A stretch of 64,000 bases of DNA, from contig NZ_CAAHFB010000001.1 in assembly GCF_900880625.1 (NCBI RefSeq), positions 930,001 through 994,000 of the forward strand, written 5' to 3'. This DNA comes from Halorhabdus rudnickae. Lineage in GTDB: Archaea; Halobacteriota; Halobacteria; Halobacteriales; Haloarculaceae. Below, in pieces: positions 1-64,000 of the stretch (position 1 is its first letter; each line of letters opens with the position of its first letter). The notes under the pieces were generated by a model. That model was not told where the DNA came from. It saw nothing but the letters and a program-made list of their open reading frames with translations, and searched no databases. The translations under genes and the position numbers were made by a program.

Positions 1-2
1 CG

Positions 3-344
3 CCCGCCGAGTCCGACCGCTATCTGAAAGTCTACGGCGTCCAACCGGCCGGGGATAGTTCGGACGAGGCCGGCGACGACGACCCGTCCGCAGGGCCAAA
101 GTCGGGGCCGCCGGACGAAAGCGAGAGGACCACGTCCGACGGAGGGGGTCCCGAATCGCCGGAGAGAGCGGGAAGCGAGCCGGGAGACGCAAAAAACCAA
201 GCACTCGGGCGGAGTGTGGGCTTGCCGGAACTCGTCGAACCGATGTACGTCACGCGGACCGAGGGGTCGGTTCCGGCGTACGATCTCCGGGACGTCGAAG
301 AGACGGTCGTCGTACGCGTCACCGAAGACGAGTTCTCCAGGTGA
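3..344 (+). CDS. 3' end of an unidentified acidic protein (5' truncated)
   Basis: An open frame enters from the left edge and stops with TGA at 342-344, giving about 113 residues. The middle is a low-complexity stretch rich in Asp, Ser, Gly and Pro, which looks like a disordered haloarchaeal linker. The last 40 residues are more ordered (LPELVEPMYVTR, then VVVRVTEDEF at the end). The acidic composition and codon use support this strand over the antisense frame. I do not recognise the family. The start and most of the protein lie outside the window. It converges on the permease gene ending at 432. Confidence 0.55.
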   Translation, partial: PAESDRYLKVYGVQPAGDSSDEAGDDDPSAGPKSGPPDESERTTSDGGGPESPERAGSEPGDAKNQALGRSVGLPELVEPMYVTRTEGSVPAYDLRDVEETVVVRVTEDEFSR

Positions 345-431
345 CCGGTCTCTGTATCTCTCGATGGCCGGTCATCCGCAACTTCCGGTGATCGGTCGTC
401 TGTGTCGTCAGAAGGGTAGTCGTCTGTCTCT

Positions 432-1037
432 TCAGTCGTCAAACGAGAGGAGGCGTCCGCCGATGGTGGTCTGTGCCGCGGCGTACAGCGACAGCCCCAC
501 GACGACCGTGACGAGGACGGCGATGACGAGCCGGGCGGCGATTATCCACGTCTCGAAGAAGACGAGACCGAACGGAACCCGGCCGAGGCCGATCACGCTG
601 TAACCCACAAGCATCGCCAGCATGGCGGGATAGCTCGCGCCGCGGTCGGCGACGCCGCGGACGATCGGGTAGACGGCGTAGGGACCGCCGGGGAGTGCCC
701 CGCCGATCAGGCCCGCGAGGACGACGCCGCGAGCACCGGCGGCTTCGCCGAGCCAGTCGGCCAGCGCGTCGGGAGACAGAAGCGTCTCCAGGGCACTTGC
801 GATCAGCAGCGACGCGAGGATGAGTGTGAACATATGGGTGAACGTCCCGAGCCCGGACGCGGCCGATTGGCGCGCCGCCTCGAGGTCGGTGAGCGCCAGC
901 CAGCCGTACAGCGCAATCGCGCCCAGGACGACCACCCGCTGGTTCCACTGGCCCCCCAGGAGGACGTCAACGACGTCGCCGACCGTCGTCTGCCGGACGC
1001 GGCGTCGAACCCCGTCGACGATGTCTCCGGCAGTCAT
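432..1037 (-). CDS. Half-size membrane permease (COG0701/ArsP-like), second of a tandem pair
   Basis: A 201-residue protein with about five hydrophobic segments after a polar N-terminus of about 30 residues. The glycine/proline motif GGALPGGPYAVYPIV sits in the middle, followed by GYSVIGLGRVPFGLVFF. This pattern is found in small members of the COG0701 permease superfamily, which includes the ArsP and YraQ proteins. Its ATG overlaps the stop of the paralogue upstream (1034-1546), so the two are translationally coupled. At about 200 residues each is roughly two thirds of a full-length ArsP, so the pair may form a heterodimer. The substrate is unknown. Confidence 0.7.
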   Translation of the reverse strand: MTAGDIVDGVRRRVRQTTVGDVVDVLLGGQWNQRVVVLGAIALYGWLALTDLEAARQSAASGLGTFTHMFTLILASLLIASALETLLSPDALADWLGEAAGARGVVLAGLIGGALPGGPYAVYPIVRGVADRGASYPAMLAMLVGYSVIGLGRVPFGLVFFETWIIAARLVIAVLVTVVVGLSLYAAAQTTIGGRLLSFDD

Positions 1038-1546
1038 AGCAGCAGATACACCCCCACCGACACTGCGACCGTCGTCGGGATCGCGATCCCAAGTCGGAGC
1101 GCGACCGTCTTCACATCGAAAAACACCAGGCCGTAGGGGACGCGCCCCAGCCCGATGGCCCCGTAGCCGACGAGCATCGCGATCGCGGCGGCCGCACCCG
1201 CACCGGCGGCCACGACACCGCTGACGATCGGGTAGACGGCGTAGGGGCCGCCGGGTAGCATCCCGCCGATCAAGCCCGCGAGAACACTCCCACCGACGCC
1301 GGCGGCCTCGCCAAGGGCGTGCCGGATCGCCGATGCGGACACGAGCGTCTGGATCGCCGCGGCGAGGGCGAGGGCGGCAAGGATGAGCGAGAACATCCGA
1401 CCGAACAACCGGAGCCCGTTGCCTACGGCTGCTTTGGCGTCGTCCGGCCGCGTGAGGAACAGATACGCGTACAGCACGACCGCACCCAGGACGACAACCC
1501 GCTGGCCGGGGCCGCTACCGATCAGGAGATCGAGTGTCGAAGGCAT
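1034..1546 (-). CDS. Half-size membrane permease (COG0701/ArsP-like), first of a tandem pair
   Basis: A 170-residue membrane protein paralogous to its downstream neighbour. The motif GGMLPGGPYAVYPIVSGV and the ending GLGRVPYGLVFF match almost residue for residue. I chose the ATG at 1546 (MPSTLDLLIGS) over one 36 nt upstream because the extra residues (LLSCPHDELLS) are polar and unlike the paralogue. About four to five membrane spans are expected. Family membership is from the shared motif. Substrate and direction of transport cannot be read from the sequence. Confidence 0.7.
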   Translation of the reverse strand: MPSTLDLLIGSGPGQRVVVLGAVVLYAYLFLTRPDDAKAAVGNGLRLFGRMFSLILAALALAAAIQTLVSASAIRHALGEAAGVGGSVLAGLIGGMLPGGPYAVYPIVSGVVAAGAGAAAAIAMLVGYGAIGLGRVPYGLVFFDVKTVALRLGIAIPTTVAVSVGVYLLL

Positions 1547-1594
1547 CGACAGCAATTCGTCGTGCGGACAGGAAAGCAGCACGAATTACCGCCT

Positions 1595-2893
1595 TCAGCG
1601 ATCTGTCCGGGGGTCGATCGGCGTCCGGCGTGCGCGTTGCTGGTCAGCCTGGGGAATCTCCTGAATCACACCGTCGAAGTACCGCTCGTCGCCATCCTCA
1701 GTCAGAAGTCCGGTCACGGATGCTCGGAACGAGTCGCCCGAGAGCGTCTCGAGTTCGAGTTCGATATCTTGGACGATTCCCTCGCGTTCGAGCGCCGTGA
1801 CGAACTGCTCTCGGTCGTCGGGATCGGCGTAAAGTTCGCGAAACGGGCGGCCCAAGAGGTCCTCGGCGTCCTCAGCGTCGAACAGATCGACGAGCGCTGG
1901 ATTGACTTCGAGTAGGGCCCCATCCGGCAAGGGGGAATTTCGATAGACGCCGACGGGGAGGTTCGCAATGATACGTTCGTTCCGGCGAAACCGATCGTGT
2001 AGTTCCGCCCGATAGATCGCGTGCGAGAGATCCTCGCCGATCTCTGCCAGCAGCGCACGCTCTTCGGCGTCGAAGGCGTCGGTCTCGTTCGTGAACAGAC
2101 AAAGGACGCCGTAGTCGCTGCCGTCGTACGTGATCGGGATGGCGGCGGTCGCGTCGTACCCCTGTTCGAACAGCGCGCGTTCCCGCTCGGATACCGGTGC
2201 GTGCCCGTCAATCGTCACCATCGCGATCTCACTGTTCTCGAGAGCTACGTCGACAGGGCAAGCAGCCGCCAGATCCGCGGCGTTCTCCTCGACACTCTCG
2301 AAGGTCCCCTCCTCCACGCGAGCGCGTATGTCGAACGCCGCCGAGCCGGCGGGAGTGAGGATACAGGCCTGCCGATAGGGGTCGGCACTCGCGAGGATCT
2401 CACAGACGCGGTGTTCGAGTGCCTCCCGATCCTCGGCCCGGACCAGCGACCGATTGACGTCCCGAAGAATCCCACGTATTCGATCGAGTGTCTCTGCCCG
2501 TTTGCCCGCCCGATATTTCTCGACGGCGTTTGTTACCCGGTTTACCAGCAAATCATAGCAGTCCTCACCGGTCCCTTTCTGGAGGTAGTCAGTCACACCG
2601 CGGGCGATCGCCTCGCTTGCGACCTCCTCGCTCCCCTTGCCCGTGAACAGGATAAATGGGAGGTCTGGGTGGCCCTCCCTGACGGCCTCGAGGAATTCGA
2701 GGCCGTCCATATCAGGCATATCGTAATCGCTGACGATACAGTCGACCGCCGAGGTGGACACCTCCTCGAGTGCACGTCTGGGGTCGGTCGCCGTCGTGAC
2801 CTCGAAGGAGTCCGTGTCCCGTCGGAGGTTCGCCGCCGTCAGCGCCACCAAGTCCGAATCGTCGTCGACACAGAGAACGGAAACGGGGTCCAT
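1595..2893 (-). CDS. Receiver-GAF-PAS signalling protein without a kinase domain
   Basis: 432 residues with three modules. The N-terminal receiver domain (about 1-125) has the acidic triad D10-D12, phospho-acceptor D56 in VSDYDMP, T84 and K106. A GAF-like region follows at about 140-290. A PAS domain (about 295-415, ANLPVGVYRNSPL) ends the protein. There is no histidine-kinase DHp/ATPase region and no DNA-binding domain, so it probably relays phosphate and ligand information to a partner protein. Stand-alone combinations like this are common in haloarchaea. The ligand is unknown. It is transcribed alone toward the permeases. Confidence 0.85.
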   Translation of the reverse strand: MDPVSVLCVDDDSDLVALTAANLRRDTDSFEVTTATDPRRALEEVSTSAVDCIVSDYDMPDMDGLEFLEAVREGHPDLPFILFTGKGSEEVASEAIARGVTDYLQKGTGEDCYDLLVNRVTNAVEKYRAGKRAETLDRIRGILRDVNRSLVRAEDREALEHRVCEILASADPYRQACILTPAGSAAFDIRARVEEGTFESVEENAADLAAACPVDVALENSEIAMVTIDGHAPVSERERALFEQGYDATAAIPITYDGSDYGVLCLFTNETDAFDAEERALLAEIGEDLSHAIYRAELHDRFRRNERIIANLPVGVYRNSPLPDGALLEVNPALVDLFDAEDAEDLLGRPFRELYADPDDREQFVTALEREGIVQDIELELETLSGDSFRASVTGLLTEDGDERYFDGVIQEIPQADQQRARRTPIDPRTDR

Positions 2894-2975
2894 CGCTGAC
2901 TGAGGGGACGACGCCAGCTACCATAACGATACGCGTCGATTTACGCTGCGAGAAAAAGGCACGCTGGCAGTCGAT

Positions 2976-3887
2976 TCACCCGTCGAACAGCCCGGTCGAG
3001 AGATAGCGTTCGCCGCTGTCCCAGAAGACGGTCACGACCAGCGGCGGCTCCTGGGCGCCGGGGTCGGCCAGCTCCGCGGCGACGTCGCGGGCGATCACGC
3101 CCATCGCGCCGCTGGACTGGCCGACGAGCAGCCCCTCTTTGCGAGCCAGACGACGACACTCCGCCTCGGCGTCCTCAATGTCGATCGTCCGCACCTCGTC
3201 GATCATGCTGCGATCGAGGTTCTCGCTCACGAAGCCCGGTCCCATCCCCTGGAAATCATCAGACCCCGACTCGCCGGTCGAGAGGACAGCGTTGTCGGAC
3301 GGCTCGACAGCAATCACGTCCATCTCGGGGAACGTCTCCCGGAGGCGGCGGGCCGTCCCGCTGATCGTCCCCCCCGTGCCCACACCGGCGACGAACGCGT
3401 CGATCGTCCGATCGCCGATCTGTTCGAGGATCTCGACGCCCGTTGTCTCGTAGTGGGCCTGTGGGTTGGCGGGGTTCTCGAACTGCCGGAGCTGGATCAT
3501 TCCGTGCTCCGCCTCGAGTTCGTCGGCCCGATCGCGGGCGTCGCTCATATCTCCGGTGACGAGTTCGAGGTCCGCGCCATAGGCTTGCATGAGTTGCCGG
3601 CGCTCGACAGACATGTCCTCGGGCATGACGATCGTCACGTCGTATCCTTTCGCGGCGGCCACAAGCGAGATGCCGATGCCAGTGTTGCCGCTGGTGGGCT
3701 CGACGAGTCGATCGCCAGCTTCGAGGTCACCCTCGCGTTCGGCGGCCTCGATCATTCCCAGCGCGGGGCGATCCTTCGCTGACCCGCCGGGATTGAATGC
3801 CTCGACTTTCGCGGCGACCGTGACGCCCGGCTGGGAGCCGATCTCGACCAACGGAGTCCCGATGGTATCGAGAATGCTGTCGTCCAT
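2976..3887 (-). CDS. cysK: Cysteine synthase (O-acetylserine sulfhydrylase)
   Basis: 303 residues of the fold-type II PLP enzymes. The PLP-binding lysine is K38 in SAKDRPA. The substrate loop PTSGNTG is at 64-70, and the phosphate-binding glycine loop GVGTGGTISG is in the C-terminal half. The enzyme replaces the acetyl group of O-acetylserine with sulfide to give cysteine. Length and motifs fit CysK/CysM. Cystathionine beta-synthase-like activity cannot be excluded from sequence alone. It is monocistronic, with an intergenic gap on each side. Confidence 0.9.
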   Translation of the reverse strand: MDDSILDTIGTPLVEIGSQPGVTVAAKVEAFNPGGSAKDRPALGMIEAAEREGDLEAGDRLVEPTSGNTGIGISLVAAAKGYDVTIVMPEDMSVERRQLMQAYGADLELVTGDMSDARDRADELEAEHGMIQLRQFENPANPQAHYETTGVEILEQIGDRTIDAFVAGVGTGGTISGTARRLRETFPEMDVIAVEPSDNAVLSTGESGSDDFQGMGPGFVSENLDRSMIDEVRTIDIEDAEAECRRLARKEGLLVGQSSGAMGVIARDVAAELADPGAQEPPLVVTVFWDSGERYLSTGLFDG

Positions 3888-4022
3888 TACCCGGCGGTTC
3901 GCCGGCCAGGAGTAAACACCCGACGGTCACCGGCAGGTCGTGCCGCTGTCGAAGGGCGCGTCGATCCCGCAGTACTTCCCGAGAACGGCGCGGTTAAACC
4001 CGCTGGAAGTCTACCTTGAGGC

Positions 4023-4397
4023 ATGCCACTCGAGACGATGGAACCGAATCCGGTCTGGAGCGCTGACGCCCACGAGGAAACCGTCGAGATCCTCCGTGGG
4101 TTCGACGACGTGACGTACAAGGTCTGGGGTGGGGACTGGTGTGGGGACTGCCGATCGCTACTTCCCGATTTCGGCGCGGCACTCGATGCCGCCGACGTAT
4201 CCGAGAACCACATCGAACACTACCCACTCGATCAGGACAAGCAAGGAGAAGGCGTCGCAGAATACGGGATCGAGTACATCCCGACGGTCGTCGTCGAACG
4301 CGACGGGGAAGAAATCGCCCGCTTCGTCGAGGACGAGGGCGAACCGATCGCCGTCTACCTGGCGAGGCAACTCGAATCGGTCGACGCATCGGTCTGA
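4023..4397 (+). CDS. Thioredoxin-like protein with a WCGDC active site
   Basis: A 124-residue single-domain thioredoxin-fold protein. The redox motif WCGDC (C40, C43) follows a beta strand (YKVWGG), and the cis-proline site is in YIPTVVV. It has no signal peptide, so it is cytoplasmic. WCGDC differs from the usual WCGPC and is seen in haloarchaeal and bacillithiol-linked thioredoxin-like proteins. It likely reduces disulfides using the thioredoxin reductase encoded elsewhere. A weak TATA-like sequence about 28 bp before the ATG suggests a leaderless mRNA. It converges with the next gene, separated by 15 bp. Confidence 0.8.
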   Translation: MPLETMEPNPVWSADAHEETVEILRGFDDVTYKVWGGDWCGDCRSLLPDFGAALDAADVSENHIEHYPLDQDKQGEGVAEYGIEYIPTVVVERDGEEIARFVEDEGEPIAVYLARQLESVDASV

Positions 4398-4412
4398 TCA
4401 CGCCGCGAGTTT

Positions 4413-6614
4413 TCAGGCCCCGGCGTCGAACCACGCGAGCGCTTCTTCGACATCAGTCAATGGGCGCGAGCAGGTGAACTCCCGACAGGCGTAGACCGTC
4501 GGCTCGCCGTCCTTTGTTGCCCGGTCGGCGAATATCGGCGGTGCGGACTCGATATTCAGCGTCTCGAGCCACGCATCCAGTCCCCCATCGGTCGGTGGTC
4601 GGCGTGCGAGGATCCGACTGGGAAGGAACGTTCGCCCGATGCGTTCGCGCCACGATTGGGGCACAGCGTCGGCGGCGATGGTCAATTCGCTCGCCCCACT
4701 GCCCGCGTGATCGGCCGCAAGTGCCAGCGAGGCGTGCTGAAGCGGATCCGCCGCGATCGCATCGTGATGGGTCGAGAGAACGGAACGGGCGACCGAGTCG
4801 AACCGGTCGTGGGGGACGAACGCCGACAGCGACAACAGTACGTCCACGGCGACGCCGGCACTCGACGGTGTCGAGCGATCGGTCACCTCTTGGGGCCTGG
4901 CGAGTAGATCTGTCTCGCCGGCTTCCGTGAAGTACAGCGTGCCAGCCCCCTCGTCGAAGAACCGCGCTTCGATCTCGCGAGCGAGGTCCAACGCGAACGC
5001 GAGATGGTCCGGGTCGCCAGTCGCCTGGTAGCAATCGAAAGCGCCCCTGGCGAGGAACGCGTAGTCCTCCAGGTAGCCGTCGATCCGTACGTCGCCGTCG
5101 GCGTAGCGACGTTTGAGCAGGCCCGCCTCGGCGTCCCAGAGGTGCTCGCGGACGAACGCGAGTGCGTCGACGGCGCGGTCGGCCAGCTCCGCATCGAGCG
5201 CGAGCGAACCCTCCGCCAGTGCCGAGATCGCCAGCCCGTTCCAGCCCGCGAGGATCTTCTCGTCTCTGGCCGGCCGGGGGCGCTCGCCACGCGCCGCGAA
5301 CAACTGCTTGCGTGCCCGTTCGAGACGGTCGTCGATCTCGGCTTCGTCCAGACCGGAGGTCGCCGCAAGTTCTTCCAGTTCGGCGCTGATGGTCAACACC
5401 GTCCGTCCGTCCTCGAAGTTACCATCCTCGGTGATCCCGTATCGTTCCAGAGCGAGCCAAGCAGTTGTCTCGTCGTCGACGGCATCCCGGACCGCTTCGG
5501 GCGTCCAGACGTAGAACGTTCCCTCCTCACCTTCGCTACGGGCGTCGAGCGTGCTGTAGAACGCGCCGTCGGGGTGGCCGAGTTCCCGATCGAGAAACTC
5601 GAAAGTCTCCCGTGCGACGCGAGCGTAGCGCTCGTTGCCGGTCGCCCGGTAGCCTTCGACGAGTGCCCGCGGGATCTCGGCGTTGTCGTAGAGCATCTTC
5701 TCGAAGTGTGGGACCGTCCAGGACCGATCGGTCGCATAACGGTGGAACCCCCCGCCGACATGATCGTAGAGGCCGCCAGAGACCATCGCGTCGAGCGTCT
5801 CCGTCAGAACTGTGCGGTACGTCTCGGCATCCACGTCCGCGTCCCCACTCTCTTTGAGTTCGCTCCCCGCAATCCCGTCGAGATCGACGTCGCTTCCGGC
5901 ATCGCCGCTGGCCCCGTCCAGGCGGGCGTCGGCCCCCAACAGGAGGTGGAGCCGTCCCGGCTGGGGAAACTTCGGTCCGCCGCGCCCGAACCCGCCGTGC
6001 TCGCGGTCGGCCTGACGCACTGCCGACTGTGCGGCCGTTTCGAGGAGTTGCCCGTCTGGGCTGTCAGTGATCTCGGACGGACTGTCTGGAGTGCCCTCCA
6101 GACGCCCGGCGACCGCGTCGGCCCACTGCTCGGCCCGTTCCTCGACGGTCTCGCGATCGTTCTCCCAGGTCTCGTTGAGGTCTTCGAGTAACTGCTCGAA
6201 CCCTGGCCGGCCTCCCTGGGGTTCCCGTGGGAAGTACGTCCCCACGTAGAACGGGCGACGATCGGGCGTCAGCCACACCGACAGCGGCCAGCCACCCTGT
6301 TGGCCAAGGAGTTGGGCCAGCGTCTGGTAGATCCGGTCGACATCCGGCCGTTCCTCACGGTCGACTTTGATCGGGACGAAGTGTTCGTTGAGGGTCTCGG
6401 CGACCGCGGGGTCCGAGAAGCTCTCTTCGGCCATGACGTGACACCAGTGACACGACGAATAACCGATCGACAAGAAGATCGGTCGGTCCTCGCGTTCTGC
6501 GGCCGCGAGGGCGTCGTCGTCCCAGGGCTGCCAATCGACGGGGTTGTCGGCGTGCTGGCGGAGGTAGGGACTTCCCTCCGCGTCGAGACGGTTGTCTTCG
6601 AGTGGGTTGCTCAT
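4413..6614 (-). CDS. DUF255 / YyaL-type thioredoxin-fold and six-hairpin protein
   Basis: 733 residues. The N-terminal thioredoxin-fold domain has the family hallmark [14 protein letters not shown] at 15-28 and SSCHWCHVM, with redox cysteines C55 and C58. The remainder is a long alpha/alpha-barrel (six-hairpin glycosidase-like) region typical of the YyaL/SPATA20 family, which runs 650-750 residues. The biochemical role of the family is not established. A thiol-dependent or N-acylglucosamine-epimerase-like function has been suggested from the fold. The acidic insert at about 200-240 is a haloarchaeal feature. Confidence 0.85.
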
Positions 6615-6713
6615 GGCCCCCGTCGGGTCGCCAGGGGTTTACCCGTGGCGTCGGCGGCGAGACTCGCACGCCCAAAAGCAACCTTTACACTCCCCTGGCG
6701 AGGGTGTTCTCCC

Positions 6714-8006
6714 ATGACCGAAACGGTACTGCTGATCGGGGGCGGCGGCCGTGAGCACGCGATCGCTCGCGCGCTCGACGATTCGGACTGCTCGCTGTAC
6801 GCCGCCGCGGGCAACCGCAATCCCGGGATCGCCCGCCTGGCCGATGGGTTTGAGACACTGGACGCGACCAACCCACAGGCCGTCACAACCTATGCCAACG
6901 AAGTCGACGCCACGCTCGCCATCGTCGGCCCGGAAGCCCCCCTCGAAGCGGGCGTCGCCGACGCGCTGGACGACGCCGGTGTCTACGCGTTCGGTCCCCA
7001 GGCCGAGGAGGCCCGTATCGAGACGGACAAGGGCTTCCAGCGGCGGTTTATGGACCGCAACGACATCTCGGGCTGTCCGGATTTCGAGGAATTCACCGAC
7101 AGTGAGGCTGCCTGCGAATACATCGACGAATATGACGGCGATCTGGTCGTCAAACCCGCCGGCCTCACAGGCGGGAAGGGCGTCCGCGTCATCGGCGATC
7201 AAGTGACTGCCACAGAAGCCAAGGCGTACATCCGCGACTCCGAGTACGACCGTATGGTTCTGGAGGAACGCCTCATCGGCGAGGAGTTCACCGTTCAGGC
7301 GCTCGTCGCGAACGGCGAAATCCGGGTCACCCCCGCCGTCCAGGACCACAAACGCGCCTACGAGGGCGACGAGGGACCCAACACTGGCGGCATGGGGTCC
7401 TACAGCGATTCTGAGCTCGAACTGCCGTTCATGGACCGCGAGGACTACCTGGAAGCCGTCGATATCCTCGAAGCCACCGTCGACGCACTGGACGGGTACA
7501 AAGGCGTCCTCTACGGTCAGTTCATGCTCACTGCCGATGGCGTGAAGGTAGTCGAGTTCAACGCCCGCTTTGGCGATCCCGAGGCGATGAACACCCTCCC
7601 CGTCATGGAAACCGACCTGCTTGACGTCCTCGTCGCGGCACGGGACGGCAAGTCGCTCCCACAACTCCAGTTCCAGTCCCGGGCGACCGTCTGTAAGTAC
7701 GCAGTACCCGATGGCTACCCGACCGATCCCGAATCCGGCGCGAAGGTCGGAATTTCGCCCGAGAACGCCGGCGACGCACTGCTGTATTACGCTAGCGTCG
7801 ACGAACGGGATGACGGCATTTACACGACGACTTCCCGCTCGTTCGCGGTCGTCGGTCTCGCCGATTCCATCACTGACGCCGAACAGATTGCGACCGACGC
7901 GCTCGAAAGCGCCGGCACCGAGGGGCTGCGCGTCCGCTGGGACATCGGCACGCCCGAACTGGTCCAGTCACGGATCGACCACATGGACGAACTGCGCTCC
8001 GAGTAG
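6714..8006 (+). CDS. purD: Phosphoribosylamine-glycine ligase (GARS), purine biosynthesis
   Basis: 430 residues, the usual length for PurD. It joins glycine to phosphoribosylamine using ATP, the second step of inosinate synthesis. The N-terminal Rossmann loop is LLIGGGGREHAIA. The ATP-grasp domain contains KPAGLTGGKGV, and NTGGMGSY and NARFGDPE complete the active site. I chose the ATG at 6714 because the family N-terminus begins there. The open frame further upstream is antisense to the DUF255 gene. A TATA-like element (cctttacac, 6682-6690) sits about 26 bp upstream, fitting a leaderless transcript. Confidence 0.92.
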   Translation: MTETVLLIGGGGREHAIARALDDSDCSLYAAAGNRNPGIARLADGFETLDATNPQAVTTYANEVDATLAIVGPEAPLEAGVADALDDAGVYAFGPQAEEARIETDKGFQRRFMDRNDISGCPDFEEFTDSEAACEYIDEYDGDLVVKPAGLTGGKGVRVIGDQVTATEAKAYIRDSEYDRMVLEERLIGEEFTVQALVANGEIRVTPAVQDHKRAYEGDEGPNTGGMGSYSDSELELPFMDREDYLEAVDILEATVDALDGYKGVLYGQFMLTADGVKVVEFNARFGDPEAMNTLPVMETDLLDVLVAARDGKSLPQLQFQSRATVCKYAVPDGYPTDPESGAKVGISPENAGDALLYYASVDERDDGIYTTTSRSFAVVGLADSITDAEQIATDALESAGTEGLRVRWDIGTPELVQSRIDHMDELRSE

Positions 8007-8188
8007 CGACCTCACTGGCCCGGTAATTCTCCCGGACGCTTTGCACTCACAGTTACACTCTCGGACAGCATAGTGTCTGCTCTTGCAGTGACGAACGGAG
8101 GGAGACGGTCCAATCCGCCACACGAGAAGGTTGAGTTGTACTACATCAAACGATATTGTTTTCAGCGACGGGACGCAGGCCACCCACA

Positions 8189-8743
8189 ATGGGACGCATC
8201 TCACTCCCGGAGTCGACTGCCCCGGGTCCAACGAAACCGGAAGTTCGGGCGCTAGTGCTGTGGGCGCTCGATCTCCGGCCGAGCGATCACGTCGTGGATG
8301 TGGGGGCCGGAACCGGCGCGGTGTCAATCGAGGCTGTCGGGACCGCCGATCGAGTGACTGCCGTCGAACGTGATCCGGAACGTGTCGAAGCGATCCGGAC
8401 GAATCTGGCGGCCAACGACTGTGAATCCTCGGTGACAGTCACTCGGGCGACCGCCCCGGACGGACTCCCCGAGTCATCGGATGCCGTGTTCGTCGGTGGG
8501 ACGCGCAATCTAGATGCCGTTCTGGACTGGGTAGCGACGGCGGGGCCGCGGGTCGTCGTCCTCAACGCGGCCCGGCTCGAAACGGCCGTCCGTGCGATCG
8601 ACGGATTCCGGTCCCGTTCGTTCGATCCCGAAGTCCGTCGCGTCTCGATCGGCCGGGGATCGTCGCTGGCGGGCGAGACGGCGATCGAACCCGAACGACC
8701 AGTGTACGTAATCAGCGGCCACCCCGGCCAGGAGGCAGCGTGA
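8189..8743 (+). CDS. cbiT: Cobalt-precorrin-6B C15-methyltransferase (decarboxylating subunit)
   Basis: 184 residues of a class I SAM methyltransferase. The SAM-binding loop DVGAGTG is at 37-43 and an acidic residue ends the next strand (AVERD). CbiT methylates C15 and promotes decarboxylation of the C12 acetate in the corrin ring. It heads a tight cobalamin operon and overlaps cbiL by four bases (GTGA). I chose the internal ATG at 8189 because the conserved N-terminus (PGPTKPEVRAL) follows it. A TATA-like sequence lies at 8151-8158. No partner CbiE domain is fused; cbiE is at the end of the cluster. Confidence 0.85.
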   Translation: MGRISLPESTAPGPTKPEVRALVLWALDLRPSDHVVDVGAGTGAVSIEAVGTADRVTAVERDPERVEAIRTNLAANDCESSVTVTRATAPDGLPESSDAVFVGGTRNLDAVLDWVATAGPRVVVLNAARLETAVRAIDGFRSRSFDPEVRRVSIGRGSSLAGETAIEPERPVYVISGHPGQEAA

Positions 8744-9387
8744 CACTCTACGGCGTCGGGCTCGGCCCGGGCGATCCTGCGCTGATAACCGTTCGAGGCC
8801 GGGAGATCGTGACGGGGGCGACGACCGTGTTTACCCCGGGCGATATTGCCGAGTGTCTCGTCGATCCCTATACGGAGCGCACCGAACGCCTGACGTTCCC
8901 GATGACAGACGATCAGGCGGCACTCGAAGCCGCCTGGGAAGATGCGGCCGCAAGGGTTGCCGAGGTCGCTCGCGAGGACGACGCCGCCTTCGTCACGGTC
9001 GGCGACCCGAAGATCTACGCCACGTTCGGCCACCTCGAACGCGCACTCGCCGACTATCCCGCCGTCGAGGTCCGGACTGTGCCTGGCGTGAGCGTCGTCA
9101 CGGCGTTCACGACGGCACTCGACGTGAAAATCGACGAGGGATCGCTCACCGTGTGCGAGGCCGCCGCCGGGATTCCGTCCGACCGTCCCGAACAGTTGCT
9201 GCTGTTGAAAGTCACCGACGTCGCCGAAACGCACGACACACTGACCGAGGCGGGCTATACAGTGACCTACGGCCGACGGCTGTTCATGGACGACGCGACG
9301 ATCACGACCGACCCGGACGCGCTGGCGGACAGCGATTACTTCACGGTCGCCTACGCGGAGCGTGCCGACGGAGGACGGTCGCCGTGA
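8740..9387 (+). CDS. cbiL: Cobalt-precorrin-2 C20-methyltransferase
   Basis: 215 residues of the tetrapyrrole (class III) SAM methylase family. It begins LYGVGLGPGDPALIT and has the second glycine motif TVGDPKIYATF and the loop VPGVSVVTAF. CbiL adds the methyl group at C20, the first committed step after the sirohydrochlorin branch. GTG at 8740 is the start; it overlaps the cbiT stop and places the family's first strand at the N-terminus. Assignment to CbiL rather than another class III methylase rests on the YATFGHLE region and operon position. Confidence 0.82.
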   Translation: MTLYGVGLGPGDPALITVRGREIVTGATTVFTPGDIAECLVDPYTERTERLTFPMTDDQAALEAAWEDAAARVAEVAREDDAAFVTVGDPKIYATFGHLERALADYPAVEVRTVPGVSVVTAFTTALDVKIDEGSLTVCEAAAGIPSDRPEQLLLLKVTDVAETHDTLTEAGYTVTYGRRLFMDDATITTDPDALADSDYFTVAYAERADGGRSP

Positions 9388-10184
9388 GTGGACTCCCGTG
9401 GGCCGAGTCGGACGCCATCCCCTTCGTCGGTGCCGGACCCGGCCACCCGAAGCTCGTGACTGTCGCCGGTCGAAAGGCACTCGAGGAGGCCGACCTCGTC
9501 GTCCACGCCGGCTCGCTGGTCAACAGTGAGATTCTCGACGCCTACGCCCCCGAGGCAGACCGCATCGACAGCGCGGGGACGGACCTCGAAACGCTAGTCT
9601 CGGAGATGACGCATGCCTACGAGGACGGTCTGAACGTCGTCCGCCTGCACAGTGGTGATCCGGCGATATTCGGGGCGGCGCTCGAACAGATCGACATGCT
9701 GGCCGAGCGGGGCGTCCCGGCGTACGTGATCCCCGGCGTCACCGCCGCCTTCGCCGCGAGCGCGACGCTCGGGACCCAACTCACGCTGCCGAACGTCGCA
9801 AATCACGTCGCGTTCACCCGCCCACAGGGACGAACGCTCGACGCTTCCGACGAGCACGTCAGCGAGTTCGTCGAGATGGGCGACGTGACGACGGCCGTCT
9901 ACCTGGGAACCCACGCGATCGACGCGACGATGGATCGACTGCTGGAGGCGGGAGTGGACGCCGAGACGCCCGTGGCGGTCATCTATCACGCCTCGTGGCC
10001 GGACGAGGACGTGTTGCTGGGGACGGTCGGGGACATCGCGGGAAAGGTTGAGACGGCCGGCTACGAGTCAAGCGCGCTGGTGATCGTCGGCGAGGCGGTG
10101 ACCGGCGGCGAGTACGAGCGATCGTTCCTCTACGACGGCTGGGCAGATGAGGAAGACGGGACCACGGAGAGTGATCGCTCGTGA
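9384..10184 (+). CDS. cbiF: Cobalt-precorrin-4 C11-methyltransferase
   Basis: 266 residues of the class III SAM methylase family. FVGAGPGHPKLVTV lies near the N-terminus, VVHAGSLVN is typical of CbiF/CobM, and the SAM site includes LHSGDPAIFGA and VIPGVTAAFAA. The enzyme methylates C11 before ring contraction is completed. GTG at 9384 overlaps the cbiL stop by four bases. An apparent longer frame upstream is the shadow of cbiL. Length and motifs match CobM/CbiF closely. Confidence 0.87.
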   Translation: MSGLPWAESDAIPFVGAGPGHPKLVTVAGRKALEEADLVVHAGSLVNSEILDAYAPEADRIDSAGTDLETLVSEMTHAYEDGLNVVRLHSGDPAIFGAALEQIDMLAERGVPAYVIPGVTAAFAASATLGTQLTLPNVANHVAFTRPQGRTLDASDEHVSEFVEMGDVTTAVYLGTHAIDATMDRLLEAGVDAETPVAVIYHASWPDEDVLLGTVGDIAGKVETAGYESSALVIVGEAVTGGEYERSFLYDGWADEEDGTTESDRS

Positions 10185-11098
10185 GTGGCGAGGCGTGCGT
10201 CGATTCCGTCGCCGTGGTCTCGTTCGAACGTGAGCACTCGACGGCTGAGCAGCTCGCCGAGACTCTCAGGAACGACCGCCGGACCGTCGAGGTCAGCACA
10301 TACGACGATGGGGTCTTCGAGCAGGTCTGGGACCGGGACGGCATCGTGGCGTTGATGGCGAGCGGGATCGTCGTCCGAAAGATCGCGCCGCTGCTTGCCG
10401 ACAAATGGGCTGATCCGGCCGTGGTGGCGGTCGACGCGGAACGGACCTGGGCGATCCCGCTCGTGGGCGGCCATCACGGGGCCAACCGGCTGGCCGAGGA
10501 ACTCGCGTCCGCCGGTCCCGTCCCGACGGTGACGACGGCGACCGACGCGGCCGGCCAGCAGGGAGTCGAGACCCGCGCGGCTGCACTCGGGGCCTCGATC
10601 GAGACTCCCGACTCGACGGTGGCGACGAACCTGGCTGTTCGGGACGGTGCTCTCGGCCCGATCGAGCGCCTCGACGGGCCGCGGGCGGTTCTCGTCGAGG
10701 AGGACGTGACGGTACTCAAACGGACTGACGCTGCCGAGGTCGTGATCGGGACTGGCTGTCGGGCAGGGACCGACGCCGAGACCTGTCGGCAAGCCTGGCT
10801 GGACACCCTCGAAGCGACCGGCCGGGATCGCTCGGACATCGAATTCGTCGCGACGGGGGAACTGAAAGCGGACGAGCCTGGCCTCCTGGAGGCCGCCGCG
10901 TCGCTTGACCTCGGTGTCGTCGCCTTCGAGAAGGAGACCCTCGAACGGTTCGATGGCCCCTCAGAATCGCGAGCACGGGAGTTGCTCGACTGGCCCGGCA
11001 TCGCCGAGGCGAGTGCCATCGCGGGCGGACGGACCCACGAGTTACTGGCGCCGAAGCGGACGTTCGAGGACCGCGTTACGGTGGCGGTAGGACGATGA
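10181..11098 (+). CDS. cbiG: Cobalt-precorrin-5A hydrolase
   Basis: 305 residues with both CbiG halves. The N-terminal domain has MASGIVVRKIAPLL and the substrate loop PLVGGHHGANRLA. The C-terminal domain has VVIGTGCRAGT. CbiG opens the delta-lactone of cobalt-precorrin-5A and releases acetaldehyde, a step specific to the anaerobic (early cobalt) pathway. The GTG start overlaps the cbiF stop. Its presence argues that this organism inserts cobalt early, even though a CobN-type chelatase is encoded nearby. Confidence 0.88.
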   Translation: MSGEACVDSVAVVSFEREHSTAEQLAETLRNDRRTVEVSTYDDGVFEQVWDRDGIVALMASGIVVRKIAPLLADKWADPAVVAVDAERTWAIPLVGGHHGANRLAEELASAGPVPTVTTATDAAGQQGVETRAAALGASIETPDSTVATNLAVRDGALGPIERLDGPRAVLVEEDVTVLKRTDAAEVVIGTGCRAGTDAETCRQAWLDTLEATGRDRSDIEFVATGELKADEPGLLEAAASLDLGVVAFEKETLERFDGPSESRARELLDWPGIAEASAIAGGRTHELLAPKRTFEDRVTVAVGR

Positions 11099-11988
11099 CC
11101 GACTGGCCAACGGCCGCACACGTCGCCCGTCCCGACCCGCCGCAAGAAGAGGATACGCCCGACGGTCGCCTCGTCGTCGTCGGCATGGGACCGGGGTCGC
11201 CGGCGCATCTGACGCGGGCCGCTCGCAACGCGATCCAGACGGCCGACGCTGTCTACGCCGCCCCCCTGTATCAGCGATTTCTGCAGCAGGACGGACTGCT
11301 CGGTGGCGAAACGGATCAGCCGGACAGTGGACCAGTCGTCATCGACTCCGCACGCCGGGACCGCAAACGCCAGGCAGCGGCGACGTTCGACCGCGTGCGT
11401 GACGGTGAGACAGTCGTTCACGTCTCGGGCGGGGACCCGGCGGTCTTCGGCAAATCAGACCTGCTTGTCACGCTGGCCGAGACCGAGGCCGACGGCGAGA
11501 TACCGATCGAAGTCCTGCCCGGCGTCACGGCGGCGCTGGGCGGGGCGGCACTGCTCGGGGCACCGCTGTCGAACGACTTTTGTGCGCTCTCGCTGTCGAC
11601 GGCTCGACGCGACTGGAAGGCGATCGATCAGAAACTCGAAGCCGCCGCCGGGGCCGGGTTCGTGATCGCGCTGTACAACGTCGCTCGCTCACTGGACTCG
11701 GCCCTGAATACCATCGGAACCCACCGCTCGGATTCAGTTCCGGTCGCAGTACTCGAAGACGTGGCCCGGGGTAAGCGGGGTCGCTCGCCGACGGGAGAGA
11801 CGGTCACGATCACGACGCTGGCGGCGGCCCGTGACGAATGCGCTCCCGAAACGGTCGGGACGCTCGTCATCGTCGGGACCGAGGACTCCCGGGTCCTGCG
11901 CCCCGCCAACGGGGGCCGGCCGTTCCTGGTCACGCCGCGGGACGGTTCCGCCCCGTTCACCGATGGAGGTGGCGACGATGGAACCTGA
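11095..11988 (+). CDS. cbiH1: Precorrin-3B C17-methyltransferase paralogue 1
   Basis: 297 residues. A polar N-terminal extension of about 22 residues precedes the class III methylase core, which begins LVVVGMGPGSPAHLT. The active-site motifs SGGDPAVFGKSD and LPGVTAALGGAALLG follow, and FVIALYN is the CobJ/CbiH signature. CbiH methylates C17 and drives ring contraction. This copy overlaps cbiG by ATGA and is followed by a second, divergent CbiH. Two copies in one cluster are known in haloarchaea. How the work is divided between them is unclear. Confidence 0.8.
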   Translation: MTDWPTAAHVARPDPPQEEDTPDGRLVVVGMGPGSPAHLTRAARNAIQTADAVYAAPLYQRFLQQDGLLGGETDQPDSGPVVIDSARRDRKRQAAATFDRVRDGETVVHVSGGDPAVFGKSDLLVTLAETEADGEIPIEVLPGVTAALGGAALLGAPLSNDFCALSLSTARRDWKAIDQKLEAAAGAGFVIALYNVARSLDSALNTIGTHRSDSVPVAVLEDVARGKRGRSPTGETVTITTLAAARDECAPETVGTLVIVGTEDSRVLRPANGGRPFLVTPRDGSAPFTDGGGDDGT

Positions 11989-12826
11989 AACTGCCCCCGA
12001 GCGCGACACAGACGGACGTTCCGCCGGGATCGACACCGACGCCGACAGTATCGTCGAGGGGTCCCTCGCGGCGGTGGGACTCGGGCCGGGTCACGATGCA
12101 GGGATGACGATCCGGGCCAGAGAAACCCTCGAAGCAGTCGATCAGATCGTGGGCTACGAGACCTACGTCGAGTTGCTCCCCGAGTCGGTGCGCCGGAGTG
12201 CCGACGCGGTCCACGCGACAGGGATGGGCACCGAGGTCTCCCGAACGGAGACCGCCGTCGATCGGGCTCTCGACGGGGCGTCGGTCGCCCTCGTCGCGAG
12301 CGGCGACCCGAACGTTTATGCGCTGGGTGGTCTCGTTCTCGAAATCCTCGAATCACGGGAGATTCACCCCGACCGTATCGACTTCGAGGTTGTGCCGGGC
12401 GTCCCGGCGGCACAGTCCTCGGCAGCACGGCTCGGCGCTCCACTCGTCACCGACACCGTGTCGATCAGCCTCTCGGATCACCTCACCCCGCTGTCCGATA
12501 TCGAATCGCGGCTGCGAGCGGTCGCCCCGACGGGAATGGTCGTCGTTCTCTACAATCCCTGGAGTCCCAACAGAGCACAGAATTTCCAGCTGGCCTGTGA
12601 CATACTCTCGGCCCACCGGGACCCGGAGACGCCAGTCGGGATCGTCCGCGGGGCCGGCCGAGCGGACGAACGAACGCACGTCACCGACCTCGAAACGCTT
12701 CCGGAACTGGGTGAATCAGATCTTCTCGATATGACGTCGACGATCGTCGTCGGCACCGAACGAACGCGCGTCTGGGGCGACCGGCTGCTCACCCCCAGAG
12801 GCTACGAACGGAAATACGACTACTGA
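11978..12826 (+). CDS. cbiH2: Precorrin-3B C17-methyltransferase paralogue 2
   Basis: 282 residues, closest in motif to classical CobJ: AVGLGPGHDAGMT, QIVGYETYVELL, ASGDPNVYALGG, and VVLYNPWSPNR, the hallmark of the C17 methylase. The N-terminus carries about 28 acidic residues. I chose the ATG at 11978 because a strong ribosome-binding site (GGAGGT, 11966-11971) precedes it with 6 bp spacing; an ATG at 11963 would place that site inside the gene. It overlaps cbiH1 by 11 bp. This copy is the better candidate for the ring-contracting enzyme. Confidence 0.82.
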   Translation: MEPETAPERDTDGRSAGIDTDADSIVEGSLAAVGLGPGHDAGMTIRARETLEAVDQIVGYETYVELLPESVRRSADAVHATGMGTEVSRTETAVDRALDGASVALVASGDPNVYALGGLVLEILESREIHPDRIDFEVVPGVPAAQSSAARLGAPLVTDTVSISLSDHLTPLSDIESRLRAVAPTGMVVVLYNPWSPNRAQNFQLACDILSAHRDPETPVGIVRGAGRADERTHVTDLETLPELGESDLLDMTSTIVVGTERTRVWGDRLLTPRGYERKYDY

Positions 12827-12833
12827 GACACAC

Positions 12834-13859
12834 ATGACGACGGACACACCGGTTGTACTCGCCGGACACGGTTCTCGACGCGAGGCATCGAACGATCAAG
12901 TGCGGGCGGTCGCGGCCGCCCTCGAAGCCCAGCTGGACGAACGGGTAGCACCGGCGTTCATCGAACTTGCCGAACCACACATTCACGATCGGATCGCGGA
13001 GCTGGCCCCGGACGCCGAGTCGATCACCGTTGTACCGCTCGCGCTGTTCGCCGCCGGGCACGTCAAAGACGAGGTACCGCTCGTCGTCCAGTATGCCAGA
13101 CAGCGATTCCCCGACGTGGAGTTTGCGTACGGCTCGAACCTGGGCGTTCGCCCGGAGTTGGTCGAGATCGTCGCCGACCGGATCGACGCTGCCGAGGCCG
13201 AACTGGCCGCCGATCGCCACGATGACGACGTGGCGGTCGTCTTCGTCGGTCGCGGATCCAGCGACCCGAACGCGAACGCCGACGCCTATCGGCTCGCCCG
13301 GTTCATCCAGGAGGGCAGAGCCTTCAGCCGGGTCGAACCGACGTTTATCGGGGTCACTGAACCCCAACTCGACCGAACACTCCGTGAGGTCGCCCGCCAC
13401 GACCCCGACGCCACGATCGTCGCCCCGTATATGCTCGGCGACGGTGTTCTCACACAGCGAGTCCGCGAGGAGGTCGAGGAGTTCGACGAGTTACACCCGG
13501 GGATCGAAGCGACCACAACGGACGTCTTGGGCGTCGACGAACGACTCATTCGTGCGCTCGAATACCGGGTGCAGGAGGCACGAACCGGTACCGTCTCGAT
13601 GCCCTGTGACACGTGTACACACAAAGTCTCGTTTGCCGATTACGATTCGGGGGTCGACGGCGAAACGGCCTTCGCCGAGGCGTTAGAGCACACGCTGGCA
13701 CACGTCAGTGACGCTCACGACCATGGTCACAACCACGGCGACATAGGTGGGCGCGATCACGAGCACGACCACGGACAGGCCGACGCTCACGACCATGGTC
13801 ACGATGGGACAGCAACGCACGAGCACGACCACAGCCACGACGGACCGCGCTCGGGATGA
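12834..13859 (+). CDS. cbiX: Sirohydrochlorin cobaltochelatase, two-domain form with a His-rich tail
   Basis: 341 residues. There are two CbiX repeats: about 1-120, starting VVLAGHGSRR with the metal-binding His, and about 130-245 with VFVGRGSSDPNANAD. A short CDTC motif follows (about residue 255). The last 50 residues are a histidine/aspartate tail (HDHGHNHGD, HEHDHG) that can bind cobalt or nickel. CbiX inserts cobalt into sirohydrochlorin, the early step of the anaerobic route. It starts 7 bp after cbiH2 and converges on the chelatase gene ending at 13873. The tail contains duplicated DNA (see findings). Confidence 0.88.
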   Translation: MTTDTPVVLAGHGSRREASNDQVRAVAAALEAQLDERVAPAFIELAEPHIHDRIAELAPDAESITVVPLALFAAGHVKDEVPLVVQYARQRFPDVEFAYGSNLGVRPELVEIVADRIDAAEAELAADRHDDDVAVVFVGRGSSDPNANADAYRLARFIQEGRAFSRVEPTFIGVTEPQLDRTLREVARHDPDATIVAPYMLGDGVLTQRVREEVEEFDELHPGIEATTTDVLGVDERLIRALEYRVQEARTGTVSMPCDTCTHKVSFADYDSGVDGETAFAEALEHTLAHVSDAHDHGHNHGDIGGRDHEHDHGQADAHDHGHDGTATHEHDHSHDGPRSG

Positions 13860-13872
13860 CCCAGGCGCGGCC

Positions 13873-16104
13873 TTACTCTCTGGCAGATCGGGACGCAGAC
13901 TGCACTGACTCGGTGGAAAGGTTTTCCAGCGAAATCGTCCGCCCGTCGGCGGCCTCCGCGAGATCCGCAGTCACCGTTGCCCGGTCGTCCGGCTGGCTAG
14001 CATCGACGACCAGGACCTCGTCGGCGGATTCGGCGAGGTCTGTGGCAGCCGTGCGGGTCGCCGCCGTCGGCCGTCCGGCGGCGACGTTCGGCCGACCGTC
14101 GGTCACGACGACGGCCACGCTCGCGGCAGGGTCGGCCCGGTCGATCACCTCACGGGCCGTCGTCAGTCCGTCGGGCAGTGGCGTCCGATCACCGGTCGGC
14201 AGTTCCTTGAGGTGACGGGCCGCGAGTGAGACGCTGTCCGTCGGCGGGAGGAGGACGGTCGCTTCCTCGCCCGCGAAGGCGACGAACGCGACCTCGTCGC
14301 GCTCTCGATAGCTCTCTTTCAACAGTTCGAGGACGGTCCCTTTCGCGGCCTCCATCGCCGACCGCATCGACGCGCTCGCGTCGACGACGAAGACCACCAG
14401 TGCTGTCGCCGACCCGGACCGGACCGACTGCCGGAGGTCCTGGCGCTGGATGTCGGCCCGCCCACGCTTTGCGCTCTGCCTGATCGTCGCGGCCGTGTCG
14501 ACGTTGTCGGGTGAGTCAACCGGCTCCGTGCGAACGCGGGGACCGACCGCGTCGGCGTCGGGTTTGGCCTCGATGCGGCCGGTGTCGACAGCTGATGTAG
14601 GCGTCTCGTCGTCGATACCCAATCCGGGGGTGCCGTCTGTTTCGACCGGCGTCACGCTTTCGGCAGATGCCGGACGAGCAGTTCGATCGCCCGCTGAATC
14701 CCCCGACCAGTCGCCGTCCGTCCCTTTTGACTGCTCGCCGTCCGCGGTATCCGACTGAGTTCCGTCTCTGGAGCTATCGTCCGACTCAGCTCGTGCGTCC
14801 TCCCTCTCACCGATTTCGGCCGGGACCTCCGCGGTGTCTGTGCCGGATCGGTCCTGTTCGGTCGTGGATTCCGTTTCCGAGCGATCGGTTTCTGCTGGTC
14901 CGCCTGCCGTAGCCGTTGAATGGTCGCGGTCGGGTCCGGTACCGTCAGCGTCGGCGGGCGTATCCGTCCCGTCGACCGTCCTGCTCGCTTCTGATTCGGA
15001 GTTGTTGGCCGAACCCCCGGCCTGGGACTGTTCTCGTCCTCCTTCCCTGTCGGCTTCGTCCGTTTCCTCGGTATCGTCACCCGACTCGGCGGCCGACTCG
15101 TCGAAATGCTCCGCCAGCAGGTCCTCGATGGGTTCGGTCTCCTCGAAGGGGCGACTTCGCAGTCGGTGGGGGAGCGCGTACCCGAGGGCTTCCCGGACGT
15201 CACGTTCAGTTACGTTCCGACGGCCATCCAGTGCCGCGAAGGTCCGGGCGGTGCGAGCCGCGGCGATATCGCCACGGTGGCCGTCCACGCCAGCGTCGAC
15301 ACAGACCTCGGCGATCGTCGCGGCCAGGTCACGCCGCAATGAGACGTCGTCGAGCGCCTCCCGCGCAGTGGTGATCGTCCGACGCAATTGGTCGAGTTTA
15401 GCGGAGTCGTCCGAGTCAGACTCGGTCTCCCGGGAGCGGTCGAGCGCCGATTCGACGATCGTTACCCGTTCGTCGATATCTTGGGCCCCCGTGACCTCGA
15501 CCTGGATGGCGAAGCGATCACGGAGTTGTGGACGGATGTCCCCCTCTTCGGGGTTCATCGTGCCGATCAAGGTGAACTCGGCCGGGTGCGTCTCGCTCAT
15601 TCCATCACGCTCGACGCGATTGACACCGCTGGCGGCAGCATCCAGCAATACGTCGACTAAGTGATCGTCTAGAAGGTTCACCTCGTCGACGTACAGCACG
15701 CCGCGATTAGCCCGGGCGAGTAGCCCCGGTTCGAACGTCGGCTCCCCATCCAGTGCGTCAGAGAGCGACAGCGATCCGACGACCCGCTCGCGGGTCGCCC
15801 CCAACGGGACCGTGACCAGGGGGACGGGACGGGTCTCGACAGGCGGGTTCTCCCGGCCCCGACAGGAGTCACATTGACGGGCCGGTTCGTCCGGCGGACA
15901 GCCGTATGGACAATCCGCGATCACCCGCTGGTTGGGGAGCAAATCGACCAGTCCCCGCACCGCCGTCGACTTTGCCGTCCCTTTCTCGCCCCGTATCAAC
16001 AGCCCGTCGAGGGCGTCGTTGACAGCCACCGCGAGCAACGCCCGCTTGAGACGCTCCTGGCCCACGATGTCCGGGAACGGGACGGCGGATCGAAATCCAA
16101 CCAT
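13873..16104 (-). CDS. ChlI/ChlD-type AAA+ and VWA chelatase subunit (CobN partner)
   Basis: 743 residues fusing two parts. The N-terminal AAA+ ATPase has Walker A GEKGTAKST (39-47), Walker B VLYVDEVNLL and a four-cysteine insertion C65, C69, C78, C81. A long acidic Pro/Glu/Ser-rich linker covers about 345-540. The C-terminal von Willebrand A domain has the MIDAS motif DASAS. Such proteins power metal insertion by the large H/N subunit. The divergent neighbour is CobN and no CobS/CobT is present, so it is most likely the cobaltochelatase motor. A TATA box (TTATTATA, read on the minus strand, 16127-16134) about 26 bp before the ATG predicts a leaderless mRNA. Confidence 0.85.
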   Translation of the reverse strand: MVGFRSAVPFPDIVGQERLKRALLAVAVNDALDGLLIRGEKGTAKSTAVRGLVDLLPNQRVIADCPYGCPPDEPARQCDSCRGRENPPVETRPVPLVTVPLGATRERVVGSLSLSDALDGEPTFEPGLLARANRGVLYVDEVNLLDDHLVDVLLDAAASGVNRVERDGMSETHPAEFTLIGTMNPEEGDIRPQLRDRFAIQVEVTGAQDIDERVTIVESALDRSRETESDSDDSAKLDQLRRTITTAREALDDVSLRRDLAATIAEVCVDAGVDGHRGDIAAARTARTFAALDGRRNVTERDVREALGYALPHRLRSRPFEETEPIEDLLAEHFDESAAESGDDTEETDEADREGGREQSQAGGSANNSESEASRTVDGTDTPADADGTGPDRDHSTATAGGPAETDRSETESTTEQDRSGTDTAEVPAEIGEREDARAESDDSSRDGTQSDTADGEQSKGTDGDWSGDSAGDRTARPASAESVTPVETDGTPGLGIDDETPTSAVDTGRIEAKPDADAVGPRVRTEPVDSPDNVDTAATIRQSAKRGRADIQRQDLRQSVRSGSATALVVFVVDASASMRSAMEAAKGTVLELLKESYRERDEVAFVAFAGEEATVLLPPTDSVSLAARHLKELPTGDRTPLPDGLTTAREVIDRADPAASVAVVVTDGRPNVAAGRPTAATRTAATDLAESADEVLVVDASQPDDRATVTADLAEAADGRTISLENLSTESVQSASRSARE

Positions 16105-16126
16105 ACTTGGGGTAATCCAATGGTAC

Positions 16127-16134
16127 TATAATAA
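16127..16134 (-). promoter_or_regulatory. TATA box of the chelatase AAA+/VWA gene
   Basis: Read on the minus strand this is TTATTATA, centred about 26 bp upstream of the ATG at 16104. That spacing is the archaeal TATA-to-start distance, so transcription should begin at or next to the start codon. The intergenic gap to the divergent cobN start is only 32 bp, so both promoters must share or overlap this space. Confidence 0.5.
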
Positions 16135-16136
16135 GG

Positions 16137-19100
16137 ATGTGTTCGATCGGACTCTACACAGCGACCGATCAGCCGGTCGCCGCGATCCGGGCGGCCGCCG
16201 AGCGCCTTTCCGGGATCGATCTCCTCGTTCGTTCGGGGTCGGACCTGGAGGGTCCGGCGGCGGTAGGGCAGTTCCTCGACCGCCTCGAAGGCTGTGACGT
16301 GGTCGTCTGCTGGCTCCACGGGTCCGAATCGCGACTCCCGGACTTCGAATCCGTCCGCGAGCAGTTGTACCGGATGGACCTCGAAGTCGTGGTTGCCCGA
16401 GCGGGAACGACTAGCGGCGCGGGAGACTCGACTGTCGACCCCGCCGTCCAGCGCCAGGTTCGTCGCTATCTCGACCGGGGTGGTGTCCTCAACGTCGAAA
16501 ACCTCTGTCGATACCTCGCGTCGGAGTTCGGAGCGGGGACTTGGACGTACGACGATCCGGTCGCGCTCCCGTCGACGGGAGTATATCATCCGGATCATCC
16601 GGGGGCGACTGTCGAGGCGCTTCGGGAGACGTTCGATTCGGACCGGCCGACGGTCGGAATCTGGTTCTACGAGAGCCACTGGACCGTCGAGAACACCCAG
16701 TACGTAGACGCACTCGTCCGGGCACTGGAAGCCAAAGGAGTCGACGCGTTCCCGGTGTTCACCACCCCGCGGGCCGAAGACCCGGATCGACGGGACGCCG
16801 CGTGGGTCGCAGCCAACTGGTTCGGCGACGGGACGGACGTGCAAGTGGACGCGATCGTGACGACGTTCATGTACTCGCTGACGATGACCGAGCGGGGGAG
16901 CTCGGCCGGGGAACCTGCCGATCCCACGATCGGATTTCTGGAAGCTCTCGACGTGCCTGTCGTCCAGGCGATGACGACGATGCGTCCTCGGGCGGAGTAC
17001 CGCGCGGATGACGCGGGCCTCCCACCGTTCGAACTCGCGCTGTCGGTCGCTCTCCCGGAACTAGACGGCACGATCGTCTCACACCCGATCAGCGGGAAAG
17101 AACGCGCCGATCGGGACGATCGACCGGCTGCTTTCGATGGGCCGGCCCCCCGCACACACCAGCCGATCGACGGCCGCGTCGAACACGCCGCCGAACTGGT
17201 GGCCAACTGGGCGCGTCTCGGCCGAACACCACCCGAGGAGAAGCGGATCGCCGTCGTGCTCCACAACTATCCCCCCTCCGAAGACGGGATCGGGACCGCA
17301 TTCGGCCTGGATACGCCGGCGAGTCTCGATCGGTTACTCGATCGCCTCGATGCGGCAGGCTACCGGATCGCCGGCCGGCCGGCTGACGGACAGGCGATCG
17401 TCGAACAGTTGGTCGGCCAGCTCACGGACGATACGCGATGGACAGAACCCGCCGATAGCGCTGGGATCGAGACGGTCGATCCGGCCACCTACCGGTCGTG
17501 GTTCGGAGAGTTACATCCGGACCTGCAGACCGCCGTGCGTGAGGAATGGGGCGATCCTCCCACGGAGCCGATCACGATTCCAGGTGTCGACCTTGGGAAC
17601 GTCCTCGTCACCGTCCAGCCTCCCCGTGGGTTCGAGACCGATCCCGAGCGGGTGTATCACGACTCCGCACTGCAGCCCCCCCACGAGTACGTCGCTACCT
17701 ACAGGTGGCTCGACGAGGGCTTCGATGCGGACGCGATCGTCCACCTCGGCACGCACGGCAGTCTGGAGTGGCTCCCGGGCAAGACGGTCGGATTAGACGG
17801 CGCGAGCGCCCCGGACGGGCTGCTCGACGCGGTCCCGAACGTCTACCCCTACGTCATCAACAACCCCGGTGAGGGAACCCAGGCCACCCGCCGTTCGTAC
17901 GCCACGATCGTCGATCACCTGACGCCGCCGATGCGAGCCGCGGGAATGGACGACGATCTCGCGGAACTGAAGGGGTTCGTCCGGGAATACCGCGAGCGAG
18001 CGCGTGACGGTGCGGCACGGACGGACCTCGCGAGTCTCGACACAACGATTAGAGAACGGGTCCAAGCGAAGGATCTGGGGCCTGATCTGGGGATCGACGA
18101 CGTCGAATCCGTCGACATCTCGGACCTCGTCGTCGAGTTGCACGGCTATCTCACCGAGGTCAGTACGACCCAGATCCGGATGGGGCTACACACGCTGGGT
18201 GAGCCGCCGACGGGCGAGCGACTCGTGGAATATCTCGTCGCGCTCAGTCGCTTCGAGAACAACGCTGCCCCGAGTCTTCGGGCGGCCGTCGCCCAAGCGA
18301 TGGGCGTCCCTGTCGAGTCAATGATCGAAGCGCCCGAAACGTACGACCCTGACCTGGGCATGTGCTACGGGACAGCCGCCGAGCGTGTGTACGAGACGAG
18401 CGTCGATCTTGTCACATCGCTGTCCGCCCGCGATTTCGAGGTCACCGAGGCGGAGATCGCTTCACTCGTGGACGATGTTCCCATCATCGGTTCCGAGCGC
18501 GATCCGACGGCCGTCGAGGATCTAACGGACATTCTTGCGTACATCGCGACGGATCTCGTGGCGCGGGTCGACGCGGCGCGCGACGAGACGACGAACACCG
18601 TCGCCGCGCTGGATGGCGAATACGTGCCGCCAGGTGGGAGCGGCGCACCGACTCGCGGCGGGGCGGATCTGCTCCCGACGGGCCGGAACTTCTACACGCT
18701 CGATCCCCGACGCGTCCCCTCAAAATCCGCCTGGGAGGTCGGGGAAACGATCGCCGAAGGGGTACTCGATCGCCACCGCGAGGAGACCGGCGAGTATCCC
18801 GAGGAAATCGGGGTGGTTGCCTGGGGGACACCGACCGTCCGAACCCGCGGTGAAACCGTCGCCCAGATCCTGGCGCTGCTCGGCGTCGAACCCGTCTGGT
18901 CGGAGTCCGGCCGTGTCGAGAAGGTCGAACCGATCGACCTCTCGATCCTGGGTCGACCGCGGATCGACGTGACGACGCGCATCTCCGGACTCTTTCGCGA
19001 CGCGTTCCCCCGCGTGGCCGGCCTCCTTCAGGAGGCCGTCGAAACTGTCGCGACACGTGACGAACCGCCGGACCGAAATTTCGTGCGCAAGCACTATCTC

Positions 19101-19892
19101 GAAGAGCGTGCGACAGCGGACGCCGCCGATGACCGACCGGAGACAGTTCTTCCCCGGGTGTTCACGACGCGACCAGGTGGCTACGGCTCCGGCACGAACA
19201 AAGCGATCACTACCGGCGAGTGGAACGACACTGCCGACCTCGCTGACGTGTTCGTGACCTGGGGCGGTTACGCAGTCGACGGCTCGGGTGACGTCTCCCC
19301 AGCCAGAGACGCCCTCGAGACCCGGCTGTCGCGGATCGAAGCGACCGTTAAACTGGAGGACACCGCCGAACAGGACGAGTTCGACAGCTCGGACTGGTAC
19401 GCCTTCCACGGCGGCTTCAAGCGGGCCGTGGCCGATCGACGGGGGACCGAACCCGCCTCTTACGTCGGCGACGCGAGTGATCCGAGCCGACCACAGATCT
19501 ACACCAACGAGGAGAAGCTTCGACGAACGATGCGAACGAGAGTACTCAACTCCGACTGGATCGACAGCATGCAAGCACACGACTACAAGGGCGCCGGCGA
19601 CCTCGCGACGACCGTCGAGATCGCGCTGGGCTGGGCCGCGACGACCGACGCGATCAGCGACACGCTCTGGGACGAGATCGCCGCGGAATACGCCTTAGAC
19701 GAGGATCGTCAGGAGTGGTTTCTCGCGGAGAACCCGTGGGCACTGGAACACATCACTGAACGGCTTCTCGAAGCCGTCGATCGGGACCTCTGGACGGCCG
19801 ACCGGGAGACCATCGACAGGCTGAAAGATGTCCAGCTGACCGTCGACGGCAAACTCGAAGCGGCCCCTGACGGCCCGGAGGGAAGACGATGA
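16137..19892 (+). CDS. cobN: Cobaltochelatase large subunit CobN
   Basis: 1251 residues, the normal size of a CobN/BchH-type protein. Recognisable blocks include HLGTHGSLEWLPGK, PYVINNPGEGTQA, the TRISGLFRD segment, and GYGSGTNKAI near the C-terminal catalytic core. The subunit binds the corrin substrate and metal while a AAA+ partner supplies ATP hydrolysis. The divergent gene upstream is the obvious motor. The cbiC gene overlaps its stop (ATGA at 19889). In classical schemes CobN acts on hydrogenobyrinate a,c-diamide (late cobalt insertion), yet the cluster otherwise encodes the early pathway. Confidence 0.92.
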   Translation: MCSIGLYTATDQPVAAIRAAAERLSGIDLLVRSGSDLEGPAAVGQFLDRLEGCDVVVCWLHGSESRLPDFESVREQLYRMDLEVVVARAGTTSGAGDSTVDPAVQRQVRRYLDRGGVLNVENLCRYLASEFGAGTWTYDDPVALPSTGVYHPDHPGATVEALRETFDSDRPTVGIWFYESHWTVENTQYVDALVRALEAKGVDAFPVFTTPRAEDPDRRDAAWVAANWFGDGTDVQVDAIVTTFMYSLTMTERGSSAGEPADPTIGFLEALDVPVVQAMTTMRPRAEYRADDAGLPPFELALSVALPELDGTIVSHPISGKERADRDDRPAAFDGPAPRTHQPIDGRVEHAAELVANWARLGRTPPEEKRIAVVLHNYPPSEDGIGTAFGLDTPASLDRLLDRLDAAGYRIAGRPADGQAIVEQLVGQLTDDTRWTEPADSAGIETVDPATYRSWFGELHPDLQTAVREEWGDPPTEPITIPGVDLGNVLVTVQPPRGFETDPERVYHDSALQPPHEYVATYRWLDEGFDADAIVHLGTHGSLEWLPGKTVGLDGASAPDGLLDAVPNVYPYVINNPGEGTQATRRSYATIVDHLTPPMRAAGMDDDLAELKGFVREYRERARDGAARTDLASLDTTIRERVQAKDLGPDLGIDDVESVDISDLVVELHGYLTEVSTTQIRMGLHTLGEPPTGERLVEYLVALSRFENNAAPSLRAAVAQAMGVPVESMIEAPETYDPDLGMCYGTAAERVYETSVDLVTSLSARDFEVTEAEIASLVDDVPIIGSERDPTAVEDLTDILAYIATDLVARVDAARDETTNTVAALDGEYVPPGGSGAPTRGGADLLPTGRNFYTLDPRRVPSKSAWEVGETIAEGVLDRHREETGEYPEEIGVVAWGTPTVRTRGETVAQILALLGVEPVWSESGRVEKVEPIDLSILGRPRIDVTTRISGLFRDAFPRVAGLLQEAVETVATRDEPPDRNFVRKHYLEERATADAADDRPETVLPRVFTTRPGGYGSGTNKAITTGEWNDTADLADVFVTWGGYAVDGSGDVSPARDALETRLSRIEATVKLEDTAEQDEFDSSDWYAFHGGFKRAVADRRGTEPASYVGDASDPSRPQIYTNEEKLRRTMRTRVLNSDWIDSMQAHDYKGAGDLATTVEIALGWAATTDAISDTLWDEIAAEYALDEDRQEWFLAENPWALEHITERLLEAVDRDLWTADRETIDRLKDVQLTVDGKLEAAPDGPEGRR

Positions 19893-20560
19893 GCGACGAG
19901 GAACGGTCGTATACGGATCTCGGGGCAACGACGGAAGGTGGCACCGCGATCGCCGAGACCAGCCTCGACATCGTGGCGGACCTCGTGCCTGGCGACACGC
20001 TCGAAGACCGGCTACGCCGGAAAGCCGTCCACGCGACTGGCGACCCGGAATTCCAGTACCTGCTCAGATTCGGGAACGATCCGGTCCGTCGCGGGGCCGA
20101 CGCGGTTGAGGACGGTAATCCGATCGTCACGGACGTCACGATGCCCCGTCACGGGATCACCGACCGGGATCACGACTGCGAGAAACGCACTGCGTTGGGC
20201 GAAGGCGATGACCTCGCCACCGATGAAGGCATGACGCGAACCCGTGCCGGAGTCATCGCGCTCAACGAACGTGGCGTCTACGACGACGCGATCGCCGTTG
20301 TCGGGAACGCACCGACAGCCGCCCTGACTCTCGCCGACTGTATCGAGTCAGGGACGCGTCCAGCGGTCGTCGTCGCGACGCCCGTCGGATTCGTCAAAGC
20401 AGCCGAGAGCCGTCAGCGACTCCGGGAAGTCGGGGCCACCCACGACGTTCCGACGCTCACGAACGTCGGCCGCCGAGGTGGCAGCGGGCTTGCCGCGGCA
20501 CTCACGAACGAACTGATTCATGTCGCGAACGAGGCAAAAGCCGAGGAGACCGACGAATGA
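19889..20560 (+). CDS. cbiC: Cobalt-precorrin-8 methylmutase
   Basis: 223 residues. CbiC moves the methyl group from C11 to C12 to give cobyrinate. Family features are the N-terminal helix pair (VHATGDPEFQYLLRF), the DVTMPRHGI segment, and VVGNAPTAALTLADCIESG followed by TPVGFVKAAESR, which shapes the active site. The start overlaps the cobN stop by ATGA and the stop overlaps cbiE the same way, so all three genes are translationally coupled. Confidence 0.9.
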   Translation: MSDEERSYTDLGATTEGGTAIAETSLDIVADLVPGDTLEDRLRRKAVHATGDPEFQYLLRFGNDPVRRGADAVEDGNPIVTDVTMPRHGITDRDHDCEKRTALGEGDDLATDEGMTRTRAGVIALNERGVYDDAIAVVGNAPTAALTLADCIESGTRPAVVVATPVGFVKAAESRQRLREVGATHDVPTLTNVGRRGGSGLAAALTNELIHVANEAKAEETDE

Positions 20561-21318
20561 GCGAGGACGATCTCGACTCGGGATCCGACCCGGCGGTGTC
20601 GGCAGCTGCAACCCCTGAAGACCCGACCGTCGATTCGCCGGTCGAGGCCGTCGGAATCGGTCCCGGGAACCCGGACTTCCTCACGCGCCGGGCACGCGAC
20701 GCGATCGCGAGGGCCGACGTGATCGTCGGTTTCTCGACGGTCGTGGACTTCGTGGCTAAACTCACTGACGCTGAACTCCTCCGGTGTGGCTACGCGGACG
20801 AGGCCGAGGCGCTCTCGACGTTCGGCGACCGGGTCGCGAACGGCGCGACAGGCGTTGCGGTCCTGATGGGCGATCCGAACCACTCGGGTTACCAGTTCCT
20901 CGGCAAGGTCGAACGCGCGGTCGATCGGCCGGTACGGGTCCTGCCGGGGATTTCGTCGGTGCAGATCGCGGCGAGTCGAGCCCGGACGCCGCTCGAAGAG
21001 ACCTGTTTCGTTACTCTTCATAAGTCCGGCCCGATCGAATCCGATCTCGACCGCCTGCGCGAGGCTGTCGGGCAGCGCCATCTGCTGGTATTGCCCCGCC
21101 CGTTCGACATGATGCCCGGAGACATCGCGGCGGAATTGCTGGCCGCTGGGGCGTCGCCGGATCTCGAAACTCTCGTTCTGGAGGAACTCACGCTCGAAGA
21201 CGAGACGATTTCGCGGCAGTCGCTCGCCACGTTGGCCGAACAAGCCGGGGGATCCGGTCGGGACGAAACGCCGTTCTCGGACCTCTCGGTGCTAGCCGTC
21301 CGTCGACGGCCACCGTGA
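20557..21318 (+). CDS. cbiE: Cobalt-precorrin-7 C5-methyltransferase
   Basis: 253 residues of the class III SAM methylase family with a disordered acidic N-terminus of about 28 residues. Motifs are AVGIGPGNPDFLT, LMGDPNHSGYQFL and LPGISSVQIAASR, the last typical of CbiE. It adds the C5 methyl group and acts with CbiT, which is encoded separately at the other end of the cluster; in many bacteria the two are fused as CobL. It is the final gene of the cobN-cbiC-cbiE operon. Confidence 0.87.
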   Translation: MSEDDLDSGSDPAVSAAATPEDPTVDSPVEAVGIGPGNPDFLTRRARDAIARADVIVGFSTVVDFVAKLTDAELLRCGYADEAEALSTFGDRVANGATGVAVLMGDPNHSGYQFLGKVERAVDRPVRVLPGISSVQIAASRARTPLEETCFVTLHKSGPIESDLDRLREAVGQRHLLVLPRPFDMMPGDIAAELLAAGASPDLETLVLEELTLEDETISRQSLATLAEQAGGSGRDETPFSDLSVLAVRRRPP

Positions 21319-21385
21319 TCAATCGGTGCTGGCAACGTCGCCCGTCGCGTCCGTTCCCCACAGTTATGCGCGAAAAATGTACTCC

Positions 21386-21395
21386 GTTCTTTTTT
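21386..21395 (+). terminator. T-rich terminator after cbiE
   Basis: A T6 run at 21390-21395, preceded by one more T, about 70 bp downstream of the cbiE stop. It is the type of oligo-T signal archaeal RNA polymerase uses. No strong stem precedes it. Confidence 0.35.
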
Positions 21396-21677
21396 CGAGT
21401 CCTCGTCGTGCTCCGCGCGACTCGGCACCGGCGCTCGTGCATCCGCGCGAGCACAGCGAGCGCGGTTCACTCGGCGCGACCAATGAGAGCGCCGAGGGTT
21501 TTTCTCCACGTTTTTGCGCGTGAGTGGTGCCGTAGCGAACGGAGTGAGCGAGGACACCCGAACGCGTAAAAAGAGGTAGTGCGCCGAAAAACTCACTCCG
21601 TTCGTTTTTCGAGCCCTCGCTCGCTTTGCTCGCGAGGACGCCGGCCGGGAGTTCGCCGAACTGTGTGAGGCGAACTA

Positions 21678-21712
21678 CGGGCGGCGCACGACCGCAGGGA
21701 GTGCGCCGCCCG
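21678..21712. repeat. Perfect 12-bp inverted repeat, 11-nt loop
   Basis: CGGGCGGCGCAC (21678-21689) and its exact complement (21701-21712) enclose an 11-nt loop. The right arm overlaps a 24-nt partial copy of the tRNA-Gly 3' end. It could be a transcript-end hairpin or the trace of an inverted tRNA fragment. Confidence 0.6.
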
Positions 21713-21725
21713 GGAATTGAACCCG
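21702..21725 (-). repeat. Truncated copy of the tRNA-Gly 3' end
   Basis: These 24 bases match the 3' part of the intact tRNA-Gly gene (21808-21831: T-arm plus acceptor strand) with one mismatch and in the same orientation. A short direct repeat of a tRNA 3' end is what site-specific integration at a tRNA leaves behind, though only about 80 bp separates the two copies here. The cgggaattgaa part also pairs perfectly with an inverted copy at 21759-21769. Confidence 0.6.
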
Positions 21726-21769
21726 ATGCCAGACCTCACTTCGTTCGGTCTGCCGTGATTCAATTCCCG
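21711..21769. repeat. Nested hairpin built from an inverted tRNA T-arm fragment
   Basis: CGGGAATTGAA (21711-21721) is perfectly complementary to 21759-21769. A second stem, CAGACC (21730-21735) with GGTCTG (21747-21752), is nested inside. The result is a long cruciform-like structure next to the tRNA-Gly gene. Confidence 0.55.
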
Positions 21770-21807
21770 TTGGCGATTTCACTGCTCACTGTCGTTCGCA
21801 GATAAAA

Positions 21808-21878
21808 TGCGCCGGCCGGGAATTGAACCCGGGTCGAGAGCTTGGAAGGCTCTTGTCATACCACTAGACCACCGGCGC
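21808..21878 (-). tRNA. tRNA-Gly (anticodon TCC)
   Basis: The minus strand folds into a complete cloverleaf of 71 nt. The acceptor stem GCGCCGG pairs with CCGGCGC. The anticodon arm AGAGC-CTTCCAA-GCTCT gives anticodon TCC, reading GGA. The T-arm has the loop GTTCAATTC, and the discriminator base is A. CCA is not encoded and no intron is present. The gene sits in a 770-bp stretch without protein genes that is unusually rich in partial copies of its own ends. Confidence 0.95.
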
Positions 21879-22007
21879 GCTCGTCACTGCATTCCTCGCG
21901 CGCCGAGCCTTGCCTCGCTTCGCTCGGCAAGACACCGGCGCTCACTCACGTTGCTTGTTCGCGCCGAGGATCGCAAGTCTGAGGGACTTGCTCACCACCG
22001 GCGCTCG
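21870..22007. repeat. Degenerate ~63-bp repeats beginning with the tRNA-Gly 5' end
   Basis: The motif CACCGGCGCTC, or a close variant, occurs at 21870, 21933 and 21996, exactly 63 bp apart, and again at 21426. The first occurrence is the 5' end of the tRNA-Gly gene (minus strand). The two 63-bp units share little else beyond the motif and a CGCGCCGAG block, so they look like decayed tandem copies. The first unit also holds a CTTGCC/GGCAAG hairpin at 21909-21931. Confidence 0.45.
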
Positions 22008-22089
22008 TTCAACGGGACCGCCCATCCGTGGGCTAAATCCCGTGTTCGCATTCGAACCTAACTCCGTCACAGTTTAAGGGCGTTTCCTT

Positions 22090-22734
22090 TCAACGCGACG
22101 CCGGGCGAACGGTCCCGTAGCAATTCCCGCTGGAGATCTCGAACTCGACGAGCGTGAGGTCACTCGACGCGACGTCAGCTCGGAACTCCGCGGGCGCGTA
22201 GATATGATAGAAGCGTGGCACCGTCTCACCACCGGGGAGGGTCCACTCGACGGTCGTATCGAATCCTATCTCGGCGTCGGCTGGGGCGTCGAAACGGTCG
22301 TGAGTGGTACTCCAGGCGCTGACGAGGGCCTGACCGTCCGGATCAAGTACGCGTGCGAGTTCGTCTAAGCTTGCGATCCGTGCGTCCCGGGACGGAAGAT
22401 GGTGCAGGGTCGCAACGTAGACGGCTAGGTCGACGCGATCATTCCCGACCGGTAGACGTGATGCGTCACCGAGCAAGAGCGAAGCATCCGGAACGCGCTC
22501 ACGGGCGGCCGCAAGGAGCGAGCGACTCACATCGACACCAAGTACCCGGTCGACCCGCTGCTGGAGCGTTTCGACGTGTCGACCGTTGCCACACCCAATG
22601 TCGAGTGCTAGCTCACCCGAGCCAGCCGAACCGACGAACGCCTTCACCTCCGGCCAGGCGTACTCTCGGGTCTTCGAGAAGTGCTCGCTGATGCGGTCGT
22701 ACGTGTCTCGCACGTCCGCGCGGGAGCGATCCAT
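22090..22734 (-). CDS. Trm9-like SAM-dependent methyltransferase
   Basis: 214 residues, class I methyltransferase fold. The N-terminal ISEHFSKTREYAWPEV closely resembles the start of Trm9/ALKBH8, enzymes that methylate wobble uridine side chains. Motif I, LDIGCGNG, is at 44-51. VATLHHLPS is the motif IV region. Many haloarchaea encode a protein of this kind without a TRM112 partner nearby. The substrate is inferred from N-terminal resemblance only; a small-molecule substrate is possible. The stop is 9 bp past the tyrS side gap. Confidence 0.7.
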   Translation of the reverse strand: MDRSRADVRDTYDRISEHFSKTREYAWPEVKAFVGSAGSGELALDIGCGNGRHVETLQQRVDRVLGVDVSRSLLAAARERVPDASLLLGDASRLPVGNDRVDLAVYVATLHHLPSRDARIASLDELARVLDPDGQALVSAWSTTHDRFDAPADAEIGFDTTVEWTLPGGETVPRFYHIYAPAEFRADVASSDLTLVEFEISSGNCYGTVRPASR

Positions 22735-22743
22735 ATCACTGAA

Positions 22744-23781
22744 TCAATCGTACTTCTCGGGGTAGGCCTCGGCCAGCAACTCCGGTTGCGATTCGAGCCG
22801 TTCACGGATCGGATCGACGATCTCGCCGATGTACTCCCCGGCAGCGTTTTTCAGGTCCTGAGGGTGGAGTTCCTCGCTGACGAAGTCTTGCTCGAGCTCG
22901 TCGTACGAATCATACGTGAGGTTTCCGCCGTACTGCTCGGGACGCTCGATCACGAACGTCTCGCCGCGCTCTTCGAGGATCGGAAACACAAGGTACCGGA
23001 CGTACTCGAGGACACCGTTGCCCTCGACCTCGCCCATCGGACAGTAAGCGTCGCCGATCTTCTCGGCGACCGTCTCGGGGTCGTCGGTGAGCGAAACCTT
23101 CGAGGACTCCTCTGAGGCACTCATTTTCCCGCCTGTCAGCCCCGAGAGCAGGGGCGCGAAGACACAGGTCGGTGCCTCACTACCGTGTTCGGGCAACACC
23201 TCACGGGAGAGCATGTAGATGCCCCGCTGGTCGATTCCACCATAGGCGACATCGGCGTCCAGTGCATCGACATCTAGCGTCTGCATCAACGGATAGACGA
23301 GTCCACCTAGATTCGGCGAGTCCGATTCCCGGACAACCTCACTTGCAGCCCGCTGTGCACGGGCAATCGTCGTCTCGGCGGTCATCCGCAGGAGTTCGAG
23401 CGAATACTCCCGGTCGAGTTCGAAGTCACGCCCGCGCACGAAGGTGATCTGTTCAGGATCGGCGCCGGCGGCCTCGACCATCGCTCGGATGGTCTCCTCG
23501 TAGTACGCCGAGCGCGCCTCAAGCAGATCGAAGGGGCTCTTCTCGTCGTCGAGGTGGGCGTGTAGGTCAGCGATCATAACGGTCACGTCCATCCCGGCGT
23601 GCAGGAAATCGGCGAGCTTGCGGATCGTCGTGAAGTGGCCGATGTGCATCTCGCCGGTCGGTGCATAGCCGATGTACACCGACGGCGACTCACGCTCTTC
23701 GAACAACTCTCGGAGTTCGTCCTCGGTGACGACCTCCGCAGTGTTGCGGGTCGCCAGTTCGACTCGCTCGTCCGTGTCCAT
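22744..23781 (-). CDS. tyrS: Tyrosyl-tRNA synthetase
   Basis: 345 residues, archaeal-type class I synthetase. YIGYAPTGEMHIGH holds the HIGH motif (46-49). KMSAS follows TGG in the second half. The short single C-terminal region is as expected for archaeal TyrS and lacks the bacterial S4 domain. I set the start at the ATG at 23781, which places the synthetase core correctly. The open frame extends another 312 bp but that part is antisense to mrp. TrpS is the alternative, but the tyrosine-type YAPTGEMHIGH favours TyrS. Confidence 0.88.
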   Translation of the reverse strand: MDTDERVELATRNTAEVVTEDELRELFEERESPSVYIGYAPTGEMHIGHFTTIRKLADFLHAGMDVTVMIADLHAHLDDEKSPFDLLEARSAYYEETIRAMVEAAGADPEQITFVRGRDFELDREYSLELLRMTAETTIARAQRAASEVVRESDSPNLGGLVYPLMQTLDVDALDADVAYGGIDQRGIYMLSREVLPEHGSEAPTCVFAPLLSGLTGGKMSASEESSKVSLTDDPETVAEKIGDAYCPMGEVEGNGVLEYVRYLVFPILEERGETFVIERPEQYGGNLTYDSYDELEQDFVSEELHPQDLKNAAGEYIGEIVDPIRERLESQPELLAEAYPEKYD

Positions 23782-23851
23782 ACGCGTTCGTCCGGAGTCC
23801 GTCCCTAAAACGATTCGTTTCCCGGCGCGCTCGATAGCTGCGACTCGCTTG

Positions 23852-24898
23852 TCACTCCCCACTCTCAGAGACCCGTCGCCGGTGGACGATCCCCTGATTG
23901 TTGGCCGTGTTCGCGACGAAGTTCCGGAACGCCTCGGAAACTTCCATGCCCTCCGCCAGAACCGCGGGTCGTCCCTCGTCGCCGCGCTCCCGGATCTCGG
24001 GGTCGAGTGGAATCGAACCCAGGAACGGCATGTCGACATCGGCGGCGAACGCCTCGCCGCCACCCTCGCCGAAGATGGCGTGTTCGCTGCCACAGTCGGG
24101 ACACTTGAAGGAACTCATGTTCTCGACGATCCCCAGGACGGGCGTCTCGTGACGGCCGAACATCTCTAACCCTTTGCGTGCGTCGTCCAACGCGACGCCC
24201 TGCGGGGTCGTGACGATCACCGCACCTGTGACGGGGACGGTCTGCAACAGCGTGAGTTGCGTGTCGCCGGTCCCCGGCGGGAGGTCGACGACGAGATAAT
24301 CGAGGTTGCCCCACTCGACATCCTCGAAGAGCTGTGTGAGTGTCTGATGGACCATCGGGCCGCGCCAGATGACGGGGTCGTCCTCGCCGAGCAGGAAATC
24401 CATGCTCATGAGTTTCATCCCGTATTTCTCCGGCGGGATGATGCGCTCGTCCTCGGTGGCCTCTGGGCGCTCGTGGGCGTCGAGCATCCGCGGGACGTTC
24501 GGTCCGTAGATGTCGGCGTCGAACAAACCGACGCGGGCACCTCGGTCGGCGAGTCCCGCGGCGAGATTGACCGAGACCGTGCTCTTGCCGACGCCGCCTT
24601 TGCCCGAAGCGACGGCAATGACGTTCTTGACGCCCGAAAGGACGTCACCCTCGGCCTCGCGTTCGACCGTCGCCGAGAGGTCGACGGCCAGATCGGGTGC
24701 CGCATCGCCGATGATCTCGCGCACGCGGTCGGCGATGGCGGTCTCGTTCGGCGAGAAGGGCGCACCCAAAGCGAGGTCGATCCGCGCAGTCCCGTTCTCG
24801 ATGGCGACGTCGTTGACCAGTCCAAGTGAGACGATATCCTCGTCAAAATCCGGATCTTCGACCGATTCTAGCAGTTCCCGCAGCTCGGCTTCGTCCAT
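23852..24898 (-). CDS. mrp: Mrp/NBP35-type P-loop ATPase, Fe-S cluster carrier
   Basis: 348 residues. An N-terminal MIP18-like (DUF59) domain (about 1-75) is followed by the ParA-type ATPase with deviant Walker A GKGGVGKS (99-106). DLPPGTGDTQL and the cluster-binding CPDC lie near the C-terminal third. The family carries iron-sulfur clusters to apoproteins. The start at 24898 (MDEAELRELL) fits the DUF59 N-terminus; an upstream ATG at 24985 would add 29 atypical residues. The DUF59-Mrp fusion is standard in haloarchaea. Confidence 0.88.
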   Translation of the reverse strand: MDEAELRELLESVEDPDFDEDIVSLGLVNDVAIENGTARIDLALGAPFSPNETAIADRVREIIGDAAPDLAVDLSATVEREAEGDVLSGVKNVIAVASGKGGVGKSTVSVNLAAGLADRGARVGLFDADIYGPNVPRMLDAHERPEATEDERIIPPEKYGMKLMSMDFLLGEDDPVIWRGPMVHQTLTQLFEDVEWGNLDYLVVDLPPGTGDTQLTLLQTVPVTGAVIVTTPQGVALDDARKGLEMFGRHETPVLGIVENMSSFKCPDCGSEHAIFGEGGGEAFAADVDMPFLGSIPLDPEIRERGDEGRPAVLAEGMEVSEAFRNFVANTANNQGIVHRRRVSESGE

Positions 24899-25042
24899 GG
24901 CCTGCGGTAGGCCCCGAGCGAGCGAAAAGACTTGTGACACTACCTCGGTCGACGAACGCCCGGACGGATGGATCGAACCGACCACGTGGACGGCGGAGAG
25001 AAGTGAACTATTTCACCTGGCCGCCACGAACCCAGACCAACG

Positions 25043-26254
25043 ATGCCTGTCTTCGGAGCCCCAGCGGTCGGCGCCACACAGGGGGACAGCGATGTCGACC
25101 TCGGGTCGGGTGCCATCTACCAGTACTACCACACACCGTGGGCGGAGGTCCGGGAGTCGCTCGCCTCGGTCGCAGCGGCGGGATACGATGCGATCCAGGT
25201 GCCGCCCGCCCAGCGGAGCAAGCGTACCTGGGCGGATCCACAGCCTCGAGGATACCAGCCGATCGATCACCTCGACTTCGACAGTGCGTTTGGCACTGAA
25301 TCGGAGTACCGGGCTATGGTCCAGCAAGCCCACGAACACGGGCTGTCTGTCATCGCCGACGCGGTCGTCAACCACATGGCGGAAGGCGTCGACTTCGAAA
25401 AGTTTCCACACTTCGGCTGGGGCGACTTCCGTCACCGGGGGCCGATCAGAGACGACACGGACGACTGGGAACTACAGCATCGCGACCTCGAGGGGCTGCC
25501 GGACCTCCGCCAGGAATCCGAGTACGTCCGGGAGATCCTCGAAGCGTACGTCGAGAAGTACGCTGCAATGGGCATCGACGGCATCCGCTGGGATGCCGTC
25601 AAACACGTCCCGGCGTGGTTCTTCGGGGACCACGCCAACCCGTGGGCAGCGGAGCGAGGGCTCTTTACTGTCGGTGAAGTCCTCCACGGATCAGTCGCCA
25701 CCTGCGAGGAGTACCTCGAGACGGGGATGACTGTCATGGACTATCCGCTCTACTTCACCATCCAAGAGGAGGCGTTCCACCGCGACGGGGACTTGCGCAC
25801 GCTGGAAGGGGCCGGACTCGTCGATCGATACCCGGGCCGGACGGTGACGTTCGTCTCCAATCACGACAGTCCCCCACCCGAGTACGAGGAACTCGCACAC
25901 GCCTTCATCCTGACCTCCGAGGGATACCCGCGCGTCTACAGCGGACGTTTCGACCCGACGGACGAGACGATCGCGACGCTGCTGTCGATCCGCCGGAACT
26001 TCGCCGCCGGACAGGCCCACACGCTTCACGTCGATCGTGACACGTACGTCTTCGAGCGCGAGGGGAACCTGCTGGTCGGACTCAATCGCACCGAGGGGCG
26101 ACAGTCGGTCACGGTGAAAACCTCGTGGGAGGCGACGCGACTCGACGAGCGATCCGACACGGGCGAAGGTGTCACGACCGACGCCGACGGGACCGTCGAG
26201 CTGTCGCTTCCCCAAACCGGGTGGGTCTGTTACGCGCCGTCCCCGCGATCCTGA
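25043..26254 (+). CDS. GH13 alpha-amylase-family enzyme (cytoplasmic)
   Basis: 403 residues with the GH13 signature regions: DAVVNH (106-111), GIRWDAVKH with nucleophile D184, the acid/base E212 in TVGEVLHG, and D275 in FVSNHD. A short C-terminal beta domain follows. No signal peptide or lipobox is visible, so it should act inside the cell on imported maltodextrins or storage glucan. At about 400 residues it is compact for the family. Exact specificity cannot be read from sequence. A weak TATA-like sequence lies about 30 bp upstream. It converges with the decarboxylase-like gene. Confidence 0.85.
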   Translation: MPVFGAPAVGATQGDSDVDLGSGAIYQYYHTPWAEVRESLASVAAAGYDAIQVPPAQRSKRTWADPQPRGYQPIDHLDFDSAFGTESEYRAMVQQAHEHGLSVIADAVVNHMAEGVDFEKFPHFGWGDFRHRGPIRDDTDDWELQHRDLEGLPDLRQESEYVREILEAYVEKYAAMGIDGIRWDAVKHVPAWFFGDHANPWAAERGLFTVGEVLHGSVATCEEYLETGMTVMDYPLYFTIQEEAFHRDGDLRTLEGAGLVDRYPGRTVTFVSNHDSPPPEYEELAHAFILTSEGYPRVYSGRFDPTDETIATLLSIRRNFAAGQAHTLHVDRDTYVFEREGNLLVGLNRTEGRQSVTVKTSWEATRLDERSDTGEGVTTDADGTVELSLPQTGWVCYAPSPRS

Positions 26255-26276
26255 AGCACCGACTGCGCCTGGACTG

Positions 26277-26996
26277 CTACTCAATCGGCTTGCCTTCGCC
26301 GATCGTGAACTCACAATCACCAGCCATTCTGAGAAGAGGACTCTCGGCCACGTCGACGCCGTTCAATTCCCGGCCGATCGGGTGCTCGCCGAACGAGAAC
26401 GAGCCGTGTGATCCACCGAACCAGGCGCCGACGCGACCGCACATCGTAGTGGGTTCCCGAAGTAGTTCGTCGCCCCTGACGGTGAAATTGTACCCGGAGA
26501 GGCGGGCCGGAACGGTCGACGGTCGCCGGATCGAGACCGAGAGCAGCGTCCCCTCCTCCGTCGTGACGGTCGCGTCACGGGTCCGACCCGCGTCGGTCAC
26601 GTCGATATCCGCGACGAGTTTGGGATACCCCCAGATGTCGACGCCGAACGCCCGGGCAGGTTCTGTCGTCACCGGGAGGGTATAGACATAGCCGCTGACC
26701 GGACGCCGGAGCAAGGATAGATAGGGAACCGTCCGGGTTCCGGCCTCGACGGCCGGGAACAGGACGCCGACCTCGTCGTATGGCGGGATCGTCTCGCTGC
26801 CGACCCGATCGTACCGGACGACCAGAACGGTCATTGCCGCCCGATCGGCTCGCATCTCGACAGGTTCGAGCCCAGACGGGAGCAACGCCGCCACGTCCGC
26901 ACGGTCGGCGGCGAACAGGGCACCTGCGATCGTCGCCGACAGCGTGACTGGCAATTCGAACGTATGGCCAGTCGAGATGGTGATTGAGTCGGTCAT
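26277..26996 (-). CDS. Acetoacetate decarboxylase-like protein
   Basis: 239 residues of the ADC-like superfamily. Recognisable are YDEVGVLFPA, VTTEPARAFGVDIWGYPKLVADI (contains the conserved GYPK lysine site) and the C-terminal strand pattern. Superfamily members decarboxylate acetoacetate or act on related beta-keto or hydroxy acids, so the substrate is open. The ATG overlaps by four bases the stop of an upstream dehydrogenase remnant, showing that the pair once formed an operon. Confidence 0.65.
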   Translation of the reverse strand: MTDSITISTGHTFELPVTLSATIAGALFAADRADVAALLPSGLEPVEMRADRAAMTVLVVRYDRVGSETIPPYDEVGVLFPAVEAGTRTVPYLSLLRRPVSGYVYTLPVTTEPARAFGVDIWGYPKLVADIDVTDAGRTRDATVTTEEGTLLSVSIRRPSTVPARLSGYNFTVRGDELLREPTTMCGRVGAWFGGSHGSFSFGEHPIGRELNGVDVAESPLLRMAGDCEFTIGEGKPIE

Positions 26997-27313
26997 TCGC
27001 CGATCGCCCTCCGGACGCGTTCGAGAGCCCCCACCGATTGGCTCGCCGCGGATTGTCCGAGGGACTGAACTGGGTGTGGCAGCCACCGCGTCACGGCTGC
27101 GAGTCTGGCTGGTAGTCCGACCGGGTATCGAGCAGCCGGATTCAGAGCCGTCGCGGCCCCGAAGATCGTCGTCGCGATGAGTTCCGGTGAGACTGCAAGC
27201 TGGCAGGCGCCAAGCAGTATCGTACTGTCGAGTGCGTCGGAGATGTCGGCGAACGTCCGGGCGGCGGTCCGACCGATCCCGGACGCGGCGTCGGTCACGA
27301 GAACGGTATGCAT
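26993..27313 (-). pseudogene. Short-chain dehydrogenase with a large internal deletion
   Basis: A 106-codon frame that starts like a classical SDR (TVLVTDAASGIGRTAARTFAD, cofactor loop with GxxxGIG) and then jumps directly to sequence typical of an SDR C-terminus (SPELIATTIFGAATALNPAARY). The catalytic Ser-Tyr-Lys centre and most of the Rossmann fold are missing. SDRs are about 250 residues, so roughly 140 have been lost without breaking the frame. It overlaps the ADC-like gene by ATGA. It is probably non-functional. Confidence 0.65.
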
Positions 27314-27470
27314 GTGAAACACCGTCGACTGTCGACGACGAAAGCGTTCCGTCCACTGACGAGACGTGTGTTGGGACAGAGACAGAGCGTCAACCGTCAG
27401 TGGGGCAATAAAACAGACCATGGTCCTCGGTATCGTGGTTCTCATGACCGAAGACGGCCCTTTCGTTGCG

Positions 27471-27478
27471 TTTATATA
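27471..27478 (+). promoter_or_regulatory. TATA box of the tRNA-Ser / ribosomal protein operon
   Basis: TTTATATA lies 89 bp upstream of the tRNA-Ser gene. With the usual 26-bp spacing transcription would start near 27500, giving a leader of about 60 nt before the tRNA. No other strong TATA box separates tRNA-Ser from rps13, so tRNA and operon are probably co-transcribed. Confidence 0.5.
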
Positions 27479-27559
27479 CCGACACCGGGTATCGACTGGT
27501 ACGCATCGTGCAGGGGCTGCCGGCCCCGAGTCCGAGAGGGCGCAAGTACGTGACAGCGA

Positions 27560-27642
27560 GTCGTGGTAGCCAAGCGGCCCAAGGCGCATGGTTGCTAACC
27601 ATGTGGCGTAAAGCCTCCGGGGTTCGAATCCCCGCCACGACG
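27560..27642 (+). tRNA. tRNA-Ser (anticodon GCT)
   Basis: An 83-nt type II tRNA. The acceptor stem GTCGTGG pairs with CCACGAC. The anticodon arm CATGG-TTGCTAA-CCATG gives GCT, reading AGC and AGU. A long variable arm (GTGGCGTAAAGCCTC region) marks it as a serine tRNA. The T-arm is GGGGTTCGAATCCCC and the discriminator is G, a serine identity base. It lies 17 bp before rps13. Confidence 0.95.
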
Positions 27643-27659
27643 TTTCACGATCCCAACAT

Positions 27660-28187
27660 ATGAGCGCAGAAGACCCAGACGCGGACGCGCCGGAGGACGA
27701 CGAGGACCTTCGGTATTTCGTCCGTATCGGACAGACAGACCTCGACGGGACCAAGTCCGTCGAGCGATCCCTGACAGACCTGAACGGCATCGGCCAGCGC
27801 GCGGCCCGCATCATCGCCGACGACGTCGATATCGACCGCCGGGAGACCTTCGGCCGGCTCGAAGACGATCAGATCGAATCGATCGTCGAGCGCGTCGAGG
27901 GCTTCGCCGACGACGTCCCCGACTGGGTGGCGAACCACCGCAACGACTTCTTCGACGGCGAGACGACTCACGAGATCGGTAACGATCTGGAGTTGACCCG
28001 TCGGGAGGACATCAATCGGATGAAGATGATCAACTCCTACAAGGGCGTCCGGCACAAGCGTGGCCAGAAGGTCCGCGGCCAGCGTACCAAGTCCACCGGC
28101 CGGACCGAGGGGACCATCGGCGTCAACGTCGAGGCGATCAAAGAGGAACAGGCCGAAGAAGCGGCCGCCGAGGAGGATGAGGAATAA
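27660..28187 (+). CDS. rps13: Ribosomal protein uS13
   Basis: 175 residues. The core starts [14 protein letters not shown], includes the helix-two-turn-helix [10 protein letters not shown], and ends with the basic tail [22 protein letters not shown] that contacts the 30S head and tRNAs. Acidic extensions at both ends ([13 protein letters not shown] and [10 protein letters not shown]) are haloarchaeal additions. It opens the archaeal rps13-rps4-rps11-rpoD gene string. Its stop overlaps the rps4 ATG by one base. Confidence 0.97.
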
Positions 28188-28696
28188 TGGCGCTCGGATC
28201 CAACACCAAGTTCTACGAGACGCCTAACCACCCCTTCCAGGGCGAGCGTATCGCCGACGAGATGGGGTTAATCGGACAGTATGGCCTCAAGAACAAGGAG
28301 GAGCTCTGGCGTGCGCAATCCGAACTGCGCGGGTACCGCCGGGAGGCACGGCGACTGCTCGGCCGTGACGCCGACGAGCGCGAAGCCGACGAGTTCCTTG
28401 ACCGCCTGAAGCGTCTCGGTATCCTCAACGATGAGGACAGTCTCGACGATGTCCTGTCGCTTGAAGTGACGGACGTCCTCGAACGGCGCCTCCAGACGGT
28501 TGTCTACCGGAAGGGCCTGGCAAATACAGTCGATCAGGCCCGGCAGTTCATCACTCACGGCCACATCATCGTCGAGGACCAACGCGTCTCGATCCCTTCG
28601 AAGATGGTGGCTGTCGACGAAGAGTCGGCCATCGAGTTCGACGAGACGAGTCCGCTGGCCGACGATCTCCACCCAGAACGCGCGGAGGAACGATAA
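28187..28696 (+). CDS. rps4: Ribosomal protein uS4
   Basis: 169 residues. The S4 RNA-binding fold is visible from [31 protein letters not shown], the classic S4 motif. uS4 is a primary 16S rRNA binder that nucleates 30S assembly. The N-terminus ([14 protein letters not shown]) is the usual archaeal form. The C-terminus is acidic. It follows rps13 with a one-base overlap. Confidence 0.97.
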
Positions 28697-28697
28697 C

Positions 28698-29081
28698 ATG
28701 GCAGAGGACGGCAAATGGGCCATCGCCCACGTGCACGCATCGTTCAACAATACGATCATCACGATCACCGACCAGACCGGCGCCGAGACGCTCGCGAAGT
28801 CAAGCGGTGGGACGGTCGTCAAGCAGAACCGCGACGAAGCGTCGCCGTACGCGGCCATGCAGATGGCCGAGACGGTCGCCGAAAAAGTCATCCAGCAGGG
28901 GATCGACGGCGTCCACGTCCGCGTTCGCGGCCCCGGCGGAAACCAACAGACCAACCCCGGCCCGGGCGCACAGGCGACGATCCGAGCGCTGGCCCGTGCC
29001 GGACTGGAGATCGGCCGGATCGAGGACGTGACCCCGATCCCGCACGACGGTACCCGAAGTCCAAAATCGAGTGGCTTCTAA
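28698..29081 (+). CDS. rps11: Ribosomal protein uS11
   Basis: 127 residues starting [38 protein letters not shown] and TPIPHDGTR near the end are diagnostic. uS11 forms part of the platform contacting mRNA in the exit channel. I chose the ATG at 28698 directly after the rps4 stop. The open frame continues upstream only as a shadow of rps4. Confidence 0.97.
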
Positions 29082-29082
29082 C

Positions 29083-29826
29083 ATGGCGGAGTACGACGTC
29101 ACGTTCATCGAGCGCGGGGAACGCGAGGCCAAGTTCCTGGTCCGTGGCGTGACGCCCGCGTTCGCAAACGGGATCCGGCGGGCGATGGTCGCGGACGTTC
29201 CGACCCTGAGCATCGACACCGTCCGGGTCATCGAGAACTCGAGCGTGATGTTCGACGAGCAGATCGGCCTCCGGCTGGGATTGATCCCGTTGACGACGCC
29301 GGTCGGAGACTTCGAGATCGGCGAAACGGTCACGCTCGCGCTGGACGTCCAAGGACCGGATACGGCCTATTCCGGCGATCTGGTGTCCAATGATGACCTC
29401 GTCCAGCCGGCCGAGCCGGACGTCCCGATTATCGAGCTCAAAGACGGCCAACGGCTGGAGCTCGAAGCCGACGCCGTACTCGATACAGGGCGAGAACACG
29501 CCAAACACCAGGGCGGCGTGGCCGTCTCCTATAGACACCTCCAGCGGGTCGAGAAAGCCGGCGAGCGCGAGGAGTTCGCCGACGACGACGGCGAGATCGT
29601 GCGGGGTGTCATCGAGGACGACACCGAACTCATCCCGACCGAGGAGTTCGATCACGACCTCACCGAGCGCTACCCCGATACGGCAGTCGACATCGAAGAC
29701 GTCCCCAACGCCTTCGTCTTCCACGTCGAGACCGACGGCTCCTTCGACGTGGATACGCTGGTGCACGAAGCCGCAGGGACACTGCGAACGCGCGCAGAAG
29801 AGCTAACCGACGCCATTCAACTGTAA
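29083..29826 (+). CDS. rpoD: DNA-directed RNA polymerase subunit D
   Basis: 247 residues, homologous to bacterial alpha N-terminal domain and eukaryotic RPB3. [18 protein letters not shown] is the alpha-motif dimerisation region, and GLRLGLIPL follows. It pairs with subunit L to start RNAP assembly. The protein has no cysteine at all, so it lacks the Fe-S cluster domain found in subunit D of some other archaea; in its place is an acidic insert. It sits one base after rps11. Confidence 0.95.
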
Positions 29827-29947
29827 CTGATGATCACTCCTTCGAACCGACGACCGACGACGGCCGCTGCCCCACGTGGCGCGAGCGGCGCGACCGTCGG
29901 GACGATCGAAAGCGGTTTGAAGGACCGGACAGAACCGACGTATGCGA

Positions 29948-30032
29948 GCAGGGATAGCCAAGTCAGGCCAACGGCGCAGCGTTCAGGGCGCTGTCTCGTA
30001 GGAGTCCGCAGGTTCAAATCCTGCTCCCTGCA
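29948..30032 (+). tRNA. tRNA-Leu (anticodon CAG)
   Basis: An 85-nt type II tRNA with acceptor stem GCAGGGA/TCCCTGC. The anticodon arm CAGCG-TTCAGGG-CGCTG gives anticodon CAG, reading CUG, and there is a long variable arm. The T-arm is GCAGGTTCAAATCCTGC and the discriminator is A. It lies inside the ribosomal operon between rpoD and rpl18e, an arrangement shared by many haloarchaea. It ends 18 bp before rpl18e. Confidence 0.95.
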
Positions 30033-30050
30033 TTTTTCAGGAGGACCGTT

Positions 30051-30401
30051 ATGAGCAAGAGTAATCCGAGACTGCGTAGTCTCATCGCCGATCTGAAGTC
30101 GGCCGCCCGCGAGGGCGACGGGGACGTCTGGAGCGACGTCGCCGAGCGCCTCGAAAAACCGCGGCGTACCCACGCGGAAGTCAACCTGGGCCGCATCGAG
30201 CGGTACGCCCAGGAAGACGAACTCGTGGTCGTGCCGGGGAAGGTACTCGGGAGCGGCGTCCTGCAGAAGGACGTTACCGTCGCCGCCGTTGACTTCTCGT
30301 CGACGGCCGAGCGGAAGATCGACCAGGTCGGCGAAACACTCCGAGTCGAACAGGCACTCGAAGAGAATCCGGACGGTACCAATGTGCGGGTGATCCGATG
30401 A
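30051..30401 (+). CDS. rpl18e: Ribosomal protein eL18
   Basis: 116 residues, an archaeal/eukaryotic 50S protein. It begins [15 protein letters not shown], and [13 protein letters not shown] with VTVAAVDFS forms the central beta sheet. The length fits archaeal eL18. A GGAGG-like ribosome-binding site (aggaggacc, 30038-30046) precedes the ATG, needed because the gene sits downstream of a tRNA that will be cut out of the transcript. It overlaps rpl13 by ATGA. Confidence 0.95.
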
Positions 30402-30844
30402 GTATATCCACCATCGACGCCGACGTGGTCGTCGACGCCCGTGACTGTATCATGGGCCGAGTCGCCAGCCAGGTTGCCGAACGCGCCCTCGAAGGCGAGA
30501 CCGTCGCTGTGGTCAACGCCGAGCGCGCCGTGATCACCGGTGACGAGGAGAACGTCTTCGAGACGTACAAGAAGCGAACGGATGTCGGCTCCGATCGAGG
30601 ACCGGCTTATCCACAACGTCCCGACGGCATCTTCAAGCGGGCGATCCGCGGCATGCTGCCGTACAAGAAAACACGTGGCCGCGAGGCCTTCGAGAACGTC
30701 CGCGTGTACGTGGGCAACCCCTACGAAGGCGACGATATCGAAGCGACAGTACTTGCCGACACGTCGCTGGATCGGCTCTCGAACATCAGGTTCGTCCAGC
30801 TGGGCGACCTCTCACAGCGACTGGGAGCGAACGTAACATGGTAA
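30398..30844 (+). CDS. rpl13: Ribosomal protein uL13
   Basis: 148 residues. [14 protein letters not shown] near the start and [20 protein letters not shown] in the middle are the family signatures. uL13 is an early 23S rRNA binder. The start overlaps eL18 by four bases and the end overlaps rps9 by seven, so translation is coupled through the string. Confidence 0.95.
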
Positions 30845-31236
30845 CGAATACATCAGGCAAAAAGAAGACAGCCGTCGCCCGCGCGACCGTCTCCGAGGGT
30901 GACGGCGAGGTACGGATCAACGCCCGTCCCGTCGAACTGCTCGAGCCGGAGCTGGCGAAGCTCAAGATGCTTGAACCGTTCCGCATCGCCGAGGACGAGC
31001 TCCGAGAGTCAGTCAGTGTCGACATCTCCGTCGAGGGCGGCGGCGTCATGGGACAGGCCGACGCGGCTCGGACGGCGATCGCTCGGGGACTCGTTGAATA
31101 CACGAACGACGCCGAACTCCGGGACGCCTACATGGCCTTTGATCGGTCACTGCTGGTCAACGACGTTCGCCAGAGCGAATCCAAAAAGTGGGGCGGCCCG
31201 GGTGCCCGCGCCCGATACCAAAAATCTTACCGTTGA
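30838..31236 (+). CDS. rps9: Ribosomal protein uS9
   Basis: 132 residues. [16 protein letters not shown] and the C-terminal [17 protein letters not shown], whose last residues reach the P-site tRNA, are diagnostic. [19 protein letters not shown] is the conserved central helix. It overlaps rpl13 by seven bases. Confidence 0.96.
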
Positions 31237-31250
31237 GGTGAACGAACGTC

Positions 31251-31445
31251 ATGATGATACCGGTCCGATGTTTCACCTGTGGCAACGTAATCGCCGGACA
31301 CTGGGAGGAGTTCAAAGAACGTGCCAGGGAAGGCGACGAAGATCCGGAGGCAGTGCTGGACGACCTCGGCGTCGAGCGGCACTGCTGTCGGCGGATGCTC
31401 GTCTCCCACGAGGACCTGGTTGACGTCGTGGCACCCTACCAATGA
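31251..31445 (+). CDS. rpoN: DNA-directed RNA polymerase subunit N
   Basis: 64 residues, homologous to RPB10. The zinc site uses C7 and C10 (CFTCG) and the tandem C45-C46 in HCCRRML, the invariant pattern of this subunit. It anchors the D-L assembly platform. The stop overlaps the rpoK ATG. Confidence 0.96.
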
Positions 31446-31621
31446 CAGGCGATCAAGACTACAACCGCTACGAGAAGGCCCGCGTCCTCGGTGCCCGAGC
31501 GCTGCAGGTGGCATACGGTGCGCCGGTACTGATCGAAACCGATCAGACCCAGCCGATCCTCATCGCGGCCGAGGAGTACGACGCTGAGGTCCTGCCGTTT
31601 ACAGTCAATCGAGGTAACTAA
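31442..31621 (+). CDS. rpoK: DNA-directed RNA polymerase subunit K
   Basis: 59 residues, homologous to RPB6 and bacterial omega. The core [15 protein letters not shown] and GAPVLIET matches the family signature (ARALQ helix). It stabilises the large subunit. Start ATG 31442 overlaps the rpoN stop by four bases and the stop is two bases before eno. It is short but its motifs and operon position make it certain. Confidence 0.95.
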
Positions 31622-31623
31622 CA

Positions 31624-32829
31624 ATGACGCTTATCACCAACGTAACACTCCGACGCGTACTGGACTCGCGAGGTAACCCGACTGTCGAAGCCGACGTCAC
31701 CACCGAGAGTGGTGGCTTCGGTCGTGCGGCCGCACCGAGCGGCGCTTCGACCGGCGAGCACGAAGCGATCGAACTGCCGCCGAGCGAGGCAATCGCGAAC
31801 GCTCGCGACCTGGCCGTTCCGCGACTGGAAGGCGAAGTCTACGCCGGCGATCAGCGATCGGTCGACGCGGCGCTGCACGCCGCCGACGGGACCGACGACT
31901 TCTCGGAGATTGGGGCCAACTCCGCGGTCTCTATTTCGATGGCTGCCGCGAAGGCCGGCGCTGACGTGCTGGGCGCACCGCTGTACCAGCACCTCGGTGG
32001 CACTTTCCGTGGCGATCAGTTCCCGACGCCGATCGGGAACGTCGTGGGTGGTGGCGAACACGCCGAAGAGGCGACCAACATCCAGGAGTTCCTCTCGGCA
32101 CCCGTCGGCGCACCGAGCGTCACGGAGGCCGTCTTCGCCAACGCAGAGGTCCACGCAGAGATTAGCTCGATTCTCGAGGAGCGCGGCATCCCCTGTAACA
32201 AAGGCGACGAGGGCGCGTGGGCACCGCCGATCGGTGACGACGAGGCCTTCGAGGTCGTCGCCGAGGCAACCGACCGCGTCAGCGACGAACTCGGCTTCGA
32301 AATTAGCTTCGGGCTGGACATGGCTGCCGCCGAGATGTACGACTCCGACGCGGAGGTCTACGAGTACGACGGCGAACCCGACCGGACGACCCAAGAGCAG
32401 ATCGACTACGTTGTCGAGATGGTCGAGGAGTACGATCTCGCGTTCGTCGAGGATCCGCTGGACGAGAACGACTTCGAGGCATTCGCCGAACTGACCGATC
32501 GAGTCGGTGACCAGACGGTGGTCTGTGGGGACGACCTCTACGTGACGAACGTCGAGCGTCTCCAGCGCGGTATCGAACTGGGATCCTCGAATGCGATCCT
32601 CATCAAGCCGAACCAGATCGGGACGTTGACCGACGCGGTCGACGCCATCGAACTCGGCGCAAAGAACGGTATCGTCTCAGCAGTCTCCCACCGTTCGGGC
32701 GAAACCGAAGATACGACTATCGCACATCTGGCCGTCGCGACCGCTGCTGACTTCATCAAGACCGGAACAGTTGGTGGCGAGCGGACGGCCAAGCTGAACG
32801 AACTCATCAGAATCGAAGAGAACGCATGA
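31624..32829 (+). CDS. eno: Enolase
   Basis: 401 residues, interconverting 2-phosphoglycerate and phosphoenolpyruvate. Signatures are [28 protein letters not shown], the metal ligands in [19 protein letters not shown], and [12 protein letters not shown] with [11 protein letters not shown] near the catalytic lysine region. The length is typical of archaeal enolase. Location in the RNAP/ribosomal operon is conserved among archaea. Pyruvate kinase, the next glycolytic enzyme, is also in this window (54469). Confidence 0.97.
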
Positions 32830-33620
32830 GCGACGACGAGGAAACTGATATCGACGCAGACGAGTCCGAGGCCGCCTCGGAACCCGCCGGAGAGGCCGGC
32901 GCGGTCGCCGAGGAGAGTGCGCCCGAGGCGGAGGAGAGCGATCCGTCGGGCGACGACGAGGTCGGGGTACAGGATGACGATCAGCCGGCCGAGGAGCCAC
33001 CGAGCCAGGACGAGAACGTCATGCCAGACGAACAGGCCGAGGCCGACCTGCTGATCCCAGTCGATGACTACCTCTCGGCGGGGGTTCACATCGGGACTCA
33101 GCAGAAGACTACGGACATGGATCGGTTCATCCACCGCGTCCGGACCGACGGCCTGTACGTGCTGGACGTCAGTATGACCGACCAGCGTATCCGCAAGGCC
33201 GCGGACTTCCTGGCCAACTACGAGCCCGAGCAGATCCTCGTGGCTTCCTCCCGGCAGTACGGTCGCTTCCCCGCCGAGAAGTTCGCCGACGCGGTCGGCG
33301 CGCGGGCCCGGACCGGCCGATTCATCCCGGGGACGCTGACGAACCCCGACTACGAGGGCTACATCGAACCCGACGTCGTGGTCGTCACGGACCCGATTGG
33401 TGACGCCCAGGCCGTCAAGGAGGCAATCACGGTCGGAATTCCCGTGATCGCGATGTGTGACTCCAACAACACGACCGGCAACGTCGACCTGGTCGTCCCG
33501 ACCAACAACAAGGGTCGACGTGCGCTGTCGGTCGTCTACTGGCTGCTGGCCAACGAGACGCTCGACCGCCGCGGTGCCGAACCCGCCTACACTCTCGACG
33601 ACTTCGAGAGCGACCTCTGA
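32826..33620 (+). CDS. rps2: Ribosomal protein uS2
   Basis: 264 residues. The first 65 or so form an acidic, disordered Glu/Asp/Ala extension not present in bacterial S2. The folded domain starts [15 protein letters not shown] and contains [26 protein letters not shown] and [22 protein letters not shown]. It overlaps eno by four bases and closes the operon; an oligo-T run follows at 33661-33665. Confidence 0.96.
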
Positions 33621-33657
33621 AGTCGGCCCATTCCGCAGTCTCGGATCGCTTTCTACC

Positions 33658-33665
33658 GCGTTTTT
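33658..33665 (+). terminator. Oligo-T terminator after rps2
   Basis: A T5 run (33661-33665) about 40 bp past the rps2 stop, the first T-tract after the operon. It is a plausible archaeal transcription end; there is no strong stem. Confidence 0.35.
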
Positions 33666-33830
33666 CGGCCTACAGTTCGAGCGACGGTGTCTCGAAGACC
33701 GTGTGTACAACACCGACAAGCCATCGGGACGCCAGCCACTGGCCGACGATCATATCTCACCGAGCTGGTCGAATCCTGACACGCTCACCGGTTGCCCAAG
33801 GCATTACCTCGCGCGGCACAGTGTGACAGT

Positions 33831-35423
33831 ATGACTGGCCAGAGATCACGGTTGTTCGTCTGGACCGGCGGCGCGGTCGCGTGGGTACTCGGAATGGTGG
33901 CCGCCGGCCCGCTGATCGGCGGTGATCCAGTACAGGTGGCGGCCCAGACGGTCATCGAGGCCGCACCGGGGCCGGTGGCGACCTGGGCGATCGATACCTT
34001 CGGATCGTACGCACAGCCGCTATTGATGGTCGGTGTTTCGGCCGGTATCGTCGCCGCAGGGACGGGCACTGGTTTCCTGCTGGCCCGGATCGATCCGGAA
34101 CCGCGCCGACGTCTACGGGTAGCCTACGCGCTGGCGCTGACCCTCGTCGTCACGACGGGCAGCGGGTTCTACGTTGCGGGCGGCGGGATTTCGACACGAT
34201 GGCTGCTCGCGACGATGCTCGCAGTCGTTCCGCCCGGCGTGGTGTGGTGGGCTGTCGCCGGAACCAGAGCGAGGACCGTCGGGCGGCGGCGCGCACTCCA
34301 GCGAATGGGTCTCGCCGGCGGCACGATCGTCGCCGGCGGCGCGATCGCACAGTTCCTCGGTGGGGCGTCGTCACGCGAGGGCGTCCAGCCAGGCGAACCG
34401 CTCGATCCGGTCGCGGAGAAGACCGAGACCGGAACGACGACGCCGACGGCAACGCCGAGGAATGGGCAGGACACCCTCGAATCGCGAAGTGAGACGGACA
34501 GCGTCGTCGTCTCGTCGTCCGCGAGCGACGAGGAGTTTGGCTTCGACTTCGAAGGGATGCCGGCACTCATCGGCTCCGCCGCGGATCACTACGTGGTCGA
34601 TAAGAACGTCTCGCCGCCGAAGGTGAGTGTCGACGAGTGGTCGCTGTCGATCGACGGGGCGACCGAACAGCACCGCGAGTTCACTTTCGAGGAGCTCCGG
34701 ACCCATCCCGATCGCAGGGAAATGACGGTCACGATGGCCTGTATCTCGAATAGCGTCGGCGGGAACCTGATCGGAACGACCGACTGGATCGCCGTTCCGG
34801 TTCGGACGCTACTGGCAGAAGCGGGCGTGACCGACGACGCAGTCGACGTCGTCACCCACGCCGAAGACGGGTACTCGGAAGCGATCCCGTGGTCGGTCCT
34901 CAGCGAGCGCGAGGACATCGTGCTCGCCGTCGGTATGGATGGGTCGACGTTACCCGCCGAGCACGGGTTCCCGGCGCGGCTTTTGATCCCGGGACGGTAC
35001 GGCATGAAGTCGACGAAGTGGGTGACCGGGTTCGAACTCGCCACCGAAGAGCACGAGGCGTACTGGGAGCAGCGAGGCTGGGACGAGGAAGCCGTCATCA
35101 ACACGCTGTCGTACGTCCGCGCTATACAGCGCCGCGGCGACCGAATCGCGATCGGCGGCATCGCCGACGCTGGCGTCCGGGGGATCGATCGGGTCGAGGT
35201 GAGTGTCGACGGCGGGTCGACGTGGACCGACGCCACGCTCGAAGAGCCAGTCTCGCCACATGCTCGACGACGATGGCGGTACGTCCTCGAACGGTCGGAT
35301 TCCGGACCGCTCGACGTCGTGGTTCGCGCGACCGACGGCGAGGGCGAGCGCCAGACCTCCTCGCGGTCGCCGCCCCATCCCGGCGGATCGACGGGATGGC
35401 ATTCCGTCACCGTCTCGCTGTGA
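33831..35423 (+). CDS. Membrane-anchored sulfite-oxidase-type molybdopterin oxidoreductase
   Basis: 530 residues. Four hydrophobic segments (about 8-30, 60-85, 98-118, 125-145) anchor it. A Thr/Ser-rich linker follows, then the sulfite-oxidase Mo domain (about 250-430). The molybdenum-ligating cysteine is C304 in TMACISNSVGG. The typical C-terminal dimerisation domain begins near RGIDRVEVSVDGGSTW. The arrangement puts the catalytic domain outside the membrane. Substrate could be sulfite, a sulfoxide or nitrate-like; the family does not reveal it. I chose the ATG at 33831 because the first helix begins there. No cytochrome gene is adjacent. Confidence 0.8.
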   Translation: MTGQRSRLFVWTGGAVAWVLGMVAAGPLIGGDPVQVAAQTVIEAAPGPVATWAIDTFGSYAQPLLMVGVSAGIVAAGTGTGFLLARIDPEPRRRLRVAYALALTLVVTTGSGFYVAGGGISTRWLLATMLAVVPPGVVWWAVAGTRARTVGRRRALQRMGLAGGTIVAGGAIAQFLGGASSREGVQPGEPLDPVAEKTETGTTTPTATPRNGQDTLESRSETDSVVVSSSASDEEFGFDFEGMPALIGSAADHYVVDKNVSPPKVSVDEWSLSIDGATEQHREFTFEELRTHPDRREMTVTMACISNSVGGNLIGTTDWIAVPVRTLLAEAGVTDDAVDVVTHAEDGYSEAIPWSVLSEREDIVLAVGMDGSTLPAEHGFPARLLIPGRYGMKSTKWVTGFELATEEHEAYWEQRGWDEEAVINTLSYVRAIQRRGDRIAIGGIADAGVRGIDRVEVSVDGGSTWTDATLEEPVSPHARRRWRYVLERSDSGPLDVVVRATDGEGERQTSSRSPPHPGGSTGWHSVTVSL

Positions 35424-35437
35424 CCAGCGGACCGCGC

Positions 35438-36256
35438 TCAGAACTCAAGCATGCCGGAAAACAGTGCCCGCCCGGTCTTGAGGTACGACGGTCGCGTCAC
35501 GCGGTCGTGTTCCGCCCGGGTGAGCTTGAAGTCGAAAACGTCGAGGTTCTCTTCGAGGTGGTCACGCGAGGTCGACATCGGGATCGTCGCCACGTTACGG
35601 TGCTGGGTCGCCCACCGGATCGCGACCTGTGGCCCGGTCTTGCCGTAGCGCTCGCCGATGCGTTCGAGCAGGTCGTCACCGAGCAGGCCGCCGTTGGCCA
35701 GCGGGCTGTAGGCCGTCAGCATGACGTCGTTGTCCTGACAGTAGGCGAGCAACTCGCGCTGTGGCCACCAGGGGTGAAAGAGGACCTGGTCGGTCAGGAC
35801 GGGCACATTGGAGAACTCGCGAGCGCGGTCGAGGCGGTCTTTGCCAAAGTTGCTGACGCCGAGGTGACGGGCCATACCGCGCTCGACGGCTTCGTTCAGC
35901 CCGGCCATCACCGTCTCCAGGTCGGCCAGCGGATGGGGCCAGTGGATCAACAGGAGATCGACGTAGTCCGTATCGAGTTCCGCGAGGCTGTCCTCGACGG
36001 AGGCGACGATCGAGTCGACCGATCGGTGGGACGGATCGACCTTCGTCGTGAGGAAGATTCCGTCGCGATCGACGTCGGCCTCCGCGATGGCGCGGCCGAC
36101 GCCGGACTCGTTCCCGTAGATCTGGGCAGTGTCGACGTGTCGATAGCCGACATCGAGGGCGTTGCTGACCGCTCTGTAGGCGGTGTCGGTCTCCATCTGC
36201 CAGGTGCCGACGCCGATCGCGGGGACTTCCGTTCCGGAAACGGAAACGTAATCCAT
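35438..36256 (-). CDS. Aldo/keto reductase
   Basis: 272 residues, NAD(P)H-dependent (beta/alpha)8 barrel. The catalytic Tyr is in DTAQIYGNE with the preceding Asp in YRHVDTA, the Lys in LTTKVDPS and the His in LLIHWPHP. HLGVSNFGKDRL and the C-terminal cofactor site IPMSTSRDHLEENL complete the fold. It resembles 2,5-diketogluconate reductase-type AKRs. The substrate is unknown. A TATA-like ctttac lies about 25 bp upstream. It converges with the molybdoenzyme gene with a 14-bp gap. Confidence 0.85.
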   Translation of the reverse strand: MDYVSVSGTEVPAIGVGTWQMETDTAYRAVSNALDVGYRHVDTAQIYGNESGVGRAIAEADVDRDGIFLTTKVDPSHRSVDSIVASVEDSLAELDTDYVDLLLIHWPHPLADLETVMAGLNEAVERGMARHLGVSNFGKDRLDRAREFSNVPVLTDQVLFHPWWPQRELLAYCQDNDVMLTAYSPLANGGLLGDDLLERIGERYGKTGPQVAIRWATQHRNVATIPMSTSRDHLEENLDVFDFKLTRAEHDRVTRPSYLKTGRALFSGMLEF

Positions 36257-36485
36257 AGTCTCTCTATGTGGGCGACCGTAAAGAACGTCCGGCCCTCGTG
36301 GACCCCACTTGTGTTGGTGGCGGAAGCGATCTTGTAATATCTATCCCACTGGTGGTAGAATTCGGGACCCCGTTCTACAACGCCTGGAACAAAACTCATA
36401 CAGAACCATTCTCGAACGGCTTCTTCGTGGGCTGTCGCTGAATTGTTCACCACATTTATTTTCATTTGAAATAACCAATAAACAG

Positions 36486-37664
36486 ATGGTATCCCGCAGA
36501 ACGTTCCTCACATTATTGGCGACGACGCCAACAGCCGGGTGTACAAGGTTTACCACGGAGAACGGTGGACAGAGCTCAATCCCAACCATCCCTGCGTGCG
36601 AAGAACAAGCCCCATGGCCGACGTTCCAGGGAGGCCCCCAACGTTTGGGCCGGGCCGCGAGTACTATCGGGTCCCGTCTGGGAGCACATTTCGTCGCCGC
36701 GGAAGCATTCCCGGCTGGACGTATGGGAATGGTGGTTTGCACCGATAGCCTAACGCTGATGACGTGGAGGCAGAGTGAAACCGTTTTCCGGTATCACACT
36801 TCTTCCGGGACGATTGATTCGTTCAAACTTGACGACTCGACACAGGTTTACCCCGCGCTTCACTGTTCCAATCTCGTGGTTTCTTCCGACAGTATTCGGT
36901 ATCAAATTGATACGGATGATTGGCAAGTCCGTCAAGAACAATCGACTGCATCACCTTACGCTAGCCCGCTATTCGATACTGATCGGCTCTACGTGACTGG
37001 ATCAGGTGGTCTACAGGCGATCGACAGCGGTGCGGAATTACTGTGGACCTACTCGAATGACCGCCTAGTGACGGGGATCGCCAGTACTGAAAAGACGGTA
37101 TACGCCATCGAAAGCAACGCTCAGGGAGGGCAACTGATTGGGCTCGATGCTGAGACAGGAGACGTTCGTTGGCAGACGGACCGAATCGGCGAGACATATG
37201 CTGACCCCGTCGTTGGCCGGCACGTCTACGTGACGAGTGCCCGCGGAGATATCTTCGCCATTGACCGAAACGACGGCGATGTCCTGTGGACCCACCAGAC
37301 GGGAACGCGTGACTCGCGGTTTACGGTTCCCGCCGTAGGTGACGGGGAACTCTTCATCTCGGACGAGGGCTCAGGAAGCGTTCGCGCAGTCAGAGAATTA
37401 AACGGCGAGACGCTCTGGGAAACGACAATCTATCGAGATAGCAGCCGGCAGAAACCAACGGGAACGTTGTTTGCCCCTACGCTGACCGAAGAGAACGTTT
37501 TCGTTAGTGCTGGGCCGGCCGGACTCGTCGCTTTGGGCCGGGACAATGGACAGAGACGATATCAAAACGCCGAGAAAACTGTCGTGTCTCCACTCGCGAT
37601 GTCTCAGGAAACTATTTACGCTGCGACGCCTTCTGGACTTATGCTCTTCGAATCGTCGGATTGA
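36486..37664 (+). CDS. PQQ-type beta-propeller lipoprotein
   Basis: 392 residues. The N-terminus SRRTFLTLLATTPTAGC has a twin-arginine motif and lipobox with lipidated C19, so it should be exported by Tat and tethered outside the membrane. The rest is a series of PQQ/WD-like blades (GLDAETGDVRWQT, AIDRNDGDVLWTHQ, RELNGETLWET). Haloarchaeal members of this group are of unknown function; some act as outer-surface assembly or dehydrogenase-like scaffolds. The gene is AT-richer than its neighbours and preceded by an AT-rich promoter region, hinting at transfer. No PQQ biosynthesis genes are in the window. Confidence 0.8.
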   Translation: MVSRRTFLTLLATTPTAGCTRFTTENGGQSSIPTIPACEEQAPWPTFQGGPQRLGRAASTIGSRLGAHFVAAEAFPAGRMGMVVCTDSLTLMTWRQSETVFRYHTSSGTIDSFKLDDSTQVYPALHCSNLVVSSDSIRYQIDTDDWQVRQEQSTASPYASPLFDTDRLYVTGSGGLQAIDSGAELLWTYSNDRLVTGIASTEKTVYAIESNAQGGQLIGLDAETGDVRWQTDRIGETYADPVVGRHVYVTSARGDIFAIDRNDGDVLWTHQTGTRDSRFTVPAVGDGELFISDEGSGSVRAVRELNGETLWETTIYRDSSRQKPTGTLFAPTLTEENVFVSAGPAGLVALGRDNGQRRYQNAEKTVVSPLAMSQETIYAATPSGLMLFESSD

Positions 37665-37773
37665 ATCTCAATAGCTACCGACAGTAGTTCCACGCTGCCC
37701 CGTCTGGAGTCAAGGAAGTCGTTGCGTGCTATGACTTCGACCGCCGATCCTTGACAACGCCGATGGACGACTG

Positions 37774-38115
37774 TTAGGGCACCAGCCGACTCACAGTCCC
37801 ACGGTTCTCGGCCACCCATCGGTAGACGTGTTCCCGTGTCGAGGGATAGCCGGGTAGCCGTCCCAGGGCATCGAACAACACGGTGGGAGCCAGTTCAGTC
37901 TCGGCGAACGCCCGTTCGACGGCTTCCCCACAGGAGTAGACGGCGTCGTCGGTCAACAGGTGCGCGCAATCCCGATACTCCGCTGGGAGACGCTCGCGCT
38001 GTTGGGGTGACAACTCGGTGAAGCCGACGATTCGGACGTCGCCATGACGGGCGATGAATCGGGCTGATCGAGTACAGAACCCGCAATCGTCGTCGTAGAC
38101 GAGCGTCGGCGGCAT
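37774..38115 (-). CDS. DUF393 thiol-disulfide oxidoreductase-like protein
   Basis: 113 residues. LVYDDDCGFCTRSARFI gives the DCxxC thioredoxin-like motif (DCGFC) of the DUF393 family, and YRWVAENRG is near the C-terminus. The family is small, cytoplasmic and biochemically uncharacterised, assumed to act in disulfide chemistry. I chose the ATG at 38115 because the motif normally begins within the first ten residues. The longer reading frame upstream adds atypical sequence. Confidence 0.75.
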   Translation of the reverse strand: MPPTLVYDDDCGFCTRSARFIARHGDVRIVGFTELSPQQRERLPAEYRDCAHLLTDDAVYSCGEAVERAFAETELAPTVLFDALGRLPGYPSTREHVYRWVAENRGTVSRLVP

Positions 38116-38230
38116 GAATGGAAATACGGACTCCACTCTCAAAGGGTCACGGGCCGACAGTGGACTCATCGCAAGGAGAGATCGACGACGAGCCGACAGC
38201 TATAGGGCCTGGATTGCCCAAGACGGACGT

Positions 38231-38440
38231 ATGGAAGCCTGGAAAGCGATGGTGGTGGCAAGTGCCGTCCTCGCGCTGTTCGCGATCGTCGTGTCGGTAG
38301 TGAACGTCAACTTGACGGGGCCGACGGTCGCGGCGATCCTGGCCTTCGTCACCAGCGCGAGTCTCGCTTTCTACGCATTCTCGAAACGGGGCTTCCAGTT
38401 CGGCCAGGGACTGGGCGAGAGCATGCGCGAGAAAAAGTGA
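38231..38440 (+). CDS. Small two-span membrane protein
   Basis: 69 residues with two hydrophobic helices (about 8-25 and 32-49) and a basic C-terminus (GESMREKK). No known family is recognised with certainty. It lies 40 bp before a DUF5518 protein on the same strand, so the two may be co-transcribed. The internal ATG at 38231 is preferred over 38114 because upstream codons do not look coding. Confidence 0.55.
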   Translation: MEAWKAMVVASAVLALFAIVVSVVNVNLTGPTVAAILAFVTSASLAFYAFSKRGFQFGQGLGESMREKK

Positions 38441-38480
38441 GGGGAGAACCTTCTTGCGCGCCCGGGCCGTCAGACAGGAT

Positions 38481-38849
38481 ATGGCCGGAGGAAACACGCT
38501 GCTGAACGCGCTGATTGGGGCCGTCGTGGCCGTCGTGCTGGCGTTCGTCCCGTTCTCGCCGGTGCTCGGCGGGGCGACCGCGGGGTATCTCCAGGGGGGC
38601 GACCAGTCCGACGCGCTCCGTGTCGGCGCACTGTCCGGGCTTCTCGCGTCGATCCCGCTGGTACTGCTAATGCTGGTGGTAGTGACCGTGCTCCCGTTTC
38701 TCCCCGCATTCGGCCTGCCCGGATCGATGACCGCGCTCGTCGCCGTGTTCGCACTGATCGCGTTCGCGCTCATTCTGCTTTACTCGATCGGCCTTGGTGC
38801 ACTCGGTGGTATTCTCGGTCGGTACATCACTCGCGAGACAGACTTCTGA
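38481..38849 (+). CDS. DUF5518 membrane protein
   Basis: 122 residues with four hydrophobic segments. The N-terminal GNTLLNALIGAVVAVVLAF and GGATAGYLQGGD followed by RVGALSGLLA are the pattern of the haloarchaeal DUF5518 family, whose function is unknown. Glycine-rich turns separate the helices. It ends 46 bp before mvk. Confidence 0.75.
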   Translation: MAGGNTLLNALIGAVVAVVLAFVPFSPVLGGATAGYLQGGDQSDALRVGALSGLLASIPLVLLMLVVVTVLPFLPAFGLPGSMTALVAVFALIAFALILLYSIGLGALGGILGRYITRETDF

Positions 38850-38868
38850 CCCACGGTCCGGAACGCCC

Positions 38869-38876
38869 TTAATAGT
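38869..38876 (+). promoter_or_regulatory. TATA box of the mvk-ipk operon
   Basis: CCTTAATA lies about 26 bp upstream of the mvk ATG (38896), the spacing of a leaderless haloarchaeal gene. Confidence 0.4.
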
Positions 38877-38895
38877 CGCTGCCCCAACGCCGAGC

Positions 38896-39888
38896 ATGGT
38901 CACTGCGAGCGCCCCGGGGAAGGTCTATCTCTTCGGCGATCACGCCGTCGTCTACGGGGAGCCGGCCGTGCCCTGCGCGATCGAGCGCCGCGCGACGGTG
39001 ACAGCCACCGAACGCGGGGACGCCGCCTTGCGCGTCCAGGCCGGCGATCTGACGCTCGATGGCTTCACCGTCGAGTACGATGGCGATACCTCGGGCACTC
39101 CCGACGTCGATGTCGAACAACCGCTCCTCGAGGCAGCAATGGGCTACATCAACGAGGCGATCGAACAGGCCCGGGACGCGGCCGACCGTCCGGACGCGGG
39201 ATTCGACGTGACGATCGACAGCGCGATCCCGCTTGGGGCCGGACTCGGCTCCTCGGCCGCCGTCGTGGTCGCTGCCATCGATGCGGCGACGCGGGAACTG
39301 GGCGAACCCCTCGGCGTCGAAGAGATCGCCGACCGGGCCTACCGAGTCGAGCTGGCCGTTCAGGACGGCGAAGCTTCGCGTGCAGATACCTTCTGTTCGG
39401 CGATGGGTGGCGCCGTTCGCGTCGAGGGTGACGACTGTCGGCGCCTCACGGACGTCCCGAATCTGCCCTTCGTGATCGGCTACGATGGCGGATCGGGCGA
39501 TACCGGCGCGCTGGTCAGCGGCGTCCGTTCGTTGCGCTCGACGTACGACTTCGCCGCCGATACGATCGCGGCGATCGGCGATCTCGTCCGGCGGGGCGAG
39601 CAAGCACTGGCAGACGACGACCTGGCGGAACTCGGGCGGCTCATGGACTTCAATCACGGGCTGCTCTCCGCGCTCGGCGTCTCGGCGCGCTCGCTGGACG
39701 CGATGGTGTGGGCCGCCCGGGACGCCGGCGCGAAAGGGGCGAAGCTGACCGGCGCGGGCGGCGGCGGCTGTATCGTCGTGCTCGACGACTCGGCGGGGAC
39801 CGAGACCGCACTGGACTACACGCCGGGCTGTGAGCGTGCGTTCCGTGCCGACCTCGATACGGACGGCGTCCGGGTGGAGCGATCATGA
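38896..39888 (+). CDS. mvk: Mevalonate kinase
   Basis: 330 residues of the GHMP kinase family. APGKVYLFGDHAVVYGEPA is the N-terminal signature, PLGAGLGSSAAVVVA the ATP-binding loop, and KLTGAGGGGCIVVL the C-terminal GHMP motif. It phosphorylates mevalonate at C5 with ATP, feeding isoprenoid ether-lipid synthesis. The ipk gene follows, and idsA lies downstream. Its stop overlaps a ten-codon mini-ORF that reaches the ipk start. Confidence 0.93.
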   Translation: MVTASAPGKVYLFGDHAVVYGEPAVPCAIERRATVTATERGDAALRVQAGDLTLDGFTVEYDGDTSGTPDVDVEQPLLEAAMGYINEAIEQARDAADRPDAGFDVTIDSAIPLGAGLGSSAAVVVAAIDAATRELGEPLGVEEIADRAYRVELAVQDGEASRADTFCSAMGGAVRVEGDDCRRLTDVPNLPFVIGYDGGSGDTGALVSGVRSLRSTYDFAADTIAAIGDLVRRGEQALADDDLAELGRLMDFNHGLLSALGVSARSLDAMVWAARDAGAKGAKLTGAGGGGCIVVLDDSAGTETALDYTPGCERAFRADLDTDGVRVERS

Positions 39889-39913
39889 ACACGAGTCAGC
39901 GAGGAGGGCCAGC

Positions 39914-40657
39914 GTGACGACAGTGCTCAAACTCGGCGGGAGCGTCGTCACCCAGAAGGACGTACCGGAGACCGTCGATGAGGACGCCCTGGCTGGCGTA
40001 GCGGCGGCGATCGCGGAGTCCGAACCGGATCGACTCGTCGTCGTCCACGGTGGCGGGAGTTTCGGCCACCACCACGCGGCGACACACGGAGTCAGTGCTG
40101 ACGAGGGCACCCGTGATGCAGGTGCAGTCCGGGAGATCCACGCGGCGATGGGTGAACTGAACGCGGCCGTCGTGGAAGCACTGTCAGACCGGGGCGTCGC
40201 AGCCGTGCCCGTCCGCCCGCTCTCGCTCGCCCACCGGGACCTCGACGGGACGACGCACCTCCCGGCCGACGGCATCGAACGGATGCTTGGAGAGTCATTC
40301 GTCCCGGCCCTGCACGGCGATGTCGTCGTCCAGGCCGGGGAAGGAGGCACAATTCTCAGCGGCGACGAGATCGTCGCCTCGCTCGCCCGGTCGCTGTCGG
40401 CCGAACGGGTCGGCCTCTGCTCGGGTGTTCCGGGTGTTCTCGACGATGCCGGGCACGTGATCGAACGGATCGACGAGTACGGCACGGTCGCCGACGCACT
40501 CGGAGACAGCGACGCGACGGACGTCACGGGTGGCATGGCTGGGAAGGTGCGATCGTTGCTGGAACTCCCGATCCCGGCGTCGATCTTCAGCCCAGGCGAT
40601 CTTCGAGCCTTTCTTGATGGCGAACAGCCGGGGACGCTGATCGACGGGAACGCCTGA
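39914..40657 (+). CDS. ipk: Isopentenyl phosphate kinase
   Basis: 247 residues of the amino-acid-kinase superfamily. LKLGGSVVTQKD is the phosphate loop, VHGGGSFGHHHAATHG contains the catalytic histidine region, and TDVTGGMAGKV the C-terminal nucleotide motif. IPK makes isopentenyl diphosphate in the archaeal mevalonate variant. The GTG at 39914 is the only start that gives the correct N-terminus; a GGAGGG sequence lies just upstream. No ATG is available in this frame near here. Confidence 0.9.
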   Translation: MTTVLKLGGSVVTQKDVPETVDEDALAGVAAAIAESEPDRLVVVHGGGSFGHHHAATHGVSADEGTRDAGAVREIHAAMGELNAAVVEALSDRGVAAVPVRPLSLAHRDLDGTTHLPADGIERMLGESFVPALHGDVVVQAGEGGTILSGDEIVASLARSLSAERVGLCSGVPGVLDDAGHVIERIDEYGTVADALGDSDATDVTGGMAGKVRSLLELPIPASIFSPGDLRAFLDGEQPGTLIDGNA

Positions 40658-40789
40658 TCGGACGCAAACCCGAGACGCCGGACACAGGAAACGTCATGCG
40701 TTCGTGCGCGCGACGATCTCCGGACAGCGGGCGGTGTTCAGATAAGCACCATGCAAAGAGGCTGTTTTTCCCCGCTAACCAGCCGAATC

Positions 40790-40912
40790 CTGGTGGAATG
40801 AAAGGGCGAGTCAGTTTCGGGAATCCCGACGAAGTAAGCACTGCAGGCCGCAACGCGGCCGAAGCGCACAGCGAGTCGCGGGACCGAAACTGGCGAGGGC
40901 TTTCAGGGCGGT
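40790..40912 (+). ncRNA. Candidate structured RNA element
   Basis: No protein gene fits here, yet the DNA forms a consistent nested fold. TGAAAG (40799-40804) pairs with CTTTCA (40900-40905). CAGTTTCGG (40812-40820) pairs perfectly with 40884-40892. GGCCGC (40846-40851) and GCGGCC (40855-40860) make a hairpin with a three-base loop. The two outer stems are separated by a near-symmetric GGCGAG/GCGAGG internal loop. From memory, similar sequences recur between genes in other haloarchaea, sometimes annotated as small proteins, but I cannot verify this. Strand is a guess. It matches no RNA family I can name. Confidence 0.45.
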
Positions 40913-40994
40913 CTTACTCAGTTTGAATTCTTATCTAAACACTACCAGGCAGCGGCCCCGAAAATACTTCACCCTGGTTTCCGTTGGCGTCGGT

Positions 40995-41828
40995 ATGTCA
41001 GCGATCGATACAAAAGAGTCTGTGCGGTACGCCGGGCGGCTGTTCGGATACTTCCTGATGGTCACGCTCGTCGGCGGTGGAATCACCGTCGGCGGTGCGG
41101 TACTGTTGTGGAACAACGACCTGTTCTCCGGTGGATCGGTCGACGTCGGGGCTGAGATAATCGTCGGCGGTACGCTTACCGGCGTCGGTGCGTTGGTGAT
41201 CCTCGCTGGGTTTTTCACCATCGTCTGCAACGTGATCGCGGATGGGATCCGCTTTGGCGTCCCGGAGACGGGATCGGACGCCGAAGAGAGCCCGGAACGA
41301 CCACGCGAACCGGCATGGGCCCCAGTCCAGTATCGACCGATTGCGGACGCGGCTCCACCGATGCAACAACGGGCACCGGCTCGGGATCCGAACCACCAGC
41401 AACCGGGCGAACGAGACCGGGAGGCACAACCAGAGGAAAACGAAGCCTGGAAACGAGAAGTCGAGGAGGATTTGGCGGATGGTGATCGTCCCGGACAAGA
41501 AGAGGCGGCGCCCCCGGCTGGAGAGGAAACGAGCCCAGAACCCGAACCGGCCAGCGATTCGACTGGCCGGGCGGAAACCGGCGTCGAACGCGAACCGAGT
41601 ACACGGAACCGAGGAACGTCCGGGAGTGCGACAGGAGATGATACACCGCCGACCAGTGAGACTGCCCGTAGAGATACTGAGCCGTGGGTCAGCGGCGAGG
41701 ACGTGAGTAGCGGAGATCCCACGGATAGAGCAGAGACCGACCAGGAAGGCGGTTCGGGGGCGTCGGCAAGTGACGACCCACTCGCACCTGGAGAGGCCGA
41801 CGACCGGGACCGGACCGACTCGGCGTAG
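40995..41828 (+). CDS. Two-span membrane protein with a long acidic disordered tail
   Basis: 277 residues. Two hydrophobic helices (about 18-38 and 53-78) are followed by about 190 residues dominated by Glu, Asp, Pro, Arg and Ser with no predicted fold. The sequence between the helices contains GGSVDVGAEIIVGG. I do not recognise the family. The tail composition is typical of haloarchaeal cytosolic linkers. I chose the ATG at 40995 because the first helix follows closely. Confidence 0.65.
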   Translation: MSAIDTKESVRYAGRLFGYFLMVTLVGGGITVGGAVLLWNNDLFSGGSVDVGAEIIVGGTLTGVGALVILAGFFTIVCNVIADGIRFGVPETGSDAEESPERPREPAWAPVQYRPIADAAPPMQQRAPARDPNHQQPGERDREAQPEENEAWKREVEEDLADGDRPGQEEAAPPAGEETSPEPEPASDSTGRAETGVEREPSTRNRGTSGSATGDDTPPTSETARRDTEPWVSGEDVSSGDPTDRAETDQEGGSGASASDDPLAPGEADDRDRTDSA

Positions 41829-42189
41829 AACCGCGCTGACGGTCCTGGTCAGAAGAATCCGAACGGGGAGACACTGAGGGTTCCGCTGAGTCGGCCCGAA
41901 CCCGCACGGTTTTTATCGCCGCGCCACATACCGGGTGATAACCGAGCGCTCGGCCGCCCGAACGGAACCGGCGGCCGACGGATGGACGTCAACGCGACCG
42001 TCGCGGCTACGTCGGGCATTCGTGCCCGCGTCGTCGTCCGGGTCGCGGGCCAGCGGCCGACCCCTGGCTCGCGCCCCAGTTGGTCCGGCGGAACCGGACG
42101 GCGGTCGACACCGCTTGCAGATACGATCGGCAGTATCGTGCTGTCGGACGTTGCGGCTTCCGTCGGGTGGCCCACTCGGAGGCACAACT
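41829..42189 (+). promoter_or_regulatory. Promoter and long structured leader of RNase J
   Basis: No protein gene is evident in these 361 bp. A TATA-like TTTTTATC at 41910-41917 would start transcription near 41940, giving a 5' leader of about 250 nt before the ATG at 42190, long for a haloarchaeal gene. A perfect 8-bp hairpin (CGGCCGCC 41951-41958, GGCGGCCG 41970-41977) sits near its 5' end. A GGAGG (42178-42182) provides a ribosome-binding site. An in-frame extension of the RNase J frame through the leader lacks family similarity and is not counted as coding. Confidence 0.45.
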
Positions 42190-43539
42190 ATGGAAATCGA
42201 GATTGCCACCATTGGCGGCTACGAGGAAGTGGGACGACAGATGACTGCGGTGCGGGCGGGCGACGACGTCGTGATCTTCGACATGGGACTGAACCTCTCG
42301 AAGGTCCTCATCCACGACAACGTCGAGACCGAGCGGATGCACAGTCTGGACCTGATCGACATGGGCGCGATCCCCGACGATCGCGTCATGAGCGAAATCG
42401 AGGGTGACGTACAGGCCATCGTGCCCACGCACGGCCACCTCGATCACATCGGTGCGATCAGCAAACTCGCCCATCGGTACGACGCACCGATCATGGCGAC
42501 GCCGTTCACCATCGAGCTCGTCAAACAGCAGATCCAGGGCGAGGAGAAGTTCAGCGTCGAGAACGACCTCGTGAAGATGGAAGCCGGCGGGACGACCCAG
42601 ATCGGCGATTCGGGGGTCGAACTCGAGTTCGTCAACGTCACGCACTCGATCATCGACGCGATCAACCCCGTCCTGCACACGCCCGAGGGTTCGATCGTCT
42701 ACGGGCTGGACAAGCGTATGGATCACGACCCGGTCCTGGGAGATCCAATCGACATGGACCGATTCCGCGAGATCAGCCGCGAGGGAGAAGGCGTCCTCTG
42801 TTACATCGAGGACTGTACCAACGCCCAGAAGAAGGGCCGCACGCCCAGCGAGTCCGTCGCACGCCGCCATCTCAAAGACGTCATGTACAGCATGGAGGAC
42901 TACGACGGCGGGATCGTCGCGACGACGTTCTCCAGTCACATCGCCCGCGTGAAGAGTCTCGTCGAGTTCGCCGACGACATCGGCCGCAAGCCGGTTCTGT
43001 TGGGACGTTCGATGGAGAAATACTCCGGGACGGCCGAACGACTCGACTTCGTCGAGTTCCCCGATGATCTGGGGATGTACGGCCACCGCAAATCCGTCGA
43101 CCGCACCTTCAAGCGCATCATGAGCGAGGGCAAAGAGAAGTTCCTGCCGATCGTCACCGGCCACCAAGGCGAGCCACGTGCGATGCTCACCCGGATGGGG
43201 CGAGGCGATACGCCCTACGAACTCGAAGAGGGTGACAAGGTCATCTTCTCGGCCCGGGTGATCCCCGAGCCGACCAACGAGGGCCAGCGCTACCAAAGCG
43301 AGACCCTCCTGAAGATGCAGGGTGCCCGGATCTACGACGACGTCCACGTCTCGGGCCACCTCAACCGGGAGGGCCACTACGAGATGCTCAACGCGCTCGA
43401 ACCCGAGCACCTCATCCCGGCCCACCAGAACATGGAAGGGTTCGCTCCGTACGTCGAACTCGCCGAGAGCGAGGGGTACGAGATGGGCGATGACCTGCAC
43501 GTCACGCGAAACGGAAACGTGATCACGCTGGTCGAATAA
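42190..43539 (+). CDS. rnj: Ribonuclease J, archaeal type
   Basis: 449 residues, metallo-beta-lactamase fold with a beta-CASP domain. The zinc-binding motif HGHLDH is at 81-86. [13 protein letters not shown] and [12 protein letters not shown] belong to the beta-CASP region, and [16 protein letters not shown] is the RNase J C-terminal motif. The enzyme is a 5'-3' exoribonuclease in archaea. The start at 42190 ([15 protein letters not shown]) is the family N-terminus. In several archaea it neighbours mvk, ipk and idsA, as here. Confidence 0.92.
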
Positions 43540-43543
43540 CCCG

Positions 43544-44590
43544 ATGGCGATGACGGACACCGACGACCCGGCTGCGATCATGGAGGCCATCGAGTGGCGC
43601 CGCGGGCAAGTCAACGAGGCCATTCCGGAGAACCTGCCGGTCGTCGAGCCCAAGAAACTCTACGAGGCCTCGCGGTACCTGCTGGACGCGGGTGGCAAAC
43701 GACTCCGCCCGACGATCCTGCTACTCGCAGCTGAATCGCTGGCCGACGTGGCCCCGCAGGGTGAATCCTATCGGGAGTTCCCGGCGGCCGACGGGCCGAT
43801 CGACATGATGTCCGCCGCGGTGAGCATCGAGATCATCCAGTCGTTTACCCTCATCCACGACGACATCATGGACGACGACGACATGCGCCGGGGCGTTCCG
43901 GCCGTCCACCGGGAGTTCGACCTCTCGACGGCGATTCTGGCAGGTGACACACTCTACGCGAAGGCCTTCGAAAATATGCTCGAGACGGGGGCGACCGGCG
44001 ATCGCTCGGTTCGAGCGCTATCGGAACTGGCGACGACCTGCACGCAGATCTGTGAAGGCCAGTCGATGGACATCGAGTTCGAGACCGACGAGGGAGTCAC
44101 GACCGAAGACTACCTCGAGATGGTCGAACTCAAGACCGCCGTTCTCTATGCCGCCGCTGCATCCATTCCCGCAGTTCTCATGGGGAAGGACGACCACATC
44201 GACGCCCTCTATCAGTACGGCCTCAACATCGGCCGCGGGTTCCAGATTCAGGACGACCTGCTCGATCTAACGACCCCATCCGAAAAGCTGGGCAAACAGC
44301 GCGGTAGCGACCTCGTCGAAAACAAGCGGACGATCATCACCGTCCACGCCCGCCAGCAGGGCGTCGACGTGGATGGCCTCGTCCCCGAGGACGACGTGGA
44401 AGCAGTCGAAGAGGAAACCATCGAGGAGGCGGTCGCACAACTCGAGGAGGCGGGCAGTATCGACTTCGCCCGCGAGACCGCCGAGGAACTCATCCAGGAC
44501 GGCAAGGACAACCTCGAAGTCCTCCCGGACAACGAGGCCCGCGACCTGCTCGAAGGGATCGCTGACTTCCTGATCGAGCGCGAATACTGA
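43544..44590 (+). CDS. idsA: Geranylgeranyl (polyprenyl) diphosphate synthase
   Basis: 348 residues of the trans-prenyltransferase family. The first aspartate-rich motif is DDIMDDDDMRRG and the second is DDLLD. GGKRLRPTILLLAAE near the N-terminus binds the allylic substrate. It makes the C20 (possibly C25) chains of archaeal membrane lipids. It starts four bases after RNase J. The last 129 bp, including the stop, are duplicated 3.1 kb downstream (47590-47718), bracketing an AT-rich island. Confidence 0.93.
   Translation: MAMTDTDDPAAIMEAIEWRRGQVNEAIPENLPVVEPKKLYEASRYLLDAGGKRLRPTILLLAAESLADVAPQGESYREFPAADGPIDMMSAAVSIEIIQSFTLIHDDIMDDDDMRRGVPAVHREFDLSTAILAGDTLYAKAFENMLETGATGDRSVRALSELATTCTQICEGQSMDIEFETDEGVTTEDYLEMVELKTAVLYAAAASIPAVLMGKDDHIDALYQYGLNIGRGFQIQDDLLDLTTPSEKLGKQRGSDLVENKRTIITVHARQQGVDVDGLVPEDDVEAVEEETIEEAVAQLEEAGSIDFARETAEELIQDGKDNLEVLPDNEARDLLEGIADFLIEREY
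44462..44590 (+). repeat. Direct repeat, left copy (3' end of intact idsA)
   Basis: This 129-bp segment, ending exactly at the idsA stop codon, recurs at 47590-47718 in the same orientation without gaps and with eight mismatches (about 94% identity). Similarity ends at the stop on one side and just before codon GAC on the other. It behaves like one arm of an attachment-site pair. Confidence 0.9.
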
Positions 44591-45149
44591 CTGAAACGGT
44601 GTACGTTTACTAAATTATATTCTAGTGGTATAGGTGTATTTGGTCGACCCTATATATCCGACTATCGGGTTATGTAATATAGTGTGTCCATAAGACGGTA
44701 CCAGGAACATACACAGGCAGAAGTCCTGATAGTCTTACTCTCGCGACGTTGCCAGAAATCGAAGATACCCAAGATGAGCATTAGACGGAGTACAACGAAC
44801 CCGTGATCAAGTTGGTGAGGCAGCGAAAAGCGTCGCAAATTCGCGGCGCTGTGCGTCGCAAATGACCGACTAGCAAATGACGGAAGGGTCCATTCTTTCG
44901 ATAGAGCCGCTTTGGCCGCATGTCGGCCAGTAGTACTGCGTCGCTAAGGCTCGCTTGTCCCTTTCAGCCCACCAACATTCAATAGTTAGAAATAAGAAAT
45001 TTTTTATTCATCAAATGACTATCAAAACTCCACCTCTTACGACCATTATATTACCATCCATCATATGCTTGTGTGGCTACGATATTCAAAAGATAGATTA
45101 AAAATGAAATGGGAAAGGGTTTTATAGAAATGGTTTTATGTTGTCATTA
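44591..45149. other. AT-rich left end of the idsA-flanked island, no gene found
   Basis: About 560 bp of clearly lower GC than the rest of the window. It has several TATA-like stretches, and I see no convincing protein gene. The AT-rich final 130 bp hold a TATA box (TTTTATAG near 45119-45126) suited to the Tat-protein gene. Short reading frames are broken by stops in all frames. Confidence 0.5.
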
Positions 45150-46389
45150 ATGTCGGAAGAAGACTTCACTCAGGCAGCATGGAAACGGAGGAGTCTGTTG
45201 AAAGCAGCAGCAACAACAATAGGAGTCGGAACAGTCCCTTTCACAGCACTGGGGGACTCACCGCCCGCTGCCGTCGGCCGCAAGGGAGACCGTACTCAGC
45301 CTGTTAAAAAGAAGCATATTGAGAATGCTCGATCAGATATTCTAAGCAAGGAAGAATACGCATCAAATGGTTCTCGTCAGGCCATACTCTCCGAGGAACC
45401 TGTTCCGAAAGATAGGTATGTGGCTGGATATGTCATAAAAATCGAAAACGGGGCACCGACTGAACATATTTTCGAAGTTCACGACCCGAAGATTATACCT
45501 AAGAAAGAAGAAAATATAGTTGAGAAGGATCAAAAAAGGATCCAGATGGAAAACGTCATGATATAAACAGTGAGTCCTCATCAGACCCACATGGTGGTCA
45601 GGAGGATTCTCCAAACGAATTTCGGGAGAGACAAGAGAGGAATGCGCATGAGTCTGTTGATGAAATCTTATCAGAAAAAAGTGAAAACAAATCCGAAGTA
45701 TTAAGTATTCCTGAGCCAGCATGGAATCGGATCGGAACAGCTTCCAGACATAGTGCTATTTCCGCCACTCCAGAGCACGGTACTGACACATATGAGATCG
45801 GAAAGCTGGATCTGTTCGTAGAGGTGTGGGAAGTTGAAAACGACAGTCGTAGCTCTGAGAACTATATCGCTTGTACTCCACGAGCCGGCATTTGGCCAGG
45901 AAAAGCATATGATGACGGTTGGAAAATGCCGAAAACGAAGAAACTACCCTAATTCAAGATTGGACCGATAATTCATCTGGCGGTTATGAAATTACTGACT
46001 GGGGCCCAACAGAACCTAATACGGGCCATTTGAATTGGTCTATGTCTGCATCCTACTCCCCAGGGGGTGCGTCAGGAAGCGTTACAGCATCGTACGATAC
46101 CCCTTATATTTCTAGAGAGATAGAATCGGAACCACATGAGACGGTAGGACATGAATATACATATCCTGGATCGCCGTTCGATCTTTGGGACAAAGAAGCG
46201 AAAAGTCAGTTCGTTGAATTGGAAAGTATGGGAGAGGGGTGGATCGACAATTCAGATGAAAACGACACGATGTTAACTGTCGATCTGTCTCATGAGTTTT
46301 ATGCTGAACTGCCTTGGAATGATTCATTTAATGAAAAGGTGCACCCATCGGGCGATCTTGCAATATCCTGTAAAAGAGAAGATCTTTGA
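45150..46389 (+). pseudogene. Tat-exported protein broken by two frameshifts
   Basis: Three consecutive frames read as one protein of about 410 residues. Piece 1 (45150-45566) opens with a twin-arginine signal (WKRRSLLKAAATTIGVG). Piece 2 continues in the -1 frame from about 45532 to 45950 (NSESSSDPHGG, then IPEPAWNRIGTASRHS). Piece 3 continues in a further -1 frame from about 45921 to 46389 (NTGHLNWSMSASYSPGG). Both shifts fall at A-runs (CAAAAAAGG near 45532, GGAAAAT near 45921). The product would be a secreted, Ser/Trp/Gly-rich protein of no family I recognise. Homopolymer sequencing errors are an alternative to true decay. Confidence 0.6.
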
Positions 46390-47193
46390 TGGGTGAATGA
46401 TGAGATGTCAGGTGAAGCATGAAATTAATACAGGATTATTTGTAATGGTCCGTACCAGTAATTACCCGTCTCATTAGGAATCAAAGAAGTGAAATTTGAT
46501 ATTCGGGACAAGAGTGACAACGGCGTCGGTTGATGAAGTTGTAACATTCGACCGCACTTAGCCGGTCCAGCATTTTGAGTCCCATCTCAGAACGAAAGAA
46601 ATTCGTGCCTAGCGACAGTGAAAGGGCATCCACGATTAGTCCAGAAGGCCGATCTACAGCTAGTCAGCGGGAGAGTACCAAACCAAATCAAGCTTGACGA
46701 AACAATGACTGAAATCAGTGGCTAGCGGTACTGCTGTATACTGCCGCGAATCCTGAACGAACTGCTATTGATTCTCCGTATTCGACAGCAATGACGGAAT
46801 TAACACATTCATTCCCGCAAGAACTCTGCGAGAACCACGATGTTGAAGACATCCCAATAATTCTCTGATCAGTGGTGGCGAATGAGACGCTCCACGTCTC
46901 ACCAACACCGTGGATCTCGTCAATGGCACTTGCAATCTTGATACAGAAACGAAACGATCATCCCTCTTATTTTAGATTAAGCGGTACTTAGAACGGAGCC
47001 ATCTCAGATATGTCTTTGGTGGTATGACCCTCGAATGTCTTTATTTGTAATCTGTTGCAGTCAAACCAACCGGAAGCAGACGGACCCCATCTTCAAGTCT
47101 TCGCATCCTGACAAGATTCGGTAAACAAAGCACGACCTTAGACAGTAGCAAAAAACTTATTATTTGATAGTAATTATACAGAATTGGATAATA
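46390..47193. other. Gene-free stretch holding a transposase relic
   Basis: About 800 bp without an intact gene. The middle (46627-46854) is an IS6-type transposase remnant, annotated separately. The rest shows no coding frame I can defend. A TATA-like CTTATTAT lies near 47157, suited to the small membrane protein that follows. Confidence 0.5.
46627..46854 (+). pseudogene. IS6-family (ISH14/ISH29-type) transposase fragment
   Basis: Translated pieces align to the conserved core of haloarchaeal IS6 transposases. LVQKADLQLVSGRVPNQIKL is followed by DETMTEISG (the first Asp-containing catalytic strand), then a TAG at 46723, then LLYTAANPE in a shifted frame, NELLLILR in another, and LTHSFPQELCENHDVEDI in a further shift. 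At least three frameshifts and a nonsense codon make it dead. Neither terminal inverted repeats nor the C-terminal third could be found. Confidence 0.75.
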
Positions 47194-47391
47194 ATGTCAC
47201 CTGATAAATTATATACGAATAGTACTTCTTGGATCGCGTTAGCGATCTACGTAGTCACTATCAGTATTGCGGCGTCAGTCAGTAGAAACAGTCATCATGC
47301 ATCAACATACATCATGATTAGTTTCGTTCCAGCAGTTATCGGATTTGGTTTGTTGCTCCGTTCTTACTTCGGAGAATCCTCCACCAATTAG
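47194..47391 (+). CDS. Small membrane protein in the island
   Basis: 65 residues with two hydrophobic segments (about 12-30 and 40-57). ATG 47194 is preferred to 47164 because a TATA-like sequence (near 47157-47164) lies about 30 bp upstream, fitting a leaderless transcript. No family is recognised. Base composition matches the AT-rich island, not the host genes. Confidence 0.5.
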   Translation: MSPDKLYTNSTSWIALAIYVVTISIAASVSRNSHHASTYIMISFVPAVIGFGLLLRSYFGESSTN

Positions 47392-47909
47392 TCTCACAGG
47401 AACTAACCACCATCATTTGTGATTGAATCTAAGAATACCTCGTATTATAGACTCGTTTCGGGAATTCGTTCGATCGGCTCATTTCCCGTTGGAGATCTGC
47501 AGGGACACTGGTCTCCCCATTACATGTGAGTACCTCGTCACTCATTGGTCACCGTCTATTCGAGAGCGCGAATCGGCCGAATAGATGTTGACTTCACCCG
47601 CGAGACCGCCGAAGGGCTCATCCAGGACGGCAAGGACAACCTCGGAGTCCTCCCGGACAACGAGGCCCGCGACCTGCTTGAAGGGATCGCCGACTTCCTG
47701 ATCGAACGCGAATACTGATTCGACGCCAGTACGGGCACTGTTGTCCTGCCAATCTTGTCTCGGTAGCGATGACCGAAGTTATGACCCCGACGGCGTAACC
47801 GACTCTCTTCACGGTCGCTTCGGCCGGTGACCGCTGGTCGGAAGCGACCATCGCACGCACCTGCTCGAACCCGACGACGTTTTGACGACCGCCCTGCAAC
47901 CGACGGGTA
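47392..47909. other. Gene-free stretch with the right-hand idsA repeat
   Basis: The first 200 bp are AT-rich island sequence without a coding frame. Bases 47590-47718 are the degenerate idsA 3' end. The last 190 bp return to high GC and are the original upstream region of gltX, with no clear TATA box. Confidence 0.55.
47590..47718 (+). repeat. Direct repeat, right copy (orphan idsA 3' end)
   Basis: An in-frame but headless copy of the last 43 idsA codons including the stop, about 94% identical to 44462-44590. Five of eight differences are non-silent or hit first or second codon positions (GCC to ACC, GAA to GGG, GAA to GGA), as expected of sequence released from selection. It is therefore most likely the displaced host end. 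Confidence 0.85.
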
Positions 47910-49658
47910 ATGGACGAAGACCTTCGTGAACGCGTCGAAACAGCCGCCGAGGAGAGCGCGCTGTTCAACGCCTTGAAACACGACAGCGACGCCCAGGTCG
48001 GAGCTATCATGGGCCCGCTGATGGGCGAGAACCCCGACTTCCGTGAGTACGGTGACGAGATTCCGGGAGTCATCGCTCCCGTTGTCGAGCGGGTCAACGG
48101 GCTTTCGACCGATGCAAAACGTGATCGACTTGGAGAACTCGCGCCCGAACGGCTCGAGGAACTCGACGCCGATGACGAGGAGGACGAACACGCGTTACCC
48201 GACCTTCCTAACGCCGAGGAGTACGACGAGATCCGGATGCGCGTGGCCCCCAATCCGAACGGCCCCTGGCATATCGGTCACGCCCGGATGGCCGCCGTCG
48301 TCGGCACCTACAAGGACCGCTACGACGGGTACTTCGTCTGTCGGTTCGACGATACTGACCCCGAGACCAAGCGCCCGGATCTGGAGGCCTACGACGAGAT
48401 TCTCGATGCTATAGAGTACCTGGGATTCACCCCGAATCGGGTGCTAAAGGCCAGCGATCGCCTGGAAACCTACTACGCCTACGCGCGGGACCTCATCGAT
48501 CTCGGCGGAGCCTACACCTGCTCGTGTCCCGCCGAGGACTTCTCAGAACTGAAGAACAACGGGGAAGCCTGCCCCCATCGGGACAAGGATCCCGAAACAG
48601 TTCGTGACGAGTTCCAGGGCATGGTCGACGGGCTGTACAGTCCCGGCGAGATGGTCCTGCGGGTCAAAACCGACATCAAACACAAGAATCCCGCACTGCG
48701 GGACTGGGTTGCCTTCCGTCTCATCGACACGCCCCACCCCCGCACGACAGCCGAGGACTATCGTTGCTGGCCAATGTTGGACTTCCAGAGTGGCGTCGAC
48801 GACCACCTCACCGGCGTCACACACATCATCCGCGGGATCGACCTACAGGATTCGGCAAAGCGCCAGCAGTTCGTCTACGACTACTTCAACTGGGAGTACC
48901 CCGAGGTCATCCACTGGGGGCACGTCCAGGTCGAGGCCTACGACGTGCCAATGAGTACCTCGACGATCAAGGAGCTAATCGACGACGGCGAACTCGACGG
49001 CTGGGACGACCCCCGAGCACCGACGATCGCCAGCCTCCGGCGCCGCGGAATTCGTGGGGAAGCCATCGTCGACGCCATGACCCAACTCGGGACCTCGACC
49101 AGCAACGTCGACCTGGCTATGTCCGCTATCTACGCGAACAACCGCGAGTTGATCGACGACGAGGCCGATCGGGCCTTCTTCGTCCGGGACGGCGTCGAGA
49201 TGAGCCTCTCCGGCGGCCCCGAACGCGGCCAGCCCCCGGTCCACCCCGAACACGAGGAACGCGGCAAGCGAACGATCCCCGTCGGCTCGGCGGTGCTGAT
49301 CGAAAACGAAGACCTTCCCCCTGAAGGCGAGCGAGTCTGGCTGAAGGGCTATGGCTGCGTTCGCCGGAGTGATGAGAACGCGTTCGAGTTCACTGACGAC
49401 GACATCGACGTCGTCCGGGAAGGCGACGTCGACGTTATTCACTGGGTACCTGCGACGAGGAGCGTCCCTGCACGACTGCGGACGACCGAAGGTGACGTCA
49501 CTGGTCACGTCGAACCGGGTGTGCTCACTTACGACGACGGCGAAATGGTCCAGTTCGTCCGCGTCGGCTTCGCCCGCCTCGATGCCGTGCCCGAATCGAC
49601 CGACCCGGCGGATCTCGGTGAAGACGACGAACTCATCGCCTACTTCGCGCATCCGTGA
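47910..49658 (+). CDS. gltX: Glutamyl-tRNA synthetase
   Basis: 582 residues, archaeal GluRS. RVAPNPNGPWHIGHAR contains HIGH at 121-124, and the KMSKS-equivalent is VPMSTSTIKE. The C-terminal half is the beta-barrel anticodon-binding region seen in archaeal and eukaryotic GluRS/GlnRS, not the bacterial helical cage. The N-terminal 100 residues form the archaeal-specific extension. Haloarchaea normally use this enzyme to charge both tRNA-Glu and, through GatDE, tRNA-Gln. Confidence 0.92.
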   Translation: MDEDLRERVETAAEESALFNALKHDSDAQVGAIMGPLMGENPDFREYGDEIPGVIAPVVERVNGLSTDAKRDRLGELAPERLEELDADDEEDEHALPDLPNAEEYDEIRMRVAPNPNGPWHIGHARMAAVVGTYKDRYDGYFVCRFDDTDPETKRPDLEAYDEILDAIEYLGFTPNRVLKASDRLETYYAYARDLIDLGGAYTCSCPAEDFSELKNNGEACPHRDKDPETVRDEFQGMVDGLYSPGEMVLRVKTDIKHKNPALRDWVAFRLIDTPHPRTTAEDYRCWPMLDFQSGVDDHLTGVTHIIRGIDLQDSAKRQQFVYDYFNWEYPEVIHWGHVQVEAYDVPMSTSTIKELIDDGELDGWDDPRAPTIASLRRRGIRGEAIVDAMTQLGTSTSNVDLAMSAIYANNRELIDDEADRAFFVRDGVEMSLSGGPERGQPPVHPEHEERGKRTIPVGSAVLIENEDLPPEGERVWLKGYGCVRRSDENAFEFTDDDIDVVREGDVDVIHWVPATRSVPARLRTTEGDVTGHVEPGVLTYDDGEMVQFVRVGFARLDAVPESTDPADLGEDDELIAYFAHP

Positions 49659-49703
49659 ACTGACCGTTTCCTGACGAGAGAGTGGCTAGTAATATTCGAG
49701 CAC

Positions 49704-49713
49704 GATTTTATTA
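49704..49713 (+). promoter_or_regulatory. TATA box of the Tm-1-like operon
   Basis: GATTTTATTA lies about 60 bp before the ATG at 49768. With 26-bp spacing transcription would begin near 49738, leaving a leader of about 30 nt. It is the only AT-rich element in the gap after gltX. Confidence 0.4.
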
Positions 49714-49767
49714 GCCCTAACCATCACAAATCTTATGTAATAGGTGAGCGATGACAACGAGTGACGT

Positions 49768-50601
49768 ATGAAATTTACGCGTCAGGAGTCTCTGGACCGA
49801 CTCCAGGAAACAGTATCGAACGGCGAACCGATCATCGGTGCGGGCGCAGGCACCGGCATCTCAGCGAAATTCGCAGAACGTGGTGGCGTAGACCTGTTGA
49901 TTATTTATAATTCCGGGCGGTATCGGATGAACGGACGGGGATCACTGGCAGGCCTGTTGCCGTACGGCGATGCCAACGAGATAGTTGTCGAGATGGGCCA
50001 CGAAGTCCTCCCTGTTGTCGAGGATACACCAGTTCTCGCGGGCGTCAACGGGACCGACCCCTTCCGGGAGATGGACGTTTTCATCGAGGAGCTGAAACGC
50101 CGCGGGTTCTCGGGCGTCCAGAACTTTCCGACGGTCGGACTCATCGATGCTGACAGCGGGTTCCGACAGAACCTGGAGGAGACAGGCATGGGGTACGACA
50201 AAGAAATCGACATGATCCAGGAAGCAGCCGAACAGGACATGTTGACCTGCCCGTACGTCTTCACCGAAGAGCAAGCCCGCGAGATGGCTGAGGTCGGCGC
50301 TGACGTGATCGTCTCACATATGGGTTTGACGACGTCAGGAGATATCGGGGCAGAAACGGCACTGGACCTCGATGCTGCGGCGGATCGAGTCCAGGCCCAT
50401 CACGACGCTGCCACGGCAGTCGACGATGACGTAATGGTGATCTGCCACGGCGGTCCGATCGCCTGGCCCGAAGATGCGAGATACGTCCTGGAAAACACCG
50501 AGGGCGTCGTCGGGTTCTTCGGTGCATCCAGTATCGAGCGTCTCCCTACCGAGGAAGCTATCGAGAACCAGGCCCGGGAGTTCAAGGAGATCGATCTCTG
50601 A
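49768..50601 (+). CDS. TIM-barrel protein of the PEP-hydrolase-like family
   Basis: 277 residues. [41 protein letters not shown] is split as [14 protein letters not shown] and [12 protein letters not shown], and these plus [23 protein letters not shown] and [14 protein letters not shown] are the markers of the PEP_hydrolase family (PF09370), a phosphoenolpyruvate-mutase-like TIM barrel. The same domain forms the C-terminal half of plant Tm-1 proteins. The true reaction is not established. It leads a three-gene operon with a cupin and a Tm-1-like ATP-binding protein. Confidence 0.8.
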
Positions 50602-50602
50602 G

Positions 50603-51034
50603 ATGTCCGACCACGAATTCTTCGTCGAACCGGACGACGTCGAGAGTCAGTTGTTCGAGTGGGGCGTACTGAAGTGGTTGAACACTCCGGATACGACTGG
50701 CAATGAGCGATTCAGTGCGGGCGTCGTCAAGCTCGAGCCCGGAAAGGGCCACGACAGACACACCCATCCAGACAGCGACGAGATCCTCTTTGTCATCCGT
50801 GGCCAAGGCAAACAGGAAGTCGCTGACCGGACCCGTGAGATCGAAGCCGGAGAGCTAGTGTACGTCCCCGAAGGAGTCGAACATGGCACCGTCAATACAG
50901 GCTGGGAACCGCTGTTGTTGCTTGCGGTCTACGCGCCGCCCGGTCCCGAAGAAGTCCTCGGAAACCATCCCGACTGTGAAACCGTGCCACCGGGGAAACT
51001 CCCGCTTGCGGAGAACGTCGAGAAGAACTCATGA
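50603..51034 (+). CDS. Cupin-domain protein
   Basis: 143 residues with one conserved double-stranded beta-helix. The metal-binding motif is GKGHDRHTHPDSDEILFVI (two or three His plus Glu), and the second motif, GELVYVPEGVEHGTVN, supplies another His. A metal-dependent isomerase, dioxygenase or sugar-binding role is possible. It begins one base after the TIM-barrel gene and overlaps the Tm-1-like gene by ATGA, so it is a firm part of the operon and interrupts what is a fused pair in plants. Confidence 0.8.
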   Translation: MSDHEFFVEPDDVESQLFEWGVLKWLNTPDTTGNERFSAGVVKLEPGKGHDRHTHPDSDEILFVIRGQGKQEVADRTREIEAGELVYVPEGVEHGTVNTGWEPLLLLAVYAPPGPEEVLGNHPDCETVPPGKLPLAENVEKNS

Positions 51035-52257
51035 GTGTCGTCATTGTCGGCACTCTCGACACGAAAGGTGAAGAGATTGGCTTCGCCAGGGATATCCTTG
51101 AATCGGAAGGCGTTGGTGTCCACCTTCTCGATACGGGGGTCGTGGACGACCCACAGATTGATCCGGACACGAAAGCGAGCGAAGTCGCAGAGGCGGCTGG
51201 AACGCGGCTCGAACACTTACGAGATGACGCAGCGCGCGGTGAGGCGATGGAAGCGATGGGTGAGGGAGCGGCTATCATCGTCCAGCGCATGCACGAGGAC
51301 GGTGAACTGGACGGCGTACTCGGACTCGGTGGTTCGGGCAACACCTCGATCGCGACCACGGCGATGCGTCGGCTACCGGTCGGCGTCCCTAAAGTGATGG
51401 TCTCGACGATGGCTTCCGGCGATACCGAACCGTACGTCGGTGCGAAAGATGTGATGATGCTGTACTCCGTCGCTGACATCGAGGGACTCAATCAACTCTC
51501 CCGGAAGGTGATCGCCAACGCCGCACTGGCGATGGTCGGGATGGTCAAAAACCAACCGGACGTTACTATCGAGGAGAGACCGACGATCGGCATCACGATG
51601 TTCGGAGTCACGACGCCTTGCGTCCAGGCCGCTCGCGAGTACCTCGAAGACCGCGGATACGAGACAGTTGTCTTTCACGCAACCGGGACGGGTGGACAGG
51701 CGATGGAAAATCTGATCCGCCAAGGCGTCATCGACGGAGTTCTCGACGTGACGACCACGGAGTGGGCCGACGAACTCGTGGGAGGAGTACTCAGTGCCGG
51801 CCCGGAACGGCTGGATGCTGGTGCCGAAACGGGAACGCCGCAGGTCGTCTCGACCGGCGCTTTGGACATGGTAAACTTCGGCCCGCGAGATTCCGTGCCC
51901 GAGACGTTCGAGGATCGGCAATTCCACATTCACAATCCACAGGTGACACTGATGCGCACCACGCCCGAAGAAAACGCCAAACTCGGGGAGATCGTCGCCG
52001 AAAAACTCTCGACGGCGAGTGGACCGACGGCGGTGTATCTGCCACTGGACGGCGTCTCGATGATCGATGTCGCGGGAGAAGATTTCTACGATCCGGATGC
52101 CGACGAGGCGTTGTTCGAGGCGATCCGGACGACACTCGACGAATCGATCGAACTTGTCGAGATGGAAACCGATATCAACGATCACGCGTTCGCAGTGGCG
52201 ATGGCAAAGCAACTCGACGAATACATGCAAACGGCGGGCCTTGGACCGAACGATTAG
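51031..52257 (+). CDS. Tm-1-like ATP-binding domain protein (UPF0261)
   Basis: 408 residues. The N-terminal VVIVGTLDTKGEEIGFARDIL, GGSGNTSIATTAM and KVMVSTMASGDT are the signature of the UPF0261/Tm-1-like family, which corresponds to the N-terminal, nucleotide-binding half of tomato Tm-1. The second half repeats the Rossmann pattern (PTIGITMFGVTTPCV, VFHATGTGGQAMENL). The bacterial and archaeal members are of unknown metabolic function. Operon pairing with the TIM barrel recreates the two halves of Tm-1. Confidence 0.85.
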   Translation: MSVVIVGTLDTKGEEIGFARDILESEGVGVHLLDTGVVDDPQIDPDTKASEVAEAAGTRLEHLRDDAARGEAMEAMGEGAAIIVQRMHEDGELDGVLGLGGSGNTSIATTAMRRLPVGVPKVMVSTMASGDTEPYVGAKDVMMLYSVADIEGLNQLSRKVIANAALAMVGMVKNQPDVTIEERPTIGITMFGVTTPCVQAAREYLEDRGYETVVFHATGTGGQAMENLIRQGVIDGVLDVTTTEWADELVGGVLSAGPERLDAGAETGTPQVVSTGALDMVNFGPRDSVPETFEDRQFHIHNPQVTLMRTTPEENAKLGEIVAEKLSTASGPTAVYLPLDGVSMIDVAGEDFYDPDADEALFEAIRTTLDESIELVEMETDINDHAFAVAMAKQLDEYMQTAGLGPND

Positions 52258-52262
52258 ACCGG

Positions 52263-52790
52263 CTATCGAGGATCAGCTAGCTGTTCGAAGCGTTCGCGCA
52301 CTTTCTCGACTTTCGGCGCGGCGTGCATCTGACAGTAAGCGTCGGTCGGGTTCTTCTCGAAGTAGTCCTGGTGTTTCTCTTCGGCACGATAGAACTCGTC
52401 TAAGCCGGTAAGTTCCGTCACGACTTCGTCGTCGTATTCGGCGTCTAACGCTTCGATGTAAGCTGTGGCTGTCTCCCGCTGGGCCTCGTCGTGATACAGG
52501 ACGATCGATCGATACTGCGTCCCGACGTCTGGACCCTGACGGTTGAGTTGTGTCGGATCGTGAGTCGCGAAAAACACCTCTAGCAACTCGTCATAGGTGA
52601 GCACGTCGGGCTCGTACTCGACCTGCACGACCTCGGCGTGACCGGTATCGCCCGTACAGACCTCCCGGTAACTGGGGTTCTCGACGTGTCCACCTGCATA
52701 GCCCGACGTGACTGACTCGACACCATCGAGTTCCTTCATCGCGGCCTCGGTACACCAGAAACACCCGCCACCGAATGTCGCGGTCTCCAT
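52263..52790 (-). CDS. msrA: Peptide methionine sulfoxide reductase A
   Basis: 175 residues. The catalytic motif GGGCFWCTEA is near the N-terminus (C10 nucleophile). GYAGGHVENPSYREVCTGDTGHAE, split by the family as GYAGGH and TGHAEVVQVEYEP, binds substrate. The enzyme reduces the S-epimer of methionine sulfoxide. The start is the ATG at 52790 (METATFGGGC). Upstream on the same strand is trxB, a plausible source of reducing power. The two are separated by a pair of GAAA hairpins. Confidence 0.92.
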   Translation of the reverse strand: METATFGGGCFWCTEAAMKELDGVESVTSGYAGGHVENPSYREVCTGDTGHAEVVQVEYEPDVLTYDELLEVFFATHDPTQLNRQGPDVGTQYRSIVLYHDEAQRETATAYIEALDAEYDDEVVTELTGLDEFYRAEEKHQDYFEKNPTDAYCQMHAAPKVEKVRERFEQLADPR

Positions 52791-52826
52791 ACAGACCGTT
52801 AGGGTCGCGACGCGTATGAGAGTGAC

Positions 52827-52871
52827 GAGCGCGGCGAAAGCCGCGGAGACCGAGCGCGGCGAAAGCCGCGG
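52827..52871. repeat. Duplicated GAAA-tetraloop hairpin between trxB and msrA
   Basis: A 20-bp unit (gagcgcggcgaaagccgcgg) occurs at 52827-52846 and 52852-52871. Each copy folds as GCGGC-GAAA-GCCGC. Since both flanking genes are read from the minus strand, the hairpins lie between the trxB stop and the msrA start and could act as a processing or partial termination site. Confidence 0.6.
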
Positions 52872-52890
52872 GGAGAACGGACCGACTCCT

Positions 52891-53943
52891 TCAGTCGTCG
52901 GTCTCGGCGACGCCGGCCTCGGCGGTGGCGGCCTCGGCCTCGTCTTCGAGGAAGTCGTCGGCGTCAAGGGCGGCCTTCGAGCCCATCCCGCCGGCGGTGA
53001 TCGCCTGCTGGTAGTGGTGATCGACGACGTCACCCGCCCCGAAGATGCCCGGGACGTCTGTCTCGGTCTGGCCGCCACCGCGGCCACCCCGCGTCCGGAT
53101 GTACCCTGTCTCGTCGAGTTCGACATCAGTGTCGGTCAAATAGTCGGTGTTCGGCGTGTGGCCGATCGCGAGGAAGACGGCCCCGACGTCGTGATCGAAG
53201 TGCTCAACCTCGTCGGCCTGATCGGAATCGAGTTTCGCCTTGGGATGGCCTTCGGGGTGGCGAACCAACGAGACGCCCTCGATCCCCGCCTCGCGGGAGC
53301 CGTGAATCTCGACGGCCTCAGTGTTTCGCATGATTTCGATGTCGCCGGCGTCGACGTGTTCCATGATCCGATCGACCCAGTAGTCTTCCGCGCGGAACTC
53401 CTCGCGGCGGTGGGCGATGTAGACCGTGTCGGCGAACTTCGTCAGGAAGGCGGCTTCCTCCATGGCAGCGTCCCCACCACCGACGACGAGCATGTCTTCG
53501 TCGCGGAAGAACGCGCCGTCACAGGTCGCACACGTCGAGACGCCGTAGCCCATGAGGTCGTCCTCGCCGGGAATGCCCAGCGTTCGCGCGCTCGCACCAC
53601 TCGCGGCGATAAAGGCATCACAGGTGTAGACCCTGCCGTCGTTGAGTTCGACCCGGAACGGCCGAGAAGCGTCGTCGATCGAGGCGATGACGCCGTTCTC
53701 GACCGCTGCTCCGAAACTCTTGGCCTGCTCTTTCATGCGGTTGACCAGTTCGGTGCCGTCGATCCCGTCCGGAAAGCCAGGATAGTTCGCCACGTCAGTC
53801 GTCAGTGTGAGCTGGCCGCCCGGTTCGTCGCCCTCCAGGACGAGAGGATCGTTGTTCGCACGGGCGGCGTAAATGGCTGCCGTCAACCCTGCGATTCCCG
53901 ATCCGGCGATGACGAGTCGGCGATGCTCAGTCTCGTCGGTCAT
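52891..53943 (-). CDS. trxB: Thioredoxin reductase
   Basis: 350 residues. The FAD loop is GSGIAG (14-19), the redox-active disulfide CATC is C138/C141 in STCATCDGAFF, and the pyridine-nucleotide loop VVGGGDAAMEEA follows. IFGAGDVVDHHYQQAITA is the second FAD motif. The enzyme passes electrons from NAD(P)H to thioredoxins such as the one at 4023. The last 25 residues are an acidic Ala/Glu tail. It is read toward msrA. Confidence 0.92.
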   Translation of the reverse strand: MTDETEHRRLVIAGSGIAGLTAAIYAARANNDPLVLEGDEPGGQLTLTTDVANYPGFPDGIDGTELVNRMKEQAKSFGAAVENGVIASIDDASRPFRVELNDGRVYTCDAFIAASGASARTLGIPGEDDLMGYGVSTCATCDGAFFRDEDMLVVGGGDAAMEEAAFLTKFADTVYIAHRREEFRAEDYWVDRIMEHVDAGDIEIMRNTEAVEIHGSREAGIEGVSLVRHPEGHPKAKLDSDQADEVEHFDHDVGAVFLAIGHTPNTDYLTDTDVELDETGYIRTRGGRGGGQTETDVPGIFGAGDVVDHHYQQAITAGGMGSKAALDADDFLEDEAEAATAEAGVAETDD

Positions 53944-54468
53944 ACAGATCCGTACTGGAGGCCGGCGTTTGTAGCTTGCGCCCGCGGTGGAACGAACGCG
54001 AGGCGGTTACGCCCGCCACTCTTGAGGAGGGCGTCGTTTCGTCCGGAAAACCGTACTCTACCGGGGATCAGTAGCCGTCGTCGACAGCGAGACTGCCAAT
54101 CGTAAACCATGATGGCGCACGGTATCGGAATGACTCACCCGAAAGGAGCCGAAGTTCGGTGCCAACCACGGGATCAATGATAAAATGAATTATAAATAAG
54201 AAGGAGTTTAACAATAATATTCAGATAGGTCATTCTTTCGAATCGACGTTTCGGTTATTTCCTACGTAGGCCCTAAATACCTATTTATTTTTACATTTTC
54301 GCCCACCTACGAACGGTGCGGGCACACATACCACGACCAGTTATGGTAATTCTTGCCGTATCAGATCGCTCTGATAAGTTTCATATCCCTGGGGGACAGA
54401 GCCCTCTAGATATGGCGAGCACCGAAAGCGTCCGGTGGCCGTCACCCTCCGGAAGGAGGTACTAACCA
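53944..54468. promoter_or_regulatory. AT-rich upstream region of pyk, no gene
   Basis: 525 bp between divergent trxB and pyk. The first 170 bp are GC-rich. Bases 54175-54300 are strikingly AT-rich and contain several TATA-like stretches (for example near 54185 and 54280). A possible TATA (ataagttt, 54374-54381) could serve pyk, whose ATG at 54469 is preceded by a strong ribosome-binding site (GGAGGT, about 54456-54461). No open frame is convincing. Confidence 0.4.
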
Positions 54469-56217
54469 ATGCGAAACGCCAAAATCGTCTGTACGCTCGG
54501 ACCTGCATCGGAGTCGAAAGAGGAGATCAAGGAGCTGGCCGAGGCCGGCATGGCAGTCGCACGCCTGAACGCCAGCCACGGTTCGCCGGAACACCGGCGC
54601 ACGATGATCGACCGCATCCGCGAGGTCGACGCGGAACTGGACAAGTCCGTCGCAGTCATGCACGACATCCCGGGGCCAGAAGTGCGGACCGCGGCGATCC
54701 GCGATCCGATCGAACTCGAGGCCGGCACGACGATACGATTCTACGAGGGCGACGACGCAACGCCCGAAGAAGTTGGGCTGTCCGTCGACATCTCCGTCGT
54801 GGAACCCGGCGACAACGTCCTGCTCGACGACGGCCGCATCGAGACGACAGTCGAGAAAGTCGAGGATGGCGACGTCTACGCCCACGTCGAGAACGGCGGC
54901 GAACTGGGTGCACGCAAGGGCGTCAACGTCCCCGGTGTGGAACTTGACCTTCCCTTCCCGACCGAGCAGGACCGAACGGAACTCAAAGTTGCCGCCGAGA
55001 AGGAAGTCGATCTCGTGGCGGCGAGTTTCGTCCGTGACGGCGACGACGTTCACAAGATCGCCGATTTCCTCGAGGAAGAAGGGACCGAAGTGCCGGTCGT
55101 CTCCAAGGTCGAGCGCAAGGGCGCCGTCGAGAACCTCGACAGCATCATCGAGGCATCCTACGGCGTGATGGTCGCTCGCGGGGACCTCGGCGTCGAGTTG
55201 CCCTTAGAGGAGGTTCCGTTGTATCAAAAGCGGATCATCCGGCAGTGTAACGAAGCGGGCGTCCCGGTCATCACGGCGACAGAGATGCTCGACTCCATGA
55301 AGGATTCCCGGCGGCCGACCCGTGCGGAGGCCTCTGACGTGGCCAACGCTATTTTCGATGGGACGGACGCAGTCATGCTCTCTGGCGAGACGGCCATCGG
55401 CGAACATCCGCCCCGCGTCGTCTCGACGATGGCCGACGTTGTGAACGAAGTCGAACAGAGCACGGAGTACATGGAGCTACGTGAGCAGCGAATCCCGGAC
55501 TCCGATCGGACCCGGACGGACGCACTGGCCCACGCGGCCCGGACGCTCTCGGAAGATATCGACGCAGAAGCGATCGTCGCGGCGAGCGAATCGGGATACA
55601 CGGCGCTGAAAGTCGCCAAATATCGGCCCTCTATCCCGATCATCGCCTCGACCCCCAGCGAACGCGTCCGCCGGCAGCTCGCTCTCTCGCGAGGAATCTA
55701 CCCGACAACGGCGCCGTTCACTACCCAGGGTGCGGACGCGATCATCCAGAACGCCGTCCAGTCTGCTCTGGATACCGGCGTCGCCGAGAGCGGGGACACC
55801 GTCGTCGTGGTCTCGGGAATGATGACTGAACTGGAAGGCGTAAACACCTCGAACATGCTGAAGGTCCACGTGGCCGCCGAGGCCATCGCCTCCGGCCAAC
55901 CCATCGTCGAGGGACTGGTAACCGGAGAACTCGTCAGGACGACCGACGGCGATCTCGGGAGCGTTCCCGAGGGCGCTATCCTCGCTGTCCCGGCCGAGTT
56001 CGACGGCGAACTCGCGGGCGATCCCGCCAAGCTCGCGGGCATCATTGACGGTCATGCCGACCGGCGCGGTCACGCTGCAGTCATCGGTCGCGAGCTGGGC
56101 ATCCCGACCGTGAGTGACGTCGCTATACCCGAGGACCTCGACGACGGGGCGACCGTGACACTCGACGCGGAACGTGGCGTCGTCTACAAGGGCCCTCTGG
56201 GTACCCGCGAGGACTGA
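54469..56217 (+). CDS. pyk: Pyruvate kinase with C-terminal PEP-utilising mobile domain
   Basis: 582 residues. AKIVCTLGPASES is the N-terminal signature. The active-site region includes VVSKVERKGAVENLDSI, VARGDLGVELP, TATEMLDSM and DAVMLSGETAIG. After the usual C-terminal allosteric domain comes an additional PpdK-like swivelling domain (about 480-582, EGAILAVPAEFDGEL and IIDGHADRRGHAAVIGRELGIPTV), typical of haloarchaeal and some bacterial enzymes. It makes ATP and pyruvate from PEP. Its leader holds a clear ribosome-binding site, so translation is not leaderless. A T-run terminator follows. Confidence 0.95.
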   Translation: MRNAKIVCTLGPASESKEEIKELAEAGMAVARLNASHGSPEHRRTMIDRIREVDAELDKSVAVMHDIPGPEVRTAAIRDPIELEAGTTIRFYEGDDATPEEVGLSVDISVVEPGDNVLLDDGRIETTVEKVEDGDVYAHVENGGELGARKGVNVPGVELDLPFPTEQDRTELKVAAEKEVDLVAASFVRDGDDVHKIADFLEEEGTEVPVVSKVERKGAVENLDSIIEASYGVMVARGDLGVELPLEEVPLYQKRIIRQCNEAGVPVITATEMLDSMKDSRRPTRAEASDVANAIFDGTDAVMLSGETAIGEHPPRVVSTMADVVNEVEQSTEYMELREQRIPDSDRTRTDALAHAARTLSEDIDAEAIVAASESGYTALKVAKYRPSIPIIASTPSERVRRQLALSRGIYPTTAPFTTQGADAIIQNAVQSALDTGVAESGDTVVVVSGMMTELEGVNTSNMLKVHVAAEAIASGQPIVEGLVTGELVRTTDGDLGSVPEGAILAVPAEFDGELAGDPAKLAGIIDGHADRRGHAAVIGRELGIPTVSDVAIPEDLDDGATVTLDAERGVVYKGPLGTRED

Positions 56218-56253
56218 GCGTCTCGTTTCTCGCTGACTCCGTTCACTGCGCCC

Positions 56254-56266
56254 GTTTTCGTTTTTT
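56254..56266 (+). terminator. T-rich terminator after pyk
   Basis: Two T-tracts, TTTTCG then TTTTTT (56261-56266), about 40 bp past the pyk stop, the strongest T-rich sequence in the gap. It fits an archaeal terminator. Confidence 0.5.
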
Positions 56267-56330
56267 GGGTCCGGACAACCGTCCACGTCGAACGTGACAA
56301 TCTGATAGTCCGGACGGATCCGAATATGTG

Positions 56331-56339
56331 CAGTTAAGT
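56331..56339 (+). promoter_or_regulatory. TATA box of the ROK glucokinase gene
   Basis: GTTAAGTA lies about 26-30 bp before the ATG at 56365, predicting a leaderless mRNA. Confidence 0.4.
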
Positions 56340-56364
56340 ACCGCACCGTCATCTGTCTGAGCAA

Positions 56365-57339
56365 ATGGGCGTATATGCTGGGATCGACATCGGTGCAACG
56401 TACACACGGGCGATCGTCGGCGACGAAACCGGCGAGGAACTGGGGCGAAACCGTCAGGAAACGCCTCAGGGACCGACCGGGACCGACGTCACGGAGGGGA
56501 TTTTGGACACGTTACGAGGTGCTGCCGACAATGCGGGCGTCGATCCGACCGAACTCACGGCTGTCGGAATCGGATCGGTCGGCCCGCTCAACCTTGCGGA
56601 AGGCGCCTTGGGGAGTCCGGCAAACCTCCCGGACACGATCGATAAGATCCCGCTCACTGGCCCGATCGGCAATCTGACCGAGACGGACGACGTCTATCTC
56701 CACAACGACGGGATTGCGGGCGTGATCGGCGAGCGCTTCCACAGCGATCGCAATCCAGACGACATGGCGTATGTGACAATCTCGACCGGGATCGGAGCCG
56801 GGGTCTGTGTCGACGGCCACGTTCTCAGCGGCTGTGACGGCAATGCGGCCGAGGTCGGACACATGACGCTGGATCCTGAGGGGACGATGACCTGTGGCTG
56901 TGGCCAAGATGGCCACTGGGAAGCCTACACGTCGGGCCAGAACATCCCGCGGTACGCCAAGGAGTTCTACCAGGCCGGCGACCGGGAGACGGACATGCCA
57001 GTCACGTCCCCCGACTTCACTGCCCCTGACCTCTTTGAGTATGCCGGCGAAGACGAGTTTGCCGACGCATTCATCGATCGCCTCGCGACGTTCAACGCGA
57101 TGGGCGTCGCCAACGTCGTCCAGGCCTACGCACCGCTGGTGATCTACCTCGGCGGCGCAGTCGCCGAGAACAACCCCGAACTGGTCGTCGAGAAGATCCG
57201 CGAGCGTCTCCCAGACATGGTGTTCGGCAACATCCCCGAGATCAAGCTTACGACGTTGGGCGACGACGTCGTCTTGAAAGGGGCCCTCGCCAGCGCCCTC
57301 ACACAGGGTACAGGCGATCGCGAGAAGCTCCGAGAGTGA
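56365..57339 (+). CDS. glk: ROK-family glucokinase
   Basis: 324 residues. YAGIDIGATYTRAIVGD is the ATP phosphate loop, the HNDG segment (LHNDGIAGVIGE) holds the catalytic Asp, and the zinc motif CGCGQDGHWEAYTSG is near the middle. ISTGIGAG follows in the substrate lobe. The likely reaction is ATP-dependent phosphorylation of glucose; other hexoses are possible for ROK kinases. With pyk just upstream and a GH13 enzyme at 25 kb, it indicates internal glucan use. The gene is followed by an Orc1/Cdc6-like gene on the other strand. Confidence 0.85.
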   Translation: MGVYAGIDIGATYTRAIVGDETGEELGRNRQETPQGPTGTDVTEGILDTLRGAADNAGVDPTELTAVGIGSVGPLNLAEGALGSPANLPDTIDKIPLTGPIGNLTETDDVYLHNDGIAGVIGERFHSDRNPDDMAYVTISTGIGAGVCVDGHVLSGCDGNAAEVGHMTLDPEGTMTCGCGQDGHWEAYTSGQNIPRYAKEFYQAGDRETDMPVTSPDFTAPDLFEYAGEDEFADAFIDRLATFNAMGVANVVQAYAPLVIYLGGAVAENNPELVVEKIRERLPDMVFGNIPEIKLTTLGDDVVLKGALASALTQGTGDREKLRE

Positions 57340-57433
57340 CTGCCGATCTCCTCGCAGGGCCAGCCGTCACTGAAAGGCGCGAGTGTCTCACTCACGGAGG
57401 CGTTGTCAGGTCGACATCCCCACCGGACGATCA

Positions 57434-58606
57434 CTAGTTGTCGGCCTGGATATCGTACAGCTCCCGGAACACCAGCGTTGGAAACTGTGGTTCGAGGCGG
57501 CTCGGCGGGCGACCGTGACCGGTTGTCCGTTCGGCGGTGACCCGATCGAATACATCGGCGTCTGCGAGTTCATAGAGGATTCGCTTGACGGTCCCGACCG
57601 AGAGATCAACCCACTCCGAGTCTGCAATCGCCTCCGTGGTCGCGGTGACGGAGAATCGTTGATCGTCGTCGAGTTCCAAAAACGCCCGCAACACACGCTG
57701 TCGGTTCGACGGGAGCGCCAGGACGACGCCGAGGGACGTGCCGTCCCTTGGGACGGCATCGATACCCGCTGCGACGTCGTCGTTTCGGATCTCCTGGGCA
57801 CCGGCTTCGTTTGCGGTGACTGCCGCACTGAACAGTGCTGCCAGTGCGTCGTGTGCGTTCCCACCCGCCCAGGCAGCGATCCGCCTGGTCTGATCGTATG
57901 CGAGGGCGTCCTGTGCGAGTCCGGACGAGCCGCGAGTCATCAGAACGTCGATCAACACCTGTTGGCCGTATCCGGGAATCTCGATTTCGGCGATGTCTCC
58001 CACCTCGTCGACATCGCTCGGCGGGGTCCGACCGACCAAGACGGTCGAGAGCGGCCCGTCCAGAGCCTTTAGCGATGATCTGACGGCCGTCGGCGAGAAC
58101 CCGAATTCATCCGCGTGATCAACCGCGATCACTGTTCCGACAGATTCGGAAAGCGCCGACCGGAGTCGCGAGGTGAGCTCATCGGTACTGATTCCCCGCG
58201 TAGGAGCGTCTACGTCGGTTACGCCGTCGTGGACGTGACGATACAGCTGGAACTCGCTGTCGACCTCACGACCGTTCACGTAGACGAACCGCGGGAGTTC
58301 GACGCTCTGGGCCCGTGTCGTCGTCTGGATAGCCGTCCGTGGTTGGGTGGCAGGCGTCTCCAGTCGGGAAAACAGCGCGGTGAGGACGGCCGACTTGCCA
58401 CTGCCTGGCGGCCCCCAAACGTAGACGTCCGACGGGAGTGACCCGTCGAAAGCGGGATTGAGATGGTCGAGGACGCGTTCGATGATCGGACCGCGGCCGA
58501 TCGGTTCGGCGACGTGAGCGGTTGGGTTGACGCGGTCGTAGTCGAGGACGAGCGTCTGGTTCGCCCCGCGTCGCCGGCGCCGTCTGATCCGTGTATCGAT
58601 GTCCAT
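57434..58606 (-). CDS. Divergent Orc1/Cdc6-like AAA+ ATPase
   Basis: 390 residues. Walker A is GPPGSGKS at 65-72. The Walker B region reads VIAVDHADEF, not the usual DE-D form. A sensor-rich lid follows, and the C-terminal 90 residues look like a winged helix (QRVLRAFLELDDD to GHGRPPSRLE). The basic N-terminus (RIRRRRRRG) is typical of Orc1/Cdc6. The long upstream frame is read through a pseudogene. Main-origin Cdc6 proteins usually sit beside an origin with ORB repeats; I see none here, so this is likely one of the accessory Cdc6 paralogues. It may act in repair or element maintenance. Confidence 0.7.
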   Translation of the reverse strand: MDIDTRIRRRRRRGANQTLVLDYDRVNPTAHVAEPIGRGPIIERVLDHLNPAFDGSLPSDVYVWGPPGSGKSAVLTALFSRLETPATQPRTAIQTTTRAQSVELPRFVYVNGREVDSEFQLYRHVHDGVTDVDAPTRGISTDELTSRLRSALSESVGTVIAVDHADEFGFSPTAVRSSLKALDGPLSTVLVGRTPPSDVDEVGDIAEIEIPGYGQQVLIDVLMTRGSSGLAQDALAYDQTRRIAAWAGGNAHDALAALFSAAVTANEAGAQEIRNDDVAAGIDAVPRDGTSLGVVLALPSNRQRVLRAFLELDDDQRFSVTATTEAIADSEWVDLSVGTVKRILYELADADVFDRVTAERTTGHGRPPSRLEPQFPTLVFRELYDIQADN

Positions 58607-58683
58607 AAATCGGTACGCCGTTGCCGTATCTTTTCGGACCCCCGATAAAAACCGCTCCGGTTTGATGGGCGATCGGGGCACCC

Positions 58684-59435
58684 TCAGAGACCCAGATAGC
58701 CCGTGTTCGGGAAGAGTCCAGCCAGATAGAGTACGCCAGCCAGTGCTGTCACGATGGCAATAGCTATCGCCGGCGGGTCGATGTGGGCCCCTGAGTGGGA
58801 ATAGAGAACGCGCTAGGTGCATTCCCGACCAGACCTCAAGAGTCCCGAAGCCACCGGCGGTAAGTAATACCACCGGTTGCCTGCCGAATACCGGCATCGC
58901 GAGTACCGCACCCACTGACCCGAGAGGGTGATGTGGTGTGTGACGGGAATTTTCTCGACACCAAGGTTGAGAAGGAAGACTCATCGCGGCGATGGGGTAT
59001 CCAAGGAACATTTCTCCCGTTCGAGACAGATGAAGTCACCGAGAACATCGCTGAGGAGGCCGATCGCGGCAACGACTCAAGCGAAGACGATATGAAGGCC
59101 AGTCACTCTGCCGAACCCGATTGTCCCTGTGACGTCGGTCGAGATGTCACCATAGCTGATTTCGAGACTGCAAAGATTTCCTTCGAGGACCGCCAGAACC
59201 TCATCGAAGAAGCCGACAAGCCAGTGAAGACGAACCCGGGCAAGGGCCCCAGGGCCGCGCCGAAAGCCACATCCGCGAAAGCAGTGATGAGGGGGACGCC
59301 GAACCCCTTGATGCATTCATCAATCGACTCACGCGTTGCAACGCGACCAGCGTTGCCACCATCGTCTAGGCCCCGCCTCACATCGGCGATGCCGTCGTCG
59401 AGAATACCCTAGAACTGGTCGTTGTTATCATTCAT
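58684..59435 (-). pseudogene. Decayed duplicate of the glycerol-locus membrane protein
   Basis: Read on the minus strand, pieces match the intact protein encoded at 60647-61786. From 59435: MNDNNDQF then TAG (59409-59411), then FGAALGPLPGFVFTG, then GTIGFGRVTGLHIVFA in a shifted frame. After a gap of several hundred bases come LGVEKIPVTHHITLSG, a further shifted stretch, and finally AHIDPPAIAIAIVTALAGV with a stop at 58684. It spans 752 bp against 1140 in the intact gene, so about one third is deleted. The stop, frameshifts and deletion make it dead. Confidence 0.75.
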
Positions 59436-59754
59436 CGGCGACTGACAGATATAGTGGGAAGAAATGTTCCGAAATGAGGATCACGACGCCTGGTGAAGAT
59501 TGTGTCTTGAAAAGAGCGCGCGCCAGTGCACTCACGGACTGGACCGGCCACCGTCGAAAGCCCACGGACCGAATTGGGAGTATGAGGGAATGCGTTCTGC
59601 GTTTTTACCTCCAAACCACCTGTGGTTTCTGGACTGTATTGCGATTGTTGTCAGTCATGGTTGAAACTGCCGTCAACCGAGTTTGAGACGACTGATGGCC
59701 GTTTACCAGATTTCTGACAATAGTATTATATATTTTCGTATATAATGCTTGTGT
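59436..59754. other. AT-rich stretch, no gene
   Basis: About 320 bp with no defensible protein gene in either direction. Its right end holds the TATA region (TATTATATATTTTCG, 59724-59738) of the small zinc-finger gene, placed about 26 bp before that gene's start. Confidence 0.45.
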
Positions 59755-59943
59755 ATGTCGCACACACCAGATGATCCAGAACAGTACGTCTGTGAGAGTT
59801 GCCAGATTACCCACGTCGGGACACCGATACACGAACCCGGGACGGACTTCGCAGAGCACGATTACGAGCCCCCGGATGCGTGTGGGGCTTGCGGAGGAAC
59901 GTCGTTCGTCCGGATCGAAGAGTGGGCCCACCACCACGAGTGA
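59755..59943 (+). CDS. Small zinc-ribbon protein
   Basis: 62 residues with two CxxC pairs: C13/C16 (CESC) and C43/C46 (CGAC), the latter followed by Gly-Gly, the typical zinc-ribbon knuckle. Acidic residues and three terminal histidines fill the rest. Haloarchaea encode many such micro-proteins, a few of which affect swarming and biofilm growth; the role of this one is unknown. The TATA box at about -26 predicts a leaderless mRNA. I chose the ATG at 59755 over an in-frame TTG two codons upstream. Confidence 0.75.
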   Translation: MSHTPDDPEQYVCESCQITHVGTPIHEPGTDFAEHDYEPPDACGACGGTSFVRIEEWAHHHE

Positions 59944-60093
59944 GTGAATCGAGCGGCGAGAGATTGTTGGTCGTGTCAGCAGTGCATCCGACTTGGTTTG
60001 GGACACAGCGGTACTTTGAGGAGTCCTGCAGCCAACTGATAAGGCCAGCACCCAAACCGCCTGCCCGTCGGCAGTAACTGACTTTCCCGCCTG

Positions 60094-60104
60094 AAATATA
60101 TATG
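60094..60104 (+). promoter_or_regulatory. TATA box of the small membrane protein gene
   Basis: AAATATATATG, centred about 28 bp before the ATG at 60129, a strong archaeal TATA sequence in leaderless position. Confidence 0.55.
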
Positions 60105-60128
60105 TGCAGCGTGCACTTCTAACGGGTA

Positions 60129-60530
60129 ATGGCCGATCAATCAGTAGATGAAGCGTTGCAGAAGGCCGACCGCTGGAGTAAGGTCATCGCATTGGGAGTT
60201 GCCATCGCGGGGTACGTGGTTGCCTCACAGGTGACGGCAAACCCACAGTTCAACGCAACGATCGCAGCGTTTGGCGGGATCGGGGTCCGGATCTACGTGC
60301 CGTATCACGTCAGCGTCTTCGGTTCCATCTCCGAGAAGGTTCCAAGTCAGGCCCATTCGGAGACGGGCAACTATCACCACGGAGCCGTAGGCGCCGGGCT
60401 AATCGTCGGTTCGACTAGTGCACTCGTCGTCATGGCAGTACTGACTGAGTACTACGCGGCCCTGGTGGCTGGCGTTGTCATCGCCACCGGCACGTTCCTG
60501 GCCCTGCGGGCCTATCTCCCCGGCAAGTGA
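60129..60530 (+). CDS. Membrane protein of unknown family
   Basis: 133 residues. A short charged N-terminal helix (DEALQKADRWSK) precedes four hydrophobic segments (about 18-35, 38-55, 83-103, 107-127). A polar loop holds HSETGNYHHG. I do not recognise the family. It is transcribed convergently toward the putative glycerol transporter. A strong TATA box suggests it is well expressed. Confidence 0.7.
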   Translation: MADQSVDEALQKADRWSKVIALGVAIAGYVVASQVTANPQFNATIAAFGGIGVRIYVPYHVSVFGSISEKVPSQAHSETGNYHHGAVGAGLIVGSTSALVVMAVLTEYYAALVAGVVIATGTFLALRAYLPGK

Positions 60531-60646
60531 CTGATCTGCGGGAGATCGCAAACGGCTATGCCGTGTCCTAAGCTTCCAACAGTGCTATTCCGTCGGCTGG
60601 ACGTGGACAGCCAAAACGGTCAAACCGCGAGAAAAACGATTCCGCC

Positions 60647-61786
60647 TTAGAAGGCGGCGCCGGGGACCCAGACTGCAGTCGCAAACACGCCCGCGATCGC
60701 CAGCACTGCTATGATCGAGTGCGTGATAAATATTGAGAAGGCCGGTGGGTCCACGTGAGTGCTACCGTGAGCGTAGAATATCCGCTGGAGGACTTCGCCA
60801 AGTAGCGCGCCCAACAGGCCAAAGAGTGCGGCGGCGACCATGCCAACCCATGGATCAGCACCCATCAGGATGGCGTCGACACCGCTTGGATTCATCGTGA
60901 CTGCTAAGTACGCGGTAGCAGCCGGCAGCGTCATGTGGTGGGTGACTGGGATCCGATCGACACCGAGGTTCAAGAACAGCAACGTCGCTGCGCTGATCCC
61001 GAACCCGATAAACGGATTCCCGGTCTGCAATGCAGCGTAGCCAGCCGCTGCCCCGGCGACGAGGCCAATACTAGCGACGTGGGACCACTTGTACATGTTG
61101 GGGAGCCAGGGTTCGACCGCGAGCATGTCCGTCGGTTCCTTCTCGCCGTCACCGAACGGCACTTCGCCTTCCGAACGCATCTCGCCGCGCTCGAACGGCC
61201 CCATGTCGAAGAATCCATCCGTCTTCTCGCTGAGGATACCGACCACAGGATAGCCGAAAACGATCCGGTGGAGGAACGCGCTCCCGACGACCGTGATCGC
61301 GATAGGGTCTGTCGGCACAGCGAGGTTACGGAGGGTCTGTTCCATGAGAATACCGAACATACCGAAGGCAGCCCCAACAGCAAGAATGTCCGGGCGAGAC
61401 CCAAGTGCGAAATTGATGTCTTTGCCGTTGTGGTAGTCGAACCCTGATTCCATCAACCCCTGCTTGGCGGCGTAGGCGGCCGCCGCCGCGCCGCCTGCAA
61501 AGGAGATGTGAGGGCCGAATACGGGGCCGAACCCGAGGCCTGTGCCAACACCGAGAGCGGCGTCACCGCCAAAGACGCCAGCAAGGACGAGAAAGCCTGT
61601 GAAGGCAAACGCCGGCAGCGCGCCCAGTGCCGCACCGAACGCGCCACCAGCGGCAGCACCGATCCAGATTTCGGGCTGGCTGAGCACGTTGATGACTGCA
61701 TCGATCGTGCCGGCCTGCCAACTCTGGAGGAACACGTCCCCATTTGCCAACAGTGCTGCCCCACTGTCAAGGAGTGCTGCACCCAT
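60647..61786 (-). CDS. Putative glycerol transporter / GlpK-linked membrane protein
   Basis: 379 residues with about eight to ten hydrophobic segments. Repeated small-residue blocks (GAAAGGAFGAALGALPAF, GAAAGYAAL) and a cytosolic loop KEPTDMLAVEPWLPNMYKW mark it. In Haloferax volcanii a membrane protein gene linked to glpK and the GlpABC operon was proposed to carry glycerol; this gene has the same context. The reaction has not been shown. I chose the ATG at 61786 because GAGGAGGAG, a strong ribosome-binding site, lies just upstream and the glpK stop is only 2 bp away. A wrecked second copy lies at 58684-59435. Confidence 0.72.
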   Translation of the reverse strand: MGAALLDSGAALLANGDVFLQSWQAGTIDAVINVLSQPEIWIGAAAGGAFGAALGALPAFAFTGFLVLAGVFGGDAALGVGTGLGFGPVFGPHISFAGGAAAAAYAAKQGLMESGFDYHNGKDINFALGSRPDILAVGAAFGMFGILMEQTLRNLAVPTDPIAITVVGSAFLHRIVFGYPVVGILSEKTDGFFDMGPFERGEMRSEGEVPFGDGEKEPTDMLAVEPWLPNMYKWSHVASIGLVAGAAAGYAALQTGNPFIGFGISAATLLFLNLGVDRIPVTHHMTLPAATAYLAVTMNPSGVDAILMGADPWVGMVAAALFGLLGALLGEVLQRIFYAHGSTHVDPPAFSIFITHSIIAVLAIAGVFATAVWVPGAAF

Positions 61787-61788
61787 CG

Positions 61789-63327
61789 TTACTCCTCCTC
61801 GTCTTGTGCCCACTCGAGCGAGCGCTCAACGGCGTCGTCCCAGCGGTCATACATTTTGTCGGCCTCTGCCGCGTCGATCTCGGGAGTGAACTCGCGGTCG
61901 ATCTGCCAGTTGTCCCGAAGTTTGTCCACACTTTCCCAGTAGCCGACGGCAAGCCCGGCGGCGTAGGCCGAGCCAAGCGCCGTCGTCTCGTCAACCTCCG
62001 GACGAGCGATGTCGGTTTGGATGATGTCGCTCTGGAGTTGGGTCAGGAAGTTGTTCTTGACGGCACCGCCGTCGACGCGTAGCGTGGTCGTCTCGATGCC
62101 GGAGTCGGCTTCCATCGCCTCGGCGACGTCCCGAGTCTGATACGCGATCGACTCGAGGGTCGCACGAACGATGTGTTCCTTTTTCGTCCCGCGAGTCATG
62201 CCGACGATGGTCCCGCGTGCACGGCCGTCCCAGTGTGGGGCGCCGAGTCCAGTAAAGGCTGGCACCATGTAGACGTCGTCTGTCGAGTCGACTGAACTCG
62301 CGAGATCTGCCGTCTGTGCAGCATTGTTGATCAGATCCACGTCCTCGAGCCACTCGATGGCGGCACCGGTGATAAAGATCGATCCTTCGAGCGCGTACTG
62401 GACGGGTTCGCCTGACATCTGGAAGCCAACCGTGGTCAGGAGTCCGTGTTCGGACTCGACCGCTTCCGTCCCGGTGTTCATCAGATAGAACGAGCCAGTT
62501 CCGTAGGTGTTCTTTGCGTCACCCTCATCGAAACACGTCTGTCCGAACAGCGCGGCTTGCTGGTCACCGAGTGCCCCGGCGACGGGGATTTCGGCACCGA
62601 GGAACCCGTCCGGATCAGTGTAGCCGTAGTAGTTCTCGTCGGAGGATGGGCGGACCTCCGGGAGCATGGCCTCGGGAACGTCGAACTCCTCGAGGAGCTC
62701 CTGATCCCACTCCATGTCGTGAATGTTGTACAACATGGTCCGGGACGCGTTCGTCACGTCCGTGATGTGGTTCCCTGTGAGATTGTAGATGACCCAGCTA
62801 TCGGGGGTCCCCATACACAACTCCCCGGCTTTGGCCCGGTCATGTACGTCTTGTGCACGGGACGCTTGCATCTTGAGGGGTTCTGCGTTCTCAAGGAGCC
62901 ACTCCGTCTTCGTCGCCGAGAAGTACGCGTCAGCTTCGAGTCCCGTTTTCCCGCGGATCCACTCGACTTTGTCTTCGTCCTGTAACTGCTCGACGCGGTC
63001 GGTCGTCCGCCGATCCTGCCAGACGATGGCATTATGGATGGGCCTCCCGTTCTCTTTGTCCCAAATAATCGTCGTCTCACGTTGGTTCGTAATGCCGATT
63101 CCTTCTAGTTGTTCTGGATCGATCGACTCCGCTTCAAGCGCCTCAAGAACAACCTGTTTCGTATTCTCCCAAATCTCCATCGGATCGTGTTCGACCCAGC
63201 CGGGCTCGGGGTAAATCTGTTCGTGTGTTTCGTACGCATTCGCGACGACCTGTCCATCGTGGTCGAAGACCATGAACCGAGTGCCAGTCGTTCCCTGGTC
63301 GATTGCGCCAATATAGGTGTCCGTCAT
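61789..63327 (-). CDS. glpK: Glycerol kinase
   Basis: 512 residues of the FGGY sugar-kinase family. GAIDQGTTGTRFM is the phosphate loop, GITNQRETTIIWD and NAIVWQDRRT form the substrate site, and FTGLGAPHWDGRARG and LRVDGGAVKNNFL belong to the second domain. It makes sn-glycerol-3-phosphate from glycerol, the main carbon source released by halophilic algae. It is co-transcribed with the putative transporter downstream and divergent from glpA. Confidence 0.95.
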   Translation of the reverse strand: MTDTYIGAIDQGTTGTRFMVFDHDGQVVANAYETHEQIYPEPGWVEHDPMEIWENTKQVVLEALEAESIDPEQLEGIGITNQRETTIIWDKENGRPIHNAIVWQDRRTTDRVEQLQDEDKVEWIRGKTGLEADAYFSATKTEWLLENAEPLKMQASRAQDVHDRAKAGELCMGTPDSWVIYNLTGNHITDVTNASRTMLYNIHDMEWDQELLEEFDVPEAMLPEVRPSSDENYYGYTDPDGFLGAEIPVAGALGDQQAALFGQTCFDEGDAKNTYGTGSFYLMNTGTEAVESEHGLLTTVGFQMSGEPVQYALEGSIFITGAAIEWLEDVDLINNAAQTADLASSVDSTDDVYMVPAFTGLGAPHWDGRARGTIVGMTRGTKKEHIVRATLESIAYQTRDVAEAMEADSGIETTTLRVDGGAVKNNFLTQLQSDIIQTDIARPEVDETTALGSAYAAGLAVGYWESVDKLRDNWQIDREFTPEIDAAEADKMYDRWDDAVERSLEWAQDEEE

Positions 63328-63533
63328 GGATGGTACTGTGACGACGGGAATTTATTATCGTTGATACCCGTCTGTCCGTATACAACCCCATCGTCCATTA
63401 TAAATCCCCCGGAAAATACGAGAGATAATCGGTGAAATTTAGCCAGTTTTGGATGGTCGAATGAGATATTTATTGCCAGCAGCGGTATCAAAGTAACAAT
63501 AAAGTGTATGCGGATCGTTGGCAGTGATATTGA
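63328..63533. promoter_or_regulatory. Divergent glpK / glpA promoter region
   Basis: 206 bp between divergent starts. For glpK (minus) two TATA candidates are visible: one at 63350-63357 (about -26 from the ATG, leaderless) and a stronger ATTTATAA at 63397-63404. For glpA (plus) GATATTTATT at 63465-63474 would start transcription near 63498. Such a shared region is a natural place for one regulator to control both arms, but I found no clear operator palindrome. Confidence 0.55.
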
Positions 63534-64000
63534 ATGACGACAACATCACCACATGTGCTCGTCATCGGTGGCGGCTCGACAGGGGTCGGGATCGCCCGGG
63601 ACGCCGCGATGCGTGGGTTCGAGGTGACACTCGTCGAGAAGGGGAATCTAACCCACGGAACGACCGGGCGGATGCACGGCCTGCTTCACAGTGGCGGCCG
63701 GTATGCCGTCTCCGACCAGGCGAGCGCACGGGAGTGTATCGAGGAGAACATGATTCTCCGGGACATCGCCACCCACTGCGTCGAGGACACGGGTGGGTTG
63801 TTCGTCAAGCGCCCGGAAGACACCGAGGAGTACTACCAGGAGAAACTCACGGGACTGCGGGAATGTTCGATCCCAGCGACCGAACTCAGCGCCGAGGAGG
63901 CACGCCGAAAAGAGCCGTTCCTCGCGACGGATATCGACAAAGCGATCGAGGTTCCCGACGGGGCGATCGATCCGTTCCGGCTCTGCGTTGCTAACGCCAT
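63534..64000 (+). CDS. glpA: Anaerobic-type glycerol-3-phosphate dehydrogenase subunit A (3' truncated)
   Basis: The first 155 codons run off the right edge. The FAD loop is [16 protein letters not shown] (12-17 glycines) and the family signature [20 protein letters not shown] follows, split here at the glycines. GlpA oxidises glycerol-3-phosphate to dihydroxyacetone phosphate and passes electrons through GlpB and GlpC to the quinone pool. Subunits B and C would be expected next. It faces glpK across a shared promoter. Confidence 0.93.

Follow-up and report, generated by a model that had tools for sequence, protein, structure and literature searches.

Hotspots that lie between core genes and are free of integrases have been described in bacteria, and recombination in the flanks has been proposed as the route of their exchange (Oliveira et al. 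2017, PMC5635113). In the T6SS effector-immunity arrays of Vibrio cholerae, homology-facilitated illegitimate recombination (HFIR) acts through one-sided homology and displaces the old 3′ end together with its cargo (PMC5361080), and similar displaced orphan 3′ ends are ascribed to Rhs loci, at least as these are cited in PMC5361080. The homeocassettes and conflicting islands of Halorubrum ezzemoulense have been attributed to mating followed by homologous exchange in the conserved flanks (PMC11078007). A small literature search returned no published report of idsA in such a role. Here, the idsA–gltX interval was analysed in a window of 64 kb (the whole stretch of DNA under study) from a 3.36-Mb Halorhabdus genome (G000). 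Genomes G001 (H. amylolytica) to G006 belong to the genus of the window and G007 to G012 to a group that includes Halapricum; all other handles denote further genera of the family. The interval is probably an integrase-free hotspot for cargo, in which orphan idsA tails, that of the window included, are the joints of stacked interval versions.

The idsA gene (43544–44590, forward strand) is intact and encodes a polyprenyl/geranylgeranyl diphosphate synthase of 348 aa (Pfam PF00348, 3.7e-67), orthologues of which are present in 146 of 146 family genomes. A direct-repeat search showed that its final 129 bp (44462–44590; the functional copy, T) recur on the same strand at 47590–47718 as an orphan copy (T′), and alignment of the two gave 94% identity with eight mismatches and no gaps, a direct observation that agrees exactly with what had been claimed in an earlier note on this DNA. 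The pair is the sole direct repeat of at least 60 bp inside the window and the sole direct pair in the surrounding 440 kb of chromosome (at least 50 bp, at least 85% identity, 0.3–30 kb apart), and the whole G000 genome holds exactly two copies of the idsA tail. The identical search of 433 kb of G006, used as a control, returned its own idsA pair and two further loci; the survey targeted idsA tails, and the direct-repeat control covered 870 kb from two genomes. G006 also has a 271-bp direct repeat (G006:C1:1973947-1974217 and 1975565-1975835; 92% identity, 1.6 kb apart). An assembly artefact or a chance repeat, for which no supporting point was found, can be given hardly any credence, as the repeat is 129 bp long at 94% identity, unique in 440 kb and on one contig, its copies and flanks differ, and structures of this kind recur in two related genomes. 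Both tail copies stop at the idsA stop codon and idsA is full length, so that the 3′ end of the host gene has been kept. When polarised with six species, the eight differences fall at approximately four per copy; the functional copy carries a Gly-to-Glu change that is absent from all other species compared, and T′ is nearest to T of its own genome (8 mismatches, versus at least 11 to any other species).

The strip between the copies (44591–47589) has a GC content of 0.442 compared with 0.626 for the window, as the earlier reading of this strip as AT-rich had it (44.2% versus 62.6%), and host-like values return in the orphan copy (0.628) and the next 191 bp (0.618). It begins with an AT-rich non-coding leader of approximately 560 bp (44591–45149), which cannot be aligned to the shorter leader (~215–250 bp) of G003 and G004. 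Three cassette genes follow on the forward strand, each recognised through its G003 and G004 orthologues. Gene 1 (45150–45676), encoding a Tat-signal protein, is frameshifted between ~45497 and ~45551 (tblastn in two frames, 41–50% identity, 1e-30 and 5e-29); gene 2 (45701–46386) has a frameshift near 45930 (tblastn in two frames, 57–59%, 5e-70 and 8e-75); and gene 3 (47194–47391), encoding a small membrane protein, is an open frame (50%, 4e-15 and 6e-14). Between genes 2 and 3 lie approximately 800 bp that are missing from G003 and G004 and contain the relic of an IS240/IS6-type DDE transposase (46452–46865, forward strand; tblastn 33–44%, 2.6e-10; a relative matches PF13610), and DNA akin to this relic is present in many family genomes. 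In line with the earlier note, this intervening DNA is AT-rich, has been acquired and has for the most part decayed. The earlier description of its content as only decayed or orphan genes has to be amended, since three genes, two of them frameshifted, are recognisable beside the transposase relic and have syntenic homologues.

In both G003 and G004, the idsA–gltX interval is occupied by this same three-gene cassette, encoding a Tat-signal protein, a protein of 227–231 aa and a small membrane protein; its synteny is observed directly, and no copy of the idsA tail was found there, including by sensitive local alignment. It follows that the cassette can be separated from the repeat. The cassette is rare, its second gene being present in 7 of 392 genomes of the order. 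The pair of a Tat-signal protein and a ~230-aa protein starting MPEP-W-RIG, sometimes with the small membrane protein, is unannotated, and searches of Pfam and NCBIfam gave no convincing match for it; no confirmed relatives of a cassette protein were found in IMG/VR. The loci with the rare pair include the idsA–gltX intervals L013 and L014, an unrelated locus of G011 (L157:8608-9812) and a different contig of G000 (L156:9181-10364, G000:C4), where this second pair is intact.

The earlier note read the repeats as the trace of site-specific integration, in which an element whose attP was a copy of the idsA 3′ end left T as attL and T′ as attR, the tyrosine recombinase having acted in trans or since been lost. 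The AT-rich DNA between the copies favours this, as does the fact that in G000, G006 and G012 the repeats terminate precisely with the stop codon, and there is precedent in that, of 68 thaumarchaeal integrated elements whose sites are defined, 14 are located in 3′ regions of genes that encode proteins (PMC6563490). On the att reading, T′ should be followed by what was originally downstream of idsA, and this DNA should resemble the interval of empty relatives. Relatives with an unbroken idsA–gltX spacer do exist, as had been anticipated, namely G001, G002 and G005 (67–69 bp). However, their spacers do not define an attachment site in the way proposed, as the match lies in the 30 bp before T′ and not in the DNA after it. 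The segment 47551–47580 (forward strand) resembles positions 9–38 of the 69-bp G001 spacer with a score of 28 (best of 500 shuffles 25; p = 0.002; score reached by 4 of 6372 overlapping 60-nt windows across the whole window), although the match is 30 bp including a gap and many flank pairs were compared, so that its corrected significance is modest. D′, the DNA after the orphan copy (47719–47866), showed no resemblance to the spacers of G001, G002 and G005 (p = 0.61–0.75), a flank mismatch that is observed directly. A likeness of D′ to the DNA downstream of idsA in G003, noticed by eye, was not significant (p = 0.14).

Had a cassette been inserted directly behind idsA, the old spacer would end where 47551–47580 lies. 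The match before T′ would thus be the right end of one interval version (version 1, consisting of idsA, the AT-rich cassette and the old spacer) and T′ the left end of another (version 2, consisting of T′, D′, the P1 leader and gltX); as a sequence likeness it is supportive of stacking but not decisive. Because the spacers of empty relatives match before and not after T′, stacking is favoured over an attR reading, and the synteny of the cassette in G003 and G004, where the idsA tail is not repeated, favours it further. These comparisons do not support the proposed attL and attR, as the same cassette occupies the same place in G003 and G004 with no repeat and the outer flanks fail to rebuild an empty site, and integration appears unlikely for the window. 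Duplication of the target itself is another explanation for the repeat, either as a long target duplication, in which the idsA 3′ end would have been broken in staggered fashion and filled in around the inserted DNA, or as a local tandem duplication of T with later insertion of the cassette. T and T′ are each other's nearest relatives and the two copies in G006 are identical, both of which would suit a duplication, and for restriction-modification genes of H. pylori, insertions that have long, variable target duplications and lack a recognisable integrase have been described (cited in PMC3031569 and PMC1643837). A duplication would be expected to leave the native spacer after T′, but the G001, G002 and G005 spacer matches before T′ instead.

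Consistent with the earlier statement that no integrase remains, the interval and the surroundings of idsA in G000 yielded none. PF00589 gave no match near idsA in either G000 or G006, no recombinase or integrase was detected when the open reading frames of the G006 island were scanned, and tblastn detected no integrase beside idsA in approximately 85 loci, with a positive control that worked. The absence of an integrase from both islands and from beside any idsA examined counts against integration and is one of the reasons for preferring stacking. The elements ending in an idsA 3′ fragment that the earlier note proposed to look for were not encountered among the plasmids, phages and IMG/VR contigs tested: the phage collection gave no match to the idsA tail, no IMG/VR contig had the exact pattern, and the plasmid collection gave one match, which was rejected as an orphan tail because it falls within a gene annotated as polyprenyl synthetase on a Natrinema megaplasmid. 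Neither the plasmid nor the phage collection thus offers the integration reading an orphan tail. The repeat lengths (129, 73 and about 74–83 bp) also vary across cases, with no single core as integration would require.

The gltX side of the interval may be mosaic. The window gltX (47910–49658, forward strand; Pfam PF00749) is intact and preceded by a P1-type leader (CCCGACGACGTTTTGACGACCGCCCTGCAACCG..., 47867–47909, forward strand), which G000 has in common with G003, G004 and G006 and which is diverged in Halapricum; G001, G002 and G005 have a different leader, P2. In the idsA plus gltX tree, G003 groups with G002, and G004 and G006 group with G005. The scatter of P1 and P2 over this tree indicates that leader types were exchanged or changed repeatedly, and such mixing, taken as exchange of junction versions, supports stacking. 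Within gltX, approximately the first 266 nt are nearer to G006 and the remainder is nearer to G001, with 80% of informative sites G006-like in the first 266 nt versus 37% beyond. A maximum chi-square test of this mosaic gave p = 0.008 in one of four comparisons (p = 0.036–0.40 for idsA), and the G006-like head on a G001-like gene is a further argument for stacking. Over approximately 105 family genomes in which idsA and gltX are linked, the distance between them ranges from 45 bp to 28.7 kb and the cargoes differ, which fits a hotspot. G023 has, besides an intact idsA–gltX elsewhere, a second idsA of identical score followed by pieces of gltX in separate frames (G023:C1:3299701-3303488), which looks like a duplicated segment whose gltX is in decay.

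Orphan idsA tails were found in three further genomes; a second match was also recorded in G254. In G095, the leader between yihY and gltX and approximately 28 gltX codons, colinear with the idsA–yihY–gltX arrangement of G094, run directly into an idsA tail, behind which lies a lipoprotein gene; seven other genomes have this lipoprotein gene directly after idsA. Both single versions, with either yihY or the lipoprotein gene as cargo, are therefore present in relatives. This joint of a gltX head and an idsA tail between two cargoes, read directly from the DNA, is what would be expected from stacking idsA–yihY–gltX and idsA–lipoprotein–gltX, and argues for stacking at this interval. A duplication leaves unexplained both the gltX-head/idsA-tail fusion and the different cargo on each side of it, and for the window it is considered improbable.

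In G012, an orphan tail matching at 62 of 66 bases lies 8 bp behind trpG (L074:4248-4314), and the DNA after it is 96% identical to the idsA downstream region of the sister genome G007. The complete idsA of G012 lies 1.16 Mb from the orphan tail, on the opposite strand and with different DNA behind it. From the flank identity and the relocated idsA, the orphan tail is taken to be the old idsA end at a rearrangement joint. A simple two-break inversion was rejected, as a search of the 10 kb behind the G012 idsA did not find the DNA that follows trpG in G007. The tails of G006 and G012 (73 and 74 nt) had seemed to begin at a common left boundary, a reading likewise discarded because in full alignment the G012 match continues leftward with mismatches. 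The G095 and G012 tails, being rearrangement joints and not element ends, are points against integration.

In G006, a low-GC island of 14.7 kb is followed by 73 bp that repeat the idsA end of this genome perfectly, so that the earlier suggestion of the idsA 3′ end as a site of such events is borne out by recurrence. The island (L010:1800-16194) encodes protein kinases, a tubulin-like protein and a PQQ-propeller kinase, also harbours the relic of a transposase, and is possibly a defence or conflict island. Its kinases resemble PD-T4-6, MAD6 and PglW kinases, and the tubulin-like protein, which is Tubulin_2-like, had no confirmed relatives in IMG/VR. Another ~14 kb, mostly missing from other Halorhabdus genomes, lie between the orphan tail and gltX, so that the tail is flanked by two unrelated accessory blocks, as stacking would produce; no leader or gltX remnant was detectable ahead of it. 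A dispersed repeat of ~180 bp (L039:5653-5832) also occurs in G006, and copies of 69–95% identity are widespread in all Halorhabdus genomes tested. The G006 structure fits an att model as well as it fits stacking, and the perfect 73-bp repeat around a low-GC island, which is identical as att sites would be, keeps the att reading alive and has to be counted against stacking. A general role of the idsA 3′ end as an attachment site for integrase-less haloarchaeal islands moved in trans, with the G006 island recent and that of the window old and decayed, is nevertheless doubtful.

The stacking of interval versions is the simplest account that covers the window, G006, G012 and G095. Interval versions would pass between cells by recombination in the flanking genes, and an occasional illegitimate end would stack two of them, leaving an idsA end (in G095, with a gltX head) between the cargoes. 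In the window, version 1 would have been joined just upstream of gltX to version 2, which starts inside the idsA 3′ end; the joint at the boundary of the old spacer and T′ would be illegitimate, and homology within idsA or gltX presumably anchored the other side. On this account, the orphan tail would form the left border of a second idsA–gltX junction and would not be an attR, and it would end at the idsA stop codon because the downstream DNA of version 2 itself starts there. The approximately four differences on each copy, more than a freshly copied att site needs, are also in keeping with stacking. That the window arose as in G095, by a one-sided mechanism (HFIR-like or unequal), and the order and direction of events are inferred from sequence comparison. 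Version 2 alone (idsA, D′, P1 and gltX, with a spacer of ~190 bp) was found in no genome, the only versions found being cassette-only and empty, and the window has no gltX-head remnant of the G095 kind. It also counts against stacking that T′ is nearest to T of its own genome, so that version 2 did not simply come from a G006-like donor, though the gltX head is G006-like.

These results indicate that a textbook att-site pattern can come from recombination between alternative versions of an interval, and that a simple test is to ask on which side of the orphan copy, behind it or ahead of it, the DNA matches the empty site. Genome scans that omit a check of this sort would count scars of this kind as integrated elements. 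The idsA–gltX locus thus offers an archaeal interval in which cargo is swapped, and sometimes stacked, with no recognisable mobile machinery, leaving datable scars. As in the thaumarchaeal elements (PMC6563490), the 3′ end of a conserved gene is restored beside foreign DNA, but those elements carry or imply an integrase and generally have short att or TSD sites, whereas the idsA locus is without an integrase. Long direct target repeats also bracket inserted genes with no integrase in the cases of Nobusato et al. 2000, as cited in PMC3031569 and PMC1643837, and the native flank predicted there after the second copy is not what the window contains. The locus shares with the hotspots of Oliveira et al. 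variable content between two conserved genes, no recognisable integrase and possibly mosaic flanks; ordinary double crossovers at such hotspots leave no orphan gene end, whereas exchange at idsA–gltX has left a fragment of a flanking gene. HFIR at T6SS and Rhs loci does leave an orphan 3′ fragment after one-sided displacement, and is a candidate mechanism in Halorhabdus, although the T6SS fragment is that of the toxin module itself and the fragment here belongs to a housekeeping gene bordering the interval. In Halorubrum ezzemoulense, too, different islands can occupy a single haloarchaeal locus bounded by the same core genes; its alternatives, as described in PMC11078007, replace one another, whereas those at idsA–gltX may be stacked with a fused scar between them.
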